From an uncultured Lachnospiraceae bacterium (GTDB taxonomy: Bacteria > Bacillota > Clostridia > Lachnospirales > Lachnospiraceae), in the NCBI GenBank assembly GCA_949878435.1, contig CATLAK010000002.1:186001-250000 (forward strand): 64,000 nucleotides of DNA, written 5' to 3'. The notes below the pieces were generated by a model. The model was not told the DNA's origin and searched no databases. It worked only from the letters and a program-made list of their open reading frames with translations. This document shows, piece after piece, positions 1 through 64,000 of this stretch. Numbering within the stretch: the first letter of the stretch is position 1; each line of letters begins with the position of its first letter. The translations under genes were made by a program, and so were the position numbers.

Positions 1-260
1 AGATGGCTCACTATGAACTGAGAAACGTTCTTCCTTCTAACACAAACATTACACTTGCAGACGATGCAATTGCAACTGCTGTAACAAACACTATGGTATC
101 TACATCTATCATGCAGCCTGTTGTTTCTTCTATGGGTAACTACTGGTCACCTGCAGAGAACATGGGTAAGGCACTTGTTGCTGGTGAAATCACACATGAC
201 AATGCAGCAGAGAAGACAGAAGAAATGAACACAGCAATGAACACAGACGTTGCACAGTAA
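1..260 (+). CDS. Maltose/maltodextrin ABC transporter substrate-binding protein, C-terminal fragment
   Basis: Only the last 85 or so residues are inside the window; the reading frame is open to the left edge, so the gene starts upstream. The visible part (ends in NTAMNTDVAQ, stop TAA at 258-260) has the look of the C-terminal helix region of a MalE-type extracellular solute-binding protein, with the segment MQPVVSSMGNYWSPAENMG typical of that region. The assignment leans heavily on context: two MalF/MalG-type permeases and a GH13 amylase follow on the same strand. It would bind maltodextrins outside the membrane as a lipoprotein, but the N-terminus that would show a lipobox is not present. 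Confidence 0.75.
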   Translation, partial: MAHYELRNVLPSNTNITLADDAIATAVTNTMVSTSIMQPVVSSMGNYWSPAENMGKALVAGEITHDNAAEKTEEMNTAMNTDVAQ

Positions 261-287
261 AATTTCAGTCAAAACAATAGGTTTCAG

Positions 288-307
288 GATGCCCCTTATG
301 GGGCATC
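288..307 (+). promoter_or_regulatory. Intercistronic stem-loop between binding-protein and permease genes
   Basis: GATGCCCC (288-295), loop TTAT, GGGGCATC (300-307): an 8-bp perfect stem followed by TTGGTGCCTGTTT, which is not a good uridine tract. In maltose-type operons such hairpins often protect or partly terminate the upstream mRNA so that the binding protein is made in excess over the permeases. A comparable hairpin sits at the same place in the second maltodextrin operon (11132-11159). Confidence 0.6.
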
Positions 308-343
308 TTGGTGCCTGTTTGATGGGAAGGTAGGAGGTTTAAT

Positions 344-1720
344 GTGAAGAAGACTGGTTCTGGAAGGAAAAAAGAGTTTGCGAATCCTTACACTGTAACG
401 AAAGCAGTAACGAAAGGAAATATCATAACGAAATTATCCATGCTGGTCATGGGGTTAGGAAATATCGCACATAAACAGATTGGCAAGGGGATTGCATTTT
501 TAGCTGTTGAGGCTGCTTATATCTGGTTTATGGTTACATCAGGTATTTACAATTTAAAAATGTTACCTTCACTGGGGTGGAGAGAACAGGAAAAAGTTTG
601 GAATGAGAAAAAAAGCATATATGAATATGTAGCGGGAGATCAATCACTGCTCTTGCTCTTGTATGGTATTGCTACCATTTTTGTAACACTGGCTTTTATC
701 ATGGTTTGGAGGGGAGCTGTAAAGAGTTCCTATGAAGCCGAAGTACTTGCCAAGGAAGGCAGGCACTTAAACACATTTAAAGAAGATATTAAGAGTTTGT
801 TCAATCAAAATTTATATAGATTACTCCTTGCAGCGCCTATAGGGGGAGTTCTCGTATTCACTATCCTGCCGCTGATCTTCATGATCTGTATGGCGTTCAC
901 CAATTACAGCAAGTTAGATGAGCATTTGGTTTTATTTGACTGGGTGGGACTTGAGAACTTTGCCAAGATTTTGAACTTTGGCGACAGCATCGGGCGTCAG
1001 TTCTATTCGGTATTGGGATGGACCTTAACTTGGGCAGTTCTTGCAACGGCGCTGAACTACATATTTGGTATGATTCTTGGAATCGTAATCAATAGGAAGG
1101 AAACAAAGGGAAAAGCATTCTGGCGTTTTTGCTTTGTACTATCTATTGCGGTTCCCCAGTTCGTGTCTTTGCTGATTATGAGAAGTATGCTGCAGACAAC
1201 AGGTATTGTAAATACCCTGCTTTTGAAGTATGGTCTGATTGATCAGGCGCTTCCTTTCTTCTCAAATGCAACATGGGCAAGAGCAACGGTTATCATCATT
1301 AACCTGTGGGTTGGTATTCCATATACACTGCTCCAGGTAACAGGTATCTTACAGAATATTCCGGGAGAGCTTTATGAAGCTGCTAAGATTGACGGTGCAA
1401 ATGCAATCCAGACCTTTTTCAAGATTACGCTGCCATATATGTTGTTTGTAATGACACCTTATCTGATTACACAGTTTACTGGAAATGTAAACAACTTTAA
1501 CGTTATTTTCCTGTTATCAGGAGGAAATCCGACCGGCGTGGGAGATACCGCAGGAAAGACGGATCTTCTGGTTACTTGGTTGTATAAGCTGACTATTGAT
1601 AAGAACTACTACAATCTGGGAGCGGTTATCGGTATCATGACCTTCGTGGTTCTGGCGATTGTGGCACTGTTGACCTATCGGAATACAGCATCCTATAAAG
1701 ACGAGGAGGGATTCATGTAA
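344..1720 (+). CDS. Maltodextrin ABC transporter permease, MalF type
   Basis: 458-residue polytopic inner-membrane protein, the first of two permeases of a carbohydrate (CUT1) ABC importer. The permease fold is in the second half; the cytoplasmic EAA loop that docks the ATPase is visible as EAAKIDGANAIQTFFKITLP (about residues 346-365). An N-terminal extension of about 150 residues with extra hydrophobic segments precedes the core, as in long MalF proteins. The start is GTG at 344, with TAGGAGG at 331-337; an ATG at 342 is immediately followed by TGA and cannot be used. The stop overlaps the next start by one base, so translation is coupled. No ATPase gene is nearby, implying a shared MsmX-like ATPase elsewhere. 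Confidence 0.9.
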   Translation: MKKTGSGRKKEFANPYTVTKAVTKGNIITKLSMLVMGLGNIAHKQIGKGIAFLAVEAAYIWFMVTSGIYNLKMLPSLGWREQEKVWNEKKSIYEYVAGDQSLLLLLYGIATIFVTLAFIMVWRGAVKSSYEAEVLAKEGRHLNTFKEDIKSLFNQNLYRLLLAAPIGGVLVFTILPLIFMICMAFTNYSKLDEHLVLFDWVGLENFAKILNFGDSIGRQFYSVLGWTLTWAVLATALNYIFGMILGIVINRKETKGKAFWRFCFVLSIAVPQFVSLLIMRSMLQTTGIVNTLLLKYGLIDQALPFFSNATWARATVIIINLWVGIPYTLLQVTGILQNIPGELYEAAKIDGANAIQTFFKITLPYMLFVMTPYLITQFTGNVNNFNVIFLLSGGNPTGVGDTAGKTDLLVTWLYKLTIDKNYYNLGAVIGIMTFVVLAIVALLTYRNTASYKDEEGFM

Positions 1721-2601
1721 TGAGTAAAGCAAATGACACAGCCGTAACAGGCGCAAAAGTCCGTAAAACGATCACAAATGTTATTGTACATGTGATTCTG
1801 GCTATTTTAGCTTTTATATGGGTTCTGCCGATCTTTTGGGTAGTGATTACCAGCTTCAGAGGAGAAAAGGGATCTTATGTAACGACCTTTTTCCCACAGA
1901 CATATACGATTAATAATTATGTGAAGCTGTTTAAAGATACGACAATATTAAACTTCCCAAGGATGTTCATGAACACCTTTGTGATTGCCATTTTCACCTG
2001 TATTATTTCAACTATTTTCGTGCTTTCTGTTTCTTACTGTATGTCCAGAATGCGCTTTAAAATGAGAAGACCATTCATGAATATTGCCATGGTCTTGGGA
2101 TTATTCCCTGGATTTATGTCCATGGTTGCAGTGTATTATATTTTAAAGGCACTTAATATGTCAGAAGGCTCCATGATTCCCATTGCATTGGTGGTTGTGT
2201 TCTCAGCCGGAACAGGATTAGGATTTTATGTGGCAAAGGGATTTTTTGATACGATTCCAAAGTCACTGGATGAGGCAGCAATCATTGATGGGGCTACAAG
2301 ATGGAAAATTTTTACCAACGTAACGATTCCCCTAAGTAAGCCGATTATTGTATATACCATTTTGACATCCTTTATGTCGCCTTGGATTGATTTCCTTTTT
2401 GCAAAGGTTATCTGCCGTGCAGATGCAAAGTACTATACGGTATCCATCGGTCTTTGGAAGATGCTCGAGAAGGAATATATCGACAACTGGTATACATCCT
2501 TTGCAGCTGGAGCAGTTCTTGTATCTATACCTATTGCAATTTTGTTCCTTATGACTCAGAAATTCTATGTAGAAGGCATGAGCGGAGCAGTAAAGGGTTA
2601 A
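1720..2601 (+). CDS. Maltodextrin ABC transporter permease, MalG type
   Basis: 293-residue second permease of the CUT1 importer, with about six membrane segments. The EAA loop is present as EAAIIDGATRWKIFTNVTIP (about residues 185-204), and the C-terminus FYVEGMSGAVKG matches the conserved MalG tail, which contacts the ATPase. The ATG shares its A with the TAA stop of the MalF gene, the tightest form of translational coupling. A strong intrinsic terminator follows 25 bases after the stop. Confidence 0.92.
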   Translation: MSKANDTAVTGAKVRKTITNVIVHVILAILAFIWVLPIFWVVITSFRGEKGSYVTTFFPQTYTINNYVKLFKDTTILNFPRMFMNTFVIAIFTCIISTIFVLSVSYCMSRMRFKMRRPFMNIAMVLGLFPGFMSMVAVYYILKALNMSEGSMIPIALVVVFSAGTGLGFYVAKGFFDTIPKSLDEAAIIDGATRWKIFTNVTIPLSKPIIVYTILTSFMSPWIDFLFAKVICRADAKYYTVSIGLWKMLEKEYIDNWYTSFAAGAVLVSIPIAILFLMTQKFYVEGMSGAVKG

Positions 2602-2625
2602 TGGAGATCTTAACAGTATAAAATA

Positions 2626-2674
2626 AAACCTAAGAAGTCTGCTTCATGCCTGAAGATTCTTCTTAGGTTTTTTT
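2626..2674 (+). terminator. Rho-independent terminator after malG
   Basis: AAACCTAAGAAG (2626-2637) pairs with CTTCTTAGGTTT (2659-2670), giving a 12-bp stem whose loop itself contains a small hairpin (CTTCA/TGAAG), followed by a T run to 2674. It lies between the permease and the amylase gene, so the amylase would be expressed by read-through or from an unseen promoter. Confidence 0.85.
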
Positions 2675-2709
2675 CCGCTTAGAAAGCGGATGAAGAAAGG
2701 AGGTAGATT

Positions 2710-4503
2710 ATGTTTAATAAAAGAAAAGGACAAGCAAGGCTTTTGTGCATGATAATGGCGTTGATAATGCTGACGGCGGGGTGCGGAAAGAGCGGGGCAC
2801 AGGAGCAGAATGCGCAGCCGCAGCAGACGGATGCGCAGATGGAAGAGGCAGACGTGCAGGAGAATGCGCCAGAAGCGGAAACGGATGACGGGGAGAGCGG
2901 CAATCAACAGACGGAGCAAGAAGATGGAGAGGGTGTAAAACAGGCGTTAGAAGAGCTGGAGGCAGAAGAGCAGGCGCTCCTTCCGATGGACATTTCAATG
3001 GAGGATAATTACCGCACTTACTATGAAGTGTTCGTATATTCCTTTTTTGACAGCAACGGAGATGGAATAGGCGATCTTAGAGGGCTGATTGATAAGCTTG
3101 ATTATATCAATGATGGAGATCCTCAGACGACTTCCGATCTTGGCTGTAATGGAATCTGGCTTATGCCAATCATGCCGTCCCCTTCGTATCATAAGTATGA
3201 TGTGACGGATTATTGTGAGATAGATCCCGAATATGGCACAATGGAGGATTTCGAGGCACTGATTGCGGAGTGTGATAAGAGAGGAATCAAAGTGATCATT
3301 GACTTCGTGATCAACCACAGCTCCTCTGAGCATCCATGGTTCAAAGAGGCGTGCAGTTATCTGGCATCACTTGGAGACGGAGAGCCTTCGCCGGAGGAAT
3401 GTCCTTATGTGGATTATTATCATTTTACCAAGGAGGCGGGAACCGGCCACAGTCAGGTGCCGGGAAGCGACGTGTGGTACTATGAGGCGCAGTTTTATTA
3501 TGGGATGCCGGATCTGAATCTTTATAGCGAACAGGTACGGAAGGAAATCGAGGAAATCGTTGATTTCTGGCTCTCAAAGGGCGTAGGGGGCTTTCGCTTG
3601 GATGCTGCCAAGGAATATGAGACGGGTGTGGACAGCGCCAATGTGGAGATCCTGACCTGGTTTACAGATATGGTGAAAGGCAAGAAAGAGGATGCTTATC
3701 TGGTAGCGGAGGTGTGGACAGATATATCCACCTATGCACAGTATTATGACAGCGGTATCGACAGCGTATTTAATTTTGCTTTTGCGGACAGCGAAGGAAT
3801 TATTGCAAGCGCGGCGAAAGCCAGTGCACCGGCATCTTCCTACGGCAAGGCGATTGAGAATATACAGGAAATGTTTGCAGGGCACAATCCGGACTATATT
3901 GATGCGCCTTTTTATACCAACCATGATATGGCAAGGAGTGCAGGCTATTATTCGGGAGACGATGCCCAGTCACAGACCAAGATCGCCGGTGCGATGAATC
4001 TTTTGATGACAGGGAGCGCCTTTGTATATTACGGGGAAGAACTGGGAATGAAAGGGGCAGGCAAAGATGAAAACAAGCGTGCGCCCATGTATTTTTCAGA
4101 GGATAAGAGCATGCCGGGCATGTGCGCAGGTCCTGCAGATATGGACAGTGTAAAGATGAAGTACGGAAGCTATGAAGTGCAGGCGGAGGATCCCTATTCC
4201 ATTTATCATTATTACAGAAAGGCGATCCGCATAAGAAATGCCTTTCCTGCAATCAGCAAAGGAACGGTAACGAATCTGGAGACCTATTCGGATGATACGC
4301 TGACCGCCTTTACAAAGACTTATGAGGATGAGACGCTTTACATTTTCTGCAATCTGTCAGCTGAGCCTAGAACCGTTCAGATTCCGGAGATTTCCTCTGA
4401 GGTGGAGAAAATAGCAAGCGGCTTGTATGTGGATGAAAACAGGGCATCTTTGGAGAAAGACACGCTTACCCTTCCGGGATATGGCGTGGTAATCTTAAAG
4501 TAA
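2710..4503 (+). CDS. Secreted alpha-amylase family (GH13) lipoprotein
   Basis: 597 residues. A lipoprotein signal ends in LTAGC (Cys25), followed by a low-complexity acidic Gln/Glu-rich linker to about residue 95, then a GH13 barrel. The conserved regions are visible: DFVINH (198-203), GGFRLDAAKEY with nucleophile Asp298, AEVWTD with acid/base Glu334, and TNHD at about 403-406. It should hydrolyse alpha-1,4 (possibly alpha-1,6) glucans on the outer face of the membrane, feeding the importer encoded just upstream. The start is supported by AGGAGG at 2699-2704. A terminator separates it from malG. GH13 subfamily and exact product specificity cannot be read from sequence by eye. Confidence 0.9.
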   Translation: MFNKRKGQARLLCMIMALIMLTAGCGKSGAQEQNAQPQQTDAQMEEADVQENAPEAETDDGESGNQQTEQEDGEGVKQALEELEAEEQALLPMDISMEDNYRTYYEVFVYSFFDSNGDGIGDLRGLIDKLDYINDGDPQTTSDLGCNGIWLMPIMPSPSYHKYDVTDYCEIDPEYGTMEDFEALIAECDKRGIKVIIDFVINHSSSEHPWFKEACSYLASLGDGEPSPEECPYVDYYHFTKEAGTGHSQVPGSDVWYYEAQFYYGMPDLNLYSEQVRKEIEEIVDFWLSKGVGGFRLDAAKEYETGVDSANVEILTWFTDMVKGKKEDAYLVAEVWTDISTYAQYYDSGIDSVFNFAFADSEGIIASAAKASAPASSYGKAIENIQEMFAGHNPDYIDAPFYTNHDMARSAGYYSGDDAQSQTKIAGAMNLLMTGSAFVYYGEELGMKGAGKDENKRAPMYFSEDKSMPGMCAGPADMDSVKMKYGSYEVQAEDPYSIYHYYRKAIRIRNAFPAISKGTVTNLETYSDDTLTAFTKTYEDETLYIFCNLSAEPRTVQIPEISSEVEKIASGLYVDENRASLEKDTLTLPGYGVVILK

Positions 4504-4554
4504 TTAAGGAAAAATGCGAATATTATTTTCCTTGTAGTACATTTTGAAATTTTA

Positions 4555-4563
4555 TGGTAAGAT
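4555..4563 (+). promoter_or_regulatory. Possible extended -10 promoter element
   Basis: TGG followed by TAAGAT (4558-4563) upstream of the gene at 4622; no good -35 at the usual spacing (TTGTAG at 4532 is 20 bases away). A weak call; it could serve the four-gene run from 4622 to 7573. Confidence 0.3.
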
Positions 4564-4621
4564 GAAATTAGCGCGTATTTTGCGATAACAGAAGTACAAG
4601 TTTTGGGAAGGAAAATACACT

Positions 4622-5068
4622 ATGGAAAAAGAAAATACTTATAGGCTGGAAATGATTGAAAAGTATCGTGCCAAATTTGAAAGCGCATTCCGTTATCTCC
4701 CATGGTTTGAGGAACGGTTAGGAGAAAGGGTCGTTCAGAATTATAACGGTGCGGACAAGCCCGGAAATTCGGTTCCTATTCCGGTATATGACAGTACCCT
4801 TCTTTCTTTTGTGAAGGAAATGCAAAGGACAGGGCTTTTTGACCGAAATTATATCTACACTTATTCACGCTGCAAACTTAAGAATGCGCATGATGAGATT
4901 GAGATGATCGAGCAGGTCGAATTTAAAGACATAGAGATCATATTTGCAATCATGGCAAAGTATGTACTGGGCGGTATGACGAAGGGCATTCTCTGGTCAG
5001 AAGCGGTTGAAAACGGCGTTTTCTTTTACGGACTTAAAAAGATAAAGGAATTGCTGAAGAAGGGATAA
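4622..5068 (+). CDS. Small conserved hypothetical protein (DUF6508-like)
   Basis: 148 residues, soluble, no signal peptide or membrane segment. The N-terminal half contains FESAFRYLPWFEERLGE and the C-terminal half a mostly helical stretch (AIMAKYVLGGMTKGILWSEA, then FFYGLKKIKELLKKG). This pattern resembles the DUF6508 family, a recollection rather than a search result. Function unknown. It precedes the TetR gene by 24 bases, so the two are probably co-transcribed. Confidence 0.7.
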   Translation: MEKENTYRLEMIEKYRAKFESAFRYLPWFEERLGERVVQNYNGADKPGNSVPIPVYDSTLLSFVKEMQRTGLFDRNYIYTYSRCKLKNAHDEIEMIEQVEFKDIEIIFAIMAKYVLGGMTKGILWSEAVENGVFFYGLKKIKELLKKG

Positions 5069-5092
5069 GCCTCTTTCATAGGAGCACAGTAT

Positions 5093-5677
5093 ATGAGTGA
5101 TAAATCTGCACAAAAGAAAAAGTATATCGTAGAAAAAGCGAGGGAAGTATTTTTAGAAAAAGGATTTAAAGAAGTCACCATGAAGGATATCGTAGAAGCG
5201 TGCGAGATCAGCAGGGGAGGGCTTTATCTGTATTTTCAGAATACGAAGGAGCTGTTTGAGGAAGTCCTTAGGTTTGAACAGGAGGACACGGATGATGTGT
5301 TTGACCGGAACATAACGAAAGAGGCGACACCCTCAGATATACTTGCCTTATTTTTAAAAGAACAAAAGAAAGAGATTCTTTCCAAAAAGCCATCCTTAAA
5401 TGTAGCGATCTATGAATACTTCTTTAAACATAAGGTTCCTTCTAAGGATAATCTTTTAAAAAAGCAGTTCGACGGTGCAGTGTATGTGATTGAAAAACTG
5501 ATTCAGGCAGGGATACAGAGCGGTGAATTTTACTGCGAAGATCCCCGGGGCGCTGCCAGAAATATTATGTATGTGCTGGAAGGGATTAAGATCGCTTCTA
5601 AGACAAGGGGCATCCCGGAAGCTGCTGTTGATCGGGAGATCTTATATGTGATGCAGGGGCTTGTGGCAGAAGAGTAA
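5093..5677 (+). CDS. TetR/AcrR family transcriptional regulator
   Basis: 194 residues. The N-terminal TetR helix-turn-helix is clear: AREVFLEKGFKEVTMKDIVE, then CEISRGGLYLYFQNTKELFE (about residues 15-60). The C-terminal two thirds is a divergent ligand-binding/dimerisation domain. It lies 21 bases upstream of the two M14-family genes, which are its likely local targets. No palindromic operator is obvious in the 24-base gap before it, so any autoregulatory site would be further upstream, around 4504-4621. The inducer is not predictable. Confidence 0.88.
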   Translation: MSDKSAQKKKYIVEKAREVFLEKGFKEVTMKDIVEACEISRGGLYLYFQNTKELFEEVLRFEQEDTDDVFDRNITKEATPSDILALFLKEQKKEILSKKPSLNVAIYEYFFKHKVPSKDNLLKKQFDGAVYVIEKLIQAGIQSGEFYCEDPRGAARNIMYVLEGIKIASKTRGIPEAAVDREILYVMQGLVAEE

Positions 5678-5698
5678 GGCGAAAAGGGGCATCGATCA

Positions 5699-6634
5699 AT
5701 GAAAGAAGAGGTATTCTCCATAGAACTTCCTGTGGGGGAAAGGTTCGTGATCAATAAGAACAGAATCGAGGGAAAGCGTCCGCGTACCAAACGGCTGGCA
5801 ATCGTGACAGGCATCCACGGGGATGAATTTGAGGGGCAGTATGTCTGTTATGAGACGGCACGCAGGCTTTTGGAGGGGCAGGAGTTCCTCACGGGGACGG
5901 TAGATATTTATCCGGCATTAAATCCCCTTGGGCTGGAACAGGCAGAACATAAGATTCCTAAGCTTGGGCTGGACTTAAATAGAATGTTTCCCGGCAAAAA
6001 AAACGGGACTGCGATGGAACAGGCAGCGGCAGCAATCGTTGAAGATATATCCGGAGCAGATATGTGTCTTGATGTGCATGCAGGCGATGTGTTTGTGAAG
6101 GAGATTCCCCAGGTGCGGGTGAGCGAGCGGTTTGCAGATCAGCTTCTTCCATTTGCAAAACTCTTGAATGCGGATATGATCTGGACAAATGCCACAGCTA
6201 CCGTTCATGAATCTACATTGACCTATTCCATGAATATGCTGGGAGTGCCCTCCATGGTATTGGAACTGGGGGTGGGGACCAGGATTGATCGAGGCTTTGG
6301 CAATCAGGTGGTGGAAGGCATTTTCCATCTGATGAAAGAGCTTGGAATGTGGGAAGGCAGTGTGGGAGAGATTCAGTATCCGGCGATTTCTACAGACGGA
6401 GAAGTGGATTTCATCCGCTCCGGAAGCACAGGCGTCTTTCTTCCGGCAATCGCTCATAATCATTATGTCAGAAAAGGAGACCGGCTGGGAGAGGTGGTAA
6501 GCCCTTTGGAGGGAAAGATCCTTGAAGAGGTCAATGCGAAGAAGAGCGGACTGGTATTTACCTTAAGGGAATATCCTTTCGTGAGAGAGGGATCTCTATT
6601 GGCAAGGATATTGACGGGTATTGGTGAGGAATAG
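5699..6634 (+). CDS. Succinylglutamate desuccinylase/aspartoacylase family metallohydrolase (M14)
   Basis: 311 residues. Zinc-site and catalytic residues of the M14 aspartoacylase branch are all visible: GIHGDE with His40 and Glu43, DLNRMFPG (substrate-binding Arg95), DVHAGD with His127, and VLELGVG with Glu189 as the likely general base. The C-terminal 90 residues form the beta-rich domain common in this family. It should cleave an N-acyl or peptide-like amide bond in the cytoplasm; the substrate is unknown. It is followed after three bases by a paralogue that lacks the metal ligands, so the two may form a hetero-oligomer. Confidence 0.85.
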   Translation: MKEEVFSIELPVGERFVINKNRIEGKRPRTKRLAIVTGIHGDEFEGQYVCYETARRLLEGQEFLTGTVDIYPALNPLGLEQAEHKIPKLGLDLNRMFPGKKNGTAMEQAAAAIVEDISGADMCLDVHAGDVFVKEIPQVRVSERFADQLLPFAKLLNADMIWTNATATVHESTLTYSMNMLGVPSMVLELGVGTRIDRGFGNQVVEGIFHLMKELGMWEGSVGEIQYPAISTDGEVDFIRSGSTGVFLPAIAHNHYVRKGDRLGEVVSPLEGKILEEVNAKKSGLVFTLREYPFVREGSLLARILTGIGEE

Positions 6635-6637
6635 GTC

Positions 6638-7573
6638 ATGCATAAAGAAGAAATTTACAGGGTGCATTTCCCATACAGGGAAGATATGGTGATAGAGGGA
6701 TTCCGGTTTGGCAAAGGAGACCCTACAGCCTGTATTCTAGGTGCAATCAGGGGAAATGAGATTCAGCAGATGTATATCTGCTCCCAGCTGATCCGGGAAT
6801 TAAAGGAACTGGAGATGAATGGCTGCATCAATGCAGGAAAGAGTATTTTGGTCGTACCTGTGGTCAACAGCATTGGGATTAACACGGGCAGGCGGTTTTT
6901 CGGCGTGGAGGATGTGGATATCAACAGGGATTTCCCGGGAAGAAATGACGGAGATACTACAGGTCGGATCGCATATGAAATTTTTGACAGGGTAAAAGAA
7001 TATACCTATGGCATTCAGCTGACCAGCTTTTATATGACGGGAGAATTTGTCCCCCATGTAAGGATGATGGAGACGGGGTATCAGAATACGTCGCTGGCAA
7101 ATCTGTTTGGACTTCCTTACGTGGTAGTGAGAAAGCCAAGTCCGCTGGATACGAAAACCCTCAATTATAACTGGCAGGACGAGATGACGGCTGCTTTTTC
7201 CTTATATACGAACCGGAACGACACGATTGATGATGAAAGCGCGCTGCAGGCGCTCTCGGCGGTACTGCGTTTCCTGACCAGAATGGGAATCATACGGTAT
7301 GAGAGTCACAGCGGATTCATCAGTCATATCATTATGGAAGACGATCTGACGGATGTGTATGTAGGAAAGGGAGGAATCTTCAGAGGGCTTGTAAAGCCGG
7401 GAGAATATGTGCGGTATGGATATCCCATAGCGGAGATAAGAGATCCTTACGAGGGGTTTATTAAAGAAGCGATTATTGCACCTACCTCCGGAATTGTGTT
7501 TTTTGCCCATACGGAGGCATTGATTACGCAAGGAGAGATGGCATATCGGCTGATACACAGGCTTCATCAATAA
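6638..7573 (+). CDS. M14 aspartoacylase-like protein with degenerate metal site (probable pseudoenzyme)
   Basis: 311 residues, the same length as its upstream neighbour and alignable throughout. The first zinc motif reads GAIRGNE (Arg38 replaces the His; Glu41 kept). DINRDFPG (Arg97) is retained. The position of the second His (DVH in the neighbour) reads QLT (Thr129), and the VLELGVG base region has become FSLYTNRND, so the catalytic Glu is also gone. The protein is full length with no frameshift, which argues against simple decay. Inference: a non-catalytic, regulatory or structural partner of the active paralogue at 5699. It ends just before a strong terminator. Confidence 0.8.
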   Translation: MHKEEIYRVHFPYREDMVIEGFRFGKGDPTACILGAIRGNEIQQMYICSQLIRELKELEMNGCINAGKSILVVPVVNSIGINTGRRFFGVEDVDINRDFPGRNDGDTTGRIAYEIFDRVKEYTYGIQLTSFYMTGEFVPHVRMMETGYQNTSLANLFGLPYVVVRKPSPLDTKTLNYNWQDEMTAAFSLYTNRNDTIDDESALQALSAVLRFLTRMGIIRYESHSGFISHIIMEDDLTDVYVGKGGIFRGLVKPGEYVRYGYPIAEIRDPYEGFIKEAIIAPTSGIVFFAHTEALITQGEMAYRLIHRLHQ

Positions 7574-7587
7574 CACATCAATAACAG

Positions 7588-7617
7588 CGCCCACCATTAA
7601 GGTGGGCGTATTTTTTA
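7588..7617 (+). terminator. Rho-independent terminator
   Basis: CGCCCACC, loop ATTAA, GGTGGGCG (7588-7608) followed by TATTTTTT. It ends the TetR/M14 operon and lies against the 3' end of the convergent minus-strand GH13 gene. Confidence 0.9.
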
Positions 7618-9366
7618 TGGCATCCGCAGAATCAGGAAACCATTCTGCTTTATAAGAGTGCCGGAGGCGTTCCTGGAAAGCAGCAGGAGACCCCCATCAC
7701 AAAAGGGACGGGCATCGACAGTTCCTTTCCCCATATGGATTAAGACGCGGATGCGGTGTTTTCCTTTGCGCTCGAAGACCAGAAAATCTGATTCGGAATC
7801 GGTATGCAGCACCGTCCATTCATCCAGAGGAGAGATATATTCCTTTCGTATGCGGATGACGTCCTGCACAAAGCATTTTAAATCTTCGTGGGATTCCTGC
7901 CAGGGCATCTGTTTCCGGTAGTCATCCTCCTTGAATCCGGAGATCCGCTTTTCATCCCCGTAAAAAATACTTGGCACGCCGGGCATCATACAGAGGCATA
8001 GAAAAGCTGCCTGCCAGGCGTCGTCGTCTTCGCTGCATAGGCTGTAGAAGCGGGAGACGTCATGGCTGTCTAGGAGATTCAGCTGCCCGCAGCTGACTTG
8101 GAAGGGATATCTTAACAGCATGTCTGTCATTCTATGTGCAAAGCCGTCTGCGGAAATTTGCTTTTGGGCAAAGTAATCACGGCAGTGTTTCCTGAAATCA
8201 TAATTCATGACCGAATCGAACATATCTCCTTTAAGCCAGACTTCTGCATTTTCCCAGACTTCGCCAATCAAAACGGCGTCAGGGTCTGCCTCGCGCACAG
8301 AGGTCCGGAATCTGCGCCAGAAGTTTTTGTCTACTTCGTTGGCGACGTCCAGACGCCAGCCGTTCACATGAAATTTTTCAATCCAATACCTTCCTACACG
8401 GGCAAAATATTCCTGCACTTCGGGGTTGGAAGTATTAAGTTTGGGCATCTTGCGCTCGTAGGCAAAACAAGCGTAAGAGGGTATCTGGTCTTCTTTCTCC
8501 GGACGAAGGACAGGGAAAGTAAGGTCATAGAACCAATCTTTGTAAGGGGAGGCTTCTCCCTTCCTTACCACATCCTCAAACATGGGGGAGTGCCAGCTGC
8601 AATGATTGAATACGCCGTCGATGATGATGTGCATGCCTCTTTGATGAAGCTGGGTGGTTAGTGCAAGGAAGTCTTCATCGCTTCCAAAGCAGGGATCTAC
8701 GTGGAAATAATCCACAATATCATATTTGTGATATTCTTCCGCCTTGAAAATAGGATTTAGGTACAGGCAGTCAGCCCCCAGGCTTTGGATGTAATCCAGA
8801 TTTTCCAATATGCCTCTGATCGTGCCGCCAAGGATGGAACGGCTGAGAGTTCCATCCGGTGAGGGGCATTCCTTCGCCTCGCCGGATAAAGCGGCAGGTC
8901 CGTCCGCAAAGCTGTCGGGGAAGATATTGTAGACCACTGAATGGAGGTACCATTCAGGGGGCGTTATGACTTCTGAGCGGAGGATGTAGGGATATTGGTC
9001 ATATTCGCTTCTTCCTTCCACCACAAAGCCGTCCTCTAAAATCAGGTCAGGCAGCTGTGAGTGAAAATCGCCTCCATAGTAGAAAAACTGTTCCTCTCCG
9101 CATGTAAGTGCAAAGTAATAGCAGATTCTTCTCGGACAGGGATGGAGAGTTACCTCATAAAAATCGTATAAGGCATCTTGAAAGCGTATTTCCATGGGGA
9201 TGGATGAAAAACGGACAGGGGAGGAAGTGCATGCTCTGTCTCCGTAAAACAGACTGCACCCGGTAAGGTCGCCTTTTCCTGCCCGCAGGCGGATGACGAA
9301 GACATCCTCAGCCATGGGGAACGCATATTGGGATGTTGGTATATGTAAAACAGCACTCTTGTTCAT
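7615..9366 (-). CDS. Intracellular GH13 alpha-glycosidase (neopullulanase/cyclomaltodextrinase type)
   Basis: 583 residues with no signal peptide. An N-terminal beta-sandwich-like region of about 120 residues (CBM34-like position) precedes the GH13 barrel, which is the architecture of maltogenic amylase, neopullulanase and cyclomaltodextrinase. Catalytic motifs: DGVFNH (250-255), GWRLDVANE with nucleophile Asp340, IGEVWENA with Glu369, and LLDSHDVSRF around residue 435. It should degrade imported maltodextrins in the cytoplasm. It is the last gene of the minus-strand operon, 14 bases after the MalG-type permease gene. Confidence 0.9.
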   Translation of the reverse strand: MNKSAVLHIPTSQYAFPMAEDVFVIRLRAGKGDLTGCSLFYGDRACTSSPVRFSSIPMEIRFQDALYDFYEVTLHPCPRRICYYFALTCGEEQFFYYGGDFHSQLPDLILEDGFVVEGRSEYDQYPYILRSEVITPPEWYLHSVVYNIFPDSFADGPAALSGEAKECPSPDGTLSRSILGGTIRGILENLDYIQSLGADCLYLNPIFKAEEYHKYDIVDYFHVDPCFGSDEDFLALTTQLHQRGMHIIIDGVFNHCSWHSPMFEDVVRKGEASPYKDWFYDLTFPVLRPEKEDQIPSYACFAYERKMPKLNTSNPEVQEYFARVGRYWIEKFHVNGWRLDVANEVDKNFWRRFRTSVREADPDAVLIGEVWENAEVWLKGDMFDSVMNYDFRKHCRDYFAQKQISADGFAHRMTDMLLRYPFQVSCGQLNLLDSHDVSRFYSLCSEDDDAWQAAFLCLCMMPGVPSIFYGDEKRISGFKEDDYRKQMPWQESHEDLKCFVQDVIRIRKEYISPLDEWTVLHTDSESDFLVFERKGKHRIRVLIHMGKGTVDARPFCDGGLLLLSRNASGTLIKQNGFLILRMP

Positions 9367-9380
9367 TTGAATTTCCTTTC

Positions 9381-10214
9381 TTAACCTTTTACGCCTCCGG
9401 CGGTCAGACCGGATACCATATGCTTCTGAATGCAGAAGAAGATGATCAAGATGGGTACAGAGACCAAAATTGCAGCGGCAGAAAATAAGGGCCAGCTGCG
9501 GCTGTAATCGTTTGCCTGGAGCTGATAGAGCCCGCCTGCCAAGGTGTAACTCTCTTCCCGAAGCATGAAGGTGGTGGCGAAAAGGTATTCATTCCATACA
9601 AAAATAAGAATCATAACGCCTGTTACGATGATAGCAGGACGTGCCAGAGGCATAATGATCTTTAAGATCAGCTGCAGATTTCCTGATCCGTCGATTTTGG
9701 CAGCTTCCTCGATTTCAATGGGAATGGAGTCAAAGTATCCTTTCATGTTCCAAATGCCGAAAATGCACATGCTGCCCGCGTAAACGAAGACCAGTCCCAG
9801 ATGGGAGTCTAAAAGGTTCATCAGCCTGAAAAGCCGGAAGATGGCGAACATGGATAAAATCTGGGGGAATGCGTTCAGCAAAAGTAAAAACCACATAGCC
9901 TTATTTTTCCCTTTGAAATGAAAGCGGGAAAAGGCATAAGAGGCGCTTATGCTGGTGCCCATTGCAAGGAGCATGGTGCCTACGCTTAAGATGACGGAAT
10001 TAAAAAGCCACGTAAGGAAAGGCTCCTCCACGATGATCTTGCGGTAGTTTTCCAGTGTCAGGGCGCCGAGGGAGCCGGTGAGCAGGGCGCCGCCCCCGCT
10101 GCTTATGGATAAGAGGAACACATATAAAATAGGCACCAGTGCAAGCAGACATATCATGGTATAAAATATGTTTAAAAATATAAGATAAAACTTTTTTCTC
10201 AGCGTATGTTTCAT
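9381..10214 (-). CDS. Sugar ABC transporter permease, MalG type
   Basis: 277 residues with about six membrane segments. The EAA loop reads EEAAKIDGSGNLQLILKIIM and the tail HMVSGLTAGGVKG is the MalG C-terminal signature. The chosen ATG at 10214 overlaps the TGA of the upstream permease in an ATGA arrangement and is preceded by AAGGAAGGG; a longer in-frame start 13 codons upstream lies well inside the neighbouring gene and is less likely. Second of two permeases in this operon, partner of the binding lipoprotein encoded at 11205. Confidence 0.9.
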   Translation of the reverse strand: MKHTLRKKFYLIFLNIFYTMICLLALVPILYVFLLSISSGGGALLTGSLGALTLENYRKIIVEEPFLTWLFNSVILSVGTMLLAMGTSISASYAFSRFHFKGKNKAMWFLLLLNAFPQILSMFAIFRLFRLMNLLDSHLGLVFVYAGSMCIFGIWNMKGYFDSIPIEIEEAAKIDGSGNLQLILKIIMPLARPAIIVTGVMILIFVWNEYLFATTFMLREESYTLAGGLYQLQANDYSRSWPLFSAAAILVSVPILIIFFCIQKHMVSGLTAGGVKG

Positions 10215-11110
10215 TTGCCCTTCCTTTCCGGCACTGCGGCGGTGTTGGTCCAAAGGGAAAACAGGATGATAATGACAAAGATTACCATGGACACTGCCGA
10301 TGACAAGCCATAATTATTTGAGACGAAGGCATTCTGGTGGGCATAGGTGATGATGGTCTGTAAGGTAGAACCCGACACGGCGCCTTTCTGCATGGTGAGA
10401 AGATAGAGGATGTCAAACTGCTTGAACATGGTAAAGGTGGTCATGATGACAATAGGCGCCATGATCTTTTTTAAGGACGGTACGGTGATATAAATGCTTT
10501 TCTGCCATGGATTTGCTCCATCCAGAACGGCGCTTTCGTACATGCTTTTGTCGATGCTCTGCAGTCCGCCGTCAATCATGACGATCATGTAGGGCAGGGA
10601 CATCCAGAGGTTCAAAACCATACAGGAGATAAAGGCGGGAACGTTCCGGGAGAGAAAATCCACTTTATCGAACCCTAAGGATGTCACGATCTTGTTTAAA
10701 AGTCCAAATTCCGTGTTGAACATGCCTACCCGCCAGACCAGAATCGATACGTAGGCAGGCATTGCCCAGGGGAACACCAACAGGGTTTTGTAAATACGCT
10801 TTGCCCGCAGCCCGTCGGTATTTAGTCCTACGGCAAGCACATAGGCAATCGCCACGTCCAGAACCATATTGACCAGCGTCCATAAAAGGGTGGTGGCGAG
10901 CGCCGAAAGAAAGCCGGAGTCTACCTTCCCTAAGGCGCGTACATAGTTGTCGATTCCGATAAAGGTATAATCCTGCCAATGATAGAGATTCATATTGGTA
11001 AAGGAAATATATCCGGTATACAAAATCGGAAACAATACGATGGCGCCGATTAAGAGAAAGGACGGAAGACAGTAGAGCCAGGGAAGATATTTTTTCTTTG
11101 TATTTTCCAT
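10211..11110 (-). CDS. Sugar ABC transporter permease, MalF type
   Basis: 299 residues from the ATG at 11110 (protein begins MENTKKKYLPWLYCLPS), which has AGAGGTG upstream; an alternative start at 11170 would put a stable stem-loop inside the coding region. It is a short MalF lacking the long N-terminal extension of the copy at 344. The EAA region is ESAVLDGANPWQKSIYITVP. It forms the membrane channel with the MalG-type protein. The ATPase is not encoded in the operon. Confidence 0.88.
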   Translation of the reverse strand: MENTKKKYLPWLYCLPSFLLIGAIVLFPILYTGYISFTNMNLYHWQDYTFIGIDNYVRALGKVDSGFLSALATTLLWTLVNMVLDVAIAYVLAVGLNTDGLRAKRIYKTLLVFPWAMPAYVSILVWRVGMFNTEFGLLNKIVTSLGFDKVDFLSRNVPAFISCMVLNLWMSLPYMIVMIDGGLQSIDKSMYESAVLDGANPWQKSIYITVPSLKKIMAPIVIMTTFTMFKQFDILYLLTMQKGAVSGSTLQTIITYAHQNAFVSNNYGLSSAVSMVIFVIIILFSLWTNTAAVPERKGK

Positions 11111-11131
11111 TGTCACACCTCTTGCAGGATT

Positions 11132-11159
11132 GGCACAGGAGGGTAATGCCCCCTGTGCC
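11132..11159 (-). promoter_or_regulatory. Intercistronic stem-loop between malE-type and malF-type genes
   Basis: GGCACAGG (11132-11139) pairs with CCTGTGCC (11152-11159), with further G/C pairing inside. There is no T run beyond it on the minus strand, so full termination is unlikely; partial attenuation or 3'-end protection of the binding-protein mRNA is the more likely role. It occupies the same operon position as the hairpin at 288-307. Confidence 0.6.
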
Positions 11160-11204
11160 TGATTGATCATTTCTTTTTATAAGAATTGTGATAGCGCGCA
11201 AATC

Positions 11205-12524
11205 CTACTGCATATCTGCGATGGCGCTCAGCGCTTCCTGCTGATACTTGGAAGCGGCGCTGTCCACGTCTTCGCCGGATTTATTGACTGCTGCTAACAG
11301 GGATTCAGCCGGTCCCCACATAACGCCCATTTCAGGGATGTTGGGCATGGGAACGGCATTCTGTGCTGTCTTTTCCATGGCGAGAATCATTTCGTTTGCG
11401 GCAACCTGCGCATCTTCATAGGCTTTACTGTTGGCAGGAGCGCAGTTAAAGTTCTGGGCGAGCATGATGCCTGCCTCCGGCTGTGTGAGCACTTCCAGCA
11501 CCTTTGTGATCGCATCCTTTTTGGTCTCGGCGGCAACCTTCAAAACGCCCAGGCACTGCACGCCGGAGTAAGGCATCATCACGTTCCCGTTGGGAAGGGT
11601 GAAGTCACTTAAGGATTTGATGCCAAGATTGATGCCTGCATCGTTGATGCCGGAGATCAGCCAGGGACCGCCGATGATGGCAGCGGCTTTTCCTTCATTG
11701 AACAGGGTGGTTACCGTGTTATAGTCTCCGTCCGCCTGGAGAGCGGCAAATTTGCTGTTGTAGGTGATGGCATCCTTCATTTCCTGGGTATCCAGTCCCG
11801 GGTTGGCGTCCTTGTCGATGATATAACCGCCAAAGCCGTTGATAAAGGGAGCTACATTGTAGGAAGTGGAATGCTGGTTGACCAGTGCATAAGTTCCGGC
11901 AGCGGTGTCGGTGTGAGCGGTCATATAATCATAAAGACCTTCCGTGGTGGAAGGCAGTTCGCCTTCCCACAGATCTTTGTTGTACATGAATAACAAGGTC
12001 TCATAGTAGACAGGCATCAGATACTGCACATCCTTATAGGTGGCTGCTTCTAAGGTCATGGGAAGCAGGTCCGCCTCTTTGGTAGGATCGATGAGATTTT
12101 CCACCGGTTCCAATATCCCCATTTCAGCAAAGCCGCCAAGGGCATCATGGGCGAAGAGATAGAGATCAGGTCCATTTGCGGCGTCTGTCCCGTACAGGCG
12201 GATCTGCCCTGCCACGTCGCTCTTTTTTTCAAAGCGGAGCGTGATATTTTCCTCCGAAAGTGCTTGGTTTACTACATCTGCAAGGGCATTCATCATGGCT
12301 TCATCGTTGTCGTGCCACGCGGTTATGACAATCGGATCCTGACCGGCGCTTGGTGTCTCTTCCTGGGGAGCCTGGCTGTCATCGGCAGGAGCCTCCTGGG
12401 ATGCATTTTCAGGCTGGGAATTGTTTGTAGCGGCAGTGTCCTTGCTGCAGCCGGAAAGGGCTCCTAGCGTAAGTGCACATGCGGTGAGCAGGCTTAACTT
12501 CTTCAATACAGATTTCTTTTTCAT
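11205..12524 (-). CDS. Carbohydrate ABC transporter substrate-binding lipoprotein (MalE-like)
   Basis: 439 residues. The signal sequence ends at the lipobox GALSGC (Cys26), followed by an Asn/Gln/Glu-rich linker and an extracellular solute-binding domain (ITAWHDNDEAMMNALADVVN, then FNEGKAAAIIGGPWLISGIN and GVMWGPAESLLAAVN, all typical of MalE-type proteins). It should capture maltodextrins and deliver them to the MalF/MalG pair. It is the first gene of the minus-strand operon. The start is supported by AGGAGG immediately upstream, and the 214-bp gap to the divergent LacI-type gene carries candidate operators. Confidence 0.92.
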   Translation of the reverse strand: MKKKSVLKKLSLLTACALTLGALSGCSKDTAATNNSQPENASQEAPADDSQAPQEETPSAGQDPIVITAWHDNDEAMMNALADVVNQALSEENITLRFEKKSDVAGQIRLYGTDAANGPDLYLFAHDALGGFAEMGILEPVENLIDPTKEADLLPMTLEAATYKDVQYLMPVYYETLLFMYNKDLWEGELPSTTEGLYDYMTAHTDTAAGTYALVNQHSTSYNVAPFINGFGGYIIDKDANPGLDTQEMKDAITYNSKFAALQADGDYNTVTTLFNEGKAAAIIGGPWLISGINDAGINLGIKSLSDFTLPNGNVMMPYSGVQCLGVLKVAAETKKDAITKVLEVLTQPEAGIMLAQNFNCAPANSKAYEDAQVAANEMILAMEKTAQNAVPMPNIPEMGVMWGPAESLLAAVNKSGEDVDSAASKYQQEALSAIADMQ

Positions 12525-12549
12525 AGAATTTCCTCCTTTTTATGAAAAT

Positions 12550-12559
12550 GTTTTCCTAA
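12550..12559 (-). promoter_or_regulatory. Candidate LacI-family operator near the malE-type start
   Basis: TTAGGAAAAC on the minus strand, within the imperfect palindrome GAAAATGTTTTC, 26-35 bases upstream of the binding-protein ATG. The same 10-mer occurs in opposite orientation at 12660-12669 next to the regulator gene. Proposed as binding sites of the LacI-type protein encoded at 12739. Confidence 0.45.
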
Positions 12560-12650
12560 AATTTGGATATTGAAAGCGGCGTACGTCTTTTGCTTATGTC
12601 ATTTATACCATTAAAATACGTTTTTTTCCATGCAGTTTCTACATTTTTTG

Positions 12651-12677
12651 TTGACTTTGTTAGGAAAACGCTATACC
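12651..12677 (+). promoter_or_regulatory. Promoter of the LacI-type regulator with overlapping operator copy
   Basis: TTGACT (12651-12656) and TATACC (12672-12677) with a 15-bp spacer. TTAGGAAAAC (12660-12669) lies wholly inside the spacer, so a bound repressor would block RNA polymerase, pointing to autoregulation. The spacer is short, so the exact -10 is uncertain. Confidence 0.45.
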
Positions 12678-12738
12678 ATTATTGCAAAATTATGTGTTTT
12701 GTCCAATTGTGTGGACCAATCAGGAATGGAGGTTATTT

Positions 12739-13758
12739 ATGGCGGTTACCATCCGTGACGTTGCAGTGGAGGCAGGCGTGTCCACTTCTACCGTCTCTAA
12801 GGTCTTAAATCATTGGAGCTCTATTTCACCGGAAACCAGCGCCCGCGTCCGGGAGGCAATCGAGAAGCTTCATTATACTCCCAATGCAAGAGCAGTGAGT
12901 TTTGCAAGGGGCAGTACGAAAAATATTATCTTCCTTTCCAAACTGCAGAAGGAGGAAGCCTATCACAATCCCCATATGTTTGACATTCTGTGCGGCGCGC
13001 GCAGGGAATTGTCCCGCTGCGGTTATACCCTGATGTTGGAGGATGTGCCGGGGGAGGGGGCAGACGGGGACTATCTGCGTGACCTGATTTCCAGCAGGAT
13101 CGCGGACGGCATTTTGATTCATGGCTCCTGCACGATTCCGGGGATGGCAAAGATTTTGCTGGAATCAAAATTCCCCCATATTTATATCGGACATCCCGGT
13201 CCGGGAAGCCGGATGTGCTGGATTGATATCAATAACGGTTTAGCCGGTCAATTTGCCGCCCAGCATATGTTGGAGTGCCATTATGAAAAGGTTGCCTTCG
13301 TGGCGGAGAGCGCTTCCAATCATATCTCCATGCAGCGGCTGAACGGTTTTTTGGGCGGTATGTATGAGTATGGATACCGGATACCGGATTCCTATATCCG
13401 CCACACGGACGCAAGCCGGGAGGATGCTTATAGGCAGACTAGGGAATTGCTTGAATTAAAGGAGCCCCCAAGGGCAATCGTGTGTGAAAACAATGCCCTT
13501 GCCCTTGGAGTGGTCAAGGCAGTTTCCGAATACGGATGGAAGATACCTGAAAGGACAGCCTTTCTTACTTTTGACAGCTATCCATATTCCGCCCTGCTCG
13601 AACCGGAACCTACGATTATAGACATCGATGTGTATGAGCTTGGGGTGCAGGCGGCAGTGATGCTGCTACGTAAAATGGAAAATCCTATGCTTCTGGTGCA
13701 GAGTTATACCACGCTGCCCATCTTGCGGCAAGGACATAGCACTTGCAAAATACAGTAG
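12739..13758 (+). CDS. LacI family transcriptional regulator of the maltodextrin operon (MalR-like)
   Basis: 339 residues from the ATG at 12739, preceded by GGAGG at 12728-12732; an upstream in-frame ATG lacks a ribosome site. The N-terminus VTIRDVAVEAGVSTSTVSKV is a textbook LacI helix-turn-helix with the hinge helix following (NARAVSFARG). The rest is a periplasmic-binding-protein-like effector domain. Divergent to the maltodextrin uptake and GH13 genes, so it most likely represses them in the absence of maltose or a derived sugar. The two inverted TTAGGAAAAC sites flanking the intergenic region are candidate targets. Confidence 0.9.
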   Translation: MAVTIRDVAVEAGVSTSTVSKVLNHWSSISPETSARVREAIEKLHYTPNARAVSFARGSTKNIIFLSKLQKEEAYHNPHMFDILCGARRELSRCGYTLMLEDVPGEGADGDYLRDLISSRIADGILIHGSCTIPGMAKILLESKFPHIYIGHPGPGSRMCWIDINNGLAGQFAAQHMLECHYEKVAFVAESASNHISMQRLNGFLGGMYEYGYRIPDSYIRHTDASREDAYRQTRELLELKEPPRAIVCENNALALGVVKAVSEYGWKIPERTAFLTFDSYPYSALLEPEPTIIDIDVYELGVQAAVMLLRKMENPMLLVQSYTTLPILRQGHSTCKIQ

Positions 13759-13770
13759 ATTCGGTATAAT
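13743..13770 (+). promoter_or_regulatory. Sigma-A type promoter for purL
   Basis: TTGCAA (13743-13748), 16-bp spacer, TATAAT (13765-13770). The -35 lies inside the last codons of the LacI gene. No purine riboswitch fold was recognised in the short leader. Confidence 0.7.
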
Positions 13771-13826
13771 AAAAGTGTTGCAGCAAACACAAACAACAAA
13801 CAAAACGGAGGATGATGAATCTCACC

Positions 13827-16800
13827 ATGGGAAACGTAAAACGTATCTATGTAGAAAAGAAAGCGCCCTTTGCGGTAAAGGCAAGGGAACTGAAAGAAGA
13901 AATCGGCAGTTATCTGGGGATTTCGGGCGTTAAGGATGTGCGGGTGCTGATCCGCTATGATGTGGAGAATCTTTCGGAGGAAACCTTTGAACGGGCAGTA
14001 AACAGCGTGTTCTCAGAGCCCCCTGTAGATATTCTTTACAGGGAAACGATTGAGATTCCGGCAGACGGACAGGCGTTCGGCGTAGAATTTCTGCCGGGGC
14101 AGTTCGACCAGCGGGCAGATTCCGCTATGCAGTGCGTGAAGTTTCTCAAGGAGGACGAGGAACCGGTCATCAAGACGGCAGTGACCTATCTGATCATGGG
14201 TGAGGTCTCTTCCGAAGAATTTGAGAAGATAAAAGCCTATTGTATCAACCCGGTGGATTCCAGGGAGACCACTATGGACAAGCCGGATACGTTGATAACA
14301 GACTATGAGGAGCCGGAAGATGTGATTATCTTTGACGGCTTTCAGGATATGGAGGAAGAGAAACTCCGGGAATTATATGAACATCTGGCACTGGCAATGA
14401 CTTTTAAGGATTTCCAGCATATCCAGAATTATTTTAGTAAAGAGGAGCACAGAGACCCTACCATGACGGAAATCCGGGTGCTGGATACCTATTGGTCGGA
14501 TCACTGCCGCCATACCACTTTCTCCACAGAACTTAAAAATATCGAATTTAAAGAAGGTTACTATAAGGTGCCTCTTGAGACTACTTATCAGAGTTATTTG
14601 GATACCAGAAGCGAAATCTTTGCTGGCAGAAAAGACAAGTTCGTATGCTTGATGGACCTGGCGCTGATGGCAATGCGGAAGCTGAAAAAGGACGGGAAAC
14701 TGCAGGATATGGAGGAGTCTGACGAGATCAATGCCTGCTCCGTGGTGGTGCCTGTGGAGATGGACTACGGCGACGGTCCGGTGACGGAAGAGTGGCTGGT
14801 GTTCTTTAAAAATGAGACCCACAACCATCCCACAGAAATAGAGCCTTTCGGTGGCGCAGCGACTTGCTTAGGGGGCGCCATCAGGGATCCCTTGTCAGGA
14901 AGGGGATATGTCTATCAGGCAATGCGGGTGACGGGAGCGGCGGACCCCACGATTCCCGTTGCGGATACTTTAAAGGGCAAACTTTCCCAGAAAAAGCTGG
15001 TAAGGGGAGCTGCCGCCGGCTATTCTTCTTATGGAAATCAGATCGGTCTTGCAACCGGTTATGTAAAAGAAATCTATCACCCCAATTACGTTGCAAAGCG
15101 TATGGAGATCGGTGCCGTTATGGGTGCCGCACCCAGAAAGAACGTAATCAGGGAAAATTCCGACCCGGATGATATCATCATTCTTTTGGGCGGAAGGACA
15201 GGGCGCGACGGCTGCGGCGGCGCTACCGGTTCTTCCAAGGTACATACAGAGAGTTCCATTGAAACCTGCGGCGCGGAAGTGCAGAAGGGCAATGCCCCTA
15301 CTGAGCGCAAGATACAGAGGCTATTCAGAAGAGGAGAGGTCAGCCGAATCATCAAAAAGTGCAATGACTTCGGTGCAGGCGGGGTGTCCGTGGCAATCGG
15401 CGAGCTTGCCCCCGGTCTCGTGGTGGACCTTGACAAGGTGCCCAAAAAGTATGCCGGTTTGGACGGAACCGAACTGGCAATCTCCGAATCCCAGGAGAGA
15501 ATGGCAGTGGTGGTAGACCCTGCCCATGTGGAGGAATTCCTTGGTTATGCGGCGGAGGAAAATCTGGAAGCCGTTCCCGTTGCCGTGGTTACGAAAGAGC
15601 CCAGACTGGTGCTGAAATGGAGGGGAAAGGAAATCGTCAATATTGCAAGAGCCTTCCTTGACACCAACGGCGCCCATCAGGAGACCGATGTAACGGTAGA
15701 TATACCCGATGCAGACAACAACTACTTAAAGCAGATTGCGATTCCGGAAGTGAAGAAACTGCTGGACGAAAAGGATATAAAGGGTGCGTGGCTTAAAGCG
15801 CTTGGCGACCTTAACGTATGTTCCCAGAAGGGACTGGTGGAGATGTTCGACTCCTCCATCGGCGGGGCAAGCGTGTTGATGCCTTACGGCGGAAAGTACC
15901 AGCTTACGGAAACCCAGACCATGATTGCCAAACTCCCTGTTTTAAAGGGAAAGACAGACACCGTCACCATGATGAGTTATGGATTCGATCCTTACCTGTC
16001 TTCCTGGAGCCCTTACCACGGCGCCGTTTATGCCGTGACGGAATCCATGGCGAAGATTGTGGCATCAGGTGGTGATTTTGGCAAGATCCGCTTTACCTTC
16101 CAGGAATATTTCAGGCGTATGACGTCCGATCCCGAAAGGTGGAGCCAGCCTTTTGCTGCTCTCTTAGGCGCATACGACGCGCAGATCGGTTTCGGTCTTC
16201 CATCCATCGGAGGAAAGGACAGCATGTCCGGCACCTTTAATGAGATCGACGTTCCGCCAACACTGGTATCCTTTGCGGTGGACGTGGCAGAAAACAAAGA
16301 TATTATTACGCCGGAACTGAAAGAGGCAGGAGATGTCCTTATGCAGTTCTGGTTTGACAAGGACGAATACGATATACCGGTGTATGAGCACGTGATGCAG
16401 ACCTACCGCTTTATCACAGGGCTGATGAGAGAAGGAAAAGTAAAGGCAGCCTATGCGCTGGATTCTAAAGGTCTTCTGGCAGGAATCAGCAAGATGGCAT
16501 TCGGCAATCAGCTCGGCGTTTCCTTTGAAGAGGAACTTAAGGCGGTGGATTTATTTGAGAACTGTCTAGGCGATCTGGTCCTTGAAATGAGCAGTGCGGA
16601 CGCAGCAATCCTTTTGGAAGGAAATGTGGAAGAGGCAGACGACTTAAACTTCAGGAAAGTTGCGCTTGTTACGGAGAAAGGCTGCTTTACCTATCAGGAT
16701 GTGACAGTCACCATGGAAGAGGCGCTGGGCGCATGGAAAGCAACCCTTGAGAAGGTATTCCCCACCAAGGCGGAGAAGGACATGCAGCCGGTAAAAGCCG

Positions 16801-17645
16801 ACGTCTATCAGGCGGACCAGATTTATGTATGTAAGCATAAGGTGGCTAGACCCACCGTATTTATACCGGTATTCCCGGGCACCAACTGTGAATATGACAG
16901 CGCAAAGGCGTTTATGAGAGCCGGCGCGGATGTAGTGACAAGGGTATTTAAGAATCAGTCCGCGGAGGATATCAGATCTTCCGTTGAAAGATTCGAAAAG
17001 GATATCGATAACGCACAGATCATCATGTTCCCGGGCGGATTCTCGGCAGGTGATGAGCCGGATGGAAGCGCCAAGTTCTTTGCAACTGCCTTCCAGAATG
17101 AACATATAAAGGAAGCCGTCATGAGGCTCTTAAAGGAACGCGATGGACTGGCACTTGGCATCTGCAACGGTTTCCAGGCGCTGATCAAGTTAGGATTGGT
17201 ACCCTACGGTGAAATCACAGGGCAGAAGGAAGATTCTCCTACCCTGACCTTCAACACCATCAACCGCCATATTTCCAAGATGGTCTACACCAAGGTGGTC
17301 TCCAACAAGTCTCCATGGCTTCAGGGGGCAGAATTAGGAAAGACCTATGTGACACCTGCTTCCCACGGGGAAGGCAGATTCGTAGCGCCGAAGGAATGGA
17401 TCGATAAACTCTTTGCAAACGGACAAGTGGCGACCCAGTATGCAGACCCTGAGGGCAATGTATCCATGGATGAAGAGTGGAATATCAACGGTTCCTATGC
17501 TGCCATTGAGGGAATTACCTCACCTGACGGCAGGGCATTTGGAAAGATGGCACATGCAGAGCGCAGAGGCGACGGCGTGGCTATAAATATCTATGGGGAA
17601 CAGGATCTAAAAATCTTTGAATCGGGCGTGGCATATTTCCAGTAA
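13827..17645 (+). CDS. purL: Phosphoribosylformylglycinamidine synthase, single-chain
   Basis: About 1272 residues. Catalyses ATP- and glutamine-dependent conversion of FGAR to FGAM in purine synthesis. The synthetase half contains DTYWSDHCRHTTF, FKNETHNHPTEIEPFGGAAT and GGRTGRDGCGGATGSS; the C-terminal glutaminase domain carries PVFPGTNCEYD, FPGGFSAGDEPDGSA, the nucleophile in GICNGFQALIKLG, and PASHGEGRF. Fusion of synthetase and amidotransferase, as in the clostridial large-PurL clade, means no separate purQ or purS is needed. GGAGG at 13807-13811 abuts ATGs at 13812/13815, while homologous N-termini begin near MGNVKRIYVEKK, so the start (13812, 13815 or 13827) is uncertain. It is monocistronic here. 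Confidence 0.95.
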   Translation: MGNVKRIYVEKKAPFAVKARELKEEIGSYLGISGVKDVRVLIRYDVENLSEETFERAVNSVFSEPPVDILYRETIEIPADGQAFGVEFLPGQFDQRADSAMQCVKFLKEDEEPVIKTAVTYLIMGEVSSEEFEKIKAYCINPVDSRETTMDKPDTLITDYEEPEDVIIFDGFQDMEEEKLRELYEHLALAMTFKDFQHIQNYFSKEEHRDPTMTEIRVLDTYWSDHCRHTTFSTELKNIEFKEGYYKVPLETTYQSYLDTRSEIFAGRKDKFVCLMDLALMAMRKLKKDGKLQDMEESDEINACSVVVPVEMDYGDGPVTEEWLVFFKNETHNHPTEIEPFGGAATCLGGAIRDPLSGRGYVYQAMRVTGAADPTIPVADTLKGKLSQKKLVRGAAAGYSSYGNQIGLATGYVKEIYHPNYVAKRMEIGAVMGAAPRKNVIRENSDPDDIIILLGGRTGRDGCGGATGSSKVHTESSIETCGAEVQKGNAPTERKIQRLFRRGEVSRIIKKCNDFGAGGVSVAIGELAPGLVVDLDKVPKKYAGLDGTELAISESQERMAVVVDPAHVEEFLGYAAEENLEAVPVAVVTKEPRLVLKWRGKEIVNIARAFLDTNGAHQETDVTVDIPDADNNYLKQIAIPEVKKLLDEKDIKGAWLKALGDLNVCSQKGLVEMFDSSIGGASVLMPYGGKYQLTETQTMIAKLPVLKGKTDTVTMMSYGFDPYLSSWSPYHGAVYAVTESMAKIVASGGDFGKIRFTFQEYFRRMTSDPERWSQPFAALLGAYDAQIGFGLPSIGGKDSMSGTFNEIDVPPTLVSFAVDVAENKDIITPELKEAGDVLMQFWFDKDEYDIPVYEHVMQTYRFITGLMREGKVKAAYALDSKGLLAGISKMAFGNQLGVSFEEELKAVDLFENCLGDLVLEMSSADAAILLEGNVEEADDLNFRKVALVTEKGCFTYQDVTVTMEEALGAWKATLEKVFPTKAEKDMQPVKADVYQADQIYVCKHKVARPTVFIPVFPGTNCEYDSAKAFMRAGADVVTRVFKNQSAEDIRSSVERFEKDIDNAQIIMFPGGFSAGDEPDGSAKFFATAFQNEHIKEAVMRLLKERDGLALGICNGFQALIKLGLVPYGEITGQKEDSPTLTFNTINRHISKMVYTKVVSNKSPWLQGAELGKTYVTPASHGEGRFVAPKEWIDKLFANGQVATQYADPEGNVSMDEEWNINGSYAAIEGITSPDGRAFGKMAHAERRGDGVAINIYGEQDLKIFESGVAYFQ

Positions 17646-17677
17646 TTCATTGCCATTCATATGCAAAATATATAGGA

Positions 17678-17712
17678 ACCCCGTATAGAGCTGTAACGGT
17701 TCTATACGGGGT
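17678..17712. terminator. Convergent-gene hairpin, possible bidirectional terminator
   Basis: ACCCCGTATAGA (17678-17689) pairs perfectly with TCTATACGGGGT (17701-17712). The downstream tract is AT-rich but not a clean T run on either strand. It lies between the convergent purL and histidine kinase genes; the rest of the 175-bp gap shows nothing recognisable. Confidence 0.6.
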
Positions 17713-17820
17713 AAAATAATTGCATAAATCGTACAGTTTGGATATGATAGTAGTACGAGGAAGGGGGCTCTCCGCCCTGTGCCACTGGCGTCCTGCCCGT
17801 GCTCCCCTCTTAACTAAGAA

Positions 17821-18963
17821 TCAATAGAGCGGCAGTGAAACGCTGAAAGTGGTCATTTCATTTTCACTGGAGGCGCTGATGGCGCCGCCGTGGAGGGTGA
17901 CGATTTCCTTTGCAATGGCAAGTCCTAAGCCGGCGCCGCCGGTGTTGCTGCTGCGTGCCTCGTCCATGCGGAAAAATTTCTCAAAGATGGCGTTCAGCTT
18001 TTCTGCGGGAATGGTCTTTCCTTGGTTGATGAAGCAGATAAAGATATCCTTTTCCCGCTTTCCCGCATACACCTTGATGGGGGTGTTGGGATAACTGTAG
18101 GAGATAGTGTTCTTGAGAATGTTGTTGAACACGCGGGCGAGCTTCATAGAATCGCCGTAGACGATCAGGTCTTCTTCCGCCTGCAGTTCCACGGTGTTTC
18201 CGTGGTTGGTCAAAAGGGGATAGAACTCGTCGGTAAGCTGCATCAGCATAAAGGAAAGGTCGATGGTTTCTTTTTCAAGGATAATCTGCTGCAGATTATA
18301 TCTGGTAATCTCAAAAAATTCGTTGATCAGTTTTTCTAGGCGCAGCGCCTTTTCCAAAGTAATATGAATATATTTTTTGCGCTGGGCTTCGGGCATGTCG
18401 GGCGCTTCTTCAAGCAAGTCCAGATAGCCCACTACAGAAGTAAGGGGCGTCTTAAGGTCATGGGCAAGGTAGGTGATCAGATCGTTGCGCCGGTCGGTTT
18501 CATCTTTCATTGCCTGTTCGTGGCGCTGCATGGTGGACTTGATCTGCACGATTTGGGAAGCAACCTCTGCATAGGAAGCAGGGAAGACTTCATTGGAGTC
18601 GATTTCATTGTGCATATAAATCAGCAGCATGCGGCTGGTCTTTGATATGGATTTCCGCACCTGATTTCTGGCGTGAAAATGTGCCGTCAGATAGATAGAC
18701 ACAACGAAAATAACCATAAGAAGGAAAAAAATGGTCAGGACAAGCATCTTCAATTTGGGCCAGTCAGGTCGGAAATAGTAGACAGGACCGTTCTTGCCGT
18801 CAATACGTTTGGTTTCTATATAGAAATAGTTTTCGGCAAACCATTCAAGCACGGAGCCGTTGAAGACCACATCTGCAAGGTAGTAGATGCCATAGCCGAT
18901 GCCGAGTGCAAGGACAAGAAAAAGCACAAAAAACAGGACGGATTTTGTCTTATCTTTAGTTTT
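17821..18963 (-). CDS. Sensor histidine kinase (VanS-like)
   Basis: About 380 residues. Two membrane segments (VLFFVLFLVLALGIGYGIYY and LVLTIFFLLMVIFVVSIYLT) bracket a short external loop, followed by a linker, the H-box LAHDLKTPLTSVVGYLDLL, the N-box RVFNNILKNTISYS and the G-box GAGLGLAIAKEIV. It phosphorylates the response regulator encoded just upstream. Start choice: TTG at 18963 overlaps the regulator stop by a few bases and has GGGGGTG upstream; a TTG at 19014 would give 17 more residues but has no ribosome site. The stimulus is unknown; cell-envelope stress is a family-based guess. Confidence 0.88.
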   Translation of the reverse strand, partial: KTKDKTKSVLFFVLFLVLALGIGYGIYYLADVVFNGSVLEWFAENYFYIETKRIDGKNGPVYYFRPDWPKLKMLVLTIFFLLMVIFVVSIYLTAHFHARNQVRKSISKTSRMLLIYMHNEIDSNEVFPASYAEVASQIVQIKSTMQRHEQAMKDETDRRNDLITYLAHDLKTPLTSVVGYLDLLEEAPDMPEAQRKKYIHITLEKALRLEKLINEFFEITRYNLQQIILEKETIDLSFMLMQLTDEFYPLLTNHGNTVELQAEEDLIVYGDSMKLARVFNNILKNTISYSYPNTPIKVYAGKREKDIFICFINQGKTIPAEKLNAIFEKFFRMDEARSSNTGGAGLGLAIAKEIVTLHGGAISASSENEMTTFSVSLPLY

Positions 18964-19654
18964 CAATTTTGTATCCACACCCCCAGACGGTTTTAATGTA
19001 TTTGGGATCTTCAAAGGAATCGTTCATTTTTTCACGCAAGTGTCTGATGTGTACGGTGATGGTATTGTTGCTTTTGCTGAAATATTCTTCGCCCCATACT
19101 GCGTGGAACAATTCTTCCGCACTGATGACCTGTCCTTTTTTCTGGCAGAGCACGTACAGGATGGTAAATTCCGTGGGAGTAAGGGAAAGAGGTTTCTCAT
19201 CTAAGGTGCATTCATGGGTCAGGCTGTTGAGCATCAGACCGCCGTGGATGATTACCTGGGACTCCTCGGCAGGGGTCATTTGATTGTATTTTTTGTACCG
19301 GCGAAGCTGTGCCTTTACCCGGGCAATCAGCTCTAAGGGACGAAACGGCTTGGTCATATAGTCGTCGGCGCCAAGGGTAAGACCTGTGATCTTATCGGTC
19401 TCTTCTTCTTTGGCAGTCAACATGATAATGGGATAATTGTGGTGCTCCCGGATCTTCTGGCAGAGTTTGAAGCCGTCCATTTTTGGCATCATAACGTCTA
19501 AGATTGCAAGGTCTAATTCTTCCGTTTCGGCAAGTTTACATGCCTCGATGGGATCGTAAAAGGGATAAACAGTGTAATTTTCATTTTCAAGGTAGAGGGA
19601 AATCAAATCCGTAATTTCCCGTTCGTCATCAACAACTAGTATTTTTTCACTCAT
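18956..19654 (-). CDS. Response regulator, OmpR/PhoB family (VanR-like)
   Basis: 232 residues. The receiver domain has the acidic pair (VVDDE), phospho-acceptor Asp in LDLAILDVMMPKMDG (about residue 53), and the Lys of DDYMTKPF. The C-terminal winged helix is complete (LTPTEFTILYVLCQKKGQVI, then VHIRHLREKM and TVWGCGYKIE). It is the first gene of the two-component operon, overlapping the kinase. Upstream, two TTTATGAC copies spaced by 10 bp sit behind an extended -10 promoter, the layout expected for self-activation by this family. Confidence 0.93.
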   Translation of the reverse strand: MSEKILVVDDEREITDLISLYLENENYTVYPFYDPIEACKLAETEELDLAILDVMMPKMDGFKLCQKIREHHNYPIIMLTAKEEETDKITGLTLGADDYMTKPFRPLELIARVKAQLRRYKKYNQMTPAEESQVIIHGGLMLNSLTHECTLDEKPLSLTPTEFTILYVLCQKKGQVISAEELFHAVWGEEYFSKSNNTITVHIRHLREKMNDSFEDPKYIKTVWGCGYKIEN

Positions 19655-19674
19655 AAAAAACCCTCCTGCAAATC

Positions 19675-19682
19675 ATTATAAC
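19675..19682 (-). promoter_or_regulatory. Extended -10 promoter of the two-component operon
   Basis: On the minus strand TGT followed by TATAAT (plus-strand ATTATA at 19675-19680). No good -35 is present at normal spacing, which fits an activator-dependent promoter. Confidence 0.65.
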
Positions 19683-19708
19683 AGATATATGTGGGGTTAC
19701 GCTATTTT

Positions 19709-19726
19709 TTTATGACGTTTTATGAC
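19709..19726 (-). promoter_or_regulatory. Direct repeat, probable response-regulator binding site
   Basis: TTTATGAC at 19709-19716 and again at 19719-19726: identical 8-mers one helical turn apart, about 30-50 bases upstream of the -10 of the VanRS-like operon. OmpR/PhoB-family dimers bind head-to-tail direct repeats with this spacing. Confidence 0.55.
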
Positions 19727-19772
19727 TTTTTTTCGCGCTTGTTCGTTATAAAGGGCAGAGGAGGTGAGATTG

Positions 19773-20243
19773 GTGCTTGAGAAAATCATAAAGAAGCATT
19801 ACGACGAGATTTTTCGTTATTGTTATCACCATGTGAATAGCTTCTCTGAGGCGGAAGATCTGTGTCAGGATACCTTTTTAAGTTTTATCGAGCACTATGG
19901 GCAGTACCGGAATATAGGCAAAACCAAAAACTACCTCTATACCATAGCAGGGAATAAGTGTAAGGATTATTACAAAAAACAAAGACCGCTTGTCATGGAG
20001 GTGGTTCCTTTCAAGGAAACTGGGGAGCGCATAGAGGATATGGCAGTTTTAAAGCATATGGTCATGTGCCTGCCGGAGGAGTTTAAGGAGGCGGTTGTTC
20101 TAAGGTATTTTCAGAACCTGAAGTATGGGGATATGGCAGCCATCCTAAAGATCAGCACATCCTTAGCCAAATACAGGGTAAAGAAGGGCGTGGAATTGTT
20201 AGCCGAAATGGAAGGAGGAAGCAATGGGACAAAGAGAAATTGA
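19773..20243 (+). CDS. ECF-type RNA polymerase sigma factor
   Basis: About 156 residues. Region 2 is visible as YHHVNSFSEAEDLCQDTFLS and NYLYTIAGNKCKDYYKKQR; region 4 as LPEEFKEAVVLRYFQNLKYG and ISTSLAKYRVKKGVELL. It would direct RNA polymerase to a small regulon, probably including its own operon. GGAGGTGA at 19760-19767 serves TTG 19770 or GTG 19773. The next gene overlaps by 20 bases and encodes a membrane protein in the place usually held by an anti-sigma factor; ABC exporter genes follow. Confidence 0.85.
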   Translation: MLEKIIKKHYDEIFRYCYHHVNSFSEAEDLCQDTFLSFIEHYGQYRNIGKTKNYLYTIAGNKCKDYYKKQRPLVMEVVPFKETGERIEDMAVLKHMVMCLPEEFKEAVVLRYFQNLKYGDMAAILKISTSLAKYRVKKGVELLAEMEGGSNGTKRN

Positions 20244-21051
20244 AAAGCGCCTAAAGCAGTACGGGGCGTTAAGTAAAAAACTTGTATCCAGGGAAAAGGA
20301 AAGCAGGATGAAAACGCTTCTTGAGATGGAAAGCTGCAGGAAAGGGAGCCACAGGCAAGGAGGCCACAGGCAAGGAGGCCACAGGCAAGGAGGCCACAGG
20401 CAAGGAGGCCTGGGGAGTTTTATATGGGAACAGGTGGGGTATCTGGAAAGGTACTGCCTGCTTTGGCAGGCGCTTTGGCTGGCAGTTTTCCTTCTGGTAA
20501 TGAAGTATGGAATTGGGCAGTATGACTGGGCGGGGCAGGCGGAAGGCGTGCTGGCTGCGCTTTCCCTGCTTACGCCTATTCTGGTGCTGATTACGGCAAG
20601 GGCGGCAGCGAAGGTGTATCAGAAGACCATGCTGGAAATCGAATATACTACGAAATATTCCCTTCAGAGCGTCGTCATGCTCCGGATGCTGACTCTTTGC
20701 CTGATTCATTCGTTGATTCTGGCAGCAGGCATTTTATTCCAGCGTGTGCAATTCCAGGCAGAGCTGGGGAAGGTCTTTGTCTACGGGTTTACCCCTATGA
20801 TCATCATGACGGGCATATTGCTGCTTATGATGCAGTACTGGTCGGGTGAATTGCTATATGGAGGAGCCACAGGAGGGTATGTGCTTATGGCGGCATTGAT
20901 TTTTTTGGGGTGTACAAAGCAGTTTGGATGGTATAGACCGGTATGGTTTAAGACTTGGTGTCTGGCAGGCGCTGCCGGCATGGTATTTGGCATCTGGCAG
21001 TTTCACCTTCTTTATAAAAAACTGGAAGGTTATGAGAAGGCGGCACAGTAG
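20224..21051 (+). CDS. Membrane protein with N-terminal GGHRQ tandem repeats, possible anti-sigma partner
   Basis: 275 residues. A charged N-terminal cytoplasmic stretch includes four identical GGHRQ pentapeptides (about residues 42-62), followed by roughly six hydrophobic segments (for example ALWLAVFLLVMKYGIG, LAALSLLTPILVLITARAAA, VYGFTPMIIMTGILLLMMQ). No known catalytic motif. Position directly after, and overlapping, an ECF sigma gene suggests it could sequester or sense for that sigma, or be a subunit of the ABC system encoded next. The start at 20224 has AAGGAGG at 20212-20218. Confidence 0.65.
   Translation: MGQREIEKRLKQYGALSKKLVSREKESRMKTLLEMESCRKGSHRQGGHRQGGHRQGGHRQGGLGSFIWEQVGYLERYCLLWQALWLAVFLLVMKYGIGQYDWAGQAEGVLAALSLLTPILVLITARAAAKVYQKTMLEIEYTTKYSLQSVVMLRMLTLCLIHSLILAAGILFQRVQFQAELGKVFVYGFTPMIIMTGILLLMMQYWSGELLYGGATGGYVLMAALIFLGCTKQFGWYRPVWFKTWCLAGAAGMVFGIWQFHLLYKKLEGYEKAAQ
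20349..20408 (+). repeat. Four tandem 15-bp repeats inside a coding region
   Basis: Unit CCACAGGCAAGGAGG repeated four times without a mismatch, plus partial units on both sides. In frame it encodes GGHRQ. Each unit contains AAGGAGG, a perfect Shine-Dalgarno sequence. Length-variable by slippage without frame loss. Confidence 0.95.
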
Positions 21052-21078
21052 AAGCAAAATGCAGGAAAGGATATTTGT

Positions 21079-21843
21079 ATGGAACTGATAATTGACCGTG
21101 TAACGAAACAATATAAGAATAAGATTGCAGTGGACCGCTTAAGCGCGGTGCTGAAGGAAGGGGTGTATGGGCTGCTGGGGGCAAACGGCGCGGGGAAGAC
21201 CACACTGATGCGCATGATATGCGGCATTGCCCAGATGAACAGCGGCGAGATACGTCTTGACGGAGAGGAAATTGCGGCAATGGGAGGAAGATATCGGGAA
21301 CAATTGGGGTATCTTCCCCAGGATTTCGGGTATTATCCCAATTTTACTGCCATGGAGTTTATGTTGTACATTGCCTCCCTGAAAGGGCTGTCCCGAAGCT
21401 ATGCAAGGCAGCGGAGCAAACTCCTTTTGCAGAAGGTGGGACTTGCAAACGAGATGCGACATAAAATCAAGACCTTTTCCGGAGGCATGCGCCAGCGGCT
21501 GGGGATTGCCCAGGCACTGCTAAATGACCCCAAAATTCTTGTTTTAGACGAGCCCACATCGGGGCTTGATCCAAAAGAGAGAGTGCGCTTCCGCAATATG
21601 ATTGCTGAACTGGGCAGGGACAGAATCGTGATTCTCTCAACCCATATTGTGTCGGATGTGGAGGAGATTGCAGACTGGATCTTTATTATGAAACAGGGAC
21701 AGTTCATTGCCCAGGGAACGCTGGAAACATTAAAGCAGCATTATTTGGAAGTTGCGAAGAATCAGGAGAAGGAAGATTTTAATCTGGAGAAGCTTTATCT
21801 GTTTTACTTTGAGGAGGGAGATGATGGAAATGATGTGGTTTGA
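21079..21843 (+). CDS. ABC transporter ATP-binding protein
   Basis: 254 residues. Walker A GANGAGKTTLMR (about 34-45), Q-loop region GYLPQDFGYYPN, signature FSGGMRQRLGIAQALL, Walker B ILVLDEPTSGLD, and switch His in ILSTHIVSDVEE. A soluble nucleotide-binding subunit of the NatA/BcrA exporter type. The partner permease gene starts inside its last 20 bases. Part of the ECF sigma operon, so the exporter is probably induced by the signal that frees the sigma factor. Confidence 0.92.
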   Translation: MELIIDRVTKQYKNKIAVDRLSAVLKEGVYGLLGANGAGKTTLMRMICGIAQMNSGEIRLDGEEIAAMGGRYREQLGYLPQDFGYYPNFTAMEFMLYIASLKGLSRSYARQRSKLLLQKVGLANEMRHKIKTFSGGMRQRLGIAQALLNDPKILVLDEPTSGLDPKERVRFRNMIAELGRDRIVILSTHIVSDVEEIADWIFIMKQGQFIAQGTLETLKQHYLEVAKNQEKEDFNLEKLYLFYFEEGDDGNDVV

Positions 21844-23032
21844 GTGGAAAAAAATATTTGAACGCAGGCTGAATGTGATTTCCATGCTGCTGGGGTATGT
21901 TTTGATTGGAGTATGTGTCTTTAGTTATATTACTATGGCAAGTTTTTATGATGAAGAGACAGACAGCTATTTAAAGGGCTTGGAGGCAATTCGGGCACAT
22001 CAGGAATGGGCGAAAGGACAGCCCGGCGTGATTTCCGAAGAATATGCCGCCCAGGTGATAGAGCAGATACAAGGTTATGGGATGGACTTAGAGAGCGATG
22101 AGGCGTATGCGAAAATCATCCGTCCCATGGGGCATATCGTTTACTTCCTTGCAAATAACTACACGGATATGCAGGAGCAGATGGTAGACCGGAATGTACT
22201 GATGGAAATCGATTCTGCTAAGGATGCCGGATTCTACCAGCGGCGCATGGATAAAATCAGGGATTATCTGAATATGGATTTTTCCTACGGTAACTATACG
22301 GAAGGTGAAAAGGAATATTGGATCAAAAAGGCGGAGAACATCGTCACTCCATTTGCATGGGGAGATAAGTGTATTATGGATATGGTGTGGGATACAGTCA
22401 CCATTTCATTTTACTTGTTGTTCGTGGTGGTAATCTGTGTCAGCTCCGTGTTTGCTTCCGAATATGAGTCGGGGGCTGCTTTTCTGCTGCTCACCGCCAG
22501 ATATGGCAAAGACAGGCTTATATACACGAAAATCGCAGTGTCCGTGCTTTTTACGATGGGATATCTGTCTGTGGGGATTGGCTTGGCGGTTGGGATAATC
22601 GGAATTTTGTTTGGTTTCCCGGGAGCGAATCTCCCCGTCCAGTTGTATGATTCAGTGATACCTTATCAGCTGACTATAGGACAGGGGTGCATAGCGGGTT
22701 TGGGGTTTGCTTTGCTGATTGGTATTAGCATAACACTTGTTTTGCTTCTTTGCTCGGCAAGACTCCGCTCCTCGCTGGCAACGCTGGCGGCTGGGATGGT
22801 GCTTATTGCCGCGCCTGCCTTTTTCCCTATGAGCAGTGGGAGCCGTGTGTGGAATCAGATCAATTATCTGTTTCCGGTAAGGGCGGTGAATTTCAAGGAA
22901 ATGCTGGAACAGTTTGTGAGCTACACGGTGGGGAGCCATGTGATTTCTTATGTGGGAATGGCAGTGATCGTGTATGGTGGGATTGGGATTGTCGCATTTC
23001 TGATGATAAGGAGGGCATTTGTGAAGGAGTAG
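21824..23032 (+). CDS. ABC-2 type transporter permease
   Basis: About 402 residues. One N-terminal membrane segment (VISMLLGYVLIGVCVFSYIT), a large extracytoplasmic loop of about 170 residues, then five or so segments at the C-terminus (SFYLLFVVVICVSSVFASEY, LSVGIGLAVGIIGILFGFPG and others). This one-plus-five layout is common in ABC-2 export permeases. The start ATG at 21824 follows GAGGAGGG at 21811-21818; ATGs at 21821 and 21830 are alternatives. Overlaps the ATPase gene by 20 bases. Substrate unknown; lantibiotic or stress export is a family-level guess. Confidence 0.8.
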   Translation: MEMMWFEWKKIFERRLNVISMLLGYVLIGVCVFSYITMASFYDEETDSYLKGLEAIRAHQEWAKGQPGVISEEYAAQVIEQIQGYGMDLESDEAYAKIIRPMGHIVYFLANNYTDMQEQMVDRNVLMEIDSAKDAGFYQRRMDKIRDYLNMDFSYGNYTEGEKEYWIKKAENIVTPFAWGDKCIMDMVWDTVTISFYLLFVVVICVSSVFASEYESGAAFLLLTARYGKDRLIYTKIAVSVLFTMGYLSVGIGLAVGIIGILFGFPGANLPVQLYDSVIPYQLTIGQGCIAGLGFALLIGISITLVLLLCSARLRSSLATLAAGMVLIAAPAFFPMSSGSRVWNQINYLFPVRAVNFKEMLEQFVSYTVGSHVISYVGMAVIVYGGIGIVAFLMIRRAFVKE

Positions 23033-23073
23033 CAAATGTTCGTCGGCGTTGTCAAATTGTTAAGATCTGTTGG

Positions 23074-23102
23074 TTGTTGTTGATGGCGAAAAATAGTATA
23101 CT
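23074..23102 (+). promoter_or_regulatory. Sigma-A type promoter for the XRE regulator gene
   Basis: TTGTTG (23074-23079), 17-bp spacer, TATACT (23097-23102), 29 bases before the ATG. Confidence 0.65.
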
Positions 23103-23131
23103 CATTCCATCAAATTCAAGGAGGCTTTGAA

Positions 23132-23530
23132 ATGAAATTTAATGAGAAACTTTTAGCCATTAGAAAAAAACAGGGATTGTCACAAGAAGAATTAGGAATG
23201 GAATTACAGGTTTCACGGCAGACCATATCTAAATGGGAGGCAGGTCAGTCTTATCCAGACTTTCAAAGGCTGGTTATGTTAAGTGACTATTTTGGCATGT
23301 CTTTAGACGAATTGGTAAAGGATATTGATGTTCAGGACGTAAGAGATAAAAATTTAACGGACGAGAAAGTGGCTTTCATTTTTTCTGATATTCAAAATGT
23401 AAAATATACGGTAGGAAAATGGTGGAAGATTATTTGCTGCGTGACGTTGGTACTATTAATCATGATGGCTTTAAGCTTTGTAGTGCACTTGATTTTTCCC
23501 GATATAGAATGGCTTTGGAGAACCTATTGA
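23132..23530 (+). CDS. XRE-family transcriptional regulator with C-terminal membrane anchor
   Basis: 132 residues. HTH_3 domain at residues 4-60 (LLAIRKKQGLSQEELGMELQ, then VSRQTISKWEAGQSYPDF). The C-terminal 35 residues contain one hydrophobic helix (IICCVTLVLLIMMALSFVVH), so the protein is probably tethered to the membrane. Own promoter and AAGGAGG ribosome site; monocistronic. Its target could be the ABC genes just upstream, but nothing in the sequence proves this. Confidence 0.85.
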   Translation: MKFNEKLLAIRKKQGLSQEELGMELQVSRQTISKWEAGQSYPDFQRLVMLSDYFGMSLDELVKDIDVQDVRDKNLTDEKVAFIFSDIQNVKYTVGKWWKIICCVTLVLLIMMALSFVVHLIFPDIEWLWRTY

Positions 23531-23601
23531 CAAGACATCCCTTTGGTATGTTATCATGGAGAAGAAACCCGAGGATGCATTAAACTGGGAAGGAGCAGGC
23601 G

Positions 23602-23835
23602 ATGAGCAAATACAATACTTTGTGGGAATATGTGCAGAAAAAGGGAGGGTGGTCCTTTAAGCTTACCTTTGAAGAGATACAAAATATCGCTGGTATTCCA
23701 ATAGATCATTCGTTTTTAAAATATAAGAAAGAACTCACAGAATATGGATATGAAGTGGGGAAGATATCTATGAAAGAGCAGACGGTCATTTTCAATAAGA
23801 TGGATCAGATATGCAACGAGGAAATAGAAAATTGA
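23602..23835 (+). CDS. Small conserved hypothetical protein (DUF7662-like)
   Basis: 77 residues, soluble. Contains SFKLTFEEIQNIAGIPIDHS followed by FLKYKKELTEYGYEVGKIS. The arrangement (LTFEEIxxIxGxP, then a short C-terminal strand-rich part) recalls small DNA-associated or toxin-antitoxin-like domains such as DUF7662; this is memory, not a search. AAGGAG upstream supports the ATG. Overlaps the next gene by a few bases. Confidence 0.65.
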   Translation: MSKYNTLWEYVQKKGGWSFKLTFEEIQNIAGIPIDHSFLKYKKELTEYGYEVGKISMKEQTVIFNKMDQICNEEIEN

Positions 23836-24206
23836 AAGTAGATTTAATTTTTGCGTTTGTAAAAGAATTATGCCGGCATGCCGGAGAAGATGAAACTTTT
23901 GCGGAGACTTTCTGGGAGAAACTGCAGGCGGATGAGGAAATCCTTGAAGAATTTTCTTATTATATGGAACACGGAAATTTTGCGTGCAGGGCAAAGGTGG
24001 CAGGCTATATGGCGGTGGATGTCATGGTGTGGCAGATGGATCATTTTAAGGCAAGGCTGGATCGGGATAACAGCGGCACTAAGCAGAATGGAGACCGGAT
24101 GCTCCTTCTGGCGTTTGACACCCTGCTCAACATGAAAAAGGATCCAGAAAAATATATCCGTAAAATGACGGAAGAGACGGGGACAGATTATCCGGACAAG
24201 TATTAA
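23832..24206 (+). CDS. Conserved hypothetical protein, helical
   Basis: 124 residues if it starts at TTG 23832, which overlaps the preceding stop as TTGA with GAGGAAA upstream; an ATG at 23811 would add seven residues and overlap more. Predominantly helical: FAFVKELCRHAGEDETFAET, EILEEFSYYMEHGNFACRAK, VAGYMAVDVMVWQMDHFKAR, and a C-terminal LLLAFDTLLNMKKDPEKYI. No family recognised with confidence. Coupled to the 77-residue gene before it; a terminator follows. Confidence 0.65.
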   Translation: MKVDLIFAFVKELCRHAGEDETFAETFWEKLQADEEILEEFSYYMEHGNFACRAKVAGYMAVDVMVWQMDHFKARLDRDNSGTKQNGDRMLLLAFDTLLNMKKDPEKYIRKMTEETGTDYPDKY

Positions 24207-24243
24207 GGAGATAGATAGTAGTTTTTGAGCAAAAAAGAGACAG

Positions 24244-24277
24244 AAAGCCCGCAGATAGATATTGTTTGTGGGTTTTT
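24244..24277 (+). terminator. Rho-independent terminator
   Basis: AAAGCCCGCA (24244-24253) pairs, with two G-U wobbles, with TGTGGGTTTT (24266-24275) followed by T residues. It separates the hypothetical gene pair from the toxin-antitoxin operon. Confidence 0.7.
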
Positions 24278-24303
24278 AATATGGCGGAAACGATATAGTA
24301 TGT

Positions 24304-24332
24304 TTGACAAATGTTATCATATATGATAACAT
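24304..24332 (+). promoter_or_regulatory. Promoter of the toxin-antitoxin operon with a 22-bp perfect palindromic operator
   Basis: A consensus -35 TTGACA (24304-24309) is followed after 17 bp by TAACAT (24327-24332) or a closer TATGAT. Positions 24311-24332 form a perfect palindrome: ATGTTATCAT, central AT, ATGATAACAT. It fills the spacer and -10, as expected for autorepression by the XRE antitoxin. Confidence 0.8.
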
Positions 24333-24349
24333 GATGACAGGCAAAGGAA

Positions 24350-24718
24350 GTGATTAAAATTATTGAATTAGATTTCTACATGAAAGAAAATGGCAAAATC
24401 CCAGTGCAGGATTTTTTATATTCACTTACTCCGAAACTAAGAGCCAAAGCTTTTAGTGATATTGAGTTATTAAAACAGTTAGGTACTGAATTGAGAGAGC
24501 CGTATGTAAAACCTATAAAAGGAAAAGATAATAAAGGTTTGTACGAATTGCGTATAAAGTTTTCAAGTGATATAGCAAGAATATTTTATTTTACATATTA
24601 TAACAATAAGTTTGTATTGCTTCATGGGTTTATTAAAAAGACCATGAAGACACCCGAGGGTGAAATAAAGAAAGCAAGAAAGTATATGGAAGATTATAAA
24701 AGGAGGTCTGAGTCATGA
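24350..24718 (+). CDS. RelE/HigB-family toxin (Gp49-like)
   Basis: 122 residues. Family hallmarks: IIELDFYMKENGKIPVQDFL, IELLKQLGTELREPYVKPIK, then GLYELRIKFSSDIARIFYF and FVLLHGFIKKTMKTPEGEI. The LyELRi...RifYf...llhgF.KK pattern is that of ribosome-dependent mRNA interferases of the HigB/Gp49 group. GTG start at 24350. The toxin gene precedes the antitoxin gene, the reversed order typical of higBA, and overlaps it in an ATGA arrangement. Cytoplasmic. Activity is not tested by sequence alone. Confidence 0.88.
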   Translation: MIKIIELDFYMKENGKIPVQDFLYSLTPKLRAKAFSDIELLKQLGTELREPYVKPIKGKDNKGLYELRIKFSSDIARIFYFTYYNNKFVLLHGFIKKTMKTPEGEIKKARKYMEDYKRRSES

Positions 24719-24999
24719 GTAAAGCAGGGATATCTTTTGAAGAAATGAAAATTGATATGCTCAAGGATGAAGAATTTAAAATAGAGTATGAAAAATTAAA
24801 GCCCAGATATGAAGCAATTGAACAGATCATAAGAGCAAGGAAAGAACAAAATATAACACAGGCAGAGCTTGCTAAAAGAGTAGGTACACAGAAAAGTAAT
24901 ATTTCCAGATTGGAAAGCGGAAATTATAACCCTAGTTTGGATTTTCTTGCAAAAGTAGCGGAATCACTTGGAAAAAAAATATCTGTGACGTTAAATTAG
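24715..24999 (+). CDS. XRE-family antitoxin (HigA-like)
   Basis: 94 residues. HTH_3 domain in the C-terminal half: IIRARKEQNITQAELAKRVG, then TQKSNISRLESGNYNPSLDF. The N-terminal 40 residues (FEEMKIDMLKDEEFKIEYEK) are of the kind that wrap the cognate toxin. Translationally coupled to the toxin. It should neutralise the toxin and repress the operon through the palindrome at 24311-24332. Confidence 0.9.
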   Translation: MSKAGISFEEMKIDMLKDEEFKIEYEKLKPRYEAIEQIIRARKEQNITQAELAKRVGTQKSNISRLESGNYNPSLDFLAKVAESLGKKISVTLN

Positions 25000-25037
25000 A
25001 ATGAGGGGTTAAAAAATAGGATGATATCAGGGCAGCT

Positions 25038-25742
25038 TTAAAAATGCAGCCTTCTCCGCACAGCATCGCGAAGTCTCCTCCTTGATAACACGGTAATCAA
25101 AAGGATAGCAATCACACTGCACACGGTGAGCACCACGGCAGACCAGGTCAGTCTTAATGCGGTGTCAAAATAATGATGAATTAAAAGCTCGATTCCCACA
25201 CACAAAAGCGCCGCCTCGGCAAAGAAGTACAAAGCGGTGGTGATGAAAGAAACAGGGAAAGAACGCAGCAGCAGGGCAAAAATCTCCACCAATATAGTGA
25301 CCAGCAGCAGGATTGGCAGGGCAAGCCCAAGGAACCATTCTGTGGATGCGGTGTTGAAGGTAATCATATATAGATAGAACCCCACAGCGATCCCGTCGAA
25401 CAAAAGAGAGATATAGATGGGGAGCTTCGTATAGATCACCGCAGGAAAAATCAGCACAAATAGGAGCAGGCAGGCTCCGATAATGAAAAGGGACCACATA
25501 TTTCCCGAAAAGACAAAAAGATTTAAAAGCAGACAGCTTATGGATGTGGCAATCAGGACGATACTGCTTAGGATTGCCAGATCCTTTCTCTTTACCACAT
25601 CAACCTGCCCCCGCTGCTTAGAATAGGGGGAGGTCTTTTTCTTATCATATAATTCCTTGGGATTAATAACAGGTGTATTGCAAAGGGGACACTCCGTAAG
25701 GGATGGCTCTAACTTCACACCGCAATTGACACAGTAAGACAT
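25038..25742 (-). CDS. Zinc-ribbon membrane protein (DUF6320-like)
   Basis: 234 residues. An N-terminal zinc ribbon (CVNCG at 4-8 and CPLCN at 18-22) precedes a charged linker and six or so hydrophobic helices, ending in an Arg-rich tail (SRRRLRDAVRRRLHF). This zinc ribbon plus six-helix pattern matches what I recall as DUF6320. Function unknown. It follows the acyltransferase gene by 31 bases and is presumably co-transcribed with it; a third gene of the set, the esterase, is divergent. Confidence 0.75.
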   Translation of the reverse strand: MSYCVNCGVKLEPSLTECPLCNTPVINPKELYDKKKTSPYSKQRGQVDVVKRKDLAILSSIVLIATSISCLLLNLFVFSGNMWSLFIIGACLLLFVLIFPAVIYTKLPIYISLLFDGIAVGFYLYMITFNTASTEWFLGLALPILLLVTILVEIFALLLRSFPVSFITTALYFFAEAALLCVGIELLIHHYFDTALRLTWSAVVLTVCSVIAILLITVLSRRRLRDAVRRRLHF

Positions 25743-25773
25743 AACAGATTCCTTTCTTTCAATCAGGATTTGG

Positions 25774-27150
25774 CTAATGGGATAAAGATTCCTGCAGGCT
25801 CTCCCGGTTGCTCTCTATCGTTACATGAATGCCGTCCTCCACCAGCTTCCTGAAAAAGTACCGCTCCACATCCGTTTCCATGATGTTGCTTGCGAAATTG
25901 ATGGTCAGCGCATCTTCAAAGCTGATGATGGCGCAGTTGGTGCGGGAGGAAAAGGGCTGCCCCATATAAATATCGAAGCGCTCGATATACGGCTTCATAT
26001 CTTCGGGAACCTTCAGCGCACCCATATTGGTAAGCCCGGCAGAAGAATTTTTATCCTGAACCCGGGTATAGAACTGCCTGACCACGAAATCTTTTACGAA
26101 AAGCGGTACCACTCGGATGAAGGGATTGCGCTGGGTGCTGGCATTGGTAGTGATATCTCCCCGCAGAAACTTTTCGTTAATATAATAACGCATGTAATTA
26201 TGAACCTGCTTCACAATCTCTTCAAAAGAATATTCACCCAGCCTTGGATCGATGGAAGGATATACCATGGTGATGAAATTCCGCAGCGTCTTGGAAGGGA
26301 AAAAGCGGCGCAGATTCACAGGCATGGCTATCTTGACAGGACGCAGCTTCAAATGCCATTCACTCTGCTGCTTTTTGAGAAGCGCATAGAGAAGCACCGA
26401 ATTCAGGTATTCCGTGATAGTAGCGTCATACTTTTTGGCAACCTCCAGCACTTCCCTTACAGACATAATGCCGTCAATAATATTAAAAGTATAAAAAGGT
26501 TCCCTAGTGCCCCTCACACGGTAAGTCTTTTCCCCGGGACGGGGCGGACATACCTTGGCATTGGCATACCGCATATAAGCATCTTCCAATTCTTCCGGGT
26601 CAGGCGTCCCATTCACATCAAGGACGAAACCGCCGCTGGAAACCGAATGCCCCAGCAGCCTTAGATAAACGGCTGTGATCGTCTGCAGCACACACATCCC
26701 GCCGGTGCCGTCCCCAAGACAATGATGGGCTTCCAGAGAAATCCTCCGGTCATAATAATAAACCCGCAGAAGATAACGATTCCCAGCCTTAAAAGGCATA
26801 GGCATACAAAAATTACGGATATCCTTCTGAACAAAAGGACCAGGACGATTGTTGGGCTCCAAATACCGCCAAAACAAGCCCTTGCGGATCGCCGTCTTAT
26901 ACGTAGGAAAGCGTTTAAGCGCGATATCCACCGCCTGCTGAAGCACATCCGGCTGAACCTCCTCCTTCAGGACCACCGACAACCGATAAACCGAGGAAAA
27001 ATCCCTGCGCTGCAAAGTAGGATAAACAATCGCCGACAAATCCAGCTTATACCACACCTTAGGATCTCTATGCGCCCGCCTTCTTGAAGCGTTACTAGTG
27101 TTATTTAATTGCCTTTCAGCCTTTTTGACTGCATGATTTCCTTTTTCCAA
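25774..27150 (-). CDS. Condensation-fold acyltransferase (alcohol acetyltransferase-like)
   Basis: 458 residues. The active-site motif HHCLGDG (His142, His143, Asp147, Gly148) is the HHxxxDG of the CoA-dependent acyltransferase / NRPS condensation superfamily, and the downstream half has the usual second subdomain (ITMVYPSIDPRLGEYSFEEI, then SSAGLTNMGALKVPEDMKPY). It would transfer an acyl group from CoA or a carrier to an alcohol or amine. Substrates cannot be predicted. Linked with a zinc-ribbon membrane protein and a divergent HSL esterase, so an acyl-ester envelope or lipid modification is possible (inference). Confidence 0.75.
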   Translation of the reverse strand: MEKGNHAVKKAERQLNNTSNASRRRAHRDPKVWYKLDLSAIVYPTLQRRDFSSVYRLSVVLKEEVQPDVLQQAVDIALKRFPTYKTAIRKGLFWRYLEPNNRPGPFVQKDIRNFCMPMPFKAGNRYLLRVYYYDRRISLEAHHCLGDGTGGMCVLQTITAVYLRLLGHSVSSGGFVLDVNGTPDPEELEDAYMRYANAKVCPPRPGEKTYRVRGTREPFYTFNIIDGIMSVREVLEVAKKYDATITEYLNSVLLYALLKKQQSEWHLKLRPVKIAMPVNLRRFFPSKTLRNFITMVYPSIDPRLGEYSFEEIVKQVHNYMRYYINEKFLRGDITTNASTQRNPFIRVVPLFVKDFVVRQFYTRVQDKNSSAGLTNMGALKVPEDMKPYIERFDIYMGQPFSSRTNCAIISFEDALTINFASNIMETDVERYFFRKLVEDGIHVTIESNRESLQESLSH

Positions 27151-27225
27151 TGTAAAATCCTATTCCCGACAAACAACTTGCACATTCACCCATCTAACGC
27201 TGAATGTTCCCTAATTTCTTGTATT

Positions 27226-27231
27226 AGTATA
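27226..27231 (-). promoter_or_regulatory. Extended -10 promoter of the acyltransferase operon
   Basis: Minus strand TGG then TATACT (plus-strand AGTATA, 27226-27231), with TTAACA 19 bases upstream as a weak -35. About 75 bases before the acyltransferase ATG. Confidence 0.5.
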
Positions 27232-27308
27232 CCACAAAATTCTTAAAATGTGTTAAAATAAAGCAATCGTTTGTGGAACACGTTTCTATTCTTTGGCGGT
27301 CGGAGGAC

Positions 27309-27447
27309 GCTCAAACCGGATTGATATTCCAACGTCGCCGCGCTCTCGCTCATTAAAAAACGTAGCAGGTGCTAAGCTCGTGAAAGACCTCGCTAAGCGC
27401 TGACGTTTTTTAAAGGGCTCCTTTTGGAATATCAATCCGGTTTGAGC
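27309..27447. repeat. 139-bp nested inverted-repeat element E1
   Basis: Outer arms of 24 bp (27309-27332 and 27424-27447) are perfect inverted copies, beginning GCTCAAACCGGATTG. A second, perfect 11-bp pair TTAAAAAACGT (27353-27363) and ACGTTTTTTAA (27403-27413) is nested inside; the 39-base centre contains GCTAAGC twice. No coding capacity, no flanking target duplication seen. MITE or structured RNA. Confidence 0.85.
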
Positions 27448-27572
27448 TGTGCACTGGCTGCCTCACAAAATAACCAGAACGTTATTAACTATGCAATTGA
27501 ATGCTACATTTATTAACGTTCGCGTAAATAGTGTACCGCATATTTTTATGGACGATATGTAGTGGGTAGGAA

Positions 27573-27864
27573 GGACTGGGCGGGGAGGAGGGATGTGGGG
27601 AGGCGGGTAGAAGAGATAATGGCTGTTGCGGGAGCTTGGGGAAGCAATTAGAAGGACTTAGCATCCCAGTGAGTAACCAGCAATCCGCGGACAGGACGTC
27701 CGCGGAAGGTGTGGCTTGACCATGGATGGTCAAACACACCGTTTGCGTCAACAATTGAATACCTAACAATGGGATGCTTAGCCCTTCTTATTGCTGCACA
27801 CAGTCCCGCAACAGCCATTATCTCTTCTACCCGCCTCCCCACATCCCTCCTCCCCGCCCAGTCC
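27573..27864 (+). repeat. Giant fold-back element E2 (292 bp)
   Basis: Arms 27573-27633 and 27804-27864 are perfect 61-bp inverted copies; pairing resumes at 27643-27668 with 27770-27795 (23 of 26). The 101-base core holds a simple hairpin (CCGCGGAC, loop AGGAC, GTCCGCGG; 27685-27705) and a compound hairpin (GGTGTG/CACACC enclosing TTGACCA, loop TGGA, TGGTCAA; 27708-27740). It fills the space upstream of the esterase ribosome site. With E1 it accounts for most of the 767-bp gap between acyltransferase and esterase; no gene is seen there. Confidence 0.9.
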
Positions 27865-27917
27865 CCCTCGTTAACCAATACTTATACATCACTCATACAT
27901 ATAAATTCGGAGGAATT

Positions 27918-28847
27918 ATGGCAATTAGTACGAGAAAAACACATAGTAGGAAAAAGGACCCAGAAGCAAGAAACCAGAACATGATGGCAATGATCCGAAA
28001 GGTCCACGGCATCATTGAAAACCCCGACCTTGAAAAACACCGCCAGTCCCAGGACCATGTAGGCGCCCTTTTGGGAAATTCCAAGGATATTTTAATCCGC
28101 AGCGTGGATATTCAGGGGATGATGGGAGAGTGGGTATCTGTGAACCGCGCCCATATGAAAAAATATATTATACTCTATTGTCATGGCGGCGGTTATTCTA
28201 CGGGGAGCAGCCTTTATGCAAGAACGCTCACCACAAAGCTTGCATCCAGCACTTCCATGGACGTGCTCTGCTTCGATTACCGTTTGGCGCCGGAAAATCC
28301 CTATCCCGCGGCAGCCCAAGATGCCATGAAGGCGTGGAATTATCTTATGCTTTTAGGGTATGGGGCGAGGGACGTGATTATTGCAGGCGACTCTGCCGGC
28401 GGCAATATGGCGTTATCTCTTGTGCTCAAATTGAAGGAGGAGGGACGGCTCCTTCCCAGAGGATTGGTGCTCATGTCCCCGTGGACAGATCTTACTTCTT
28501 CGGGCAAGACCCACCAGACAAGGGCGGAGGTGGACCCAGTCCTTGATGCCGCTTATCTGGATCGTATGATCAAGGGATATGCGGAAGAAATTGATTTGAA
28601 AGATCCTATGATCTCTCCGCTGTTTGGAGATTTTACAGGATTTCCGCCTACCTATATTCAGGTGGGGGACAATGAGATTCTGCTTTCCGATTCCACCATG
28701 CTGCACAAAAAGATGGTGCAGGAAAATGTATCTGTAAAGCTGGATGTGTTCAAAGGCATGTGGCATGTATTCCAGATGTCTCCCTTAAAGACCGCTTATG
28801 ATGCCATGGATAAAAATGCAGAATTTATTTATGATATCTGCCGTTAG
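27918..28847 (+). CDS. Alpha/beta hydrolase, HSL-type esterase
   Basis: 309 residues from the ATG at 27918, which has CGGAGGA at 27908-27914; longer readings run back into the fold-back element and are not credible. Oxyanion-hole motif YCHGGGYSTGS, nucleophile elbow GDSAGG, catalytic Asp in VGDNEILLSDS and His in GMWHVF, all in hormone-sensitive-lipase order. No signal peptide, so cytoplasmic. It should hydrolyse short-chain acyl esters. Divergent from the acyltransferase, suggesting a paired make/break role on acyl esters (inference). Confidence 0.88.
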   Translation: MAISTRKTHSRKKDPEARNQNMMAMIRKVHGIIENPDLEKHRQSQDHVGALLGNSKDILIRSVDIQGMMGEWVSVNRAHMKKYIILYCHGGGYSTGSSLYARTLTTKLASSTSMDVLCFDYRLAPENPYPAAAQDAMKAWNYLMLLGYGARDVIIAGDSAGGNMALSLVLKLKEEGRLLPRGLVLMSPWTDLTSSGKTHQTRAEVDPVLDAAYLDRMIKGYAEEIDLKDPMISPLFGDFTGFPPTYIQVGDNEILLSDSTMLHKKMVQENVSVKLDVFKGMWHVFQMSPLKTAYDAMDKNAEFIYDICR

Positions 28848-28946
28848 AAACTGACTTTGTTTTTTGAAGATAAAAAAAGGATTTGATAAATTTGTGCCGA
28901 ATAATGATAGTAGGAAGTTCTTTGAGCGAAAGATCAGGAGCCGCAA

Positions 28947-29951
28947 ATGAATATACGAGAGAATCTAGAACAGCTTGAAATGGAATATCTAAGTCCTCAT
29001 GCTGCCCACAGCAGGGATTCAAAGGGCAGGATGCGCATGGAGGAGCAGTGTGACATCCGTCCTGTTTATCAGAGGGACAGGGACAGGATTCTGCATTCCA
29101 AGTCTTTTAGAAGGCTGAAGGATAAGACCCAGGTGTTCTTATCGCCGGAGGGAGATCATTACAGGACCAGGCTGACCCATACCCTCGAGGTTTCCCAGAA
29201 TGCCAGGACCATTGCCAAGGCGCTTCGGATGAATGAAGATCTGGTGGAGGCGATTGCTTTGGGGCATGATCTGGGGCATACGCCTTTCGGGCATGCGGGA
29301 GAGCGGGCATTAAATGCAGTGTGTCCCTATGGATTCTGTCACAGCGACCAGAGCGTGCGCACGGTGGATTTGCTGGAAAAGGGGGGACAGGGACTGAACC
29401 TTACCATGGAGGTGAGGGACGGCATCCGAAATCACCAGACCAAGGGGATGCCTTCCACGCTGGAGGGGCGGATTGTCCGTTTTTCTGATAAGATTGCCTA
29501 TATCCATCATGATATGGATGATGCCATAAGGGCAGGAATCTTAAAAGAATCGGATGTGCCTAAGGAGATAGGCGATGTGATCGGCTATACCACGGGGGAA
29601 AGGCTGGATCATTTTATCCATGATCTGGTTACTACCAGCTACGGCAAGGATGACATACAGATGTCGGAGGCGGTGGCGGAGGCGATGAAAAAGCTTCGTC
29701 GGTTCATGTTTGAACGGGTTTATCAGAACAAGGAAGCCAAGAGCGAAGAGGGAAAGGCAGAAATGCTGGTTCAGACCCTCTACAGTTATTACAGGCATCA
29801 TCTTGAGCGTCTTCCGGCGGATTATATCAATCTGGTGAAGCGCGGGGAGCCGGAAGAAATGGTGGTGTGCGACTACATAGGCGCTATGACGGACCGTTTT
29901 GCCATAGCCCAATATGAGGAGATTTATATCCCCAAATCCTGGCACGGTTAA
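28947..29951 (+). CDS. dgt: Deoxyguanosinetriphosphate triphosphohydrolase-like HD-domain protein
   Basis: 334 residues. N-terminal YQRDRDRILHSKSFRRLKDK leads into the HD metal site: RTRLTHTLEVSQ (first His) and ALGHDLGHTPFGHAGE (HD pair), with SDKIAYIHHDMDDAI further on carrying the final Asp. Hydrolyses dNTPs to nucleoside and triphosphate in the canonical family. It precedes dnaG and rpoD on the same strand by 39 bases, the usual Clostridia order, so it likely belongs to the same macromolecular-synthesis operon. Confidence 0.92.
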   Translation: MNIRENLEQLEMEYLSPHAAHSRDSKGRMRMEEQCDIRPVYQRDRDRILHSKSFRRLKDKTQVFLSPEGDHYRTRLTHTLEVSQNARTIAKALRMNEDLVEAIALGHDLGHTPFGHAGERALNAVCPYGFCHSDQSVRTVDLLEKGGQGLNLTMEVRDGIRNHQTKGMPSTLEGRIVRFSDKIAYIHHDMDDAIRAGILKESDVPKEIGDVIGYTTGERLDHFIHDLVTTSYGKDDIQMSEAVAEAMKKLRRFMFERVYQNKEAKSEEGKAEMLVQTLYSYYRHHLERLPADYINLVKRGEPEEMVVCDYIGAMTDRFAIAQYEEIYIPKSWHG

Positions 29952-29990
29952 GACCGCGCCGTTTGCAAGGAAGACGCGTGGAGGAGGAAT

Positions 29991-31763
29991 ATGTATTATC
30001 CTGACGAGTTGGTTGAAGAAGTACGCATGAAAAGTGATATCGTAGATGTCATTTCAGGATATGTCAAGATACAAAAAAAGGGAAGCAGCTATTTTGGGCT
30101 ATGCCCCTTTCATAATGAAAAATCACCCTCCTTTTCCGTTTCTCAGGGGAAGCAGATGTATTATTGCTTTGGCTGCGGGGCAGGAGGAAATGTGTTTACC
30201 TTCCTTATGGAATATGAGAATTATTCTTTTCCGGAGGCGGTGAAGGCGCTTGCCGAGCGAGCCGGCGTCAACCTTCCCGAGGCGGAATATAATGAGGAGG
30301 CAAGGAAAAAGGAGAGCCGCCGGACAAAGCTGTTGGAAGTGAACAAAGAGGCGGCAAAATACTTTTTTTACCAGCTGCGGCGCGGGCAGGGACAGGCAGG
30401 TTATCAGTATCTGAAAAAAAGGCAGCTTTCGGACGAGACCATCCATAAATTCGGATTGGGATTTGCAAATGTGACCAGTGATGACCTCACCAGATATCTG
30501 AAAAGCAAAGGCTATGAGGACAAGCTGATACAGGAAGCGGGACTTGCCACTTTTGATGAAAAATACGGGATGCACGACAAATTTTGGAACCGTGTCATGT
30601 TTCCCATTCAGGATATCAACCACAGAGTGATCGGATTCGGAGGACGGGTGATGGGAGATGCCAAGCCCAAATACCTGAACTCTCCTGAAACCATGATATT
30701 TGATAAGAGCAGGAATCTGTACGGGCTGAATTTTGCAAGGACAGCCCGCACCAACAACATTATCCTGTGTGAAGGCTATATGGATGTGATCGCCATGCAC
30801 CAGGCAGGCTTTACCCAGGCGGCGGCGTCCCTTGGAACGGCCTTTACGGCGGGGCAGGCAAATCTTCTGCGGCGGTATGTGCAGGAAGTGATTCTTGCCT
30901 ATGACAGCGACGGTGCAGGCGTAAACGCAGCCCTTCGTGCAATCGGGATTTTAAAAGAAGTGGGACTTACGGGAAAGGTGCTGAACTTAGAGCCCTATAA
31001 GGATCCGGATGAGTTCATAAAGAATTTAGGACAGGACGCCTTCAAGGAACGGATCAAGCAGGCGGAGAACAGCTTTTTCTTTGAACTGCGCATGCTGCAG
31101 AAAGACTATGATTTAAATGATCCCGAATCAAAGACCAGGTTCCACCGGGAAATCGCCAAAAAGCTGTGCGGATTTTCGGAAGAGGTGGAACGGGAGAACT
31201 ACATTGAGGCGGTGGCGCAGAAATATCACATCGGCTTTGACAACCTGCGAAAGCTGGTGGTTTCCTATGCATCACAGACAGGGCTTGCCGCACCGGCAGT
31301 AAGACCCAAATCGGGGATTCAGAAGAAAAATGATCCAAAGGAAAATCTCAAGAAACCCCAAAAACTTCTGCTGACCTGGCTCGTGGAGGAGCCCGGGGTA
31401 TATCAGAAGATCAAAAAATATATCTCCCCCAGTGACTTTACGGAGGATTTATATAAAAAAATTGCCGAAAAGCTTTTTGCAGATCTGGAAAGCGGCTCTA
31501 TTAACCCGGCGGCAATCATCAGTCTTTTTACAGACGAAGAGCAGCAGCGTGAGGCAGCCAGCGTGTTCAATACGAAATTGGCGCTTTTGAACACCAGGGC
31601 GGATCAGGAAAAGGCATTCCACGATATCGTGGTGGCAGTGAAGCGGAACAGCCTTGAGTATTTCTCATCCCAGCTTGGGACGGATGTTCTGGCGCTTGGT
31701 CAGGTGATCGAAGGGAAAAAAGCGCTGGAAGAACTTAGCAAAACGCATATTTCCCTGGATTAA
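29991..31763 (+). CDS. dnaG: DNA primase
   Basis: 590 residues. CHC2 zinc finger at the N-terminus (CPFHNEKSPSF with YYCFGCGAGGNVFTF), the RNA-polymerase core with the toprim motif ILCEGYMDVIAMHQ and the metal-binding DSDGAG, and a C-terminal helicase-interaction domain from about residue 440. Makes RNA primers for replication. AGGAGG precedes the ATG. It is followed by rpoD after 48 bases. Confidence 0.96.
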   Translation: MYYPDELVEEVRMKSDIVDVISGYVKIQKKGSSYFGLCPFHNEKSPSFSVSQGKQMYYCFGCGAGGNVFTFLMEYENYSFPEAVKALAERAGVNLPEAEYNEEARKKESRRTKLLEVNKEAAKYFFYQLRRGQGQAGYQYLKKRQLSDETIHKFGLGFANVTSDDLTRYLKSKGYEDKLIQEAGLATFDEKYGMHDKFWNRVMFPIQDINHRVIGFGGRVMGDAKPKYLNSPETMIFDKSRNLYGLNFARTARTNNIILCEGYMDVIAMHQAGFTQAAASLGTAFTAGQANLLRRYVQEVILAYDSDGAGVNAALRAIGILKEVGLTGKVLNLEPYKDPDEFIKNLGQDAFKERIKQAENSFFFELRMLQKDYDLNDPESKTRFHREIAKKLCGFSEEVERENYIEAVAQKYHIGFDNLRKLVVSYASQTGLAAPAVRPKSGIQKKNDPKENLKKPQKLLLTWLVEEPGVYQKIKKYISPSDFTEDLYKKIAEKLFADLESGSINPAAIISLFTDEEQQREAASVFNTKLALLNTRADQEKAFHDIVVAVKRNSLEYFSSQLGTDVLALGQVIEGKKALEELSKTHISLD

Positions 31764-31811
31764 GGCTAATAATGGTAATGTTTATAAAGTTAGGAAGGAC
31801 GGAAAACCAGA

Positions 31812-33038
31812 ATGGATGAAAACACACAGGCAAAGTTTGACGAGAAGCTGAATGGGCTTTTAGCAGTTGCCAAAAAGAAAAAGAACGTTTTGGAATATCA
31901 GGAAATCGTGGATTACTTTGCTGATGTTCCGATGGGCGAAGAACAATTTGAAAAAATATTAGAGACACTTGAGCAAAATAACGTGGATGTTCTTCGGATT
32001 ACAGAGGTGGATGATGTTGATGACGAAGAGATTATTCTTTCGGAAGAGGACGAAGTAGACGTTGAGAACATCGACCTATCTGTTCCTGAAGGAATCAGCA
32101 TTGAAGATCCTGTCAGGATGTACTTAAAGGAAATCGGCAAGGTTCCCCTTTTAAGTGCAGAGGAAGAGATTGAGCTTGCCCAGAAAATGGAGGCGGGTGC
32201 CGTTGGCAAGGAAAAAATTGCTGTTTTGGAAAAAAGATTAGACAATGTGGACGAGGCGGAGGCGGAAGAACTGCGCCAGGAAATCAGAAATCTGCAGAGG
32301 GATGTAGATTTAGGAGATGAGGCGAAAAAGCGTCTGGCAGAGGCAAACTTGCGTCTGGTGGTCAGCATTGCCAAAAGATATGTGGGCAGGGGCATGCTTT
32401 TCCTTGATTTGATTCAGGAGGGGAACCTTGGTCTGATCAAAGCAGTTGAAAAATTCGATTATTGTAAAGGTTTTAAGTTTTCTACTTATGCAACCTGGTG
32501 GATCCGTCAGGCGATTACCAGGGCGATTGCCGACCAGGCAAGAACCATACGTATCCCTGTGCATATGGTAGAGACAATCAATAAACTGATCCGTGTCAGC
32601 AGACAGCTTTTGCAGGAATTAGGGCGTGAACCTACCCCGGAGGAGATTGCAGAGGAAATGAACCTGCCTGTTGAACGTGTGCGTGAAATTTTAAAAATCT
32701 CCCAGGAACCTGTTTCACTGGAAACGCCTATTGGCGAGGAGGAGGATTCTCATCTTGGAGACTTCATACAGGATGACAATGTACCTGTTCCGGCGGATGC
32801 AGCGGCATTTACGCTGCTTAAGGAACAGCTGGTAGAAGTTTTGGGAACTCTTACCGAGAGGGAACAGAAGGTGCTGCGGTTAAGGTTTGGGCTCGACGAT
32901 GGAAGAGCAAGGACGTTAGAAGAGGTAGGCAAGGAATTTAATGTGACCAGGGAGCGTATCAGGCAGATAGAGGCAAAGGCGCTCCGCAAGCTGCGTCATC
33001 CAAGCAGAAGCAGGAAATTAAAGGACTATTTGGATTGA
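31812..33038 (+). CDS. rpoD: RNA polymerase primary sigma factor (sigma-A)
   Basis: 408 residues. An acidic region 1.1 precedes region 1.2 ([20 protein letters not shown]), region 2 ([20 protein letters not shown], then [20 protein letters not shown]), region 3 ([13 protein letters not shown]) and region 4 ([20 protein letters not shown]). The -10 and -35 recognition residues match the Bacillus/Clostridium SigA pattern. Its stop TGA overlaps the start of trmK (TGATG), so the downstream gene is translationally coupled. Confidence 0.97.
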
Positions 33039-33775
33039 TGGCGGGAAATGTAATTTTGTCTGCGAGAATGCAGGCTGTGGCGGATATGGTGACGGCGGGA
33101 AACCGGGTCTGTGATGTTGGATGCGACCATGGATATGTTTCTATTTATCTGGTGCAGAAAGGAATAGCACCCAGTGCGCTTGCCATGGATGTCAATGAAG
33201 GACCGCTCTTGCGTGCAAAGGAGCATGTGACGGATGCCGGGCTTATGGAATACATAACGCTTCGCCTTTCAGACGGGCTTACAGCATATAAGCAGGGAGA
33301 GGCAGATGCTTTGATCTGTGCAGGAATGGGTGGGAGACTGATGCAGAGGATTTTATCGCAGTGCCCTTCAAAGACAGCGGCGTTTAGAGAACTGATCCTT
33401 CAGCCTCAGTCAGAAGCTGCCCTATTTCGCAAGTTTTTGAGAAATGCGGGATATTCTATTGTCTGGGAAGATATGATATTGGAAGAGGAGCAATTTTATC
33501 CAATTATAAAGGCAGTTTTGTCTAAGGAGGAAAGACATTCCGATGATCAGGAAATAGAAGACCGCTTCGGACCGATTCTGATTCAAAGAAAGCATCCCAT
33601 TCTTGCAGCGTTCCTTAAAAGAGAATGGGAGAACCACCTGAAGATAAGAGAAAGACTGCAGCAGGCGGGGGAGGCAGAGCGCACCATGGTCCGCCTGCGG
33701 GAACTGGAAGAAGAGATGGGGTACATAAAAAGGGCAGCAAAGCTGATTGGTGCAGAGGACGGCATGGAGGGATGA
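33038..33775 (+). CDS. trmK: tRNA (adenine(22)-N(1))-methyltransferase
   Basis: 245 residues. The SAM-binding site is CDVGCDHGYVSIYLVQKG, with ALAMDVNEGPL as the second strand and ALICAGMGGRLMQRIL the conserved TrmK motif; LQPQSEAALFRKFLRNAGY and EDMILEEEQFYPIIKA are also characteristic. Methylates A22 of tRNA. The usual position, directly after rpoD, supports the call. ATG at 33038 is favoured over the TTG one codon earlier. Confidence 0.92.
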   Translation: MAGNVILSARMQAVADMVTAGNRVCDVGCDHGYVSIYLVQKGIAPSALAMDVNEGPLLRAKEHVTDAGLMEYITLRLSDGLTAYKQGEADALICAGMGGRLMQRILSQCPSKTAAFRELILQPQSEAALFRKFLRNAGYSIVWEDMILEEEQFYPIIKAVLSKEERHSDDQEIEDRFGPILIQRKHPILAAFLKREWENHLKIRERLQQAGEAERTMVRLRELEEEMGYIKRAAKLIGAEDGMEG

Positions 33776-33777
33776 GA

Positions 33778-35433
33778 ATGGTAAAAATCAAAATTGGCGG
33801 GAACCAGAAGGAATATCCCAAGGGAATCACTTTTGAGGAGATAGCCAGAGAATATCAGCACGAGTACGAAGACATGATCGCGCTGGTGCTTGAGAATGGA
33901 AAGATAAGGGAATTATACAAGCGGGCAGAGAAAGACTGTGAATTGGTGTTTCTCACCATCCGTACCAACATTGGTCATAAAACTTACGTGCGGACAGGGC
34001 TGATGGTGCTGATCAAGGCAGTTTATGATGTGCTGGGGGCGGAAGCGGTAAGCCGGGTAAAGGTGGAATTTGCCATTGGGCAGGGCTATTATTGCAGTGT
34101 GAAGATGGGAGAGAAACTTACCGGCGAACATGTAAACCAGATTAATGACCGGATGCGCCAGCTGGTGGAAGAGGATCTTCCTATTACCAAGAAATCTTAT
34201 CCCATTGCGGAAGCCATGGAGATTTTCCATCAGTACCAAATGGTCGATAAGGAAAAGCTGTTCAGGTACCGCAGGAGTTCCTTTGTGAATATATACTGTC
34301 TGGATGGCTATTACGATTACTATTACGGCTATATGCTTCCAAGCACCGGCTATTTGAAATATTTTGATCTGATGCTGTATGAAAACGGGATTTTGCTCTT
34401 GATTCCAAGCAGTGACAATCCCACCAAAATCGATTATTTTGAGCCCAGGGAAAAATTCTTCAAGACGCTCAGCACAGCTTCCGAGTGGGGAGAAAGAATG
34501 GGCATCGATTCGGTAGGGGATTTAAATAATTCGGTGCGGGATGGTCAGATCAGCGATATGATCCTGGTACAGGAGGCACTGCAGGAGAGAAGGATCGGAG
34601 AGATTGCCAAAGAAATCGTGGATAGAGGGAATATCAAGTTTGTCCTGATTGCAGGTCCTTCCTCGTCGGGAAAGACCACTTTTTCCCATCGACTATCGAT
34701 TCAGCTTAGAAGTTACGGCATGATTCCCCACCCTATTGCGCTGGATGATTATTTTGTCAACCGGGAAGATACGCCGAAGGATGAAAAAGGCGATTACAAT
34801 TTTGAATGCTTGGAAGCGATTGACATCAAGCAGTTCAATGAAGATATGAACAGACTGCTTAATGGGGAGCGTGTGGAGCTTCCGCAGTTCAACTTCAAAC
34901 TGGGAAAGCGGGAATATCACGGCAATTATAAGCAGTTGGGACCGGAAGATGTGCTTGTCATCGAGGGCATTCACGGGCTGAATCCGGCGACCACCCGTTT
35001 CATGCCGGACGAAAATAAGTTTAAGATATATATCAGCGCACTCACCAGTTTAAATGTGGATGAACATAACCGGATTCCTACCACCGACGGCAGGCTGCTG
35101 CGCAGGATCGTGCGGGATGCCCGCACCAGAGGAACCTGTGCCAGAAGAACCATTGAAATGTGGTCTTCCGTCAGAAGAGGGGAGGAACAATATATTTTTC
35201 CGTTCCAGGAGAGTGTGGACGAAATGTTCAATTCGGCGCTGATCTATGAACTTGCAGTGCTCAAGCAGTATGCGGAACCTTTGCTTTTCGGCATCCAAAA
35301 GGGGGAGCCGGAATATTATGAGGCAAAGCGCCTGCTGAAATTCTTGGAATATTTCTTGGGAGTGGACAGTCAGAATGTGCCTGCCAATTCCATATGCAGG
35401 GAATTTATAGGCGGCAGTTACTTTAATGTATAA
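33778..35433 (+). CDS. Nucleoside (uridine) kinase with N-terminal TGS/ThrRS-like domain
   Basis: 551 residues from the ATG at 33778 (GGAGGG at 33766-33771). The first 60 residues resemble a TGS domain (YPKGITFEEIAREYQHEYED), followed by a threonyl-tRNA synthetase second-domain-like stretch (VEFAIGQGYYCSVKM). The kinase domain starts near residue 285 with Walker A AGPSSSGKTTFSHRL, then HPIALDDYFVNREDTP and VLVIEGIHGLNP. This fused form is common in Clostridia and annotated as nucleoside kinase or uridine kinase. Substrate not proven. Start is three bases after the trmK stop. Confidence 0.88.
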   Translation: MVKIKIGGNQKEYPKGITFEEIAREYQHEYEDMIALVLENGKIRELYKRAEKDCELVFLTIRTNIGHKTYVRTGLMVLIKAVYDVLGAEAVSRVKVEFAIGQGYYCSVKMGEKLTGEHVNQINDRMRQLVEEDLPITKKSYPIAEAMEIFHQYQMVDKEKLFRYRRSSFVNIYCLDGYYDYYYGYMLPSTGYLKYFDLMLYENGILLLIPSSDNPTKIDYFEPREKFFKTLSTASEWGERMGIDSVGDLNNSVRDGQISDMILVQEALQERRIGEIAKEIVDRGNIKFVLIAGPSSSGKTTFSHRLSIQLRSYGMIPHPIALDDYFVNREDTPKDEKGDYNFECLEAIDIKQFNEDMNRLLNGERVELPQFNFKLGKREYHGNYKQLGPEDVLVIEGIHGLNPATTRFMPDENKFKIYISALTSLNVDEHNRIPTTDGRLLRRIVRDARTRGTCARRTIEMWSSVRRGEEQYIFPFQESVDEMFNSALIYELAVLKQYAEPLLFGIQKGEPEYYEAKRLLKFLEYFLGVDSQNVPANSICREFIGGSYFNV

Positions 35434-35436
35434 AAT

Positions 35437-35810
35437 AATCAAGTAGGACAAATGATCGCGGCTGTTTTTAACAGGTGAGGAAAGTCCGGGCTTCACAGGG
35501 CAGGATGCCGGATAACGTCCGGTGGAGGCGACTCCAAGGCCAGTGCAACAGAAATAAACCGCCCAGGCGCACAGCGAAGGCTTTGCCGCAGCTGTGGGTT
35601 TGTGGTAAGGGTGGAAAGGCAGTGTAAGAGACTACCGCCTGTACGGTAACGGACAGGGCACATGTAAACCCCATCCGAAGCAAGACCAAACAGAAAGCGC
35701 TTGAGCTTGCCCGGCGAGCTTTCAGGTAGGTCGCTTGAGGCTGTCGGTGACGGCAGTCCTAGATAGATGATCATTCGACGACATAACCCGGCTTATCGTC
35801 CTGCTTGATT
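35437..35810 (+). ncRNA. rnpB: RNase P RNA, bacterial type A
   Basis: The catalytic RNA of RNase P, which matures tRNA 5' ends. Conserved blocks are visible: GAGGAAAGTCCGGGCTTCAC near the 5' end, CAGGGTGCC-like and GTGGAGGCGAC segments, AGAGACTACCGCCTG, AACCCCATCCGAAGCAAGACC, and near the 3' end ACATAACCCGGCTTA. The terminal helix P1 is formed by AATCAAGTAGGAC (35437-35449) with GTCCTGCTTGATT (35798-35810), followed by TTCTTCTT as a likely terminator. A TATAAA at about 35429 could be its -10. The exact 5' end is not certain. Confidence 0.93.
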
Positions 35811-35844
35811 TTCTTCTTAATAATTTGATTTGGGTATAGGTTGT

Positions 35845-36411
35845 GGCGGCATCATACGCAATCGTCTGTCCTTTTGCGCGGATATGCGAACCCTGGATGG
35901 ACTCCCAGGCGCAGGGGCAGAAGGCGGATAAGGGATGCCGGCGGCTGCAGCATGGGGACGAAAGGGAGGGATGCGGCAGGCAGCAGCGACGCGGAGCGGA
36001 GTGCGGACTAGGTGCAGGGGGGAGCGCATAACCTATCGTTTCAAGTCTTCTCTCAAAATCGGATTTCACTAACAGAATGTATATAGGTATATCAAGACGG
36101 TCGGGTCGGAGCCAAGACGGCATCCATGCCGTTTGGCTCCTAAAATCGCCGTCCATGGCGATTTTACCCTAGGTGACTCCACATTCTGTAAGTGAAATTA
36201 CCGATTTTTCGCAGAGACTTGAAACGATAGGTTATGCGCTCCCCCTGCACCCGGTCCGCACTCCGCTCCGTGTCGCTGCAGCCTGCCGCATCCGCCCTTT
36301 CCTCCCCATGCCGCCGCCGGCATCCCTTATCCGTCTTCTGCCCCTGCACCTGGGAGTCCATCCAGGGTTCGCAGCCGCGCAAAAGGACAGACGATTGCGT
36401 ATGATGCTGCT
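35845..36411 (-). repeat. Giant fold-back element E3 (567 bp)
   Basis: Two arms of about 235 bases (35845-36080 and 36181-36411) are inverted copies with roughly nine in ten positions matching by eye, including compensating changes and one small gap. The centre carries, read on the minus strand, a simple hairpin (36142-36165, loop ATGGAC) and a compound hairpin (36108-36140, inner loop TGGA). About 200 bases around the centre (36031-36236) are homologous, in inverted orientation, to E4. It lies 34 bases after rnpB. Reading frames across it are by-products of the repeat; no gene is supported. Confidence 0.92.
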
Positions 36412-36488
36412 TAAGGTTATTCATATTTTTGGGGGAATTATTGGGGATGTGGCTATTTTGGGGATATTGGCAGGAAAGAGGGATTGAT

Positions 36489-37328
36489 ATGGGATGGAAG
36501 GATAGGGTAGGGAGGCTGGCTCTTGGGGCTTGGGGGCTGGCGGTTAGTTTGGGGGTAGGATGTGAATGGGAGAGGGGGAGTCTGTGTCTGGCGGCAGATG
36601 TAGGGGAGATGCCGCATTTGATTCAGGCGACGAGTCTGGAGGAGGATTATAGGGCGGCGGCAGGGCTGGGGCTTTTACTTACCCGGAGGGCTTCTGGGAC
36701 AGAGGCGCGGGAGGCGTTTGAAAATGTGCTGTGCAGCTGCGTCCGCATTCAGGTAGAAGGGCACCATGGAAGCGGCAGTATTTATAGGATGCTGGAAGAT
36801 AAAATCATTGTTGTGACCAACAAGCATGTGCTGCAATATTGGAATGAAGACAGCTACATTACCTTTTTTAACGGAAGAACCTCCGGCGGGGAGCTGCTTG
36901 GCACCTCCAACGAAGCAGACCTTGGCTTTATCCGCATCCCCATAGACGGATTCACTTACGAAGAACTCCTTGCCTTCCGAAATATCCGCATACCAGACGA
37001 ATTAAAAGAGGAAGATAGATCGCAACATTTCCCCGCGGAAGGCAGCAAAATATTTATGATAAACATAGCCTCAAAGTGGAACACCCCAACAATGACGGAA
37101 GGAGAGATCCTTTCCGACTTAACATATCTGGAAGATTTCGGCATGGAAATGCTCTATGCCAAAGGAGAAGCCATACCCGGCATGTCAGGAGGCGGCATTT
37201 TCGACTATAGTGGAAATTACCTGGGCATGCTCACCGGAGCAACTCTCCAAAACGAACTTGCCGCCGTCCCAGCGAAAATAATCTATGAAGAATTTCAAAA
37301 ATTCAATTTAACACAGCCTATCGGATGA
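36489..37328 (+). CDS. Secreted trypsin-like serine protease
   Basis: 279 residues from the ATG at 36489, which has GAGGG seven bases upstream. Hydrophobic N-terminus (GRLALGAWGLAVSLGVG) suggests a signal peptide or anchor. Catalytic triad in S1-like order: His in VTNKHVLQYW, Asp in NEADLGFIRIP, Ser in PGMSGGGIFD; the preceding HHGSGSIYRM fits the first barrel strand. No PDZ domain follows, so it is not a full DegP. Likely processes envelope or exported proteins. It lies exactly between two giant fold-back elements (E3 and E4) that point away from it. Confidence 0.82.
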   Translation: MGWKDRVGRLALGAWGLAVSLGVGCEWERGSLCLAADVGEMPHLIQATSLEEDYRAAAGLGLLLTRRASGTEAREAFENVLCSCVRIQVEGHHGSGSIYRMLEDKIIVVTNKHVLQYWNEDSYITFFNGRTSGGELLGTSNEADLGFIRIPIDGFTYEELLAFRNIRIPDELKEEDRSQHFPAEGSKIFMINIASKWNTPTMTEGEILSDLTYLEDFGMEMLYAKGEAIPGMSGGGIFDYSGNYLGMLTGATLQNELAAVPAKIIYEEFQKFNLTQPIG

Positions 37329-37330
37329 GA

Positions 37331-37605
37331 ACAGGGCGGAAGGAAAGACAGGGCAGGCGGCAATGGATATTATGGTTTCAAGGCTCTGGCGAAAATCGGC
37401 AATTTCACTTACAGAATGTTGAACCCATAGGGCAAAATCGCCATGGATGGCGATTTTAGGAGCCAAGCGGCACGGATGCCGCCCTGGCTCCGACCCGGCC
37501 GCATTGAAACACCTACACACATTCTGTTAGTGAAATCCGATTTGCAGACGAGCCTTGAAACCATAATATCCATTGCCGCCTGCCCTGTCTTTCCTTCCAC
37601 CCTGT
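37331..37605 (+). repeat. Giant fold-back element E4 (275 bp)
   Basis: Outer arms 37331-37385 and 37551-37605 are inverted copies with one mismatch in 55. An inner pair (37390-37419 with 37519-37545) matches the E3 inner stem. The core has a simple hairpin (AAAATCGCCA, loop TGGA, TGGCGATTTT; 37434-37457) and a compound hairpin (GGAGCCA/TGGCTCC enclosing GCGGCA, loop CGGA, TGCCGC; 37459-37491). It begins two bases after the protease stop. Together with the rpsT terminator it fills the 366-bp gap. Confidence 0.92.
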
Positions 37606-37630
37606 CCCACGGATTTGAAAAATGAACCAC

Positions 37631-37668
37631 AAAAAAACCACCTCACATGACGGTATGAGCTGGTTTTC
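37631..37668 (-). terminator. Rho-independent terminator of rpsT
   Basis: On the minus strand AACCAGCTCA pairs (one bulge) with TGAGGTGGTT and is followed by seven T residues (plus-strand A run at 37631-37637). Confidence 0.75.
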
Positions 37669-37694
37669 TCTCTCTTCTATAATAATACCAAAAG

Positions 37695-37958
37695 TTAAGC
37701 CATCTTATTTACAGCCAGAGCTAAACGAGATACTTTTCTGGAAGCTGTGTTCTTATGATAAACACCCTTAGTAGCAGCCTTATCGATGGTAGCTGTAGCA
37801 GCAACTAAAGCCTTAGCAGCAGCATCCTTATCGTTTGCTTCGATAGCAGCGTTTACCTTTTTGATAGCAGTCTTCACGCCAGACTTAATCGCTTTATTTC
37901 TTTCAGCCTTGGTTCTGTTTACTAAAATTCTCTTCTTTGCAGATTTAATGTTAGCCAC
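37695..37958 (-). CDS. rpsT: 30S ribosomal protein S20
   Basis: 87 residues. The start is GTG at 37958 (protein MANIKSAKKRILVNRTKAER), with GGAGG eight bases upstream; a GTG three codons earlier abuts the ribosome site and is rejected. Highly basic, helical, Ala/Lys-rich, with the conserved KGVYHKNTASRKVSRLALAV near the C-terminus. Binds 16S rRNA in the small subunit. Its divergent position opposite gpr, followed by spoIIP and lepA, is the normal arrangement in Firmicutes. Confidence 0.97.
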   Translation of the reverse strand: MANIKSAKKRILVNRTKAERNKAIKSGVKTAIKKVNAAIEANDKDAAAKALVAATATIDKAATKGVYHKNTASRKVSRLALAVNKMA

Positions 37959-38046
37959 GATGTACACCTCCTATTATAATCACCAATGTTCAGGTGTTTC
38001 ATTAAAGCCGGAGACACGGACGATTTAATGTAAACACACGCATATT

Positions 38047-38075
38047 ATTTTATCCGCAAAAAGCCCATCTGTCAA
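38047..38075 (-). promoter_or_regulatory. Strong sigma-A promoter of rpsT
   Basis: Minus strand TTGACA (38070-38075), 17-bp spacer, TAAAAT (38047-38052). The roughly 85-base leader contains a small CACC/GGTG hairpin (37981-37996) near the ribosome site. Confidence 0.85.
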
Positions 38076-38159
38076 TACATAATTGCAGTATTTTTGGAAA
38101 ATACTGTTTTCAAAGGTTACCATTTTAAAAAGATAATAAAGCTACGGCATGGAGGAAAA

Positions 38160-39068
38160 ATGAGCAGTTTAAAAGTGAGGACAGACTTAGCGCTTGAAGC
38201 ACGGGAGAGCATGGAGGAGAATGCAAGGGAGTGCCGGGGAGTTACAGTGGAGGAAGAGTACCGGGAAGAAAGCGAGCTTCGTATTACCAAGGTAGTAATC
38301 GAGACGATGAACGGCGCAAAGGCGATGGGAAAACCGATCGGTACGTATATTACCTTGGAAGCGCCGGCAATGGCGCAGCCGGACGAGGACTATCATGAGG
38401 AGATATCCACGGAACTGGCAAAGCAGCTCAAAGACATTATACCGGATATCAATAAGGAATTGTCGGTCATGGTGGTGGGACTTGGAAACCGGGACGTGAC
38501 GGCGGATGCTTTAGGTCCTAATGTGGTGGACAATCTTACCATTACCAGACATATGGTGAAGGAATATGGGAAGGCGGCATTTAATAAGAAGCGCGTGCAC
38601 ATGATCAGCGGACTTGTGCCCGGTGTCATGGCAAAGACAGGAATGGAATCCCAGGAAATCATCAAAGGAGTGGTGGAAAAGACAAAACCGGATGTGGTGG
38701 TGGTGATCGATGCGCTGGCAGCGCGTTCCACCAAACGGCTTAACAGAACCATTCAGATTACCAATACGGGGATTCATCCGGGCTCCGGGGTGGGCAATCA
38801 CAGAAATGCCATAACCCAGGAAGCGCTGGGAGTTCCGGTCATTGCCATCGGCGTGCCCACGGTGGTGGATGCAGCGACGATTGTAAGCGATGCATTTGAA
38901 AAGATGATGCGGCAAAGCGGAGAAGAGCCCCTTGAGATACAAGATGAACTGCTTGCAGGTCTGGGGGAATTATATAATATGTATGTGACAGGCAAAGATG
39001 TGGATTATGAGATTAAGCAGATCAGTCATATTATCTGCAATGCCTTAAATAGTGCCCTTGAAATTTGA
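38160..39068 (+). CDS. gpr: Germination protease (spore SASP protease)
   Basis: 302 residues from the ATG at 38160 (GGAGG at 38151-38155). The N-terminus VRTDLALEARE resembles the propeptide cleaved during activation. Conserved GPR features: VVGLGNRDVTADALGPNVVD, VVVIDALAARSTKRLNRTIQ, IHPGSGVGNHRNAI, and GVPTVVDAATIV. Made in the forespore, it degrades small acid-soluble proteins at germination. Marks the organism as a spore former. spoIIP follows after 79 bases. Confidence 0.95.
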   Translation: MSSLKVRTDLALEARESMEENARECRGVTVEEEYREESELRITKVVIETMNGAKAMGKPIGTYITLEAPAMAQPDEDYHEEISTELAKQLKDIIPDINKELSVMVVGLGNRDVTADALGPNVVDNLTITRHMVKEYGKAAFNKKRVHMISGLVPGVMAKTGMESQEIIKGVVEKTKPDVVVVIDALAARSTKRLNRTIQITNTGIHPGSGVGNHRNAITQEALGVPVIAIGVPTVVDAATIVSDAFEKMMRQSGEEPLEIQDELLAGLGELYNMYVTGKDVDYEIKQISHIICNALNSALEI

Positions 39069-39147
39069 TTAGGGCGTATCAGGCGGCGGCTGCTGGCGGA
39101 ATGAATGAACGTGGATAAGCATATACTTCGGTAGTGGGGTGCTTGCC

Positions 39148-40470
39148 GTGACGATAAAAAAGTGGAAATTGGTGATAAAAAAGTGGGGGATATTGGGGAT
39201 GCTGCTTTTATGTGTTATATGCGGCGCAGTCAGTTTCCTTAAGAATGCAGGGGCGGATGGTGCCGCCCCAGGATGGCAGAAGCATATTGCTGCTTTTATG
39301 AATCATCAGATGGAACAAAAATATTTTCAGATTCCCAGATATTTGGAAGCCGGGAAGGGAGATACACTTCTTCTGGCGGTGGAACAGCTTATGGCACGGC
39401 AGTTCCTTTTTTATGATTATGCGGTCTTCGTGGAAGAGCCGGAAGTAGAGCTGGAGGACACACTGATGGCAGAACTGATCGGACAGCAGGAAGGGACGGA
39501 CGAGGACTATAAAAATATAGATGAGGAGCATTTGGATTATGGAGAGGATGCACTACATATTGAAAAAAGCATGCTGGAAGAAATGGAACGCGAAAACAGT
39601 CTGCATGAGGATGTGAACGGGGAAGAGCCGGGGCAGCGTGAGGAAGGAGTGGAGCAGGCAGGAGAGGCGGCTGTGCAGAAGGAATTTGAAGTGCCGGCTT
39701 ATCCGGCATATACATATGACTGGTCGGAAAAATGGGATTATGAGGCGTTGGTGTCCAATTTTTATGCGGTGGACAATTCCACCTCCTTAAAGGAGGACTA
39801 TGCAAATCTAAATGCGCTGCTCTATCAGGATTTAACGGTAAATAGGGCATCGGATGGTCCCCAGATTCTGATTTATCACACACATTCACGGGAAAGTTTT
39901 GCGGACTCAGTGCCGGGGGATGCATCCACCACAATCGTGGGGGCAGGGGATAAGCTGGCAGAGCTTCTTGAGGATAAGTACGGGTTCAAGGTGCTCCACC
40001 ACACAGGGGAGTATGATGCGGTCAGGGATGATGCGTATAATCAGTCACTTCCGGCAATCACACAGATTTTAGAGGAAAATCCTACGATTGAGGTGGTAAT
40101 CGACCTCCATCGGGATGCGGTATCGGGGGACCGGAAGCTGGTTATGGATTTACAAGGGCGTCCTACCGCAAGGTTCATGTTCTTTAACGGATTAAGCTAT
40201 AGCCGCAAGAGCGGTGACATCGCCTATCTTGAAAATCCCTATATACAGGAAAACCTGGCGCTTTCTTTTCAGGCGCAGGTGGCAGCCAATGAATATTATC
40301 CAGGAATTGCAAGAAAGGTATATTTAAAGGCGTACCGGTTCAATATGCACTTAAAGCCCAAAAGCATGCTGATCGAGTTGGGCGCCCAGAACAATACGGT
40401 GGAGGAAATCATGAATGCCTGCGATCCTTTGGCACATATCCTTGCCATTGTCTTAGGCGGTGGGATGTGA
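39148..40470 (+). CDS. spoIIP: Stage II sporulation protein P
   Basis: About 440 residues. N-terminal membrane segment (GILGMLLLCVICGAVSFL), a long acidic linker (residues about 100-180), then the SpoIIP peptidoglycan hydrolase domain: ILIYHTHSRESFADS with the zinc-ligand His, VVIDLHRDAVSG, and MLIELGAQNNTVEEIMN carrying the catalytic Glu. With SpoIIM and SpoIID it removes septal peptidoglycan so engulfment can proceed. Start uncertain: GTG at 39139 or 39148. A sporulation sigma-E promoter is expected but not clearly seen in the 79-bp gap. Confidence 0.92.
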   Translation: MTIKKWKLVIKKWGILGMLLLCVICGAVSFLKNAGADGAAPGWQKHIAAFMNHQMEQKYFQIPRYLEAGKGDTLLLAVEQLMARQFLFYDYAVFVEEPEVELEDTLMAELIGQQEGTDEDYKNIDEEHLDYGEDALHIEKSMLEEMERENSLHEDVNGEEPGQREEGVEQAGEAAVQKEFEVPAYPAYTYDWSEKWDYEALVSNFYAVDNSTSLKEDYANLNALLYQDLTVNRASDGPQILIYHTHSRESFADSVPGDASTTIVGAGDKLAELLEDKYGFKVLHHTGEYDAVRDDAYNQSLPAITQILEENPTIEVVIDLHRDAVSGDRKLVMDLQGRPTARFMFFNGLSYSRKSGDIAYLENPYIQENLALSFQAQVAANEYYPGIARKVYLKAYRFNMHLKPKSMLIELGAQNNTVEEIMNACDPLAHILAIVLGGGM

Positions 40471-40522
40471 TATGATGTTATGGAAAAGCGCATGAAACAA
40501 TGAAGATACGCAGGAGGTACCT

Positions 40523-42337
40523 ATGGCAAATATGGATCAGAGTAAAATCAGAAATTTCTGCATTGTGGCACATATCGATCACGGCAAGTCCACACTGGCA
40601 GATAGAATTATAGAAAAAACAGGACTTTTGACCAGCAGAGAGATGCAGGCGCAGGTCCTTGACAATATGGAGCTGGAGCGGGAGCGGGGAATCACCATCA
40701 AAGCGCAGACCGTCCGCACCATTTATAAGGCAAAGGATGGGGAGGAATACATTCTGAACCTGATCGACACACCGGGGCATGTGGATTTTAACTATGAGGT
40801 CAGCAGAAGTCTGGCAGCCTGCGACGGCGCAATCCTGGTGGTGGATGCCGCACAGGGGATAGAGGCGCAGACCCTTGCCAATGTGTACCTTGCCCTGGAT
40901 CATAATCTGGAAGTGTTTCCCGTCATCAATAAGATCGATCTGCCCAGCGCGGAGCCGGACCGGGTCAAAAATGAAATCGAGGATGTGATTGGCATTGAAG
41001 CACAGGATGCGCCTCTTATTTCCGCCAAAAACGGTATTGGAATCGATGAGGTTTTAGAAGCGGTGGTGCATAAGATTCCGGCGCCCGGCGGCAGTCCGGA
41101 CAACCCTTTAAAGGCGCTTATTTTTGATTCCCTTTATGATTCCTACAAAGGAGTCATTGTGTTTTGCCGGGTGATGGAAGGAAGAGTGGCAAAGGGGACG
41201 AGCATCCAGATGATGGCTACCGGTGCTACGGCGGACGTAGTGGAAGTGGGCTATTTTGGGGCAGGACAGTTCATCCCCTGTGAGGAGCTCTCGGCAGGCA
41301 TGGTAGGCTACATTACAGCATCCATCAAAAATGTAAAGGATACTGCCGTGGGGGATACCATTACAGATGCCAAGAACCCTTGCGCGGAGCCGCTTCCGGG
41401 ATACAAAAAGGTAAATTCCATGGTATACTGCGGCGTATATCCGGCAGACGGTGCAAAGTACCCGGATTTAAGGGATGCGTTGGAAAAGCTGCAGTTAAAC
41501 GATGCCTCCCTTCGCTACGAGCCGGAGACTTCCATAGCCCTTGGATTTGGATTCCGCTGCGGATTTTTGGGATTACTCCATTTGGAGATCATTCAGGAAC
41601 GGCTGGAGAGAGAATACAATCTGGATCTGGTGACAACCGCACCAGGTGTTATTTATAAAGTGCATAAGACGGGTGGCGATGTGATTGAACTGACAAATCC
41701 CACGAATCTGCCTGACCCTTCGGAAATAGAATATATGGAAGAACCGATAGTGTCAGCGGAAATCATGGTCACTACAGAGTTCATCGGTTCCATCATGGAA
41801 TTATGTCAAGAGCGCAGGGGAAGATATCTGGGTATGGAGTATATGGAAGAGACGAGGGCGCTGCTTAAGTATGAACTTCCGCTGAATGAGATTATCTATG
41901 ATTTCTTTGATGCACTGAAATCCCGTTCCAGAGGATATGCATCTTTTGACTATGAGTTAAAGGGATATGAGCAGTCAGAGCTTGTCAAGCTGGATATCCT
42001 GATCAATAAAGAAGAGGTGGATGCCCTTTCCTTCATCGTCCATAAGGACAGCGCCTATGAGAGAGGAAGAAAAATGTGCGAGAAGCTAAAGGACGAGATT
42101 CCGAGGCACTTGTTTGAGATTCCCATACAGGCGGCAATCGGAGGCAAGGTCATTGCAAGGGAAACTGTAAAAGCCATGCGTAAAGACGTGCTTGCAAAAT
42201 GTTACGGCGGCGATATCACCCGTAAGAAGAAGCTGCTTGAGAAGCAGAAGGAGGGAAAGAAGCGTATGCGCCAGATAGGCAGCGTTGAAATTCCCCAGAA
42301 AGCATTCATGAGCGTGTTGAAACTGGATGATAAATAG
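40523..42337 (+). CDS. lepA: Translation elongation factor 4 (ribosome back-translocase)
   Basis: 604 residues, full length. GTPase motifs: [19 protein letters not shown] (G1), RGITIKAQ (G2), DTPGHVDF (G3) and NKIDLPSA (G4). EF-G-like domains follow, and the C-terminal LepA-specific domain ends [23 protein letters not shown] precedes the ATG. Placed between spoIIP and hemW, the conserved order in Firmicutes. Confidence 0.97.
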
Positions 42338-42346
42338 GATAGCGCC

Positions 42347-43564
42347 ATGATAGAAGAACAAAAACCAAAGACGCTGGGCATTTACATCCATATTCCTTTT
42401 TGTGTGCGAAAATGCCTGTATTGCGATTTCCTGTCGGCGCCGGCGCAGGCAGGGCAAATGGAGCGTTATACGGCAGCACTCGTAAGAGAAATCGAAGAGG
42501 AAAGCACAAATTATAAGGACCGCAGGGTGGTGTCGGTCTTCCTGGGAGGAGGGACGCCCTCCCTGCTTCCGGCAGAAAGCATTACCAGGATATTGGATAT
42601 GGTACATGCCTGCTTTCATGTGGAGGAAGCATGCGAGATTTCCATGGAAGTCAATCCGGGAACTGCCACCTTAGAAAGGCTCACTGCCTTCCGAAAAGGC
42701 GGCGGGAACAGACTCAGTATCGGTCTCCAGTCGGCAGTCGACAGCGAACTGAAGGCACTGGGGCGAATCCACACCAGGCAGGATTTTTTTGATACTTACG
42801 AACTTGCTGTTAAATTAGGATTTAATAATATAAATATAGATTTAATGTCTGCGATTCCGGGGCAGACACTGGAGAGCTGCGCGAACAGTTTAAAGTCAGT
42901 GACGAGCCTTCAGCCGCCGCCTGCCCATATCTCCTCCTACAGTCTTATCATCGAGGAAGGCACGCCCTTTTATGAGAATACGCCTGACCTTCCGGACGAG
43001 GACTGCGAGCGGGAAATGTATAAAAATACAGGTGATTTTTTATTAAACTGCGGCTACCAGCAGTATGAAATCTCTAATTATGCCCTTCCGGGCTATCAAT
43101 GCCTTCATAATGAACGTTATTGGATGCGGGAGGATTATGTTGGGTTTGGCATAGGCGCCGCTTCTTTGATCGACAATGTCAGATTTAGCAACACAAAGAA
43201 TATCGAATGTTATTGCAATTATTATCTGCAGGAGAAGAGAGGCAGCAAGGCAGAGCGTGCACCTGTGGAAGGCATTGCTTCTGCCAGCATCAAGGAGGCG
43301 GAACAGAAATTGTCTGTGCAGGAGCAGATGGAAGAGTTTATGTTTTTGGGGCTGCGCATGATGCAGGGGGTAAGCTGCCAGGCGTTTGCCCGTATGTTCG
43401 GTGCTTCTATCGATTATATGTACCCGGGAATCGTGGATGATTTTTGTAAAAAGGGGCTGTTAGAGCGGCAAAAAGAGCCGGAAACGGGGGAGGAAAGAAT
43501 TAAACTTACTCGGCGGGGAATCGATGTGAGCAATGTGGTTATGGCACAGTTCCTATTTACATGA
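42347..43564 (+). CDS. hemW: Radical SAM protein HemW (coproporphyrinogen III oxidase-like, heme chaperone)
   Basis: 405 residues. The 4Fe-4S motif is CVRKCLYCDF, within GIYIHIPFCVRKC, followed by FLGGGTPSLLP, MEVNPGTATLERL, RLSIGLQSAVDSELKALGR and the C-terminal HemW domain (YEISNYALPGYQC, then NERYWMREDYVGFGIGA). Annotated in the past as HemN, but the short form encoded with lepA is the HemW clade, a heme-handling protein. Starts nine bases after the lepA stop. Confidence 0.93.
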   Translation: MIEEQKPKTLGIYIHIPFCVRKCLYCDFLSAPAQAGQMERYTAALVREIEEESTNYKDRRVVSVFLGGGTPSLLPAESITRILDMVHACFHVEEACEISMEVNPGTATLERLTAFRKGGGNRLSIGLQSAVDSELKALGRIHTRQDFFDTYELAVKLGFNNINIDLMSAIPGQTLESCANSLKSVTSLQPPPAHISSYSLIIEEGTPFYENTPDLPDEDCEREMYKNTGDFLLNCGYQQYEISNYALPGYQCLHNERYWMREDYVGFGIGAASLIDNVRFSNTKNIECYCNYYLQEKRGSKAERAPVEGIASASIKEAEQKLSVQEQMEEFMFLGLRMMQGVSCQAFARMFGASIDYMYPGIVDDFCKKGLLERQKEPETGEERIKLTRRGIDVSNVVMAQFLFT

Positions 43565-43575
43565 AATATACGGGA

Positions 43576-43604
43576 TTGCTTTTTGATGTGCAAATTTGTA
43601 TAAT
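43576..43604 (+). promoter_or_regulatory. Sigma-A-like promoter upstream of sigK
   Basis: TTGCTT (43576-43581), 17-bp spacer, TATAAT (43599-43604), 71 bases before the sigK start. sigK is normally driven by mother-cell sigma-E, so this may act only in part or the match may be fortuitous. Confidence 0.45.
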
Positions 43605-43674
43605 ATGTTTGTTGGAAAGGCACTACAGCGCTTTCGGGGTCATAGAATAATAAAAATGACTTTGGGGGCGCCCT

Positions 43675-44310
43675 TTGAAAACCTTTCAGAAACCTTTAAC
43701 CGCAGCGGAGGAAGCCCATTACATACAGGTGCTACAGAAGGGAAACAGCGATGAAGCTGCTGCAGCCAGAGAAATCCTGATTGAACGAAATCTTCGTCTG
43801 GTAGCCCACATTGCCAAGAAATATCAAAATGCCGATGAAGACATGGAGGATCTGATTTCCATAGGAACCATTGGTCTTATCAAGGCAATCTCTTCCTTTG
43901 ATGCCGGAAAAGGGAAACTAAGCACATACGCTTCCAGATGCATTGACAATGAATTGCTGATGCTTTTAAGATCAAAGAAAAAGAGCAGAGGAGAGGTATC
44001 TTTATTTGAACCCATCGGTACGGATAAAGAAGGAAATGAGATCAATCTGCTGGATATCATAGAGCATGAGCAGGAAGATATCACGGAACAGATGGAACTG
44101 TATGAAAATACGAAAAAACTTGTAAAACTGTTGGATGAAGTGCTAAACGACAGGGAACGGGAGATTATCTATCTGCGGTACGGACTTTTGACGGGGAAAG
44201 AAGTAACCCAGCGGGAGATCGGCGAGCTTCTGCATATATCAAGGAGCTATGTGTCACGGATAGAAAAAAGAGCGCTTTTAAAGCTGCGGGAAGGCTTTAC
44301 CACGCAGTGA
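43675..44310 (+). CDS. sigK: RNA polymerase sporulation sigma factor SigK (uninterrupted)
   Basis: 211 residues. Region 2: ERNLRLVAHIAKKYQNADED, MEDLISIGTIGLIKAISSFD and LSTYASRCIDNELLMLLRSK; region 4: VLNDREREIIYLRYGLLTGK then ISRSYVSRIEKRALLKLREG. The N-terminus (FQKPLTAAEEAHYIQ) lacks a long pro-sequence, as in several Clostridia. The gene is continuous, with no skin element. TTG start at 43675 preceded by TTTGGGGG. Late mother-cell sigma factor for coat and cortex genes. SigE is the nearest alternative, but the start and length favour SigK. Confidence 0.85.
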   Translation: MKTFQKPLTAAEEAHYIQVLQKGNSDEAAAAREILIERNLRLVAHIAKKYQNADEDMEDLISIGTIGLIKAISSFDAGKGKLSTYASRCIDNELLMLLRSKKKSRGEVSLFEPIGTDKEGNEINLLDIIEHEQEDITEQMELYENTKKLVKLLDEVLNDREREIIYLRYGLLTGKEVTQREIGELLHISRSYVSRIEKRALLKLREGFTTQ

Positions 44311-44402
44311 TAGAGGAATGCTCTTGAATATGCTTTTGGTGGATCGTGTGCGATAGGTATCACATGCAACATGCCAAGGAAGAAAGTTGAGGTTTTTAGA
44401 TT

Positions 44403-45458
44403 ATGCCTACAATAAAAGAAATGCTGGGAATTGCCAAGGCGGCGGGCGCTTCGGATGTACATATAACCGTGGGGATACCGCCTAAAATGCGTGTGAACGG
44501 CAAGCTGATCACGATGGAATATGAACGTTTTCTGCCAGGCGATACCCAGCAGATACTTTCGGAAATCATGAATGAGGAACAAATGAGACGTTTTGAGGAG
44601 CGGGGCGAGTATGATATGTCCTTTTCCATACCCAATATGGGAAGATACCGTGTCAATGCCTATAGGCAAAGGGGATCGGTGGCAATTGCCCTAAGACTCG
44701 TTGGCACCCATGTGCGTTCGCCGAAAGAACTGGGCGTTCCCGATTCTGTGATTGATTTATATAAGAAAAAAAGAGGCTTGGTGCTGGTGACAGGACCTAC
44801 CGGAAGCGGAAAATCTACCACCCTTGCGGCAATCATAGATAAGATAAATAATAACAGAGAGTGTCATGTGATTACGCTGGAGGATCCTATCGAGTACTTG
44901 CACCAGCATAAACTTTCTATCGTGAACCAGAGGGAAATCGGTTTGGACACACAGACCTATTCCAATGCGCTGAGAGCAGCGCTGCGTGAGGATCCGGATG
45001 TGATCCTGGTGGGCGAGATGCGTGACTTTGATACCATCAGCGTGGCGATCACAGCGGCAGAGACAGGGCATTTAGTGCTGTCCTCTCTGCATACTATGGG
45101 GGCGGCAAGCACGGTGGACCGTGTCATTGATGTTTTTCCAGCGCATCAGCAGCAGCAGATCCGGGTACAGTTTGCAAATGTACTTGAGGCGGTGGTCTCT
45201 CAGCAGCTGATTCCCAGGAAAGATGAAGAAGGGCGGATTGCAGCTTTTGAGGTGCTCCATGCCAATCAGGCAGTGCGTAATCTGATCAGAGAGGGCAAGT
45301 CCCATCAGTTAAAGGCGGTGATGCAGACGAACCGTAAGCTTGGGATGATCACCATGGATGAGACCATTGCACAGCTTTATATGGATGGGAAGATCAGTAA
45401 GGAAATGGCAATTCAGTTCGCCCAGGATTCAGATGGAATCAAAAATAAGTTACTATAA
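44403..45458 (+). CDS. pilT: Type IV pilus retraction ATPase, PilT family
   Basis: 351 residues. An N-terminal PAS-like domain (LGIAKAAGASDVHITVGIPP) precedes the ATPase core with Walker A GPTGSGKSTTLAAIIDKIN, Asp box VITLEDPIEYLHQHK, Walker B LREDPDVILVGEMRD, and the His box GHLVLSSLHTMGAASTVDRV. The AAxTGHLV pattern and IKNKLL tail fit PilT rather than PilB. Hexameric motor that pulls pili back, used in twitching or DNA uptake. Other pilus genes are not adjacent, apart from a prepilin peptidase 3 kb downstream. Confidence 0.9.
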   Translation: MPTIKEMLGIAKAAGASDVHITVGIPPKMRVNGKLITMEYERFLPGDTQQILSEIMNEEQMRRFEERGEYDMSFSIPNMGRYRVNAYRQRGSVAIALRLVGTHVRSPKELGVPDSVIDLYKKKRGLVLVTGPTGSGKSTTLAAIIDKINNNRECHVITLEDPIEYLHQHKLSIVNQREIGLDTQTYSNALRAALREDPDVILVGEMRDFDTISVAITAAETGHLVLSSLHTMGAASTVDRVIDVFPAHQQQQIRVQFANVLEAVVSQQLIPRKDEEGRIAAFEVLHANQAVRNLIREGKSHQLKAVMQTNRKLGMITMDETIAQLYMDGKISKEMAIQFAQDSDGIKNKLL

Positions 45459-45508
45459 GCAAAATATATTTTATGAAAATTTAATTGATTTTCGTTGGAA
45501 ATTCCTGT

Positions 45509-45545
45509 AAAGTAGATTTATCTTTTAAGATACATCTACTTTTTC
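45509..45545 (+). terminator. Rho-independent terminator after pilT
   Basis: AAAGTAGAT (45509-45517) pairs with ATCTACTTT (45534-45542), enclosing a second small stem TATCT/AGATA, and ends in a T run. Confidence 0.85.
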
Positions 45546-45669
45546 TATTACGATAAGCCGGCTCGCAAAGCGTGGCGGCGTTCGTTTTTTTCTTAATTTT
45601 TCCATGTGAGATTGTATATACAGTGTCTTGATTTGAGAATGGATCAGGCATGCAGGAAGGAGGTATTTT

Positions 45670-47244
45670 TTGTTCAGTACCATTTTATCGGGGACGATTT
45701 ACGGGATCAAGAGTCATCTGATCCATGTGGAGGTGGATCTTTCATCAGGACTGCCCTGTTTTGTGATGGTAGGCAGGCTGGGCGGGGAGGTAAAGGAATC
45801 CGGGGAGCGGGTGCGCATTGCCCTTAAAAACACAGGCATCTCTATTCCGCCTATGCATATTTCCGTGAATCTTTCTCCAGCAGATTTAAGAAAAGAGGGG
45901 ACAGGATTTGACCTTGCCATTGCAATCGGGGTTCTTATTGCGATGGAGCGGTTGCCCTGCCACTGTGCTGACGGGCTGTTAATTTTGGGGGAATTGGGGC
46001 TTAACGGGGAAGTAAAGCCCGTAAAAGGAGTTCTTCCGGCGGCAATATGTGCTGTGGGGCAGGGGGTGGAAAGATGCCTTGTTCCAAAAGAGAATGTAAG
46101 AGAGGCGGCGGCTGCTGCCGGGATGAAAGCGGTGGGAATCTCATGCCTTGGGCAGGTGATGGATTATTTGAGATGTCCGCCTAAAGGAAGGGATGCCATG
46201 CTGCCGCCGGAAGAGGCTGATCGGAAGAACCTGACAGACAGCGAAGGGAGTAAAAAGAAAAAGACAGGAAAGGGAGACTTTTCGGAAATCTTGGGGCAGG
46301 AAAGTGTAAAACGTGCCGCCCTGATAGCGGCAGCCGGGTTTCATCATATGCTGATTACAGGTCCGCCGGGGTCAGGCAAGACTATGATCGCCAAATGCAT
46401 GCCCTCTATACTGCCGCCGCTTTCCTTGGAGGAAAGCCTGGAAATCACGTCCATTTACAGCATATCAGGAAATCTGCCGGCAGGAAGCAGCCTGCTTTCT
46501 GAAAGACCCTTTTTGAGTCCCCACCATACGGTCTCGCCGCAGGCACTTTCCGGCGGGGGGAAGATTCCAAGACCCGGCGTGATCAGTCTGGCGCACCGAG
46601 GGATTCTCTTCCTGGATGAACTGCCCGAATTTAAGCGGCAGACGCTGGATCTGCTGCGCCAGCCCTTAGAGGAGCGGAAGATCCAGATTGCCCGTATGGG
46701 AGGTTCTTTTACTTATCCGGCAGATGTGATGCTGGTAGGTGCTATGAATCCATGCCCCTGCGGTTACTATCCTGACAGAAACAAGTGCAGATGCACCCCT
46801 TCTGAAATACACCATTATTTAAGTCATATATCGGGACCGATTCTGGATAGAATCGATCTTTGTGCCCATGCTTCCCGGATCGGGATCCGTCAGCTGCAGT
46901 CGAAGAAAAAGGGAGAGAGCAGCAAGGAGATGAGAGAGAAGGTGATGGGGGCGAGAAGACAGCAGGAAATACGCTATCAGGGCACCGGCTATCGGTTTAA
47001 TTCTGAACTTGCGGCGGGGGATTTAGACAGGTACTGTCATCTGGAAAAGGAAGAACGGGAGATGTTAGAGAAGATGTTCGGGGCACTTGCGCTGAGCGCG
47101 AGAGCATACCATAAGCTTTTGAAGGTGGCAAGGACCATAGCGGACTTAGAGGCGAGTGAGCGCATCATGAAAAAGCACCTTATGGAGGCAGCATGTTATC
47201 AGACGAAAGATGATCTGGGGAGGCAGTGGGATGGAAAGGGATAA
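45670..47244 (+). CDS. comM: YifB/ComM family Mg-chelatase-like AAA+ ATPase
   Basis: 524 residues. The N-terminal Lon-protease-like domain (ISVNLSPADLRKEGTGFDLA) is followed by the AAA+ core with Walker A TGPPGSGKTMIAKCMPSILP, Walker B GILFLDELPEFKRQTLDLLR, and the zinc-containing CPCGYYPDRNKCRCTPSEI. ComM homologues are branch-migration helicases that help integrate DNA taken up in transformation. TTG start at 45670 with AAGGAGG upstream. Overlaps dprA by 14 bases, supporting a shared competence role. Confidence 0.9.
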   Translation: MFSTILSGTIYGIKSHLIHVEVDLSSGLPCFVMVGRLGGEVKESGERVRIALKNTGISIPPMHISVNLSPADLRKEGTGFDLAIAIGVLIAMERLPCHCADGLLILGELGLNGEVKPVKGVLPAAICAVGQGVERCLVPKENVREAAAAAGMKAVGISCLGQVMDYLRCPPKGRDAMLPPEEADRKNLTDSEGSKKKKTGKGDFSEILGQESVKRAALIAAAGFHHMLITGPPGSGKTMIAKCMPSILPPLSLEESLEITSIYSISGNLPAGSSLLSERPFLSPHHTVSPQALSGGGKIPRPGVISLAHRGILFLDELPEFKRQTLDLLRQPLEERKIQIARMGGSFTYPADVMLVGAMNPCPCGYYPDRNKCRCTPSEIHHYLSHISGPILDRIDLCAHASRIGIRQLQSKKKGESSKEMREKVMGARRQQEIRYQGTGYRFNSELAAGDLDRYCHLEKEEREMLEKMFGALALSARAYHKLLKVARTIADLEASERIMKKHLMEAACYQTKDDLGRQWDGKG

Positions 47245-48325
47245 GGCGTATCGGTATTGGCTGCACAGCCTGCCGGGAGTAGGCGACAGGACCATCGAGA
47301 AACTGCTGAAGAAATTTGGCAGCGCAGAGCAGGTTTATCGAGCAATGGACCATCTGCCGCCAGAGATGTTTAAAAAGAACGGGACAGAAGAAATAAGAGC
47401 GTTCTCCAAGACTTGGGAGGTGGAGCGGAAATACGAAGCCCTTTTACAAAGGGGAATTTGGCTTTGCACGCTGGAGGAGGAAGGCTATCCGGCAAGGCTT
47501 AGGAAATTGATTCATCCCCCGTATGCCTTATACTGCATGGGACATATGCCAGAGGAGGAATGTCCCGCCATAGCGATCATAGGGGCAAGAGAATGCTCTG
47601 AATATGGGAGATACATGGCGCAGGCGTTTGCAGGCAAAATGGCGGAAGCAGGCGTATCGGTCGTCAGCGGGATGGCGCGGGGCATTGACGGAATCAGTCA
47701 GCGTGCGGCGGTGGAGAAAAAGGGCAGAACCTATGCCGTGTTAGGCAGCGGAGTGGATGTATGCTATCCTGCTTCAAACAAACGGCTGTATCAGGATATC
47801 CAGGATACGGGCGGAGGAATCTTGTCGCCTTTTCCCCCGGGCACGCTGCCTAATAAGATCCAGTTTCCGGAGAGAAACCGCATTGTAGCGGGATTGTCGG
47901 ATTTGGTACTGGTGGTGGAGGCAAGGGCGAAGAGCGGCACATGGATTACCGTGGATATGGCGCTTGAACAGGGCAAAAATATCTATGCAGTGCCCGGGCG
48001 GCTGACAGACAGGCTCAGCGACGGCTGTAATCTTTTGATCAGACAGGGGGCAGGGATTGCGCTGGCGCCGGAGGATGTTTTAGCGGAGCTTACCGTTTTA
48101 ACCAATCGGAAGGGGATAAAAGCCAGGAAAGAATCTAAGACCAGCGCTGGTGCGGCAGGATTTTTGGATTTTTATCCGAAATCCGCGGAAAGGCTGCTAA
48201 AGGAGATGAACAGTGCAGGCATAACCATGGAACTGCCCGATCTGCTTGCGGAACTGATTGAACTGTGTGTGGAGGGAGCAGCCAAACAGGTGGCAGGCAG
48301 TCATTTTGTAAAGGTGCATGAATAG
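47231..48325 (+). CDS. dprA: DNA-processing protein DprA
   Basis: 364 residues from the ATG at 47231, with GGGGAGG at 47217-47223; an upstream start at 47210 is less well placed. An N-terminal helix-hairpin-helix (LHSLPGVGDRTIEKLLKKFG) leads into the Rossmann-like core: AIIGARECSEYGR, VVSGMARGIDGISQRAAV, TYAVLGSGVDVCYPASNKRL, FPERNRIVAGLSD, and VVEARAKSGTWITVDMALEQ. A winged-helix tail ends the protein. It loads RecA onto incoming single-stranded DNA. Coupled to comM. Confidence 0.94.
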   Translation: MERDKAYRYWLHSLPGVGDRTIEKLLKKFGSAEQVYRAMDHLPPEMFKKNGTEEIRAFSKTWEVERKYEALLQRGIWLCTLEEEGYPARLRKLIHPPYALYCMGHMPEEECPAIAIIGARECSEYGRYMAQAFAGKMAEAGVSVVSGMARGIDGISQRAAVEKKGRTYAVLGSGVDVCYPASNKRLYQDIQDTGGGILSPFPPGTLPNKIQFPERNRIVAGLSDLVLVVEARAKSGTWITVDMALEQGKNIYAVPGRLTDRLSDGCNLLIRQGAGIALAPEDVLAELTVLTNRKGIKARKESKTSAGAAGFLDFYPKSAERLLKEMNSAGITMELPDLLAELIELCVEGAAKQVAGSHFVKVHE

Positions 48326-48341
48326 TAAAAGAGCATGAAAG

Positions 48342-48370
48342 ATGACGGACCCCTTGGGATATGATACAAT
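48342..48370 (+). promoter_or_regulatory. Probable promoter, extended -10 type
   Basis: ATGACG (48342-48347), 17-bp spacer, TACAAT (48365-48370) preceded by TGA. Would serve the small gene at 48404 and the prepilin peptidase. Confidence 0.5.
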
Positions 48371-48403
48371 ATCCTAAATCTTTTATACGGAGGTAAGGTG
48401 AGA

Positions 48404-48580
48404 ATGAACGTATTTTTTTATGAAGTGGTCAGTCTGGACGGTGATTATGCGAATCTGAAACGGACAGACATGGAGAGCGATGATTTAAAGCTGGTAGCGA
48501 GGGCGCTTCTGCCTCCCGAGACGGCAGAAGGGACGAGGCTGAAATATGAGTGGATGCAGTATGAGATCATAAAGGAGTAG
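48404..48580 (+). CDS. Small hypothetical protein upstream of prepilin peptidase
   Basis: 58 residues, soluble, no recognised domain. Sequence features: FFYEVVSLDGDYANLKRTD, LVARALLPPETAEGTRLKYE, EIIKE tail. GGAGG at 48389-48393 is 10 bases from this ATG; a GTG at 48398 is an alternative. Ten bases before the peptidase gene, so co-transcribed. Composition and a proper ribosome site suggest it is real. Confidence 0.65.
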   Translation: MNVFFYEVVSLDGDYANLKRTDMESDDLKLVARALLPPETAEGTRLKYEWMQYEIIKE

Positions 48581-48589
48581 GGAAGAGGT

Positions 48590-49222
48590 ATGGCAGATGC
48601 AATCGTGACTTTTCTTGCTTTTGCAGCCGGCTTTTTTGCCGGCAGATACTTAAAGTGCTGCATTTGCCGCTTTTTTCATATTCAGATAAGTGCGGGCAGC
48701 CGATGGCTGGAATCAGGAAACGGACTTCTCTATGTGCTGGTGTTCTTATCCCAGGGATTTACTGCATCAGCAGGGATGTTCTGCGTCTGCGCTTCTCTTC
48801 TTTTGGCGGTGGGAATTGTTGACCAGCGGACTTTTGAAATCCCGGCGGTGCTCAACCTGCTGATTGGAGGGATTGGAACCGTGCACCTTCTCTTTGATTT
48901 AGGGCAGTGGCAGGTATATCTGGCGGGCATGTTTGCTGCCAGCAGCCTTCTTTTACTGGCGCATCTGATTTCGAGAGGAGAGGGAATGGGAGGCGGGGAT
49001 ATTAAACTTATGGCTGCTTCCGGACTTTTGCTGGGATGGCAAAAAATCGTGCTGGCTTTGTTGGTCGGAGCGGCGGCAGGAACGGTGATCCATCTGCTGC
49101 TTATGAAGTTTTGCGCTAAGGAGCGGGTGCTGGCATTTGGTCCTTATCTGGCATTTGGAATCTTTACGGCGATGGTGTACGGGGATAGGATTTTGGACTG
49201 GTATCTTTTGATTTTTGGGTAA
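48590..49222 (+). CDS. Prepilin peptidase, A24 family
   Basis: 210 residues with six or so membrane segments. The two catalytic Asp sites are GIVDQRTFEIPAVLN and GEGMGGGDIKLMAASGLLLG (GxGD). The N-terminal methyltransferase domain with its Cys motif is reduced: only a short stretch with CCICRF is present, so this is essentially the A24 peptidase half. It would cleave type IV pilin or competence-pseudopilin leaders at the membrane. Fits with pilT, comM and dprA just upstream. Confidence 0.85.
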   Translation: MADAIVTFLAFAAGFFAGRYLKCCICRFFHIQISAGSRWLESGNGLLYVLVFLSQGFTASAGMFCVCASLLLAVGIVDQRTFEIPAVLNLLIGGIGTVHLLFDLGQWQVYLAGMFAASSLLLLAHLISRGEGMGGGDIKLMAASGLLLGWQKIVLALLVGAAAGTVIHLLLMKFCAKERVLAFGPYLAFGIFTAMVYGDRILDWYLLIFG

Positions 49223-49295
49223 TCTGTGGGCAGGATATGCATATAATAGGAAGAAATCCGCCACCATATTATGATAAAATTAATAAAACTTTTAC

Positions 49296-49324
49296 TTGCA
49301 ACCGCGCAGAAAGTGGTGTATAGT
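49296..49324 (+). promoter_or_regulatory. Sigma-A promoter of topA
   Basis: TTGCAA (49296-49301), 17-bp spacer, TATAGT (49319-49324), 37 bases before the topA ATG. Confidence 0.75.
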
Positions 49325-49360
49325 TGTGCACGTTATGAGTAAAAGATAAGGGGATACATT

Positions 49361-51436
49361 ATGGCAAAATATCTGGTAATCGTGGAATCACCGGCAAAAG
49401 TGAAGACAATCAAAAAATTTTTAGGTTCCAATTACGAAGTGGCTGCCAGCAACGGACACGTCCGGGATCTGCCAAAGAGCCAGCTAGGAATCGATGTCGA
49501 ACATGAATATGAGCCTAAATATATAACCATAAGAGGCAAAGGCGACATTCTGGCAAATTTGAGAAAAGAAGTGAAAAAGGCAGAAAAGATTTATCTGGCT
49601 ACCGACCCTGACCGCGAGGGGGAGGCGATTTCGTGGCATCTTTTAAAGGCGCTTAAGCTGGAAGATAAAAAGGTTTACCGCATCACATTTAATGAAATCA
49701 CTAAAAATGCGGTAAAAGAATCCCTGAAAAAAGCCCGGGAGATCGATATGAATCTGGTAAATGCCCAGCAGGCAAGGCGCGTCCTTGACCGTATGGTGGG
49801 ATACCGCATTTCGCCGCTTTTGTGGGCAAAGGTAAAACGTGGATTGAGTGCAGGACGTGTGCAGTCCGTCGCACTGCGCATCATTTGTGACAGAGAAGAA
49901 GAAATCAATAACTTCATACCGGAAGAATATTGGACTCTGGATGCATCTTTTTCCCTGCCGGGAGAAAAGAAGCCTCTTACGGCGAAATACTATGGAAAAA
50001 AGAGCGGAAAGGTCACAATCTCATCAAAGGAAGAACTGGATCAGATTTTAAAGGAAGTGCAAGAAGCAGAGTTTAAGGTAAGCGAGGTGAAAAAGGGAGA
50101 GCGGAGCAAGAAGAGCCCCCTTCCGTTTACGACTTCAACTTTGCAGCAGGAAGCGAGCAAGGTCCTTAACTTTTCCACGCAAAAGACAATGCGCCTGGCA
50201 CAGCAGCTTTATGAGGGAATCGAAATAAAGGGAAACGGCACCGTGGGTATCATCACCTATCTGCGTACAGATTCCACCAGAGTCTCCAAAGAAGCGGAAG
50301 CAATGGCAGAGGAGTACATTACGAAAAACTATGGGAAGGAATATGCGCTGGCAGGAGGCGCTGAATCTAAAAATGATAAAAAGATTCAGGACGCCCACGA
50401 AGCAATCCGCCCTACGGATATAAGCAGGACGCCGGCAGAGATGAAGGATTCCTTAAGCAGGGATCAGTTCCGGCTTTATCAGCTCATATGGAAGCGTTTT
50501 ACAGCCAGCAGGATGCAGCCGGCAAAATATGAAACCACTTCTGTCAAAATCGATGCAGGGGAACACCGTTTTACGGTTGCGGCATCTAAGGTCTTGTTTG
50601 ACGGCTTTATGAGTGTCTATACCCAGGATGAAGACAAAGAAGAGTCCAATATGCTGGTGAAAGGGGTAGAACCATCTACTCCGCTTACACTGATCGGTTT
50701 TGAGGAAAAACAGCATTTTACACAGCCGGCGCCTCATTATACAGAGGCTTCTTTAGTCAGAGAACTGGAGGAACTTGGCATAGGGCGTCCTAGTACGTAT
50801 GCACCTACCATTACCACGATTCTTGCAAGGCGGTATGTGGTAAAAGAAAATAAGAACCTTTACGTGACAGAACTGGGAGAAGTGGTCAACAATATGATGA
50901 AAGATGCTTTTACCAGTATTGTGGATGTTCATTTTACGGCAAATATGGAGACCCTTTTAGACGGCATAGAAGAAGGTACGGTAAACTGGAAAACGGTAGT
51001 AGCCAATTTCTATCCTGATCTGGATGAAGCTGTGCAGATGGCAGAAAAGGAATTGAAGGAAGTGGACATTGCAGACGAGGTGTCTGATGAGGTCTGCGAT
51101 CTTTGCGGAAAGCAGATGGTCATCAAGTATGGACCTCACGGCAGGTTTCTTGCCTGTCCAGGCTTTCCTGAGTGCCGCAACACCAAGCCGTATTTTGAAA
51201 AGATAGGAGTTGCCTGTCCTAAGTGCGGTAAGGATATTGTCCTTAAGAAGACTAAGAAAGGAAGAAAATATTACGGATGCATCGACAATCCGGAATGTGA
51301 CTTTATGGTATGGCAGAAGCCATCAGGGAAAAAGTGTCCGAAGTGTGGATCCATGCTTTTAGTCAAAGGCGGAAAGCTTGTCTGCATGGATGAGACTTGC
51401 GGGCATGTAGAAAAAAATCCGGAACATGAAAAATAA
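49361..51436 (+). CDS. topA: DNA topoisomerase I
   Basis: 691 residues. The toprim domain begins LVIVESPAKVKTIKKFLGSN and has ATDPDREGEAISWHL; the active-site Tyr lies in IITYLRTDSTRVS (about residue 300). Three C-terminal zinc-ribbon units follow: CDLCGKQMVIKYG with CPGFPEC, CPKCGKDIVLKKT with CIDNPEC, and CPKCGSMLLVKGG with CMDETC. It relaxes negative supercoils. Its place after dprA and before codY is standard in Firmicutes. Confidence 0.96.
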   Translation: MAKYLVIVESPAKVKTIKKFLGSNYEVAASNGHVRDLPKSQLGIDVEHEYEPKYITIRGKGDILANLRKEVKKAEKIYLATDPDREGEAISWHLLKALKLEDKKVYRITFNEITKNAVKESLKKAREIDMNLVNAQQARRVLDRMVGYRISPLLWAKVKRGLSAGRVQSVALRIICDREEEINNFIPEEYWTLDASFSLPGEKKPLTAKYYGKKSGKVTISSKEELDQILKEVQEAEFKVSEVKKGERSKKSPLPFTTSTLQQEASKVLNFSTQKTMRLAQQLYEGIEIKGNGTVGIITYLRTDSTRVSKEAEAMAEEYITKNYGKEYALAGGAESKNDKKIQDAHEAIRPTDISRTPAEMKDSLSRDQFRLYQLIWKRFTASRMQPAKYETTSVKIDAGEHRFTVAASKVLFDGFMSVYTQDEDKEESNMLVKGVEPSTPLTLIGFEEKQHFTQPAPHYTEASLVRELEELGIGRPSTYAPTITTILARRYVVKENKNLYVTELGEVVNNMMKDAFTSIVDVHFTANMETLLDGIEEGTVNWKTVVANFYPDLDEAVQMAEKELKEVDIADEVSDEVCDLCGKQMVIKYGPHGRFLACPGFPECRNTKPYFEKIGVACPKCGKDIVLKKTKKGRKYYGCIDNPECDFMVWQKPSGKKCPKCGSMLLVKGGKLVCMDETCGHVEKNPEHEK

Positions 51437-51489
51437 ACAGGATGATTTATTCTGTTTTCTGTAATTATATTTGTTTTTTTGAGTGATTG

Positions 51490-51518
51490 TTGAAATTGTT
51501 TCGAGGCTGTGATACAAT
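51490..51518 (+). promoter_or_regulatory. Promoter of codY
   Basis: TTGAAA (51490-51495), 17-bp spacer, TACAAT (51513-51518) with a TGA extended -10, 82 bases before the codY ATG. Confidence 0.7.
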
Positions 51519-51599
51519 AACTTTGAGACGCTTTGAAGCACAGCATTGTTTGACAAAAGAAGTTCGTAAAGCGCATTAGCATCAGGCGGGAGGTATGGC

Positions 51600-52385
51600 A
51601 TGAGCAGCGTACAATTATTAGATAAAACCAGAAAGATTGGGAAACTTCTTCATAATAATAATTCCAGTAAGGTGGTCTTTAACGATATCTGCCGGGTTCT
51701 ATGTGAGATATTGTCGTCCAATGTGCTTGTGATCAGCAGGAAGGGCAAGGTGCTCGGTGTGGGGGATGCTCCCGGAGTGGATTCCATAACAGAGCTTATT
51801 GTGGAGCAGGTGGGCGGCTTTATTGACGCTATGCTGAACGAAAGGCTTTTATCTATTCTTTCCACAAAAGAAAATGTCAATCTGGAAACGCTGGGCTTTG
51901 AAGAGGGTGATATCAGAAAGTTTCAGGCGATCATTACCCCGATTGAGATTGCTGGCGAAAGGCTTGGAACCCTTTTTATCTATAAATGTGCACAGCAATA
52001 TGACATTGATGACATCATTCTGTGTGAATACGGAACGACGGTGGTCGGGCTTGAAATGCTTCGGGCGGTAAATGAAGAGAATGCGGAGGAGAGCCGTAAA
52101 CTTGCAGTCATCAAGTCGGCAATTAATACCTTGTCTTACTCAGAGATGGAAGCGGCAGTGCATATTTTTGAAGAGTTAAACGGCATGGAAGGGATTCTGG
52201 TGGCAAGCAAGATTGCAGACCGTGTGGGAATTACCCGTTCTGTCATTGTAAATGCACTAAGGAAGTTTGAGAGCGCAGGCGTGATCGAATCAAGGTCCTC
52301 AGGGATGAAGGGCACATATATCAAGGTGCTGAATGACATGATCTTTAATGAATTGGAAAAACTGAAAAATGAAAACATGAAATGA
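51600..52385 (+). CDS. codY: GTP-sensing pleiotropic transcriptional repressor CodY
   Basis: 261 residues, full length. The N-terminal GAF domain (LLDKTRKIGKLLHNNNSSKV, then SNVLVISRKGKVLGVGDAPG) binds branched-chain amino acids in characterised homologues. The C-terminal winged helix is highly conserved: SKIADRVGITRSVIVNALRK then SAGVIESRSSGMKGTYIKVL. In low-GC Gram-positives CodY represses amino-acid uptake, competence and often motility genes when nutrients are plentiful. It lies directly upstream of the flagellar operon, separated by a terminator. Confidence 0.96.
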   Translation: MSSVQLLDKTRKIGKLLHNNNSSKVVFNDICRVLCEILSSNVLVISRKGKVLGVGDAPGVDSITELIVEQVGGFIDAMLNERLLSILSTKENVNLETLGFEEGDIRKFQAIITPIEIAGERLGTLFIYKCAQQYDIDDIILCEYGTTVVGLEMLRAVNEENAEESRKLAVIKSAINTLSYSEMEAAVHIFEELNGMEGILVASKIADRVGITRSVIVNALRKFESAGVIESRSSGMKGTYIKVLNDMIFNELEKLKNENMK

Positions 52386-52435
52386 ATTTCATGACCAAAT
52401 TAAATAAGATAGCATAATGGATTATGATTAAGAAT

Positions 52436-52488
52436 AAAAGGATTTATGGAGTCGCAGGGCATGCATGAATCCTTTTGCGTGTTTTTTT
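52436..52488 (+). terminator. Rho-independent terminator after codY
   Basis: AAAAGGATTTATG (52436-52448) pairs, with one bulge, with CATGAATCCTTTT (52464-52476), followed by GCGTG and a run of seven T. The rest of the 323-bp gap to flgB holds the flagellar promoter and no gene. Confidence 0.8.
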
Positions 52489-52602
52489 AAGGCAAAAGCC
52501 AGACGCAATAAGAGGTGGAGGGTACTGCAGCGTCTGGGAATGTGTCATGAAAGAACCTTACATAGTAATAAATTCCATAGTAAGATTTTTATAAAAAAAA
52601 CC

Positions 52603-52630
52603 TTGTTTTTTTATGCAAATAATCTATAAT
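52603..52630 (+). promoter_or_regulatory. Promoter of the flagellar (fla/che) operon
   Basis: TTGTTT (52603-52608), 16-bp spacer, TATAAT (52625-52630), about 80 bases upstream of flgB. No clear CodY box (AATTTTCWGAAAATT) was found by eye around it. Confidence 0.65.
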
Positions 52631-52708
52631 ATAATAAGGTATGTGGATGGTACGGATAGTTTTGATGATGAGGCGTACCATCTGCTTTGGGGTAGGAAGG
52701 AGCACAGG

Positions 52709-53098
52709 ATGATTAACAGCAATGTATTTGATTATGTGAATGTACTCAGCAAAGCGGCAGATGCAGCATGGCAGCGGAATGAGATTCTTGCCAATAATAT
52801 GTCCAATGTAAATACGCCGGGATATAAGCGGCAGGATATTGATTTTGAATCCCAGCTTCGCAGGGCGCTTGGAAATTGCAGATATGAGACGGTGGATGCC
52901 AAAGTGGCACATGCCACCAGCGAAGAGCTGGAAGGACGCGTGTATACAGATTCTGCGAATTTTTCATATCGTTTAGACGGAAACAATGTAGATGTGGATA
53001 CAGAGGGTGTGGAATTGGCATCCAACCAGATTAAGTATAATGGGCTGATTGACAGCATCAATCAGGAATTTGCCAATATGAAATTGGTGATGAAGTAG
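52709..53098 (+). CDS. flgB: Flagellar basal-body rod protein FlgB
   Basis: 129 residues from the ATG at 52709 with AAGGAG upstream; a longer reading back to 52613 would overlap the promoter. The N-terminal rod motif NEILANNMSNVNTPGYKRQD (ANNxxNxxTPGYK) and the C-terminal EGVELASNQIKYNGLIDSI are typical. Proximal rod component of the basal body. First gene of the flagellar operon. Confidence 0.94.
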   Translation: MINSNVFDYVNVLSKAADAAWQRNEILANNMSNVNTPGYKRQDIDFESQLRRALGNCRYETVDAKVAHATSEELEGRVYTDSANFSYRLDGNNVDVDTEGVELASNQIKYNGLIDSINQEFANMKLVMK

Positions 53099-53114
53099 GC
53101 GGAGGAAGCAGGAG

Positions 53115-53564
53115 ATGAGTATATTTAATTCATTCAATATCAATGCATCCGGTATGACGGCAGAACGCTTTAGGATGGACACGATTTCCCAGAATGTAGC
53201 GAATGCCAATACCACCAGGACAGAGGATGGAACGCCTTACAGGCGTAAGGTAGTCACCTTTGAAGAAAGAGGAGAGAGAGTAGGTACCTTCAGCAGCTTT
53301 TTGAGCACGGCTTCCGGCAGATTTAAAGGACAGGGTGTGAGAGTCGGCAAGGTAGTGGAAGATACATGGACCCAGATGAACATGGTTTACGATCCATCCC
53401 ATCCGGATGCGGACGAGAACGGTTATGTGACGGGACCAAATGTAAATATTGTTACGGAAATGACCAATTTAATTGATGCAAGCCGTTCTTATGAAGCCAA
53501 TGCAACTGCATTCGATGCGAGCAAGAACATTGCCATGAAGGGGCTTGAGATGGGACAATCATAA
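53115..53564 (+). CDS. flgC: Flagellar basal-body rod protein FlgC
   Basis: 149 residues. N-terminal SGMTAERFRMDTISQNVANA with NTTRTEDGTPYRRKVV, and the C-terminal rod motif NIVTEMTNLIDASRSYEANA. Forms the proximal rod with FlgB and FliE. Sixteen bases after flgB, with GGAGG and AGGAG upstream of the ATG. Confidence 0.95.
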   Translation: MSIFNSFNINASGMTAERFRMDTISQNVANANTTRTEDGTPYRRKVVTFEERGERVGTFSSFLSTASGRFKGQGVRVGKVVEDTWTQMNMVYDPSHPDADENGYVTGPNVNIVTEMTNLIDASRSYEANATAFDASKNIAMKGLEMGQS

Positions 53565-53591
53565 AACAGGCATAGCAGGAGGTTTACATAG

Positions 53592-53909
53592 ATGGATATT
53601 TCGTCTTTTTATAATTTATCATCCGGTGTCATAAAGGAGGCAGCGGAGCATTCTTATGCAGCGAAGGGAATCAAATCTACCGGAGAATTTGGAAGTCTAT
53701 TTGACAAAGCAGTAGAAAGCCTAAACACCACCAATGCATATCTTTCTGATGCAGAAAACGAAAAAATCAGATGGGCTCTTGGGGAAACAGAGAACACCCA
53801 CGAACTTACTAATGCACTTCAAAAAGCATCAACTGCACTTCAATATACGGTAGCAATCCGCGATAAATTTTTGGAAGCATACAAGGAAATTATGCAAATG
53901 CAGATTTAA
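53592..53909 (+). CDS. fliE: Flagellar hook-basal body complex protein FliE
   Basis: 105 residues. Recognised by position between flgC and fliF and by the C-terminal part: THELTNALQKASTALQYTVA and IRDKFLEAYKEIMQMQI. FliE joins the MS ring to the rod and is the first rod protein exported. A run of AGGAGG precedes the ATG. Confidence 0.92.
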   Translation: MDISSFYNLSSGVIKEAAEHSYAAKGIKSTGEFGSLFDKAVESLNTTNAYLSDAENEKIRWALGETENTHELTNALQKASTALQYTVAIRDKFLEAYKEIMQMQI

Positions 53910-53970
53910 CCCAGTGCTTATGCACCCAGCATTTGATCTAATTAAGATGTTTGAACGGAAGAAGGTTTAG

Positions 53971-55575
53971 ATGATGGCAGAACGAGTTAAGGAACTTTTG
54001 AATAAGATCCTTGAGTGGTGGAATAAGTTCTCTACCAGGCAAAAAACATTTATCATATCCGCAGGGGCAGGAACAATCCTTGCCTTTGCAATCTTGATTT
54101 CCATATTGCTGCGTCCGCAGTATATTTTACTGCTCAATTGTGAGAACACCAAGGAGGCGTCCGAAGTAGCGGAGCTTCTTGAGGGTGCAGGTCTGGATTA
54201 TCAGGTTTCAGATGATGGATATCAGGTTAAAATTAATAAGGATCAGCAGTCGGAGGCAAATCTTCTCCTTGGGGCGAATGACATCCAGTCCTATGCCTAT
54301 ACCATAGACAATGTGACGGAAGGCGGTTTTACCACAACGGAAGCAGATAAGCAGAGAAGATATGAGAAGTATTTGGAAACAAGGCTTGCGAATGATGTCA
54401 TTGGCAAATTTACTGCAGTTGAAAGCGCAGTAGTAGATTTATACATACCGGAAAGAACCGGAACGCTGATCGACTCGGAAGAAGAATCCGGAATAACGAT
54501 CGTGCTTACACTTAACGGAGAGTTTACTACAGATACTGCGGCAGGGCTTGCAAAGGCAGTCTCTGTAGCGATAGGAAATAAGACCACAGAGAATGTGGTG
54601 ATCATGGATGACAACGGCAACATGCTTTTTTCCGGAGATGAAGGGTACAGTGCTGCAGGAATGGCGAGTTCCCATATGGGTGTAAAATCACAGTGGGAAT
54701 CAAAGGTAAAAAATGAGGTCAGGCAGGTGCTGCTTGGCACGAACACCTTTGACAAGGTAGAAGTGGCTGTGAACTTAAACATGGACTTTTCTTCTGCAAA
54801 TGAGACAGATCACAGGTATTATGTAGAAGGTGACAATACACAGGGCTACTTGTCATCCGAACGGATATTCAATTCGGCGGCAACCAATGGCAATTCAGAC
54901 ATACCGGGGACAGATTCCAACGGACAGCAGAAGGAATATGTATATCAGGATAATGCGGAAAGCAATTCAGAAACTTCTGAGGAAGAAAGAAAATATCTTC
55001 CTTCAGAAATAATTACAAACAGGGATATTCCCCCCGGGACAATCAATTATGATCTCTCGACGATTTCTCTTGCCGCTACGAATATAAATATGGTGAGAGA
55101 GGAAGAAGTCAGCGCCCAGGGGCTGTTAGACGGTATTTCATGGGAAGAGTATAAGATTGCGAATGCAGGACAGACGCAGGTGGAGGTACCGGAGGAACTT
55201 TATGATGTGGTCTCCAAGGCGACAGGATTTCCTGTGGAAAATATTGCCATCGTAGCTTATTCTGAAAATGTCTTCTTCGACAAAGAAGGACTGAATGTAT
55301 CTAGTTCTGATGTGGTACAGATTGTCCTGATTGTAGTGATTTTGGCATTGCTTGCATTTGTGGTAATCCGCAGCATGCGCTCAGAAAAGGAGACGGAGCA
55401 GCCGGAAGAATTATCTGTGGAGAGCCTGCTTCAGTCACAGCCGGAAATGGAATTGGAAGATATTGGTACAGAACCGATGTCTGAGACCAGAAGGCTGATT
55501 GAAAAATTTGTAGACGAGAATCCTGAGGCTGTAGCAAGCCTTTTACGTAACTGGTTAAACGAAGGTTGGGGTTAA
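53971..55575 (+). CDS. fliF: Flagellar M-ring protein FliF
   Basis: 534 residues. Membrane segments near both ends: TFIISAGAGTILAFAILISI (about 22-41) and VVQIVLIVVILALLAFVVIR (about 448-467), enclosing the ring-building domains (LLNCENTKEASEVAELLEGA, then FTTTEADKQRRYEKYLETRL). The C-terminal tail (TRRLIEKFVDENPEAVASLL) binds FliG. Forms the MS ring, the base on which the flagellum assembles. ATG at 53971 or 53974. Confidence 0.95.
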   Translation: MMAERVKELLNKILEWWNKFSTRQKTFIISAGAGTILAFAILISILLRPQYILLLNCENTKEASEVAELLEGAGLDYQVSDDGYQVKINKDQQSEANLLLGANDIQSYAYTIDNVTEGGFTTTEADKQRRYEKYLETRLANDVIGKFTAVESAVVDLYIPERTGTLIDSEEESGITIVLTLNGEFTTDTAAGLAKAVSVAIGNKTTENVVIMDDNGNMLFSGDEGYSAAGMASSHMGVKSQWESKVKNEVRQVLLGTNTFDKVEVAVNLNMDFSSANETDHRYYVEGDNTQGYLSSERIFNSAATNGNSDIPGTDSNGQQKEYVYQDNAESNSETSEEERKYLPSEIITNRDIPPGTINYDLSTISLAATNINMVREEEVSAQGLLDGISWEEYKIANAGQTQVEVPEELYDVVSKATGFPVENIAIVAYSENVFFDKEGLNVSSSDVVQIVLIVVILALLAFVVIRSMRSEKETEQPEELSVESLLQSQPEMELEDIGTEPMSETRRLIEKFVDENPEAVASLLRNWLNEGWG

Positions 55576-55610
55576 TCAGATAACAGAACTTCGAGGGAGG
55601 TCAGGCAGGT

Positions 55611-56627
55611 ATGTCTAAAACTACCGATGAAAAGATATCGGGAGTCCAGAAAGCCGCAATTTTGCTGATTGCGCTGGGACCCGAAAAGTCAGCCACAATT
55701 TTCAAGCATCTCAAGGAAGAAGAAATTGAGGAACTGACACTTGAAATTGCAAACACAAGGAGTGTCACTCCGCAGGTTAAGGATGAGGTTATAGACGAAT
55801 TTTATCAGGTATGCCTTGCACAGCAGTATATTGCGGAAGGCGGTATCAATTATGCCAAGGAACTTTTGGAAAAGGCGCTCGGCAACGAGAAGGCATTGGA
55901 TGTAATCGGCAAACTTACGGCATCCTTACAGGTTAAGCCTTTTGAATTTGTGCGCAAGACAGATGCTGCACAGCTCCTTAACTTTATACAGGATGAACAT
56001 CCTCAGACGATAGCGCTTATTTTATCTTATCTGTCGGCATCACAGTCAGCGCTTATTATCTCAGCGCTGCCGCCGGATCGTCAGGCAGATGTGGCAAAGC
56101 GTATTGCCGTCATGGACAGAACCAGTCCGGACGTTGTAAAGGAAGTCGAAAAAGTGCTGGAATCAAAACTTGCATCGCTGGTAAATCAGGATTACACCAT
56201 TATCGGCGGTGTGGACGCTGTTGTAGATATTTTAAATACGGTGGACCGCGGTACAGAGAAACATATTATGGAGACACTGGAAATAGAAGAGCCGGAACTT
56301 GCAGACGAAATCAGGAAGAAAATGTTCGTTTTCGAAGATATTCTGCTTCTGGACGACCGCGCAATTCAGAGAGTGCTGCGTGATGTGGATAACAATGACC
56401 TTGGTCTTGCGCTTAAGGGTGCCAACGAGCAGGTACAGAATGTCATCTTTAACAACCTGTCCAAGCGTCTTGCTGTTATGATCAAGGAAGATATGGAATT
56501 TATGGGTCCTGTACGTATGAAGGATGTAGAGGAAGCACAGCAGAAGATTGTAAATATCATCAGAAAACTGGAAGATTCCGGAGAGATTGTCATTTCCAGA
56601 GGTGGAGGTGACGAGATCGTTGTCTAG
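55611..56627 (+). CDS. fliG: Flagellar motor switch protein FliG
   Basis: 338 residues. FliG-N begins SGVQKAAILLIALGPEKSAT; the middle domain contains EHPQTIALILSYLSASQSAL; the C-terminal domain has MFVFEDILLLDDRAIQRVLR and the charged torque helix region ALKGANEQVQNVIFNNLSKR. It links the MS ring to the C ring and interacts with the stator. The last codons carry the ribosome site for fliH. Confidence 0.96.
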   Translation: MSKTTDEKISGVQKAAILLIALGPEKSATIFKHLKEEEIEELTLEIANTRSVTPQVKDEVIDEFYQVCLAQQYIAEGGINYAKELLEKALGNEKALDVIGKLTASLQVKPFEFVRKTDAAQLLNFIQDEHPQTIALILSYLSASQSALIISALPPDRQADVAKRIAVMDRTSPDVVKEVEKVLESKLASLVNQDYTIIGGVDAVVDILNTVDRGTEKHIMETLEIEEPELADEIRKKMFVFEDILLLDDRAIQRVLRDVDNNDLGLALKGANEQVQNVIFNNLSKRLAVMIKEDMEFMGPVRMKDVEEAQQKIVNIIRKLEDSGEIVISRGGGDEIVV

Positions 56628-57474
56628 TAATCTTTTTAAAGCAGGGTGGTTCGTTGTTGATGAGAGCACCCGCGTAATCGATAGCAATACACTGATGGAA
56701 CAGCGGCTTAAGAAAGCAGCAGAAAGCCGCACTTATGAGGAAAGACAGCAGGGCGAGACACCCGAAGGATTTCGTGCCGGTCTGGATGCAGACACAGTGG
56801 ATACACTTCTTGCACCGGATGGCAAAATGGAAATTTTGAAGGAAAATGCTTTACGGGAACAGGAAGCACTTGAAAAGGAATTGGAGGCAGCCAGGACTGA
56901 ACTTGAAAGGGTGCGCATGGAAGCGGATCAAATGATTCAAAATGCAAACACCCAAATAGATCAGATGCGCATGAATGCGCTGGAGGAAGCCAAAAGCCAG
57001 GGCTATCAGGACGGATATGACCAGGGAATGGCTAAGGTGCAGGTCTTAAAGGATGACTATCTTTCTAAAATGGAAGAACTTGATAGAGAATATCGTCATA
57101 AAATAGAAGAGTTAGAACCAGAGTTCGTAAGGAATCTGGCAGAAATATACGAGCATGTTTTTAAAGTGGATTTGAGCACATATCATCAGATGGTGTCTAA
57201 TCTTCTGATAGATGCCATGTTAAAGACAGACAGTGCGAAAAATTATATCGTACATGTGTCGAAGCAGGATTATGCTGCAGTATGTGAAGAAAGAGAGAGG
57301 ATTCAGGAGGAAACAGGCACCTTGGCTGACCATCTGGAGATCGTATCAGATATGACGCTTTCCGCGTCTCAATGCATGATTGAGACGGAGAGCGGTATTT
57401 ATGACTGTTCACTTGGAACAGAGCTGGAGGAATTGAAAAGAAAACTGAAACTTTTCTCATATAGATCAATGTAA
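56620..57474 (+). CDS. fliH: Flagellar assembly protein FliH
   Basis: About 284 residues. N-terminus SSNLFKAGWFVVDESTRVID is typical of clostridial FliH; a long coiled coil follows (ALEKELEAARTELERVRMEA, then NQ-rich heptads), and a C-terminal V-ATPase E-subunit-like domain (ELEPEFVRNLAEIYEHVFKV). Negative regulator and scaffold of the FliI ATPase. Start is read as TTG at 56620, using GGAGGTGA at 56604-56611 inside the end of fliG; GTG 56608 is an alternative. Overlaps fliG by eight bases. Confidence 0.88.
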   Translation: MSSNLFKAGWFVVDESTRVIDSNTLMEQRLKKAAESRTYEERQQGETPEGFRAGLDADTVDTLLAPDGKMEILKENALREQEALEKELEAARTELERVRMEADQMIQNANTQIDQMRMNALEEAKSQGYQDGYDQGMAKVQVLKDDYLSKMEELDREYRHKIEELEPEFVRNLAEIYEHVFKVDLSTYHQMVSNLLIDAMLKTDSAKNYIVHVSKQDYAAVCEERERIQEETGTLADHLEIVSDMTLSASQCMIETESGIYDCSLGTELEELKRKLKLFSYRSM

Positions 57475-57494
57475 AGAAAAGGGCGGAATATAAA

Positions 57495-58826
57495 TTGACA
57501 ATATCACAAATTGATTTCGCAAAATACATAAAAGTCATAGATGAACCTTTTTTCAAATTTATGGGCAAAGTGGTGAACGTGGTGGGCCTTACCATTGAAT
57601 CCGCGGGTCCTGCGGCAAAGCTGGGAGATATCTGCAAGGTCTACCCTGTGTCCAAAGATGGAAATGCCCAGCCGGCGCTGGCAGAGGTGGTGGGGTTTAA
57701 AGAGGGTAAAAACCTTCTTATGCCTTACCAGAATGTGGAGGGAATCGGTCCGGGAAGCAGTGTGGAAAATACCGGCGAGCCATTGATGGTTCAAGTGGAT
57801 GAGAGCCTTCTCGGGCATACCCTTGACGGTCTTGGAAGACCGGATGACGGCATGATTCTTACAGGTGAATCCTATTCGGTTGAAGCAAAGCCTCCCGATC
57901 CTATGAGCAGAAAGATCATTGATGAAGTCCTTCCCCTTGGGGTGAAAGCGGTTGATGGATTGATTACCGTAGGAAAAGGGCAGCGAATCGGCATATTTGC
58001 CGGATCGGGCGTTGGCAAGTCCACGCTTATGGGTATGTTTGCAAGGAATACAAAGGCAGACATCAATGTGATTGCTTTGATTGGAGAGCGTGGCAGGGAG
58101 GTTCGTGAATTTGTGGAGAGAGATTTAGGACCGGAGGGAATGAAGCGGTCTGTAGTCGTGGTCGCAACTTCTGACAAACCTGCGTTAGAGCGTAAAAAAG
58201 CGGCGCAGACAGCGACGGCGATTGCTGAATATTTCCGTGATCAGGGCAAGGATGTACTTTTAATGATGGACTCCCTTACCCGTTTTTCCATGGCACAAAG
58301 GGAAATCGGTCTTGCCAGCGGAGAACCGCCGGTATCAAGGGGATATCCGCCAAGTGTTTATTCGGAGATGCCGAAGCTCTTAGAGCGGGCAGGAAGATCA
58401 GATAAAGGATCGATTACCGGTCTTTACACTGTTTTGGTGGATGGCGACGACTTTAACGAACCCATAACAGATACTGCAAGAAGTATTCTCGACGGGCATA
58501 TTATGCTTAACAGGAAACTGGCACACAAGAATCACTATCCGGCAATTGATGTTCTGCAGAGCATTTCAAGATGTATGAGTCAGATTGCAGAGCGGGATCA
58601 CAAAAATTGTGCCGGCAAGCTGAAAAACGTACTTGCCACTTATAATGAGGCGGAAGATCTGATCAATATAGGAGCATACAAATCGGGAAGCAATCCCGGA
58701 ATTGACTATGCAATCAAGAAGATTGATGAAGTAAATCAATTCCTCATGCAGGAGGTAAATGATAAATTTACCTTTGAAGAATCAGTGTCGCTTATGAAAG
58801 AAATATTTGCTGACGGGGCGGAATGA
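57495..58826 (+). CDS. fliI: Flagellum-specific ATP synthase FliI
   Basis: 443 residues. Walker A FAGSGVGKSTLMGMFARNTK (about 169-188), ALIGERGREVREFVERDLGP, Walker B DVLLMMDSLTRFSMAQREIG, and SGEPPVSRGYPPSVYSEMPK, all diagnostic for the type III/flagellar export ATPase. Energises substrate unfolding for export. TTG start at 57495. FliJ follows after three bases. Confidence 0.96.
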   Translation: MTISQIDFAKYIKVIDEPFFKFMGKVVNVVGLTIESAGPAAKLGDICKVYPVSKDGNAQPALAEVVGFKEGKNLLMPYQNVEGIGPGSSVENTGEPLMVQVDESLLGHTLDGLGRPDDGMILTGESYSVEAKPPDPMSRKIIDEVLPLGVKAVDGLITVGKGQRIGIFAGSGVGKSTLMGMFARNTKADINVIALIGERGREVREFVERDLGPEGMKRSVVVVATSDKPALERKKAAQTATAIAEYFRDQGKDVLLMMDSLTRFSMAQREIGLASGEPPVSRGYPPSVYSEMPKLLERAGRSDKGSITGLYTVLVDGDDFNEPITDTARSILDGHIMLNRKLAHKNHYPAIDVLQSISRCMSQIAERDHKNCAGKLKNVLATYNEAEDLINIGAYKSGSNPGIDYAIKKIDEVNQFLMQEVNDKFTFEESVSLMKEIFADGAE

Positions 58827-58829
58827 TAA

Positions 58830-59270
58830 ATGGCAAGATTTATATACAGGATGCAGAGTATTCTGGATATTAAGGAAAAGATGGAAGAACAGGCAAAGAT
58901 GGAATTTGCCGCTGCCAGAATGCATTTAGACGAAGAGGAAGAAAAGCTGCAGATCTTAAATGACAGGAAGGCAGCTTATGAAAATAAAGGCAGGGAGCTT
59001 CGTAAGGACAGCCTAAAGGTAAGAGAGATTCTTGAAAATCGGGAAGCGATTACCCGTATGGAAGAGTTCATTGCCTATCAGATGCATCAAGTAGAGCTTG
59101 CCGCTGCTCGTCTTGAAGATGCAAGATATAAACTGAAGGTTGCAAGACAGGAGAGCAAAACCCAGGAAAAGCTCAAGGAAAAAGCGTTTGACGCATTCAT
59201 GCGGGAGGAAAATGCAAGGGAAGCAAAGGAAGTGGATGAACTTACAAGTTATACCCACGGACGGAAATAG
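58830..59270 (+). CDS. fliJ: Flagellar export protein FliJ
   Basis: 146 residues, almost entirely coiled coil (MQSILDIKEKMEEQAKMEFA, then LHEDEEEKLQILN-like heptads). The starting RFIYRMQSILDIKEKMEEQA is the common FliJ N-terminus. Acts as the central stalk of the export ATPase. Coupled to fliI. Confidence 0.9.
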   Translation: MARFIYRMQSILDIKEKMEEQAKMEFAAARMHLDEEEEKLQILNDRKAAYENKGRELRKDSLKVREILENREAITRMEEFIAYQMHQVELAAARLEDARYKLKVARQESKTQEKLKEKAFDAFMREENAREAKEVDELTSYTHGRK

Positions 59271-59289
59271 GAAAGAGTGGAAGTAAAGT

Positions 59290-60171
59290 ATGCCGATAGA
59301 TAACGACTTAACGCCCAAGGATGCAAAGTTAGAACAGCAGCGTCTGAAGGAAGAAAAGAAAAAACTGAAAAGTGAGCAGAAGGCGCAGCGTAAGGCTGCA
59401 AAAGCAAGGGCAAAGGAGATTGCCAGCCAGGAAGCAGATCTGATGGAGGAAGAAGAATCAGGCAGCGGTTCCGTTTTTTTAGTCACATTTATCATTGTGC
59501 TGGTCTGGATTGCCATTTTATGCCTGATCGTCAAGCTGGATTTCGGCGGCTTTGGGAGTAATATCCTTACCCCGGTCTTGAAGGATGTGCCAGTCTTAAA
59601 TCTGATCCTTCCAAGCAACAAGGAGGTTGTGGTGCAGGAGGGAGAAAGTGAAGTCTATGGAGGATACGATAATCTTCGCGACGCTGTGGACTATATCAAA
59701 GAATTAGAGCTTGAACTAGAGCGCGCCCAGTCTGCACAGACGGACAGCTCAGATGAAGTGGCGCAGCTAAAGGCGGAAGTAGAACGTCTTAAGACTTTCG
59801 AGGACAGCCAGGTAGATTTCCAGAAGCTTAAGACGGAATTTTACGAGGAAGTAATCTATGCGGATAAGGGACCTGGAATAGAGGAATACAGGAAATACTA
59901 TGAAGAAATGGATCCCGCGACCGCAGAGTATTTGTATAAACAGGTAGTCATACAGATGGAGGAAAGCCAGGAAATTCTGGATTATGCCAAGGCATATTCA
60001 GAAATGAAGCCCAAGGAGGCTGCTGCTATTTTTGAAGAAATGACAGATAATCTGAATCTGGCAGCACGGATACTGGGTGTAATGGAAGCAGATGAAAGAG
60101 GCAAGATTTTGGGCGTTATGGACCCGGAAATTGCCGCACGGATTACCAAGATCATGGATCCCGAATCTTAA
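59290..60171 (+). CDS. MotE-like / MgtE-N domain flagellar operon protein
   Basis: 293 residues. A Lys-rich N-terminal cytoplasmic segment, one membrane helix (VFLVTFIIVLVWIAILCLIV, about 57-76), a coiled coil (DYIKELELELERAQSAQTDS on), and a C-terminal repeat-like domain (MDPATAEYLYKQ, KPKEAAAIFEEMTDNLNLAA, GVMDPEIAARITKIMDPES) of the MgtE N-terminal type. MotE chaperones, which stabilise the stator assembly factor in other bacteria, have this layout. Its place between fliJ and fliK supports a flagellar role. The exact function here is inference. Confidence 0.78.
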   Translation: MPIDNDLTPKDAKLEQQRLKEEKKKLKSEQKAQRKAAKARAKEIASQEADLMEEEESGSGSVFLVTFIIVLVWIAILCLIVKLDFGGFGSNILTPVLKDVPVLNLILPSNKEVVVQEGESEVYGGYDNLRDAVDYIKELELELERAQSAQTDSSDEVAQLKAEVERLKTFEDSQVDFQKLKTEFYEEVIYADKGPGIEEYRKYYEEMDPATAEYLYKQVVIQMEESQEILDYAKAYSEMKPKEAAAIFEEMTDNLNLAARILGVMEADERGKILGVMDPEIAARITKIMDPES

Positions 60172-60250
60172 GAAATCTGCGCCTTAAACCGATATAAAAG
60201 ATGTACCTTGAAAAAGAGTCTTAACGACTTATAAAGAAGGAGGAATGTGA

Positions 60251-61687
60251 ATGACGAGTGCACCTGTAAAGGATGTGAGTTCCCTGATGAATTTTATCGG
60301 AGGGAAAAATCTCACCAAAACAGGCGGTACAGCCCAGACGGGCAGCTTTGGGGATGTGATGAGCAGAACCCAGAACGGCAGTTCCGACAGTCAGAATCAG
60401 GCTGTGTCAGGGAAAGATGTAAAGAAGACCCCGGCAGTGGATTCTGTCAGGAATCCTAAGACAGAAGTCAGACCGAAGGAAGAAGCCGTAAAACCGACGG
60501 ATGATGTCAAGGCAGAGCAGATCACCGAGGAGCAGAACACAGCGATTGAAGAAGCAGGAAAGGAAGTAATTGAGAAAATCGCAGAAGAACTTGAGGTTTC
60601 ACCGGAAGAAGTGGAACAGGCGATGGAAGTACTTGGACTTTCGATATATGCGCTCTTTGATCCCACGCAGTTAAGACAGCTAGTCTTAGAGCTGCAGGAT
60701 GTGCAGGATCCATCCATGCTTCTTACAGATGAAACGCTTTTTACAAAGCTGCAGAATGTGCTTAACATGGCAGTAGAAGTAAAAGCAGATCTTGCCGGTG
60801 AACTTGGAATGAGTCCGGAGGAACTGAAAGCATTGGTTGAGGAGCTGCAAAACAGCGCAAAGGAACCTGCTGTTATGGAAGAAGAAGTTCTTGGCAGCAT
60901 GGCTGAAGATGTGCAGGAACCAGAACTGACAGAGGAGTCTCCCAAGATTACGGTAGAAGTAAAGGCAGGAGATGAAACCGTCAGACTATCAACCGATGAA
61001 AAGGGTAATGTTACAGGTCAGACAGAAGTCGTACCGTCAGAATCAAAGGAAAATGCTACAAAGGACTATGCCGATGGGCATGAGTACAAAGGAAATGAAA
61101 ACAGTCAGAAAGAGTCAGAAGGTAAGCTGCAGGCAGATAGCATGCAGGTAGACGCGCTGCTCCAGAATAGGACGCAGACAGCGGAAGTATCTTTTGAACA
61201 GACAGCAGCAGTTTTCAGCGAACAGACAAGGGAAATTATGGATCAGATCATGGACTATATGAAGATTCAGTTAAAACCCGGTATGGATCAGCTTGAAATG
61301 CAGCTGCACCCAGAAAGCCTTGGAACCGTACATATCCAGCTTTTATCTAAAGGCGGCGAAGTTACAGCCCAGTTCCAGGTACAGAATGAGACTGTAAAGG
61401 CAGCCATTGAAAGTCAGATAACAACGCTTCAAGAAAGTCTGAAGGAACAAGGCATTAAAGTTGAAGCGGTTCAGGTCACTGTTGAGAACCATGGGTTTGA
61501 GAGCAATCTCTGGCAGGGACAGGGAAGAGAGGAAAACGCATCTTCTCGCAACCAAAACAGAAAGTCCCCAAGAAGAATCAACTTGAATGAGTTAGACGGC
61601 ACATTCGAGGAGACGGCAGACGAAGGAGAACTTCTCGCAGCCAAAATGATGAAAGCCAATGGAAACACGGTAGATTACACCGCATAA
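60251..61687 (+). CDS. fliK: Flagellar hook-length control protein FliK
   Basis: 478 residues. A long low-complexity N-terminal part rich in Glu, Lys and Val with repeated helical blocks (EVSPEEVEQAMEVLGLSIYA; GMSPEELKALVEELQNSAKE), then the conserved C-terminal switch domain: LKPGMDQLEMQLHPESLGTV, HIQLLSKGGEVTAQFQVQNE, LQESLKEQGIKVEAVQVTVE. Measures hook length and switches export from hook to filament. Position before flgD and flgE is canonical. Confidence 0.9.
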   Translation: MTSAPVKDVSSLMNFIGGKNLTKTGGTAQTGSFGDVMSRTQNGSSDSQNQAVSGKDVKKTPAVDSVRNPKTEVRPKEEAVKPTDDVKAEQITEEQNTAIEEAGKEVIEKIAEELEVSPEEVEQAMEVLGLSIYALFDPTQLRQLVLELQDVQDPSMLLTDETLFTKLQNVLNMAVEVKADLAGELGMSPEELKALVEELQNSAKEPAVMEEEVLGSMAEDVQEPELTEESPKITVEVKAGDETVRLSTDEKGNVTGQTEVVPSESKENATKDYADGHEYKGNENSQKESEGKLQADSMQVDALLQNRTQTAEVSFEQTAAVFSEQTREIMDQIMDYMKIQLKPGMDQLEMQLHPESLGTVHIQLLSKGGEVTAQFQVQNETVKAAIESQITTLQESLKEQGIKVEAVQVTVENHGFESNLWQGQGREENASSRNQNRKSPRRINLNELDGTFEETADEGELLAAKMMKANGNTVDYTA

Positions 61688-61718
61688 AGTACCTGATAAG
61701 GTGCAGAAAGGAGTCAAT

Positions 61719-62438
61719 ATGGCAGTATCAGCAGTAGTTAAAGATGGTCAGATTGAAGAGACACAATCTGAGAGTTCAGTCAAGAAAGCGGCGTCTAAGA
61801 CAGGGATGGATAAAGATGCATTTTTGCAGCTGTTAGTGGCACAGATGAAATATCAGGATCCCTTGGAGCCTACTTCCAATACGGAATATATTTCACAGTA
61901 TGCAACTTTCTCTCAGGTAGAGCAGATGCAGAACATGGCAGCAACAATGGAACTTACCAGAGCATCCTCCATGGTCGGCAAGCTGGTAGCAGTGGAAACC
62001 ACGGATAAGTCAGGGGATGTAAAGCAGCTCCAGGGTATGGTGCAGTATGTTACTTACGAAAACGGAAAGGCATACGTGTCCATAGAAGGAAATCTGTATT
62101 CAGCAGATGATGTGACGGCAGTGATTGACCAGACATATCAGACAGCATTTGATTTAGCTGTAGCATTTGTAACAGCGCTTGATAAACTTCCGAGAGTGGA
62201 GAGACTTACGATCGCTGACAAGGAGAGCGTTGATGCACTCCAGAAGGGATTCAATGAAATGACTGCTTATCAACAGTCCTTTATCAGTGATGAATATATC
62301 GAAAAGCTGCAGAAATATGTTGCAAAGATGGCAGAACTGGTAGAAATGGAAGAATCGAACAAGGGCGACACAGACACAGATGGAACCGAAGGCGACGGTG
62401 ATAAAGAACCTACAGAGCCGGTAGAACCGACGGAGTAA
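61719..62438 (+). CDS. flgD: Flagellar hook assembly (hook capping) protein FlgD
   Basis: 239 residues from the ATG at 61719 with AAAGGAG upstream. The conserved block is MDKDAFLQLLVAQMKYQDPL followed by EPTSNTEYISQYATFSQVEQ. The rest is divergent: the usual FlgD Tudor/FnIII region is replaced by a short beta segment and a helical tail ending in an acidic Asp/Glu/Thr/Pro-rich run. Caps the growing hook. Confidence 0.93.
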   Translation: MAVSAVVKDGQIEETQSESSVKKAASKTGMDKDAFLQLLVAQMKYQDPLEPTSNTEYISQYATFSQVEQMQNMAATMELTRASSMVGKLVAVETTDKSGDVKQLQGMVQYVTYENGKAYVSIEGNLYSADDVTAVIDQTYQTAFDLAVAFVTALDKLPRVERLTIADKESVDALQKGFNEMTAYQQSFISDEYIEKLQKYVAKMAELVEMEESNKGDTDTDGTEGDGDKEPTEPVEPTE

Positions 62439-62484
62439 GTGTTAAGCGCAGGATGCATGGTTGCTACTCAAGGAGGAGAGGAAT

Positions 62485-62883
62485 ATGAAGATTCAAAATA
62501 GCGGATTCCTTTCAATTGAACAGTTACAAGATCAATACTTAAACCAGAATAAGAGCGCAGCATCAAATAAGACCCCGGAGGGAAAGTCATTTCTGGATAT
62601 TCTGGAAAGCAGCCGGGAAAAGACTGTAGAAGAGGTGAAATTTTCCAAACATGCCGCAGGAAGATTGGCAGACCGGAACATTGAACTAACGAGCAGTCAG
62701 ATGGAACGCTTGCAGGAAGGCGCGCAAAGAGCGCAGATGAAAGGAATTAAAGAATCGCTGGTGCTTGTGGATCAGCTGGCATTTATCGTAAATATTCCAA
62801 ACAATACGGTAGTGACGGCAATGAACCAGCAGGATGCAGCAGAGAACATTTTTACAAATATTGATGGAGCCGTAATTATTTAG
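62485..62883 (+). CDS. Flagellar operon protein, TIGR02530-like
   Basis: 132 residues from the ATG at 62485 with AAGGAGG at 62471-62477. Conserved core FSKHAAGRLADRNIELTSSQ, MKGIKESLVLVDQLAFIVNI and VTAMNQQDAAENIFTNIDGA. This is the small protein found between flgD and flgE in many Firmicutes, usually annotated as putative flagellar operon protein. Role unclear, perhaps a hook-assembly chaperone. Confidence 0.88.
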   Translation: MKIQNSGFLSIEQLQDQYLNQNKSAASNKTPEGKSFLDILESSREKTVEEVKFSKHAAGRLADRNIELTSSQMERLQEGAQRAQMKGIKESLVLVDQLAFIVNIPNNTVVTAMNQQDAAENIFTNIDGAVII

Positions 62884-62961
62884 CCGGACCTTATGGAGGC
62901 TATAGATTCCTGAATGACAGAAGGAATACGGCGGCTATGAGCTTAAGGAGGTCATTTCATT

Positions 62962-64000
62962 ATGATGAGATCATTATTTTCTGGTGTGGCAGGTCTTAAG
63001 ACACACCAGATAAGGATGGATGTTATCGGTAATAACATCGCTAACGTAAACACAACAGCATACAAATCACAGTCTATGACATTCAGCGATCTGATGTATC
63101 AGACGACCCAGGCAGCTTCCGGTGCCAATGCAACCACAGGCGTGGGCGGTATCAATGCAAGACAGATCGGTTTAGGTTCTAAGACAGCAGCAATCAAAAC
63201 GGCAATTTCTGGTCAGGGTTCCGCACAGAGCACCAATGATCCCTTTGACATCATGATCAACGGTGATGCATTTTTCGTTGTAAGCAATGGTTCAGAGAAC
63301 TTCTTTACAAGAGATGGTTCCTTCTACATTGACGGTAAAGGAAATCTTGCAATGACCAGCACGGGGTACAATGTGATGGGGTGGCAGGTGGATCCGGCAG
63401 ACCCGGGAAACATTAAGAAAGACACAGTTACACCGCTGCGTATCATGACGGAAGATAACATGACATATCCGCCAGAGGCAACTACGCAGGCAACAATCAG
63501 TGGTATCGTGGATAAGTATGATCCTGATGTAAATGGTGCTGACGGGCGAGTAATGAATCTTGAGGTTTATGATAATCAGGGATATGTATATACGGTAAGA
63601 CTGAGTGTGCACAGCATCAACGGAGATGCAGGACAGTTCTACGTGAAATTGGATGATATAAAGGACTCTGAGGGTAAGTCTATTATGGATCGTCAAGTGA
63701 CAGGCGCTACAGCAGGTACTACAGTGAAAGATTTAGTTAAACTGAATCCTGATGATGCAGGAAATGCAGGCTCTGTAAGTGGTGTTCCAGTGGCAGGCGG
63801 CGGGACTACAACAGTACTCAATGCTGCTACATTGAATTATGTAAGCGGAAAAGGTACCTTTGAAAATGTTGGCGGAGTATCAGGAACAGTGGGAGATGCG
63901 TCAATTAAGTTGAGTTTTGGTGGAATTGCTAACTTCCCGGATGAAATTGAACTTGATTTTTCGGCATCTTATAACTACAATAAAAACGGTACATCTACAA
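62962..64000 (+). CDS. flgE: Flagellar hook protein FlgE, 3' end beyond the window
   Basis: The frame opens at ATG 62962 (or 62965), with AAGGAGG at 62945-62951, and stays open to the last base, giving about 346 residues. N-terminus MRSLFSGVAGLKTHQIRMDV then GNNIANVNTTAYKSQSMTFS is the hook/rod D0 motif; SNDPFDIMINGDAFFVVSN and FFTRDGSFYIDGKGNLAMTS follow, as in FlgE and FlgF/FlgG. Position after flgD and the insertion-bearing middle domain favour FlgE, the hook subunit. The C-terminus is not visible. Confidence 0.92.
   Translation, partial: MMRSLFSGVAGLKTHQIRMDVIGNNIANVNTTAYKSQSMTFSDLMYQTTQAASGANATTGVGGINARQIGLGSKTAAIKTAISGQGSAQSTNDPFDIMINGDAFFVVSNGSENFFTRDGSFYIDGKGNLAMTSTGYNVMGWQVDPADPGNIKKDTVTPLRIMTEDNMTYPPEATTQATISGIVDKYDPDVNGADGRVMNLEVYDNQGYVYTVRLSVHSINGDAGQFYVKLDDIKDSEGKSIMDRQVTGATAGTTVKDLVKLNPDDAGNAGSVSGVPVAGGGTTTVLNAATLNYVSGKGTFENVGGVSGTVGDASIKLSFGGIANFPDEIELDFSASYNYNKNGTST

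Follow-up and report, generated by a model that had tools for sequence, protein, structure and literature searches.

A long hairpin after rnpB in a Lachnospiraceae genome as a probable old member of a fold-back transposon family with a TwoAYGGAY core

TwoAYGGAY was described as a candidate RNA family (Weinberg et al. 2010, PMC2864571), and the element that we examine here resembles the corresponding Rfam entry, RF01731, in the sequence and structure of its core, which score above the curated cut-off. It differs from that family, as far as the accessible part of its description goes, in that the core sits in the middle of a fold-back present in many copies, whose arms (54-211 nt) are particular to each locus, and in that some young copies carry terminal repeats and 8-bp duplications. 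Also close are the ISBst12 group of IS66 elements (e.g. ISDge4, PMC12898284) and the MITEs with such ends, with which some copies of our family share GTAAC..TTCAGC ends and a few an 8-bp duplication, and, in the case of the MITEs, the family shares the lack of a transposase of its own. In comparison with these MITEs, in the excerpts describing them, nearly the whole element is here one palindrome, its arms differ between copies, and most copies, the one in our window included, have no recognisable ends. ERIC, NEMIS/Correia, RU-2 and RU-3 are likewise small, mostly intergenic, non-autonomous and endowed with long stem-loops; according to the accessible text of PMC2229807, however, they are units of about 100-200 bp, whereas here the arms alone measure 54-211 nt and differ between copies. 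Finally, multi-base mirrored changes in stems, as we see them here, are the mark of quasipalindrome template switching, which PMC8794818, in its accessible part, inferred in RNA genes, whereas here they concern arms of 27 to about 165 nt in one repeat family. Our literature search found no paper linking TwoAYGGAY to a MITE, in the portions available of the papers that use this name.

The window, i.e. the whole stretch of 64,000 nucleotides that was analysed, belongs to the genome of an uncultured Lachnospiraceae bacterium (3.40 Mb, 51 contigs, 86% complete), which we will call G000. An earlier note on this DNA had pointed to a near-perfect fold-back directly after rnpB, and both the structure and its place are borne out (Table 1). 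The two inverted arms align with 7 gap columns around a 166-nt core, and the fold of the 567 nt reaches -487.8 kcal/mol, against -213 +/- 7 in 100 shuffles, none of which is as stable (0/100; z = -38). In the core, an imperfect outer stem encloses two hairpins whose loops read AYGGAY, and the structured 100-base centre that had been noticed is the inner part of the RF01731 match. The absence of any credible open frame inside also stands, on the basis of four of the five overlapping ORFs (>=60 aa), which have no Pfam match, a 62-aa ORF having been left out; on the same basis, the window hairpin is a short element without a transposase gene, as MITEs are. The window holds two further hairpins of the family, one with arms of 55 nt that are 98% complementary (37331..37605) and one with arms of 95/101 nt that are about 83% paired (27541..27903).

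Table 1. Features of the rnpB hairpin and its surroundings (positions in the window)
Feature	Position	Strand	Remarks
Third hairpin of the TwoAYGGAY family	27541..27903	+	core 27636-27802, type a, RF01731 119 bits
rnpB	35440-35811		ends directly before the hairpin
First arm (3' arm on the Rfam strand)	35846..36048	.	203 nt, 91.1% complementary to 36215-36410
Outermost 33 nt, first arm	35849..35881	.	common to the orthologous site of G019 and G035; partly G008 and G013
TwoAYGGAY core, RF01731, type b	36049..36214	-	85.5 bits, gathering cut-off 43; 1 of 78 genome matches
Second arm (5' arm on the Rfam strand)	36215..36410	.	196 nt, pairs with the first arm
Outermost 33 nt, second arm	36375..36407	.	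partner of 35849-35881
Downstream gene with Trypsin_2 domain	36429-37328		follows the rnpB hairpin
Second hairpin of the TwoAYGGAY family	37331..37605	+	core 37386-37550, RF01731 84.7 bits; after the Trypsin_2 gene

A search for homologues had been proposed, and it revealed an extensive family. RF01731 has 78 matches in G000, 77 of them above the cut-off, and when arms were sought by outward extension from each core, 75 of the 78 cores were found to sit inside arms of 54-211 nt (212 on one side in one copy), the other three having at most 13 nt. By our own filters, 65 of the cores are of type b, 8 of type a and 5 of neither type. Among 60 genomes searched, G000 included and with up to 38 candidates scored in each, 16 have matches above the cut-off, all 16 in the same genus, with 29 to at least 38 matches in each of five relatives, while many other genomes of this genus have none. 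No called gene spans any copy, and arm ends overlap gene ends by at most 47 nt (according to our own codon-usage gene calls); the copies flank genes on their 5' and 3' sides alike. Carriage by plasmids or phages was considered and rejected, as the core had no match in the plasmid and phage collections searched. With the first arm of the window hairpin as query, the genome gives 28 matches, two of which are its own arms; of the remaining 26, 24 lie next to further copies on our list. Separately, first-arm-like stretches at G000:C3:210800-210872 and C7:103934-103966 have no listed core beside them and are possible arm remnants.

That such a structure could be an assembly artefact or the product of a recent duplication is already contradicted, and we give this explanation practically no credit. 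Several of the matches in relatives do lie at the very ends of contigs, which means that such hairpins are hard to assemble; yet the arm differences are scattered, and members of the family turn up at corresponding positions in several assemblies. The window hairpin is rather an old member of a fold-back transposon family, and the Rfam label describes its core. We consider it probable that this family consists of non-autonomous transposons (MITEs) with a predicted IS66-type (ISBst12-like) mobilisation, and that its arms are kept complementary by copying. Mechanistically, an IS66-type transposase would act on short terminal repeats of the hairpin, template switching during replication (quasipalindrome correction) would homogenise the arms, and copies would be lost by internal deletion, leaving short hairpins or a single outer arm.

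To examine the relationship between the arms, we took the 62 type-b copies whose arms reach 70 nt or more and aligned the inner 80 nt of both arms. For 122 of the 124 arms, the nearest arm is their own mate. An arm differs from its mate by a median of 0.037, from the most similar arm outside its own copy by 0.286 and from the arms of other copies in general by 0.461, with the proviso that, the copies having been selected for having arms, the small distance within copies is partly built in but the large distance between copies is not; the cores of the 62 copies differ by a median of 0.141. If the palindrome were merely inherited by transposition, an arm would resemble its counterpart in a sister copy more than its own mate, and the opposite is observed.

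Mirrored changes were counted in eight hand-picked orthologous hairpin pairs, over 557 gap-free columns, of which 441 are identical, 72 mirrored (37 transitions and 35 transversions), 25 single-sided and 19 irregular. When the two poorly aligned C42 pairs are set aside, 35 mirrored columns (18 transitions, 17 transversions) and 21 single-sided ones are left. There are also 113 mirrored indel columns, but since 107 of them come from these two C42 pairs, only 6 are firm. The two closest pairs (the rnpB site in G019 versus G035, and C13:19143 in G000 versus G008) have no mirrored change, which taken by itself counts against arm copying, and the outer 33 nt at the rnpB site have three mirrored substitutions between G000 and G019. 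The coexistence of mirrored and single-sided columns, together with the closest pairs devoid of mirrored change, suggests that changes seem to arise on one arm and to be later copied to the other or erased. As a side observation on one of these sites, the comparison of G000:C13:19143-19305 with L217 gives a flank identity to G008 of 87.9% on one side and 99.6% on the other, as if a recombination had ended at this hairpin.

The earlier note had hesitated between a very long RNA under pairing selection and an old hairpin-type mobile element, and had reasoned that a recent DNA duplication would not produce substitutions which keep pairing. As an argument against a DNA origin this fails, since template switching in DNA can create and repair stems and thereby give mirrored changes (PMC8794818, in the part accessible), i.e. 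the same pattern. Moreover, the pairing-type substitutions that it had seen in the arms of the window copy are not in excess, with 3 G.T, 4 A.C and 4 other mismatches on the Rfam strand. If RNA pairing were selected, one would expect G.U to exceed A.C on the transcribed strand and transitions to dominate among the mirrored changes. When the outer 15 nt are omitted, the 42 copies in which pairing of the arms reaches 90% or more have 44 G.T for 55 A.C (p = 0.3). The 57 copies with arms at least 85% paired have 97 A.C for 68 G.T (p = 0.03), and all 75 copies, untrimmed, 196 A.C for 116 G.T; this excess of A.C would correspond to G.U on the strand opposite to that of Rfam, and it fades once the poorly paired copies are dropped. 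We do not, then, see the excess of G.U over A.C on one arm strand that RNA pairing selection would leave. As the well-paired arms show no G.U preference on either strand and transversions are as frequent as transitions among the mirrored changes, the arms are likely kept complementary by arm-to-arm copying in DNA, which is the likeliest cause of their pairing.

It is in the light of these counts that the hairpins have to be weighed as long structured RNAs (3'-UTR elements or sponges, for instance) whose arms would be under RNA pairing selection, an explanation that we regard as unlikely. The core hairpins covary, G.T outnumbers A.C in the type-b cores when these are read on the Rfam strand (58 versus 23), the copies lie beside genes on both sides alike, and TwoAYGGAY was judged to be probably RNA, and not cis-regulatory, in the accessible text of Weinberg et al. 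(its Rfam type being Cis-reg). Against this, G.T and A.C are about equal in the well-paired arms, half of the mirrored changes are transversions, the trend is reversed in the type-a cores on the same strand (5 G.T, 11 A.C), and the family is patchy, with sites that have been lost. In addition, CsrA has been proposed as a TwoAYGGAY partner or sponge target (PMC4333381, as far as its accessible part goes), but a search for csrA (PF02599) gave no match in G000, which is 86% complete, while 3 of 14 control genomes were positive; the CsrA sponge was therefore rejected. For the arms, then, pairing selection on RNA is not supported. As to the core alone, the preponderance of G.T over A.C in type b leaves room for an RNA role.

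When two copies in G000 are less than 600 bp apart, their cores diverge in 8/8 cases (e.g. C14:8449 and 8952), and the same is true of 8/8 close pairs (<600 bp) in relatives, chosen by eye among the matches listed. The 3' side of the core is closer to a gene than the 5' side (medians of 51.5 versus 126 nt, 33/50, p = 0.005), and the 5' arm is G-rich in 72 of the 75 copies, with a mean skew of 0.27, despite the large arm differences between copies; because of the palindromy, this last property holds for both strands. The diverging neighbours, the asymmetry towards genes and the G-rich 5' arm may reflect selection on transcription or folding.

That an RNA stem is functional is usually proved by covariation. 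TwoAYGGAY, with its covarying stems, has long been filed as RNA; it looks like a transposon, with a covariation that would come from arm-to-arm copying in DNA, which is a warning for RNA discovery based on covariation. We would give even odds to the boldest form of this proposal, in which TwoAYGGAY, instead of being a family of RNA genes, would be the central part of giant palindromes driven by IS66. The genome would then keep about 75 self-correcting DNA hairpins, with arms continually rewritten from their mates, so that they drift apart between copies and yet stay near-perfect partners inside each one. Long inverted repeats of such kind are unstable in E. coli, and the bacterium examined here holds many of them. 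With dozens of replicates per genome, it offers a natural test bed for whether template switching or selection maintains stems.

The comparison of related genomes bears on mobility. In G000, G019, G035, G008 and G013, rnpB is followed by the outer arm GCATCATACGCAAT (at most 1 mismatch). In 16 other fetched relatives, the stretch has no RF01731 match, and this outer arm was not found within 700 nt of rnpB (the best having at least 3 mismatches of 14). A cmscan of the rnpB stretch of 20 fetched relatives detected RF01731 in G019 and G035 only. In these two, the core is of type a, and in G000 it is of type b; there the shared outer 33 nt enclose some 165 nt of additional arm. G008 and G013 have small hairpins only (13 and about 22 bp, respectively). 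From one of these genomes to another, the outer arms covary. A likely course is that of a single insertion in the ancestor of the five sampled genomes, followed in the lineage of the window by an exchange of the core or a nested insertion, and in G008 and G013 by an internal deletion that would have collapsed the element to a small hairpin. The neighbouring site at 37386 holds an element in G019 and G035, while G008 and G013 have either a scar or nothing there. A further site, C15:62596, reads without element in G035, G011, G017, G009 and G034, and is filled in G013 and G000, between CTTTTATA and CTTTTATA or CTTTTATG; these 8-bp duplications lie outside the arms, and G008 has there what looks like a deletion scar. 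Together with the 78 core copies and the patchy presence in the genus, these outgroup sites without element favour the second of the early suggestions, an old hairpin-type mobile element, and we regard the mobile nature of the TwoAYGGAY hairpin family as well supported.

The same sites bear on another origin of the locus-specific arms, in which the palindrome would be made at integration: the 3' end would snap back at the core and, as a self-primed second strand, copy one arm and some target DNA, so that arms would be locus-specific from birth. It is in keeping with this that the G008 hairpins at C6:85193 and C15:7642 reach into sequence that is single-copy in G000, and that one outer arm is retained as a single copy in G008 at four other sites. 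The outgroups, however, gave no polarity for C6:85193 or C15:7642, and C15:62596 has its 8-bp duplications outside the arms and an apparent deletion scar in G008, so that a single remaining arm is explained without snap-back. Furthermore, arms change in place at orthologous sites, and those of the copy at C5:53317 appear to copy the donor's, ending exactly at the terminal repeat. We hold a birth of the palindrome at integration to be improbable. Flank capture at insertion (inverted target duplication), an early model, was set aside after the duplications and the likely scar at C15:62596.

What could have moved these elements is suggested by their ends. Allowing up to 3 mismatches, 16 of the 75 copies end an arm with one of two motifs, E1 GTAACAGTTCAGCC (11 copies) or E2 GCAATGTCATTAAG, and the reversed motifs are found in 0 each. 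These ends go with well-paired arms, as 9 of the 20 copies paired at 95% or more have them, compared with 2 of the 31 below 88%. All 16 copies with a recognisable end are of type b, which leaves the type-a copies with no known end. Neither motif is present in the window copy (best matches with 6 and 5 mismatches of 14), which has a possible duplication of only 6 of 8 positions. A first end search with loose windows gave a weak excess (score of at least 8 in 15/75 versus 9% of controls), and a stricter, exact one gave 2/75 at 8 bp. Direct repeats of 8 bp at the arm ends number 2/75 when exact (0.0 expected from mismatched pairs), 5/75 with at most 1 mismatch (1.2 expected) and 16 with at most 2 (11.7 expected), an excess that is small and, at 2 mismatches, slight. 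The copy at C5:53317, with 88-nt arms that are 100% paired, has an exact TCAAACCG duplication. In relatives, a 331-bp TwoAYGGAY hairpin of G034 is bounded by E1 without any mismatch and by a duplication that agrees in 7 of 8 bp, and a 361-bp one of G013 has perfect ends with a duplication match of 5 of 8.

Published IS66 elements have ends that begin with GTAA and 8-bp repeats (PMC12888890, PMC11946415, PMC3281130, in their accessible parts), and an element of the ISBst12 group has the TIR GTAACTGCTCAGCA with an 8-bp repeat (PMC12898284, likewise). Of 37 genomes of the genus, 21 carry genes for an IS66 transposase (PF03050). One of these loci, L373 of G023, has GTAACTATTCAGCC on both sides and an exact 8-bp AGGAATTA, over 1,824 bp in total, and 12 of 14 bases are alike between its end and E1; its protein scores 144 with the NCBIfam IS66 model, below the cut-off of 180, while that of L371 in G018 scores 242, above it. 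Similar ends stand beside the IS66 genes on both sides in L371 and on one side in a fragment of G035. A search for GTAA ends with 8-bp repeats at 30 IS66 loci, many of them too short to contain both element ends, gave three matches, two of which come from loci that overlap at a single place. None of these 30 loci has E2 with 0 or 1 mismatch, and none has it as an end on both sides, IS66 being the only family compared. In G000 itself, 86% complete and with one PF03050 match (on C25), no IS66 gene with matching ends was found, and this partner may have been lost or left unassembled. The young copies with terminal inverted repeats and a few 8-bp duplications, and the matching IS66 ends in a relative, add to the case for a hairpin-type mobile element. 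We infer that the family was mobilised by IS66-type transposases and that this holds for the window copy too, although its ends can no longer be recognised; the link to IS66 is moderately supported, and for type b only.

The motif GTAACWRTTCAG has 44 occurrences in G019, 26 in G035, 15 in G013, 10 in G009, 9 in G000, 6 in G034 and 3 in G008, and its reversed form 0, 0, 1, 0, 1, 2 and 2 times, respectively. Many of its occurrences in G019 and G035 pair up as the bounds of a 133-bp MITE (e.g. L422, L435), the ends of which are GTAACTATTCAG..CTGAACAGTTAC and of which the L435 copy has a 7-of-8 duplication. The G019 contigs C15, C29, C32 and C47 have as their first ~119 bases the same repeat, in either direction, up to the GTAAC end, which indicates that the assembler broke in this repeat. 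At G000:C18:16836 (L426), 46 bp are left between E1 ends, flanked by a duplication matching in 7 of 8 positions; this remnant is probably a collapsed hairpin. Lastly, FMN riboswitches lie near E1 ends in G013 and G009 (L424 1-141, L432 1-129).
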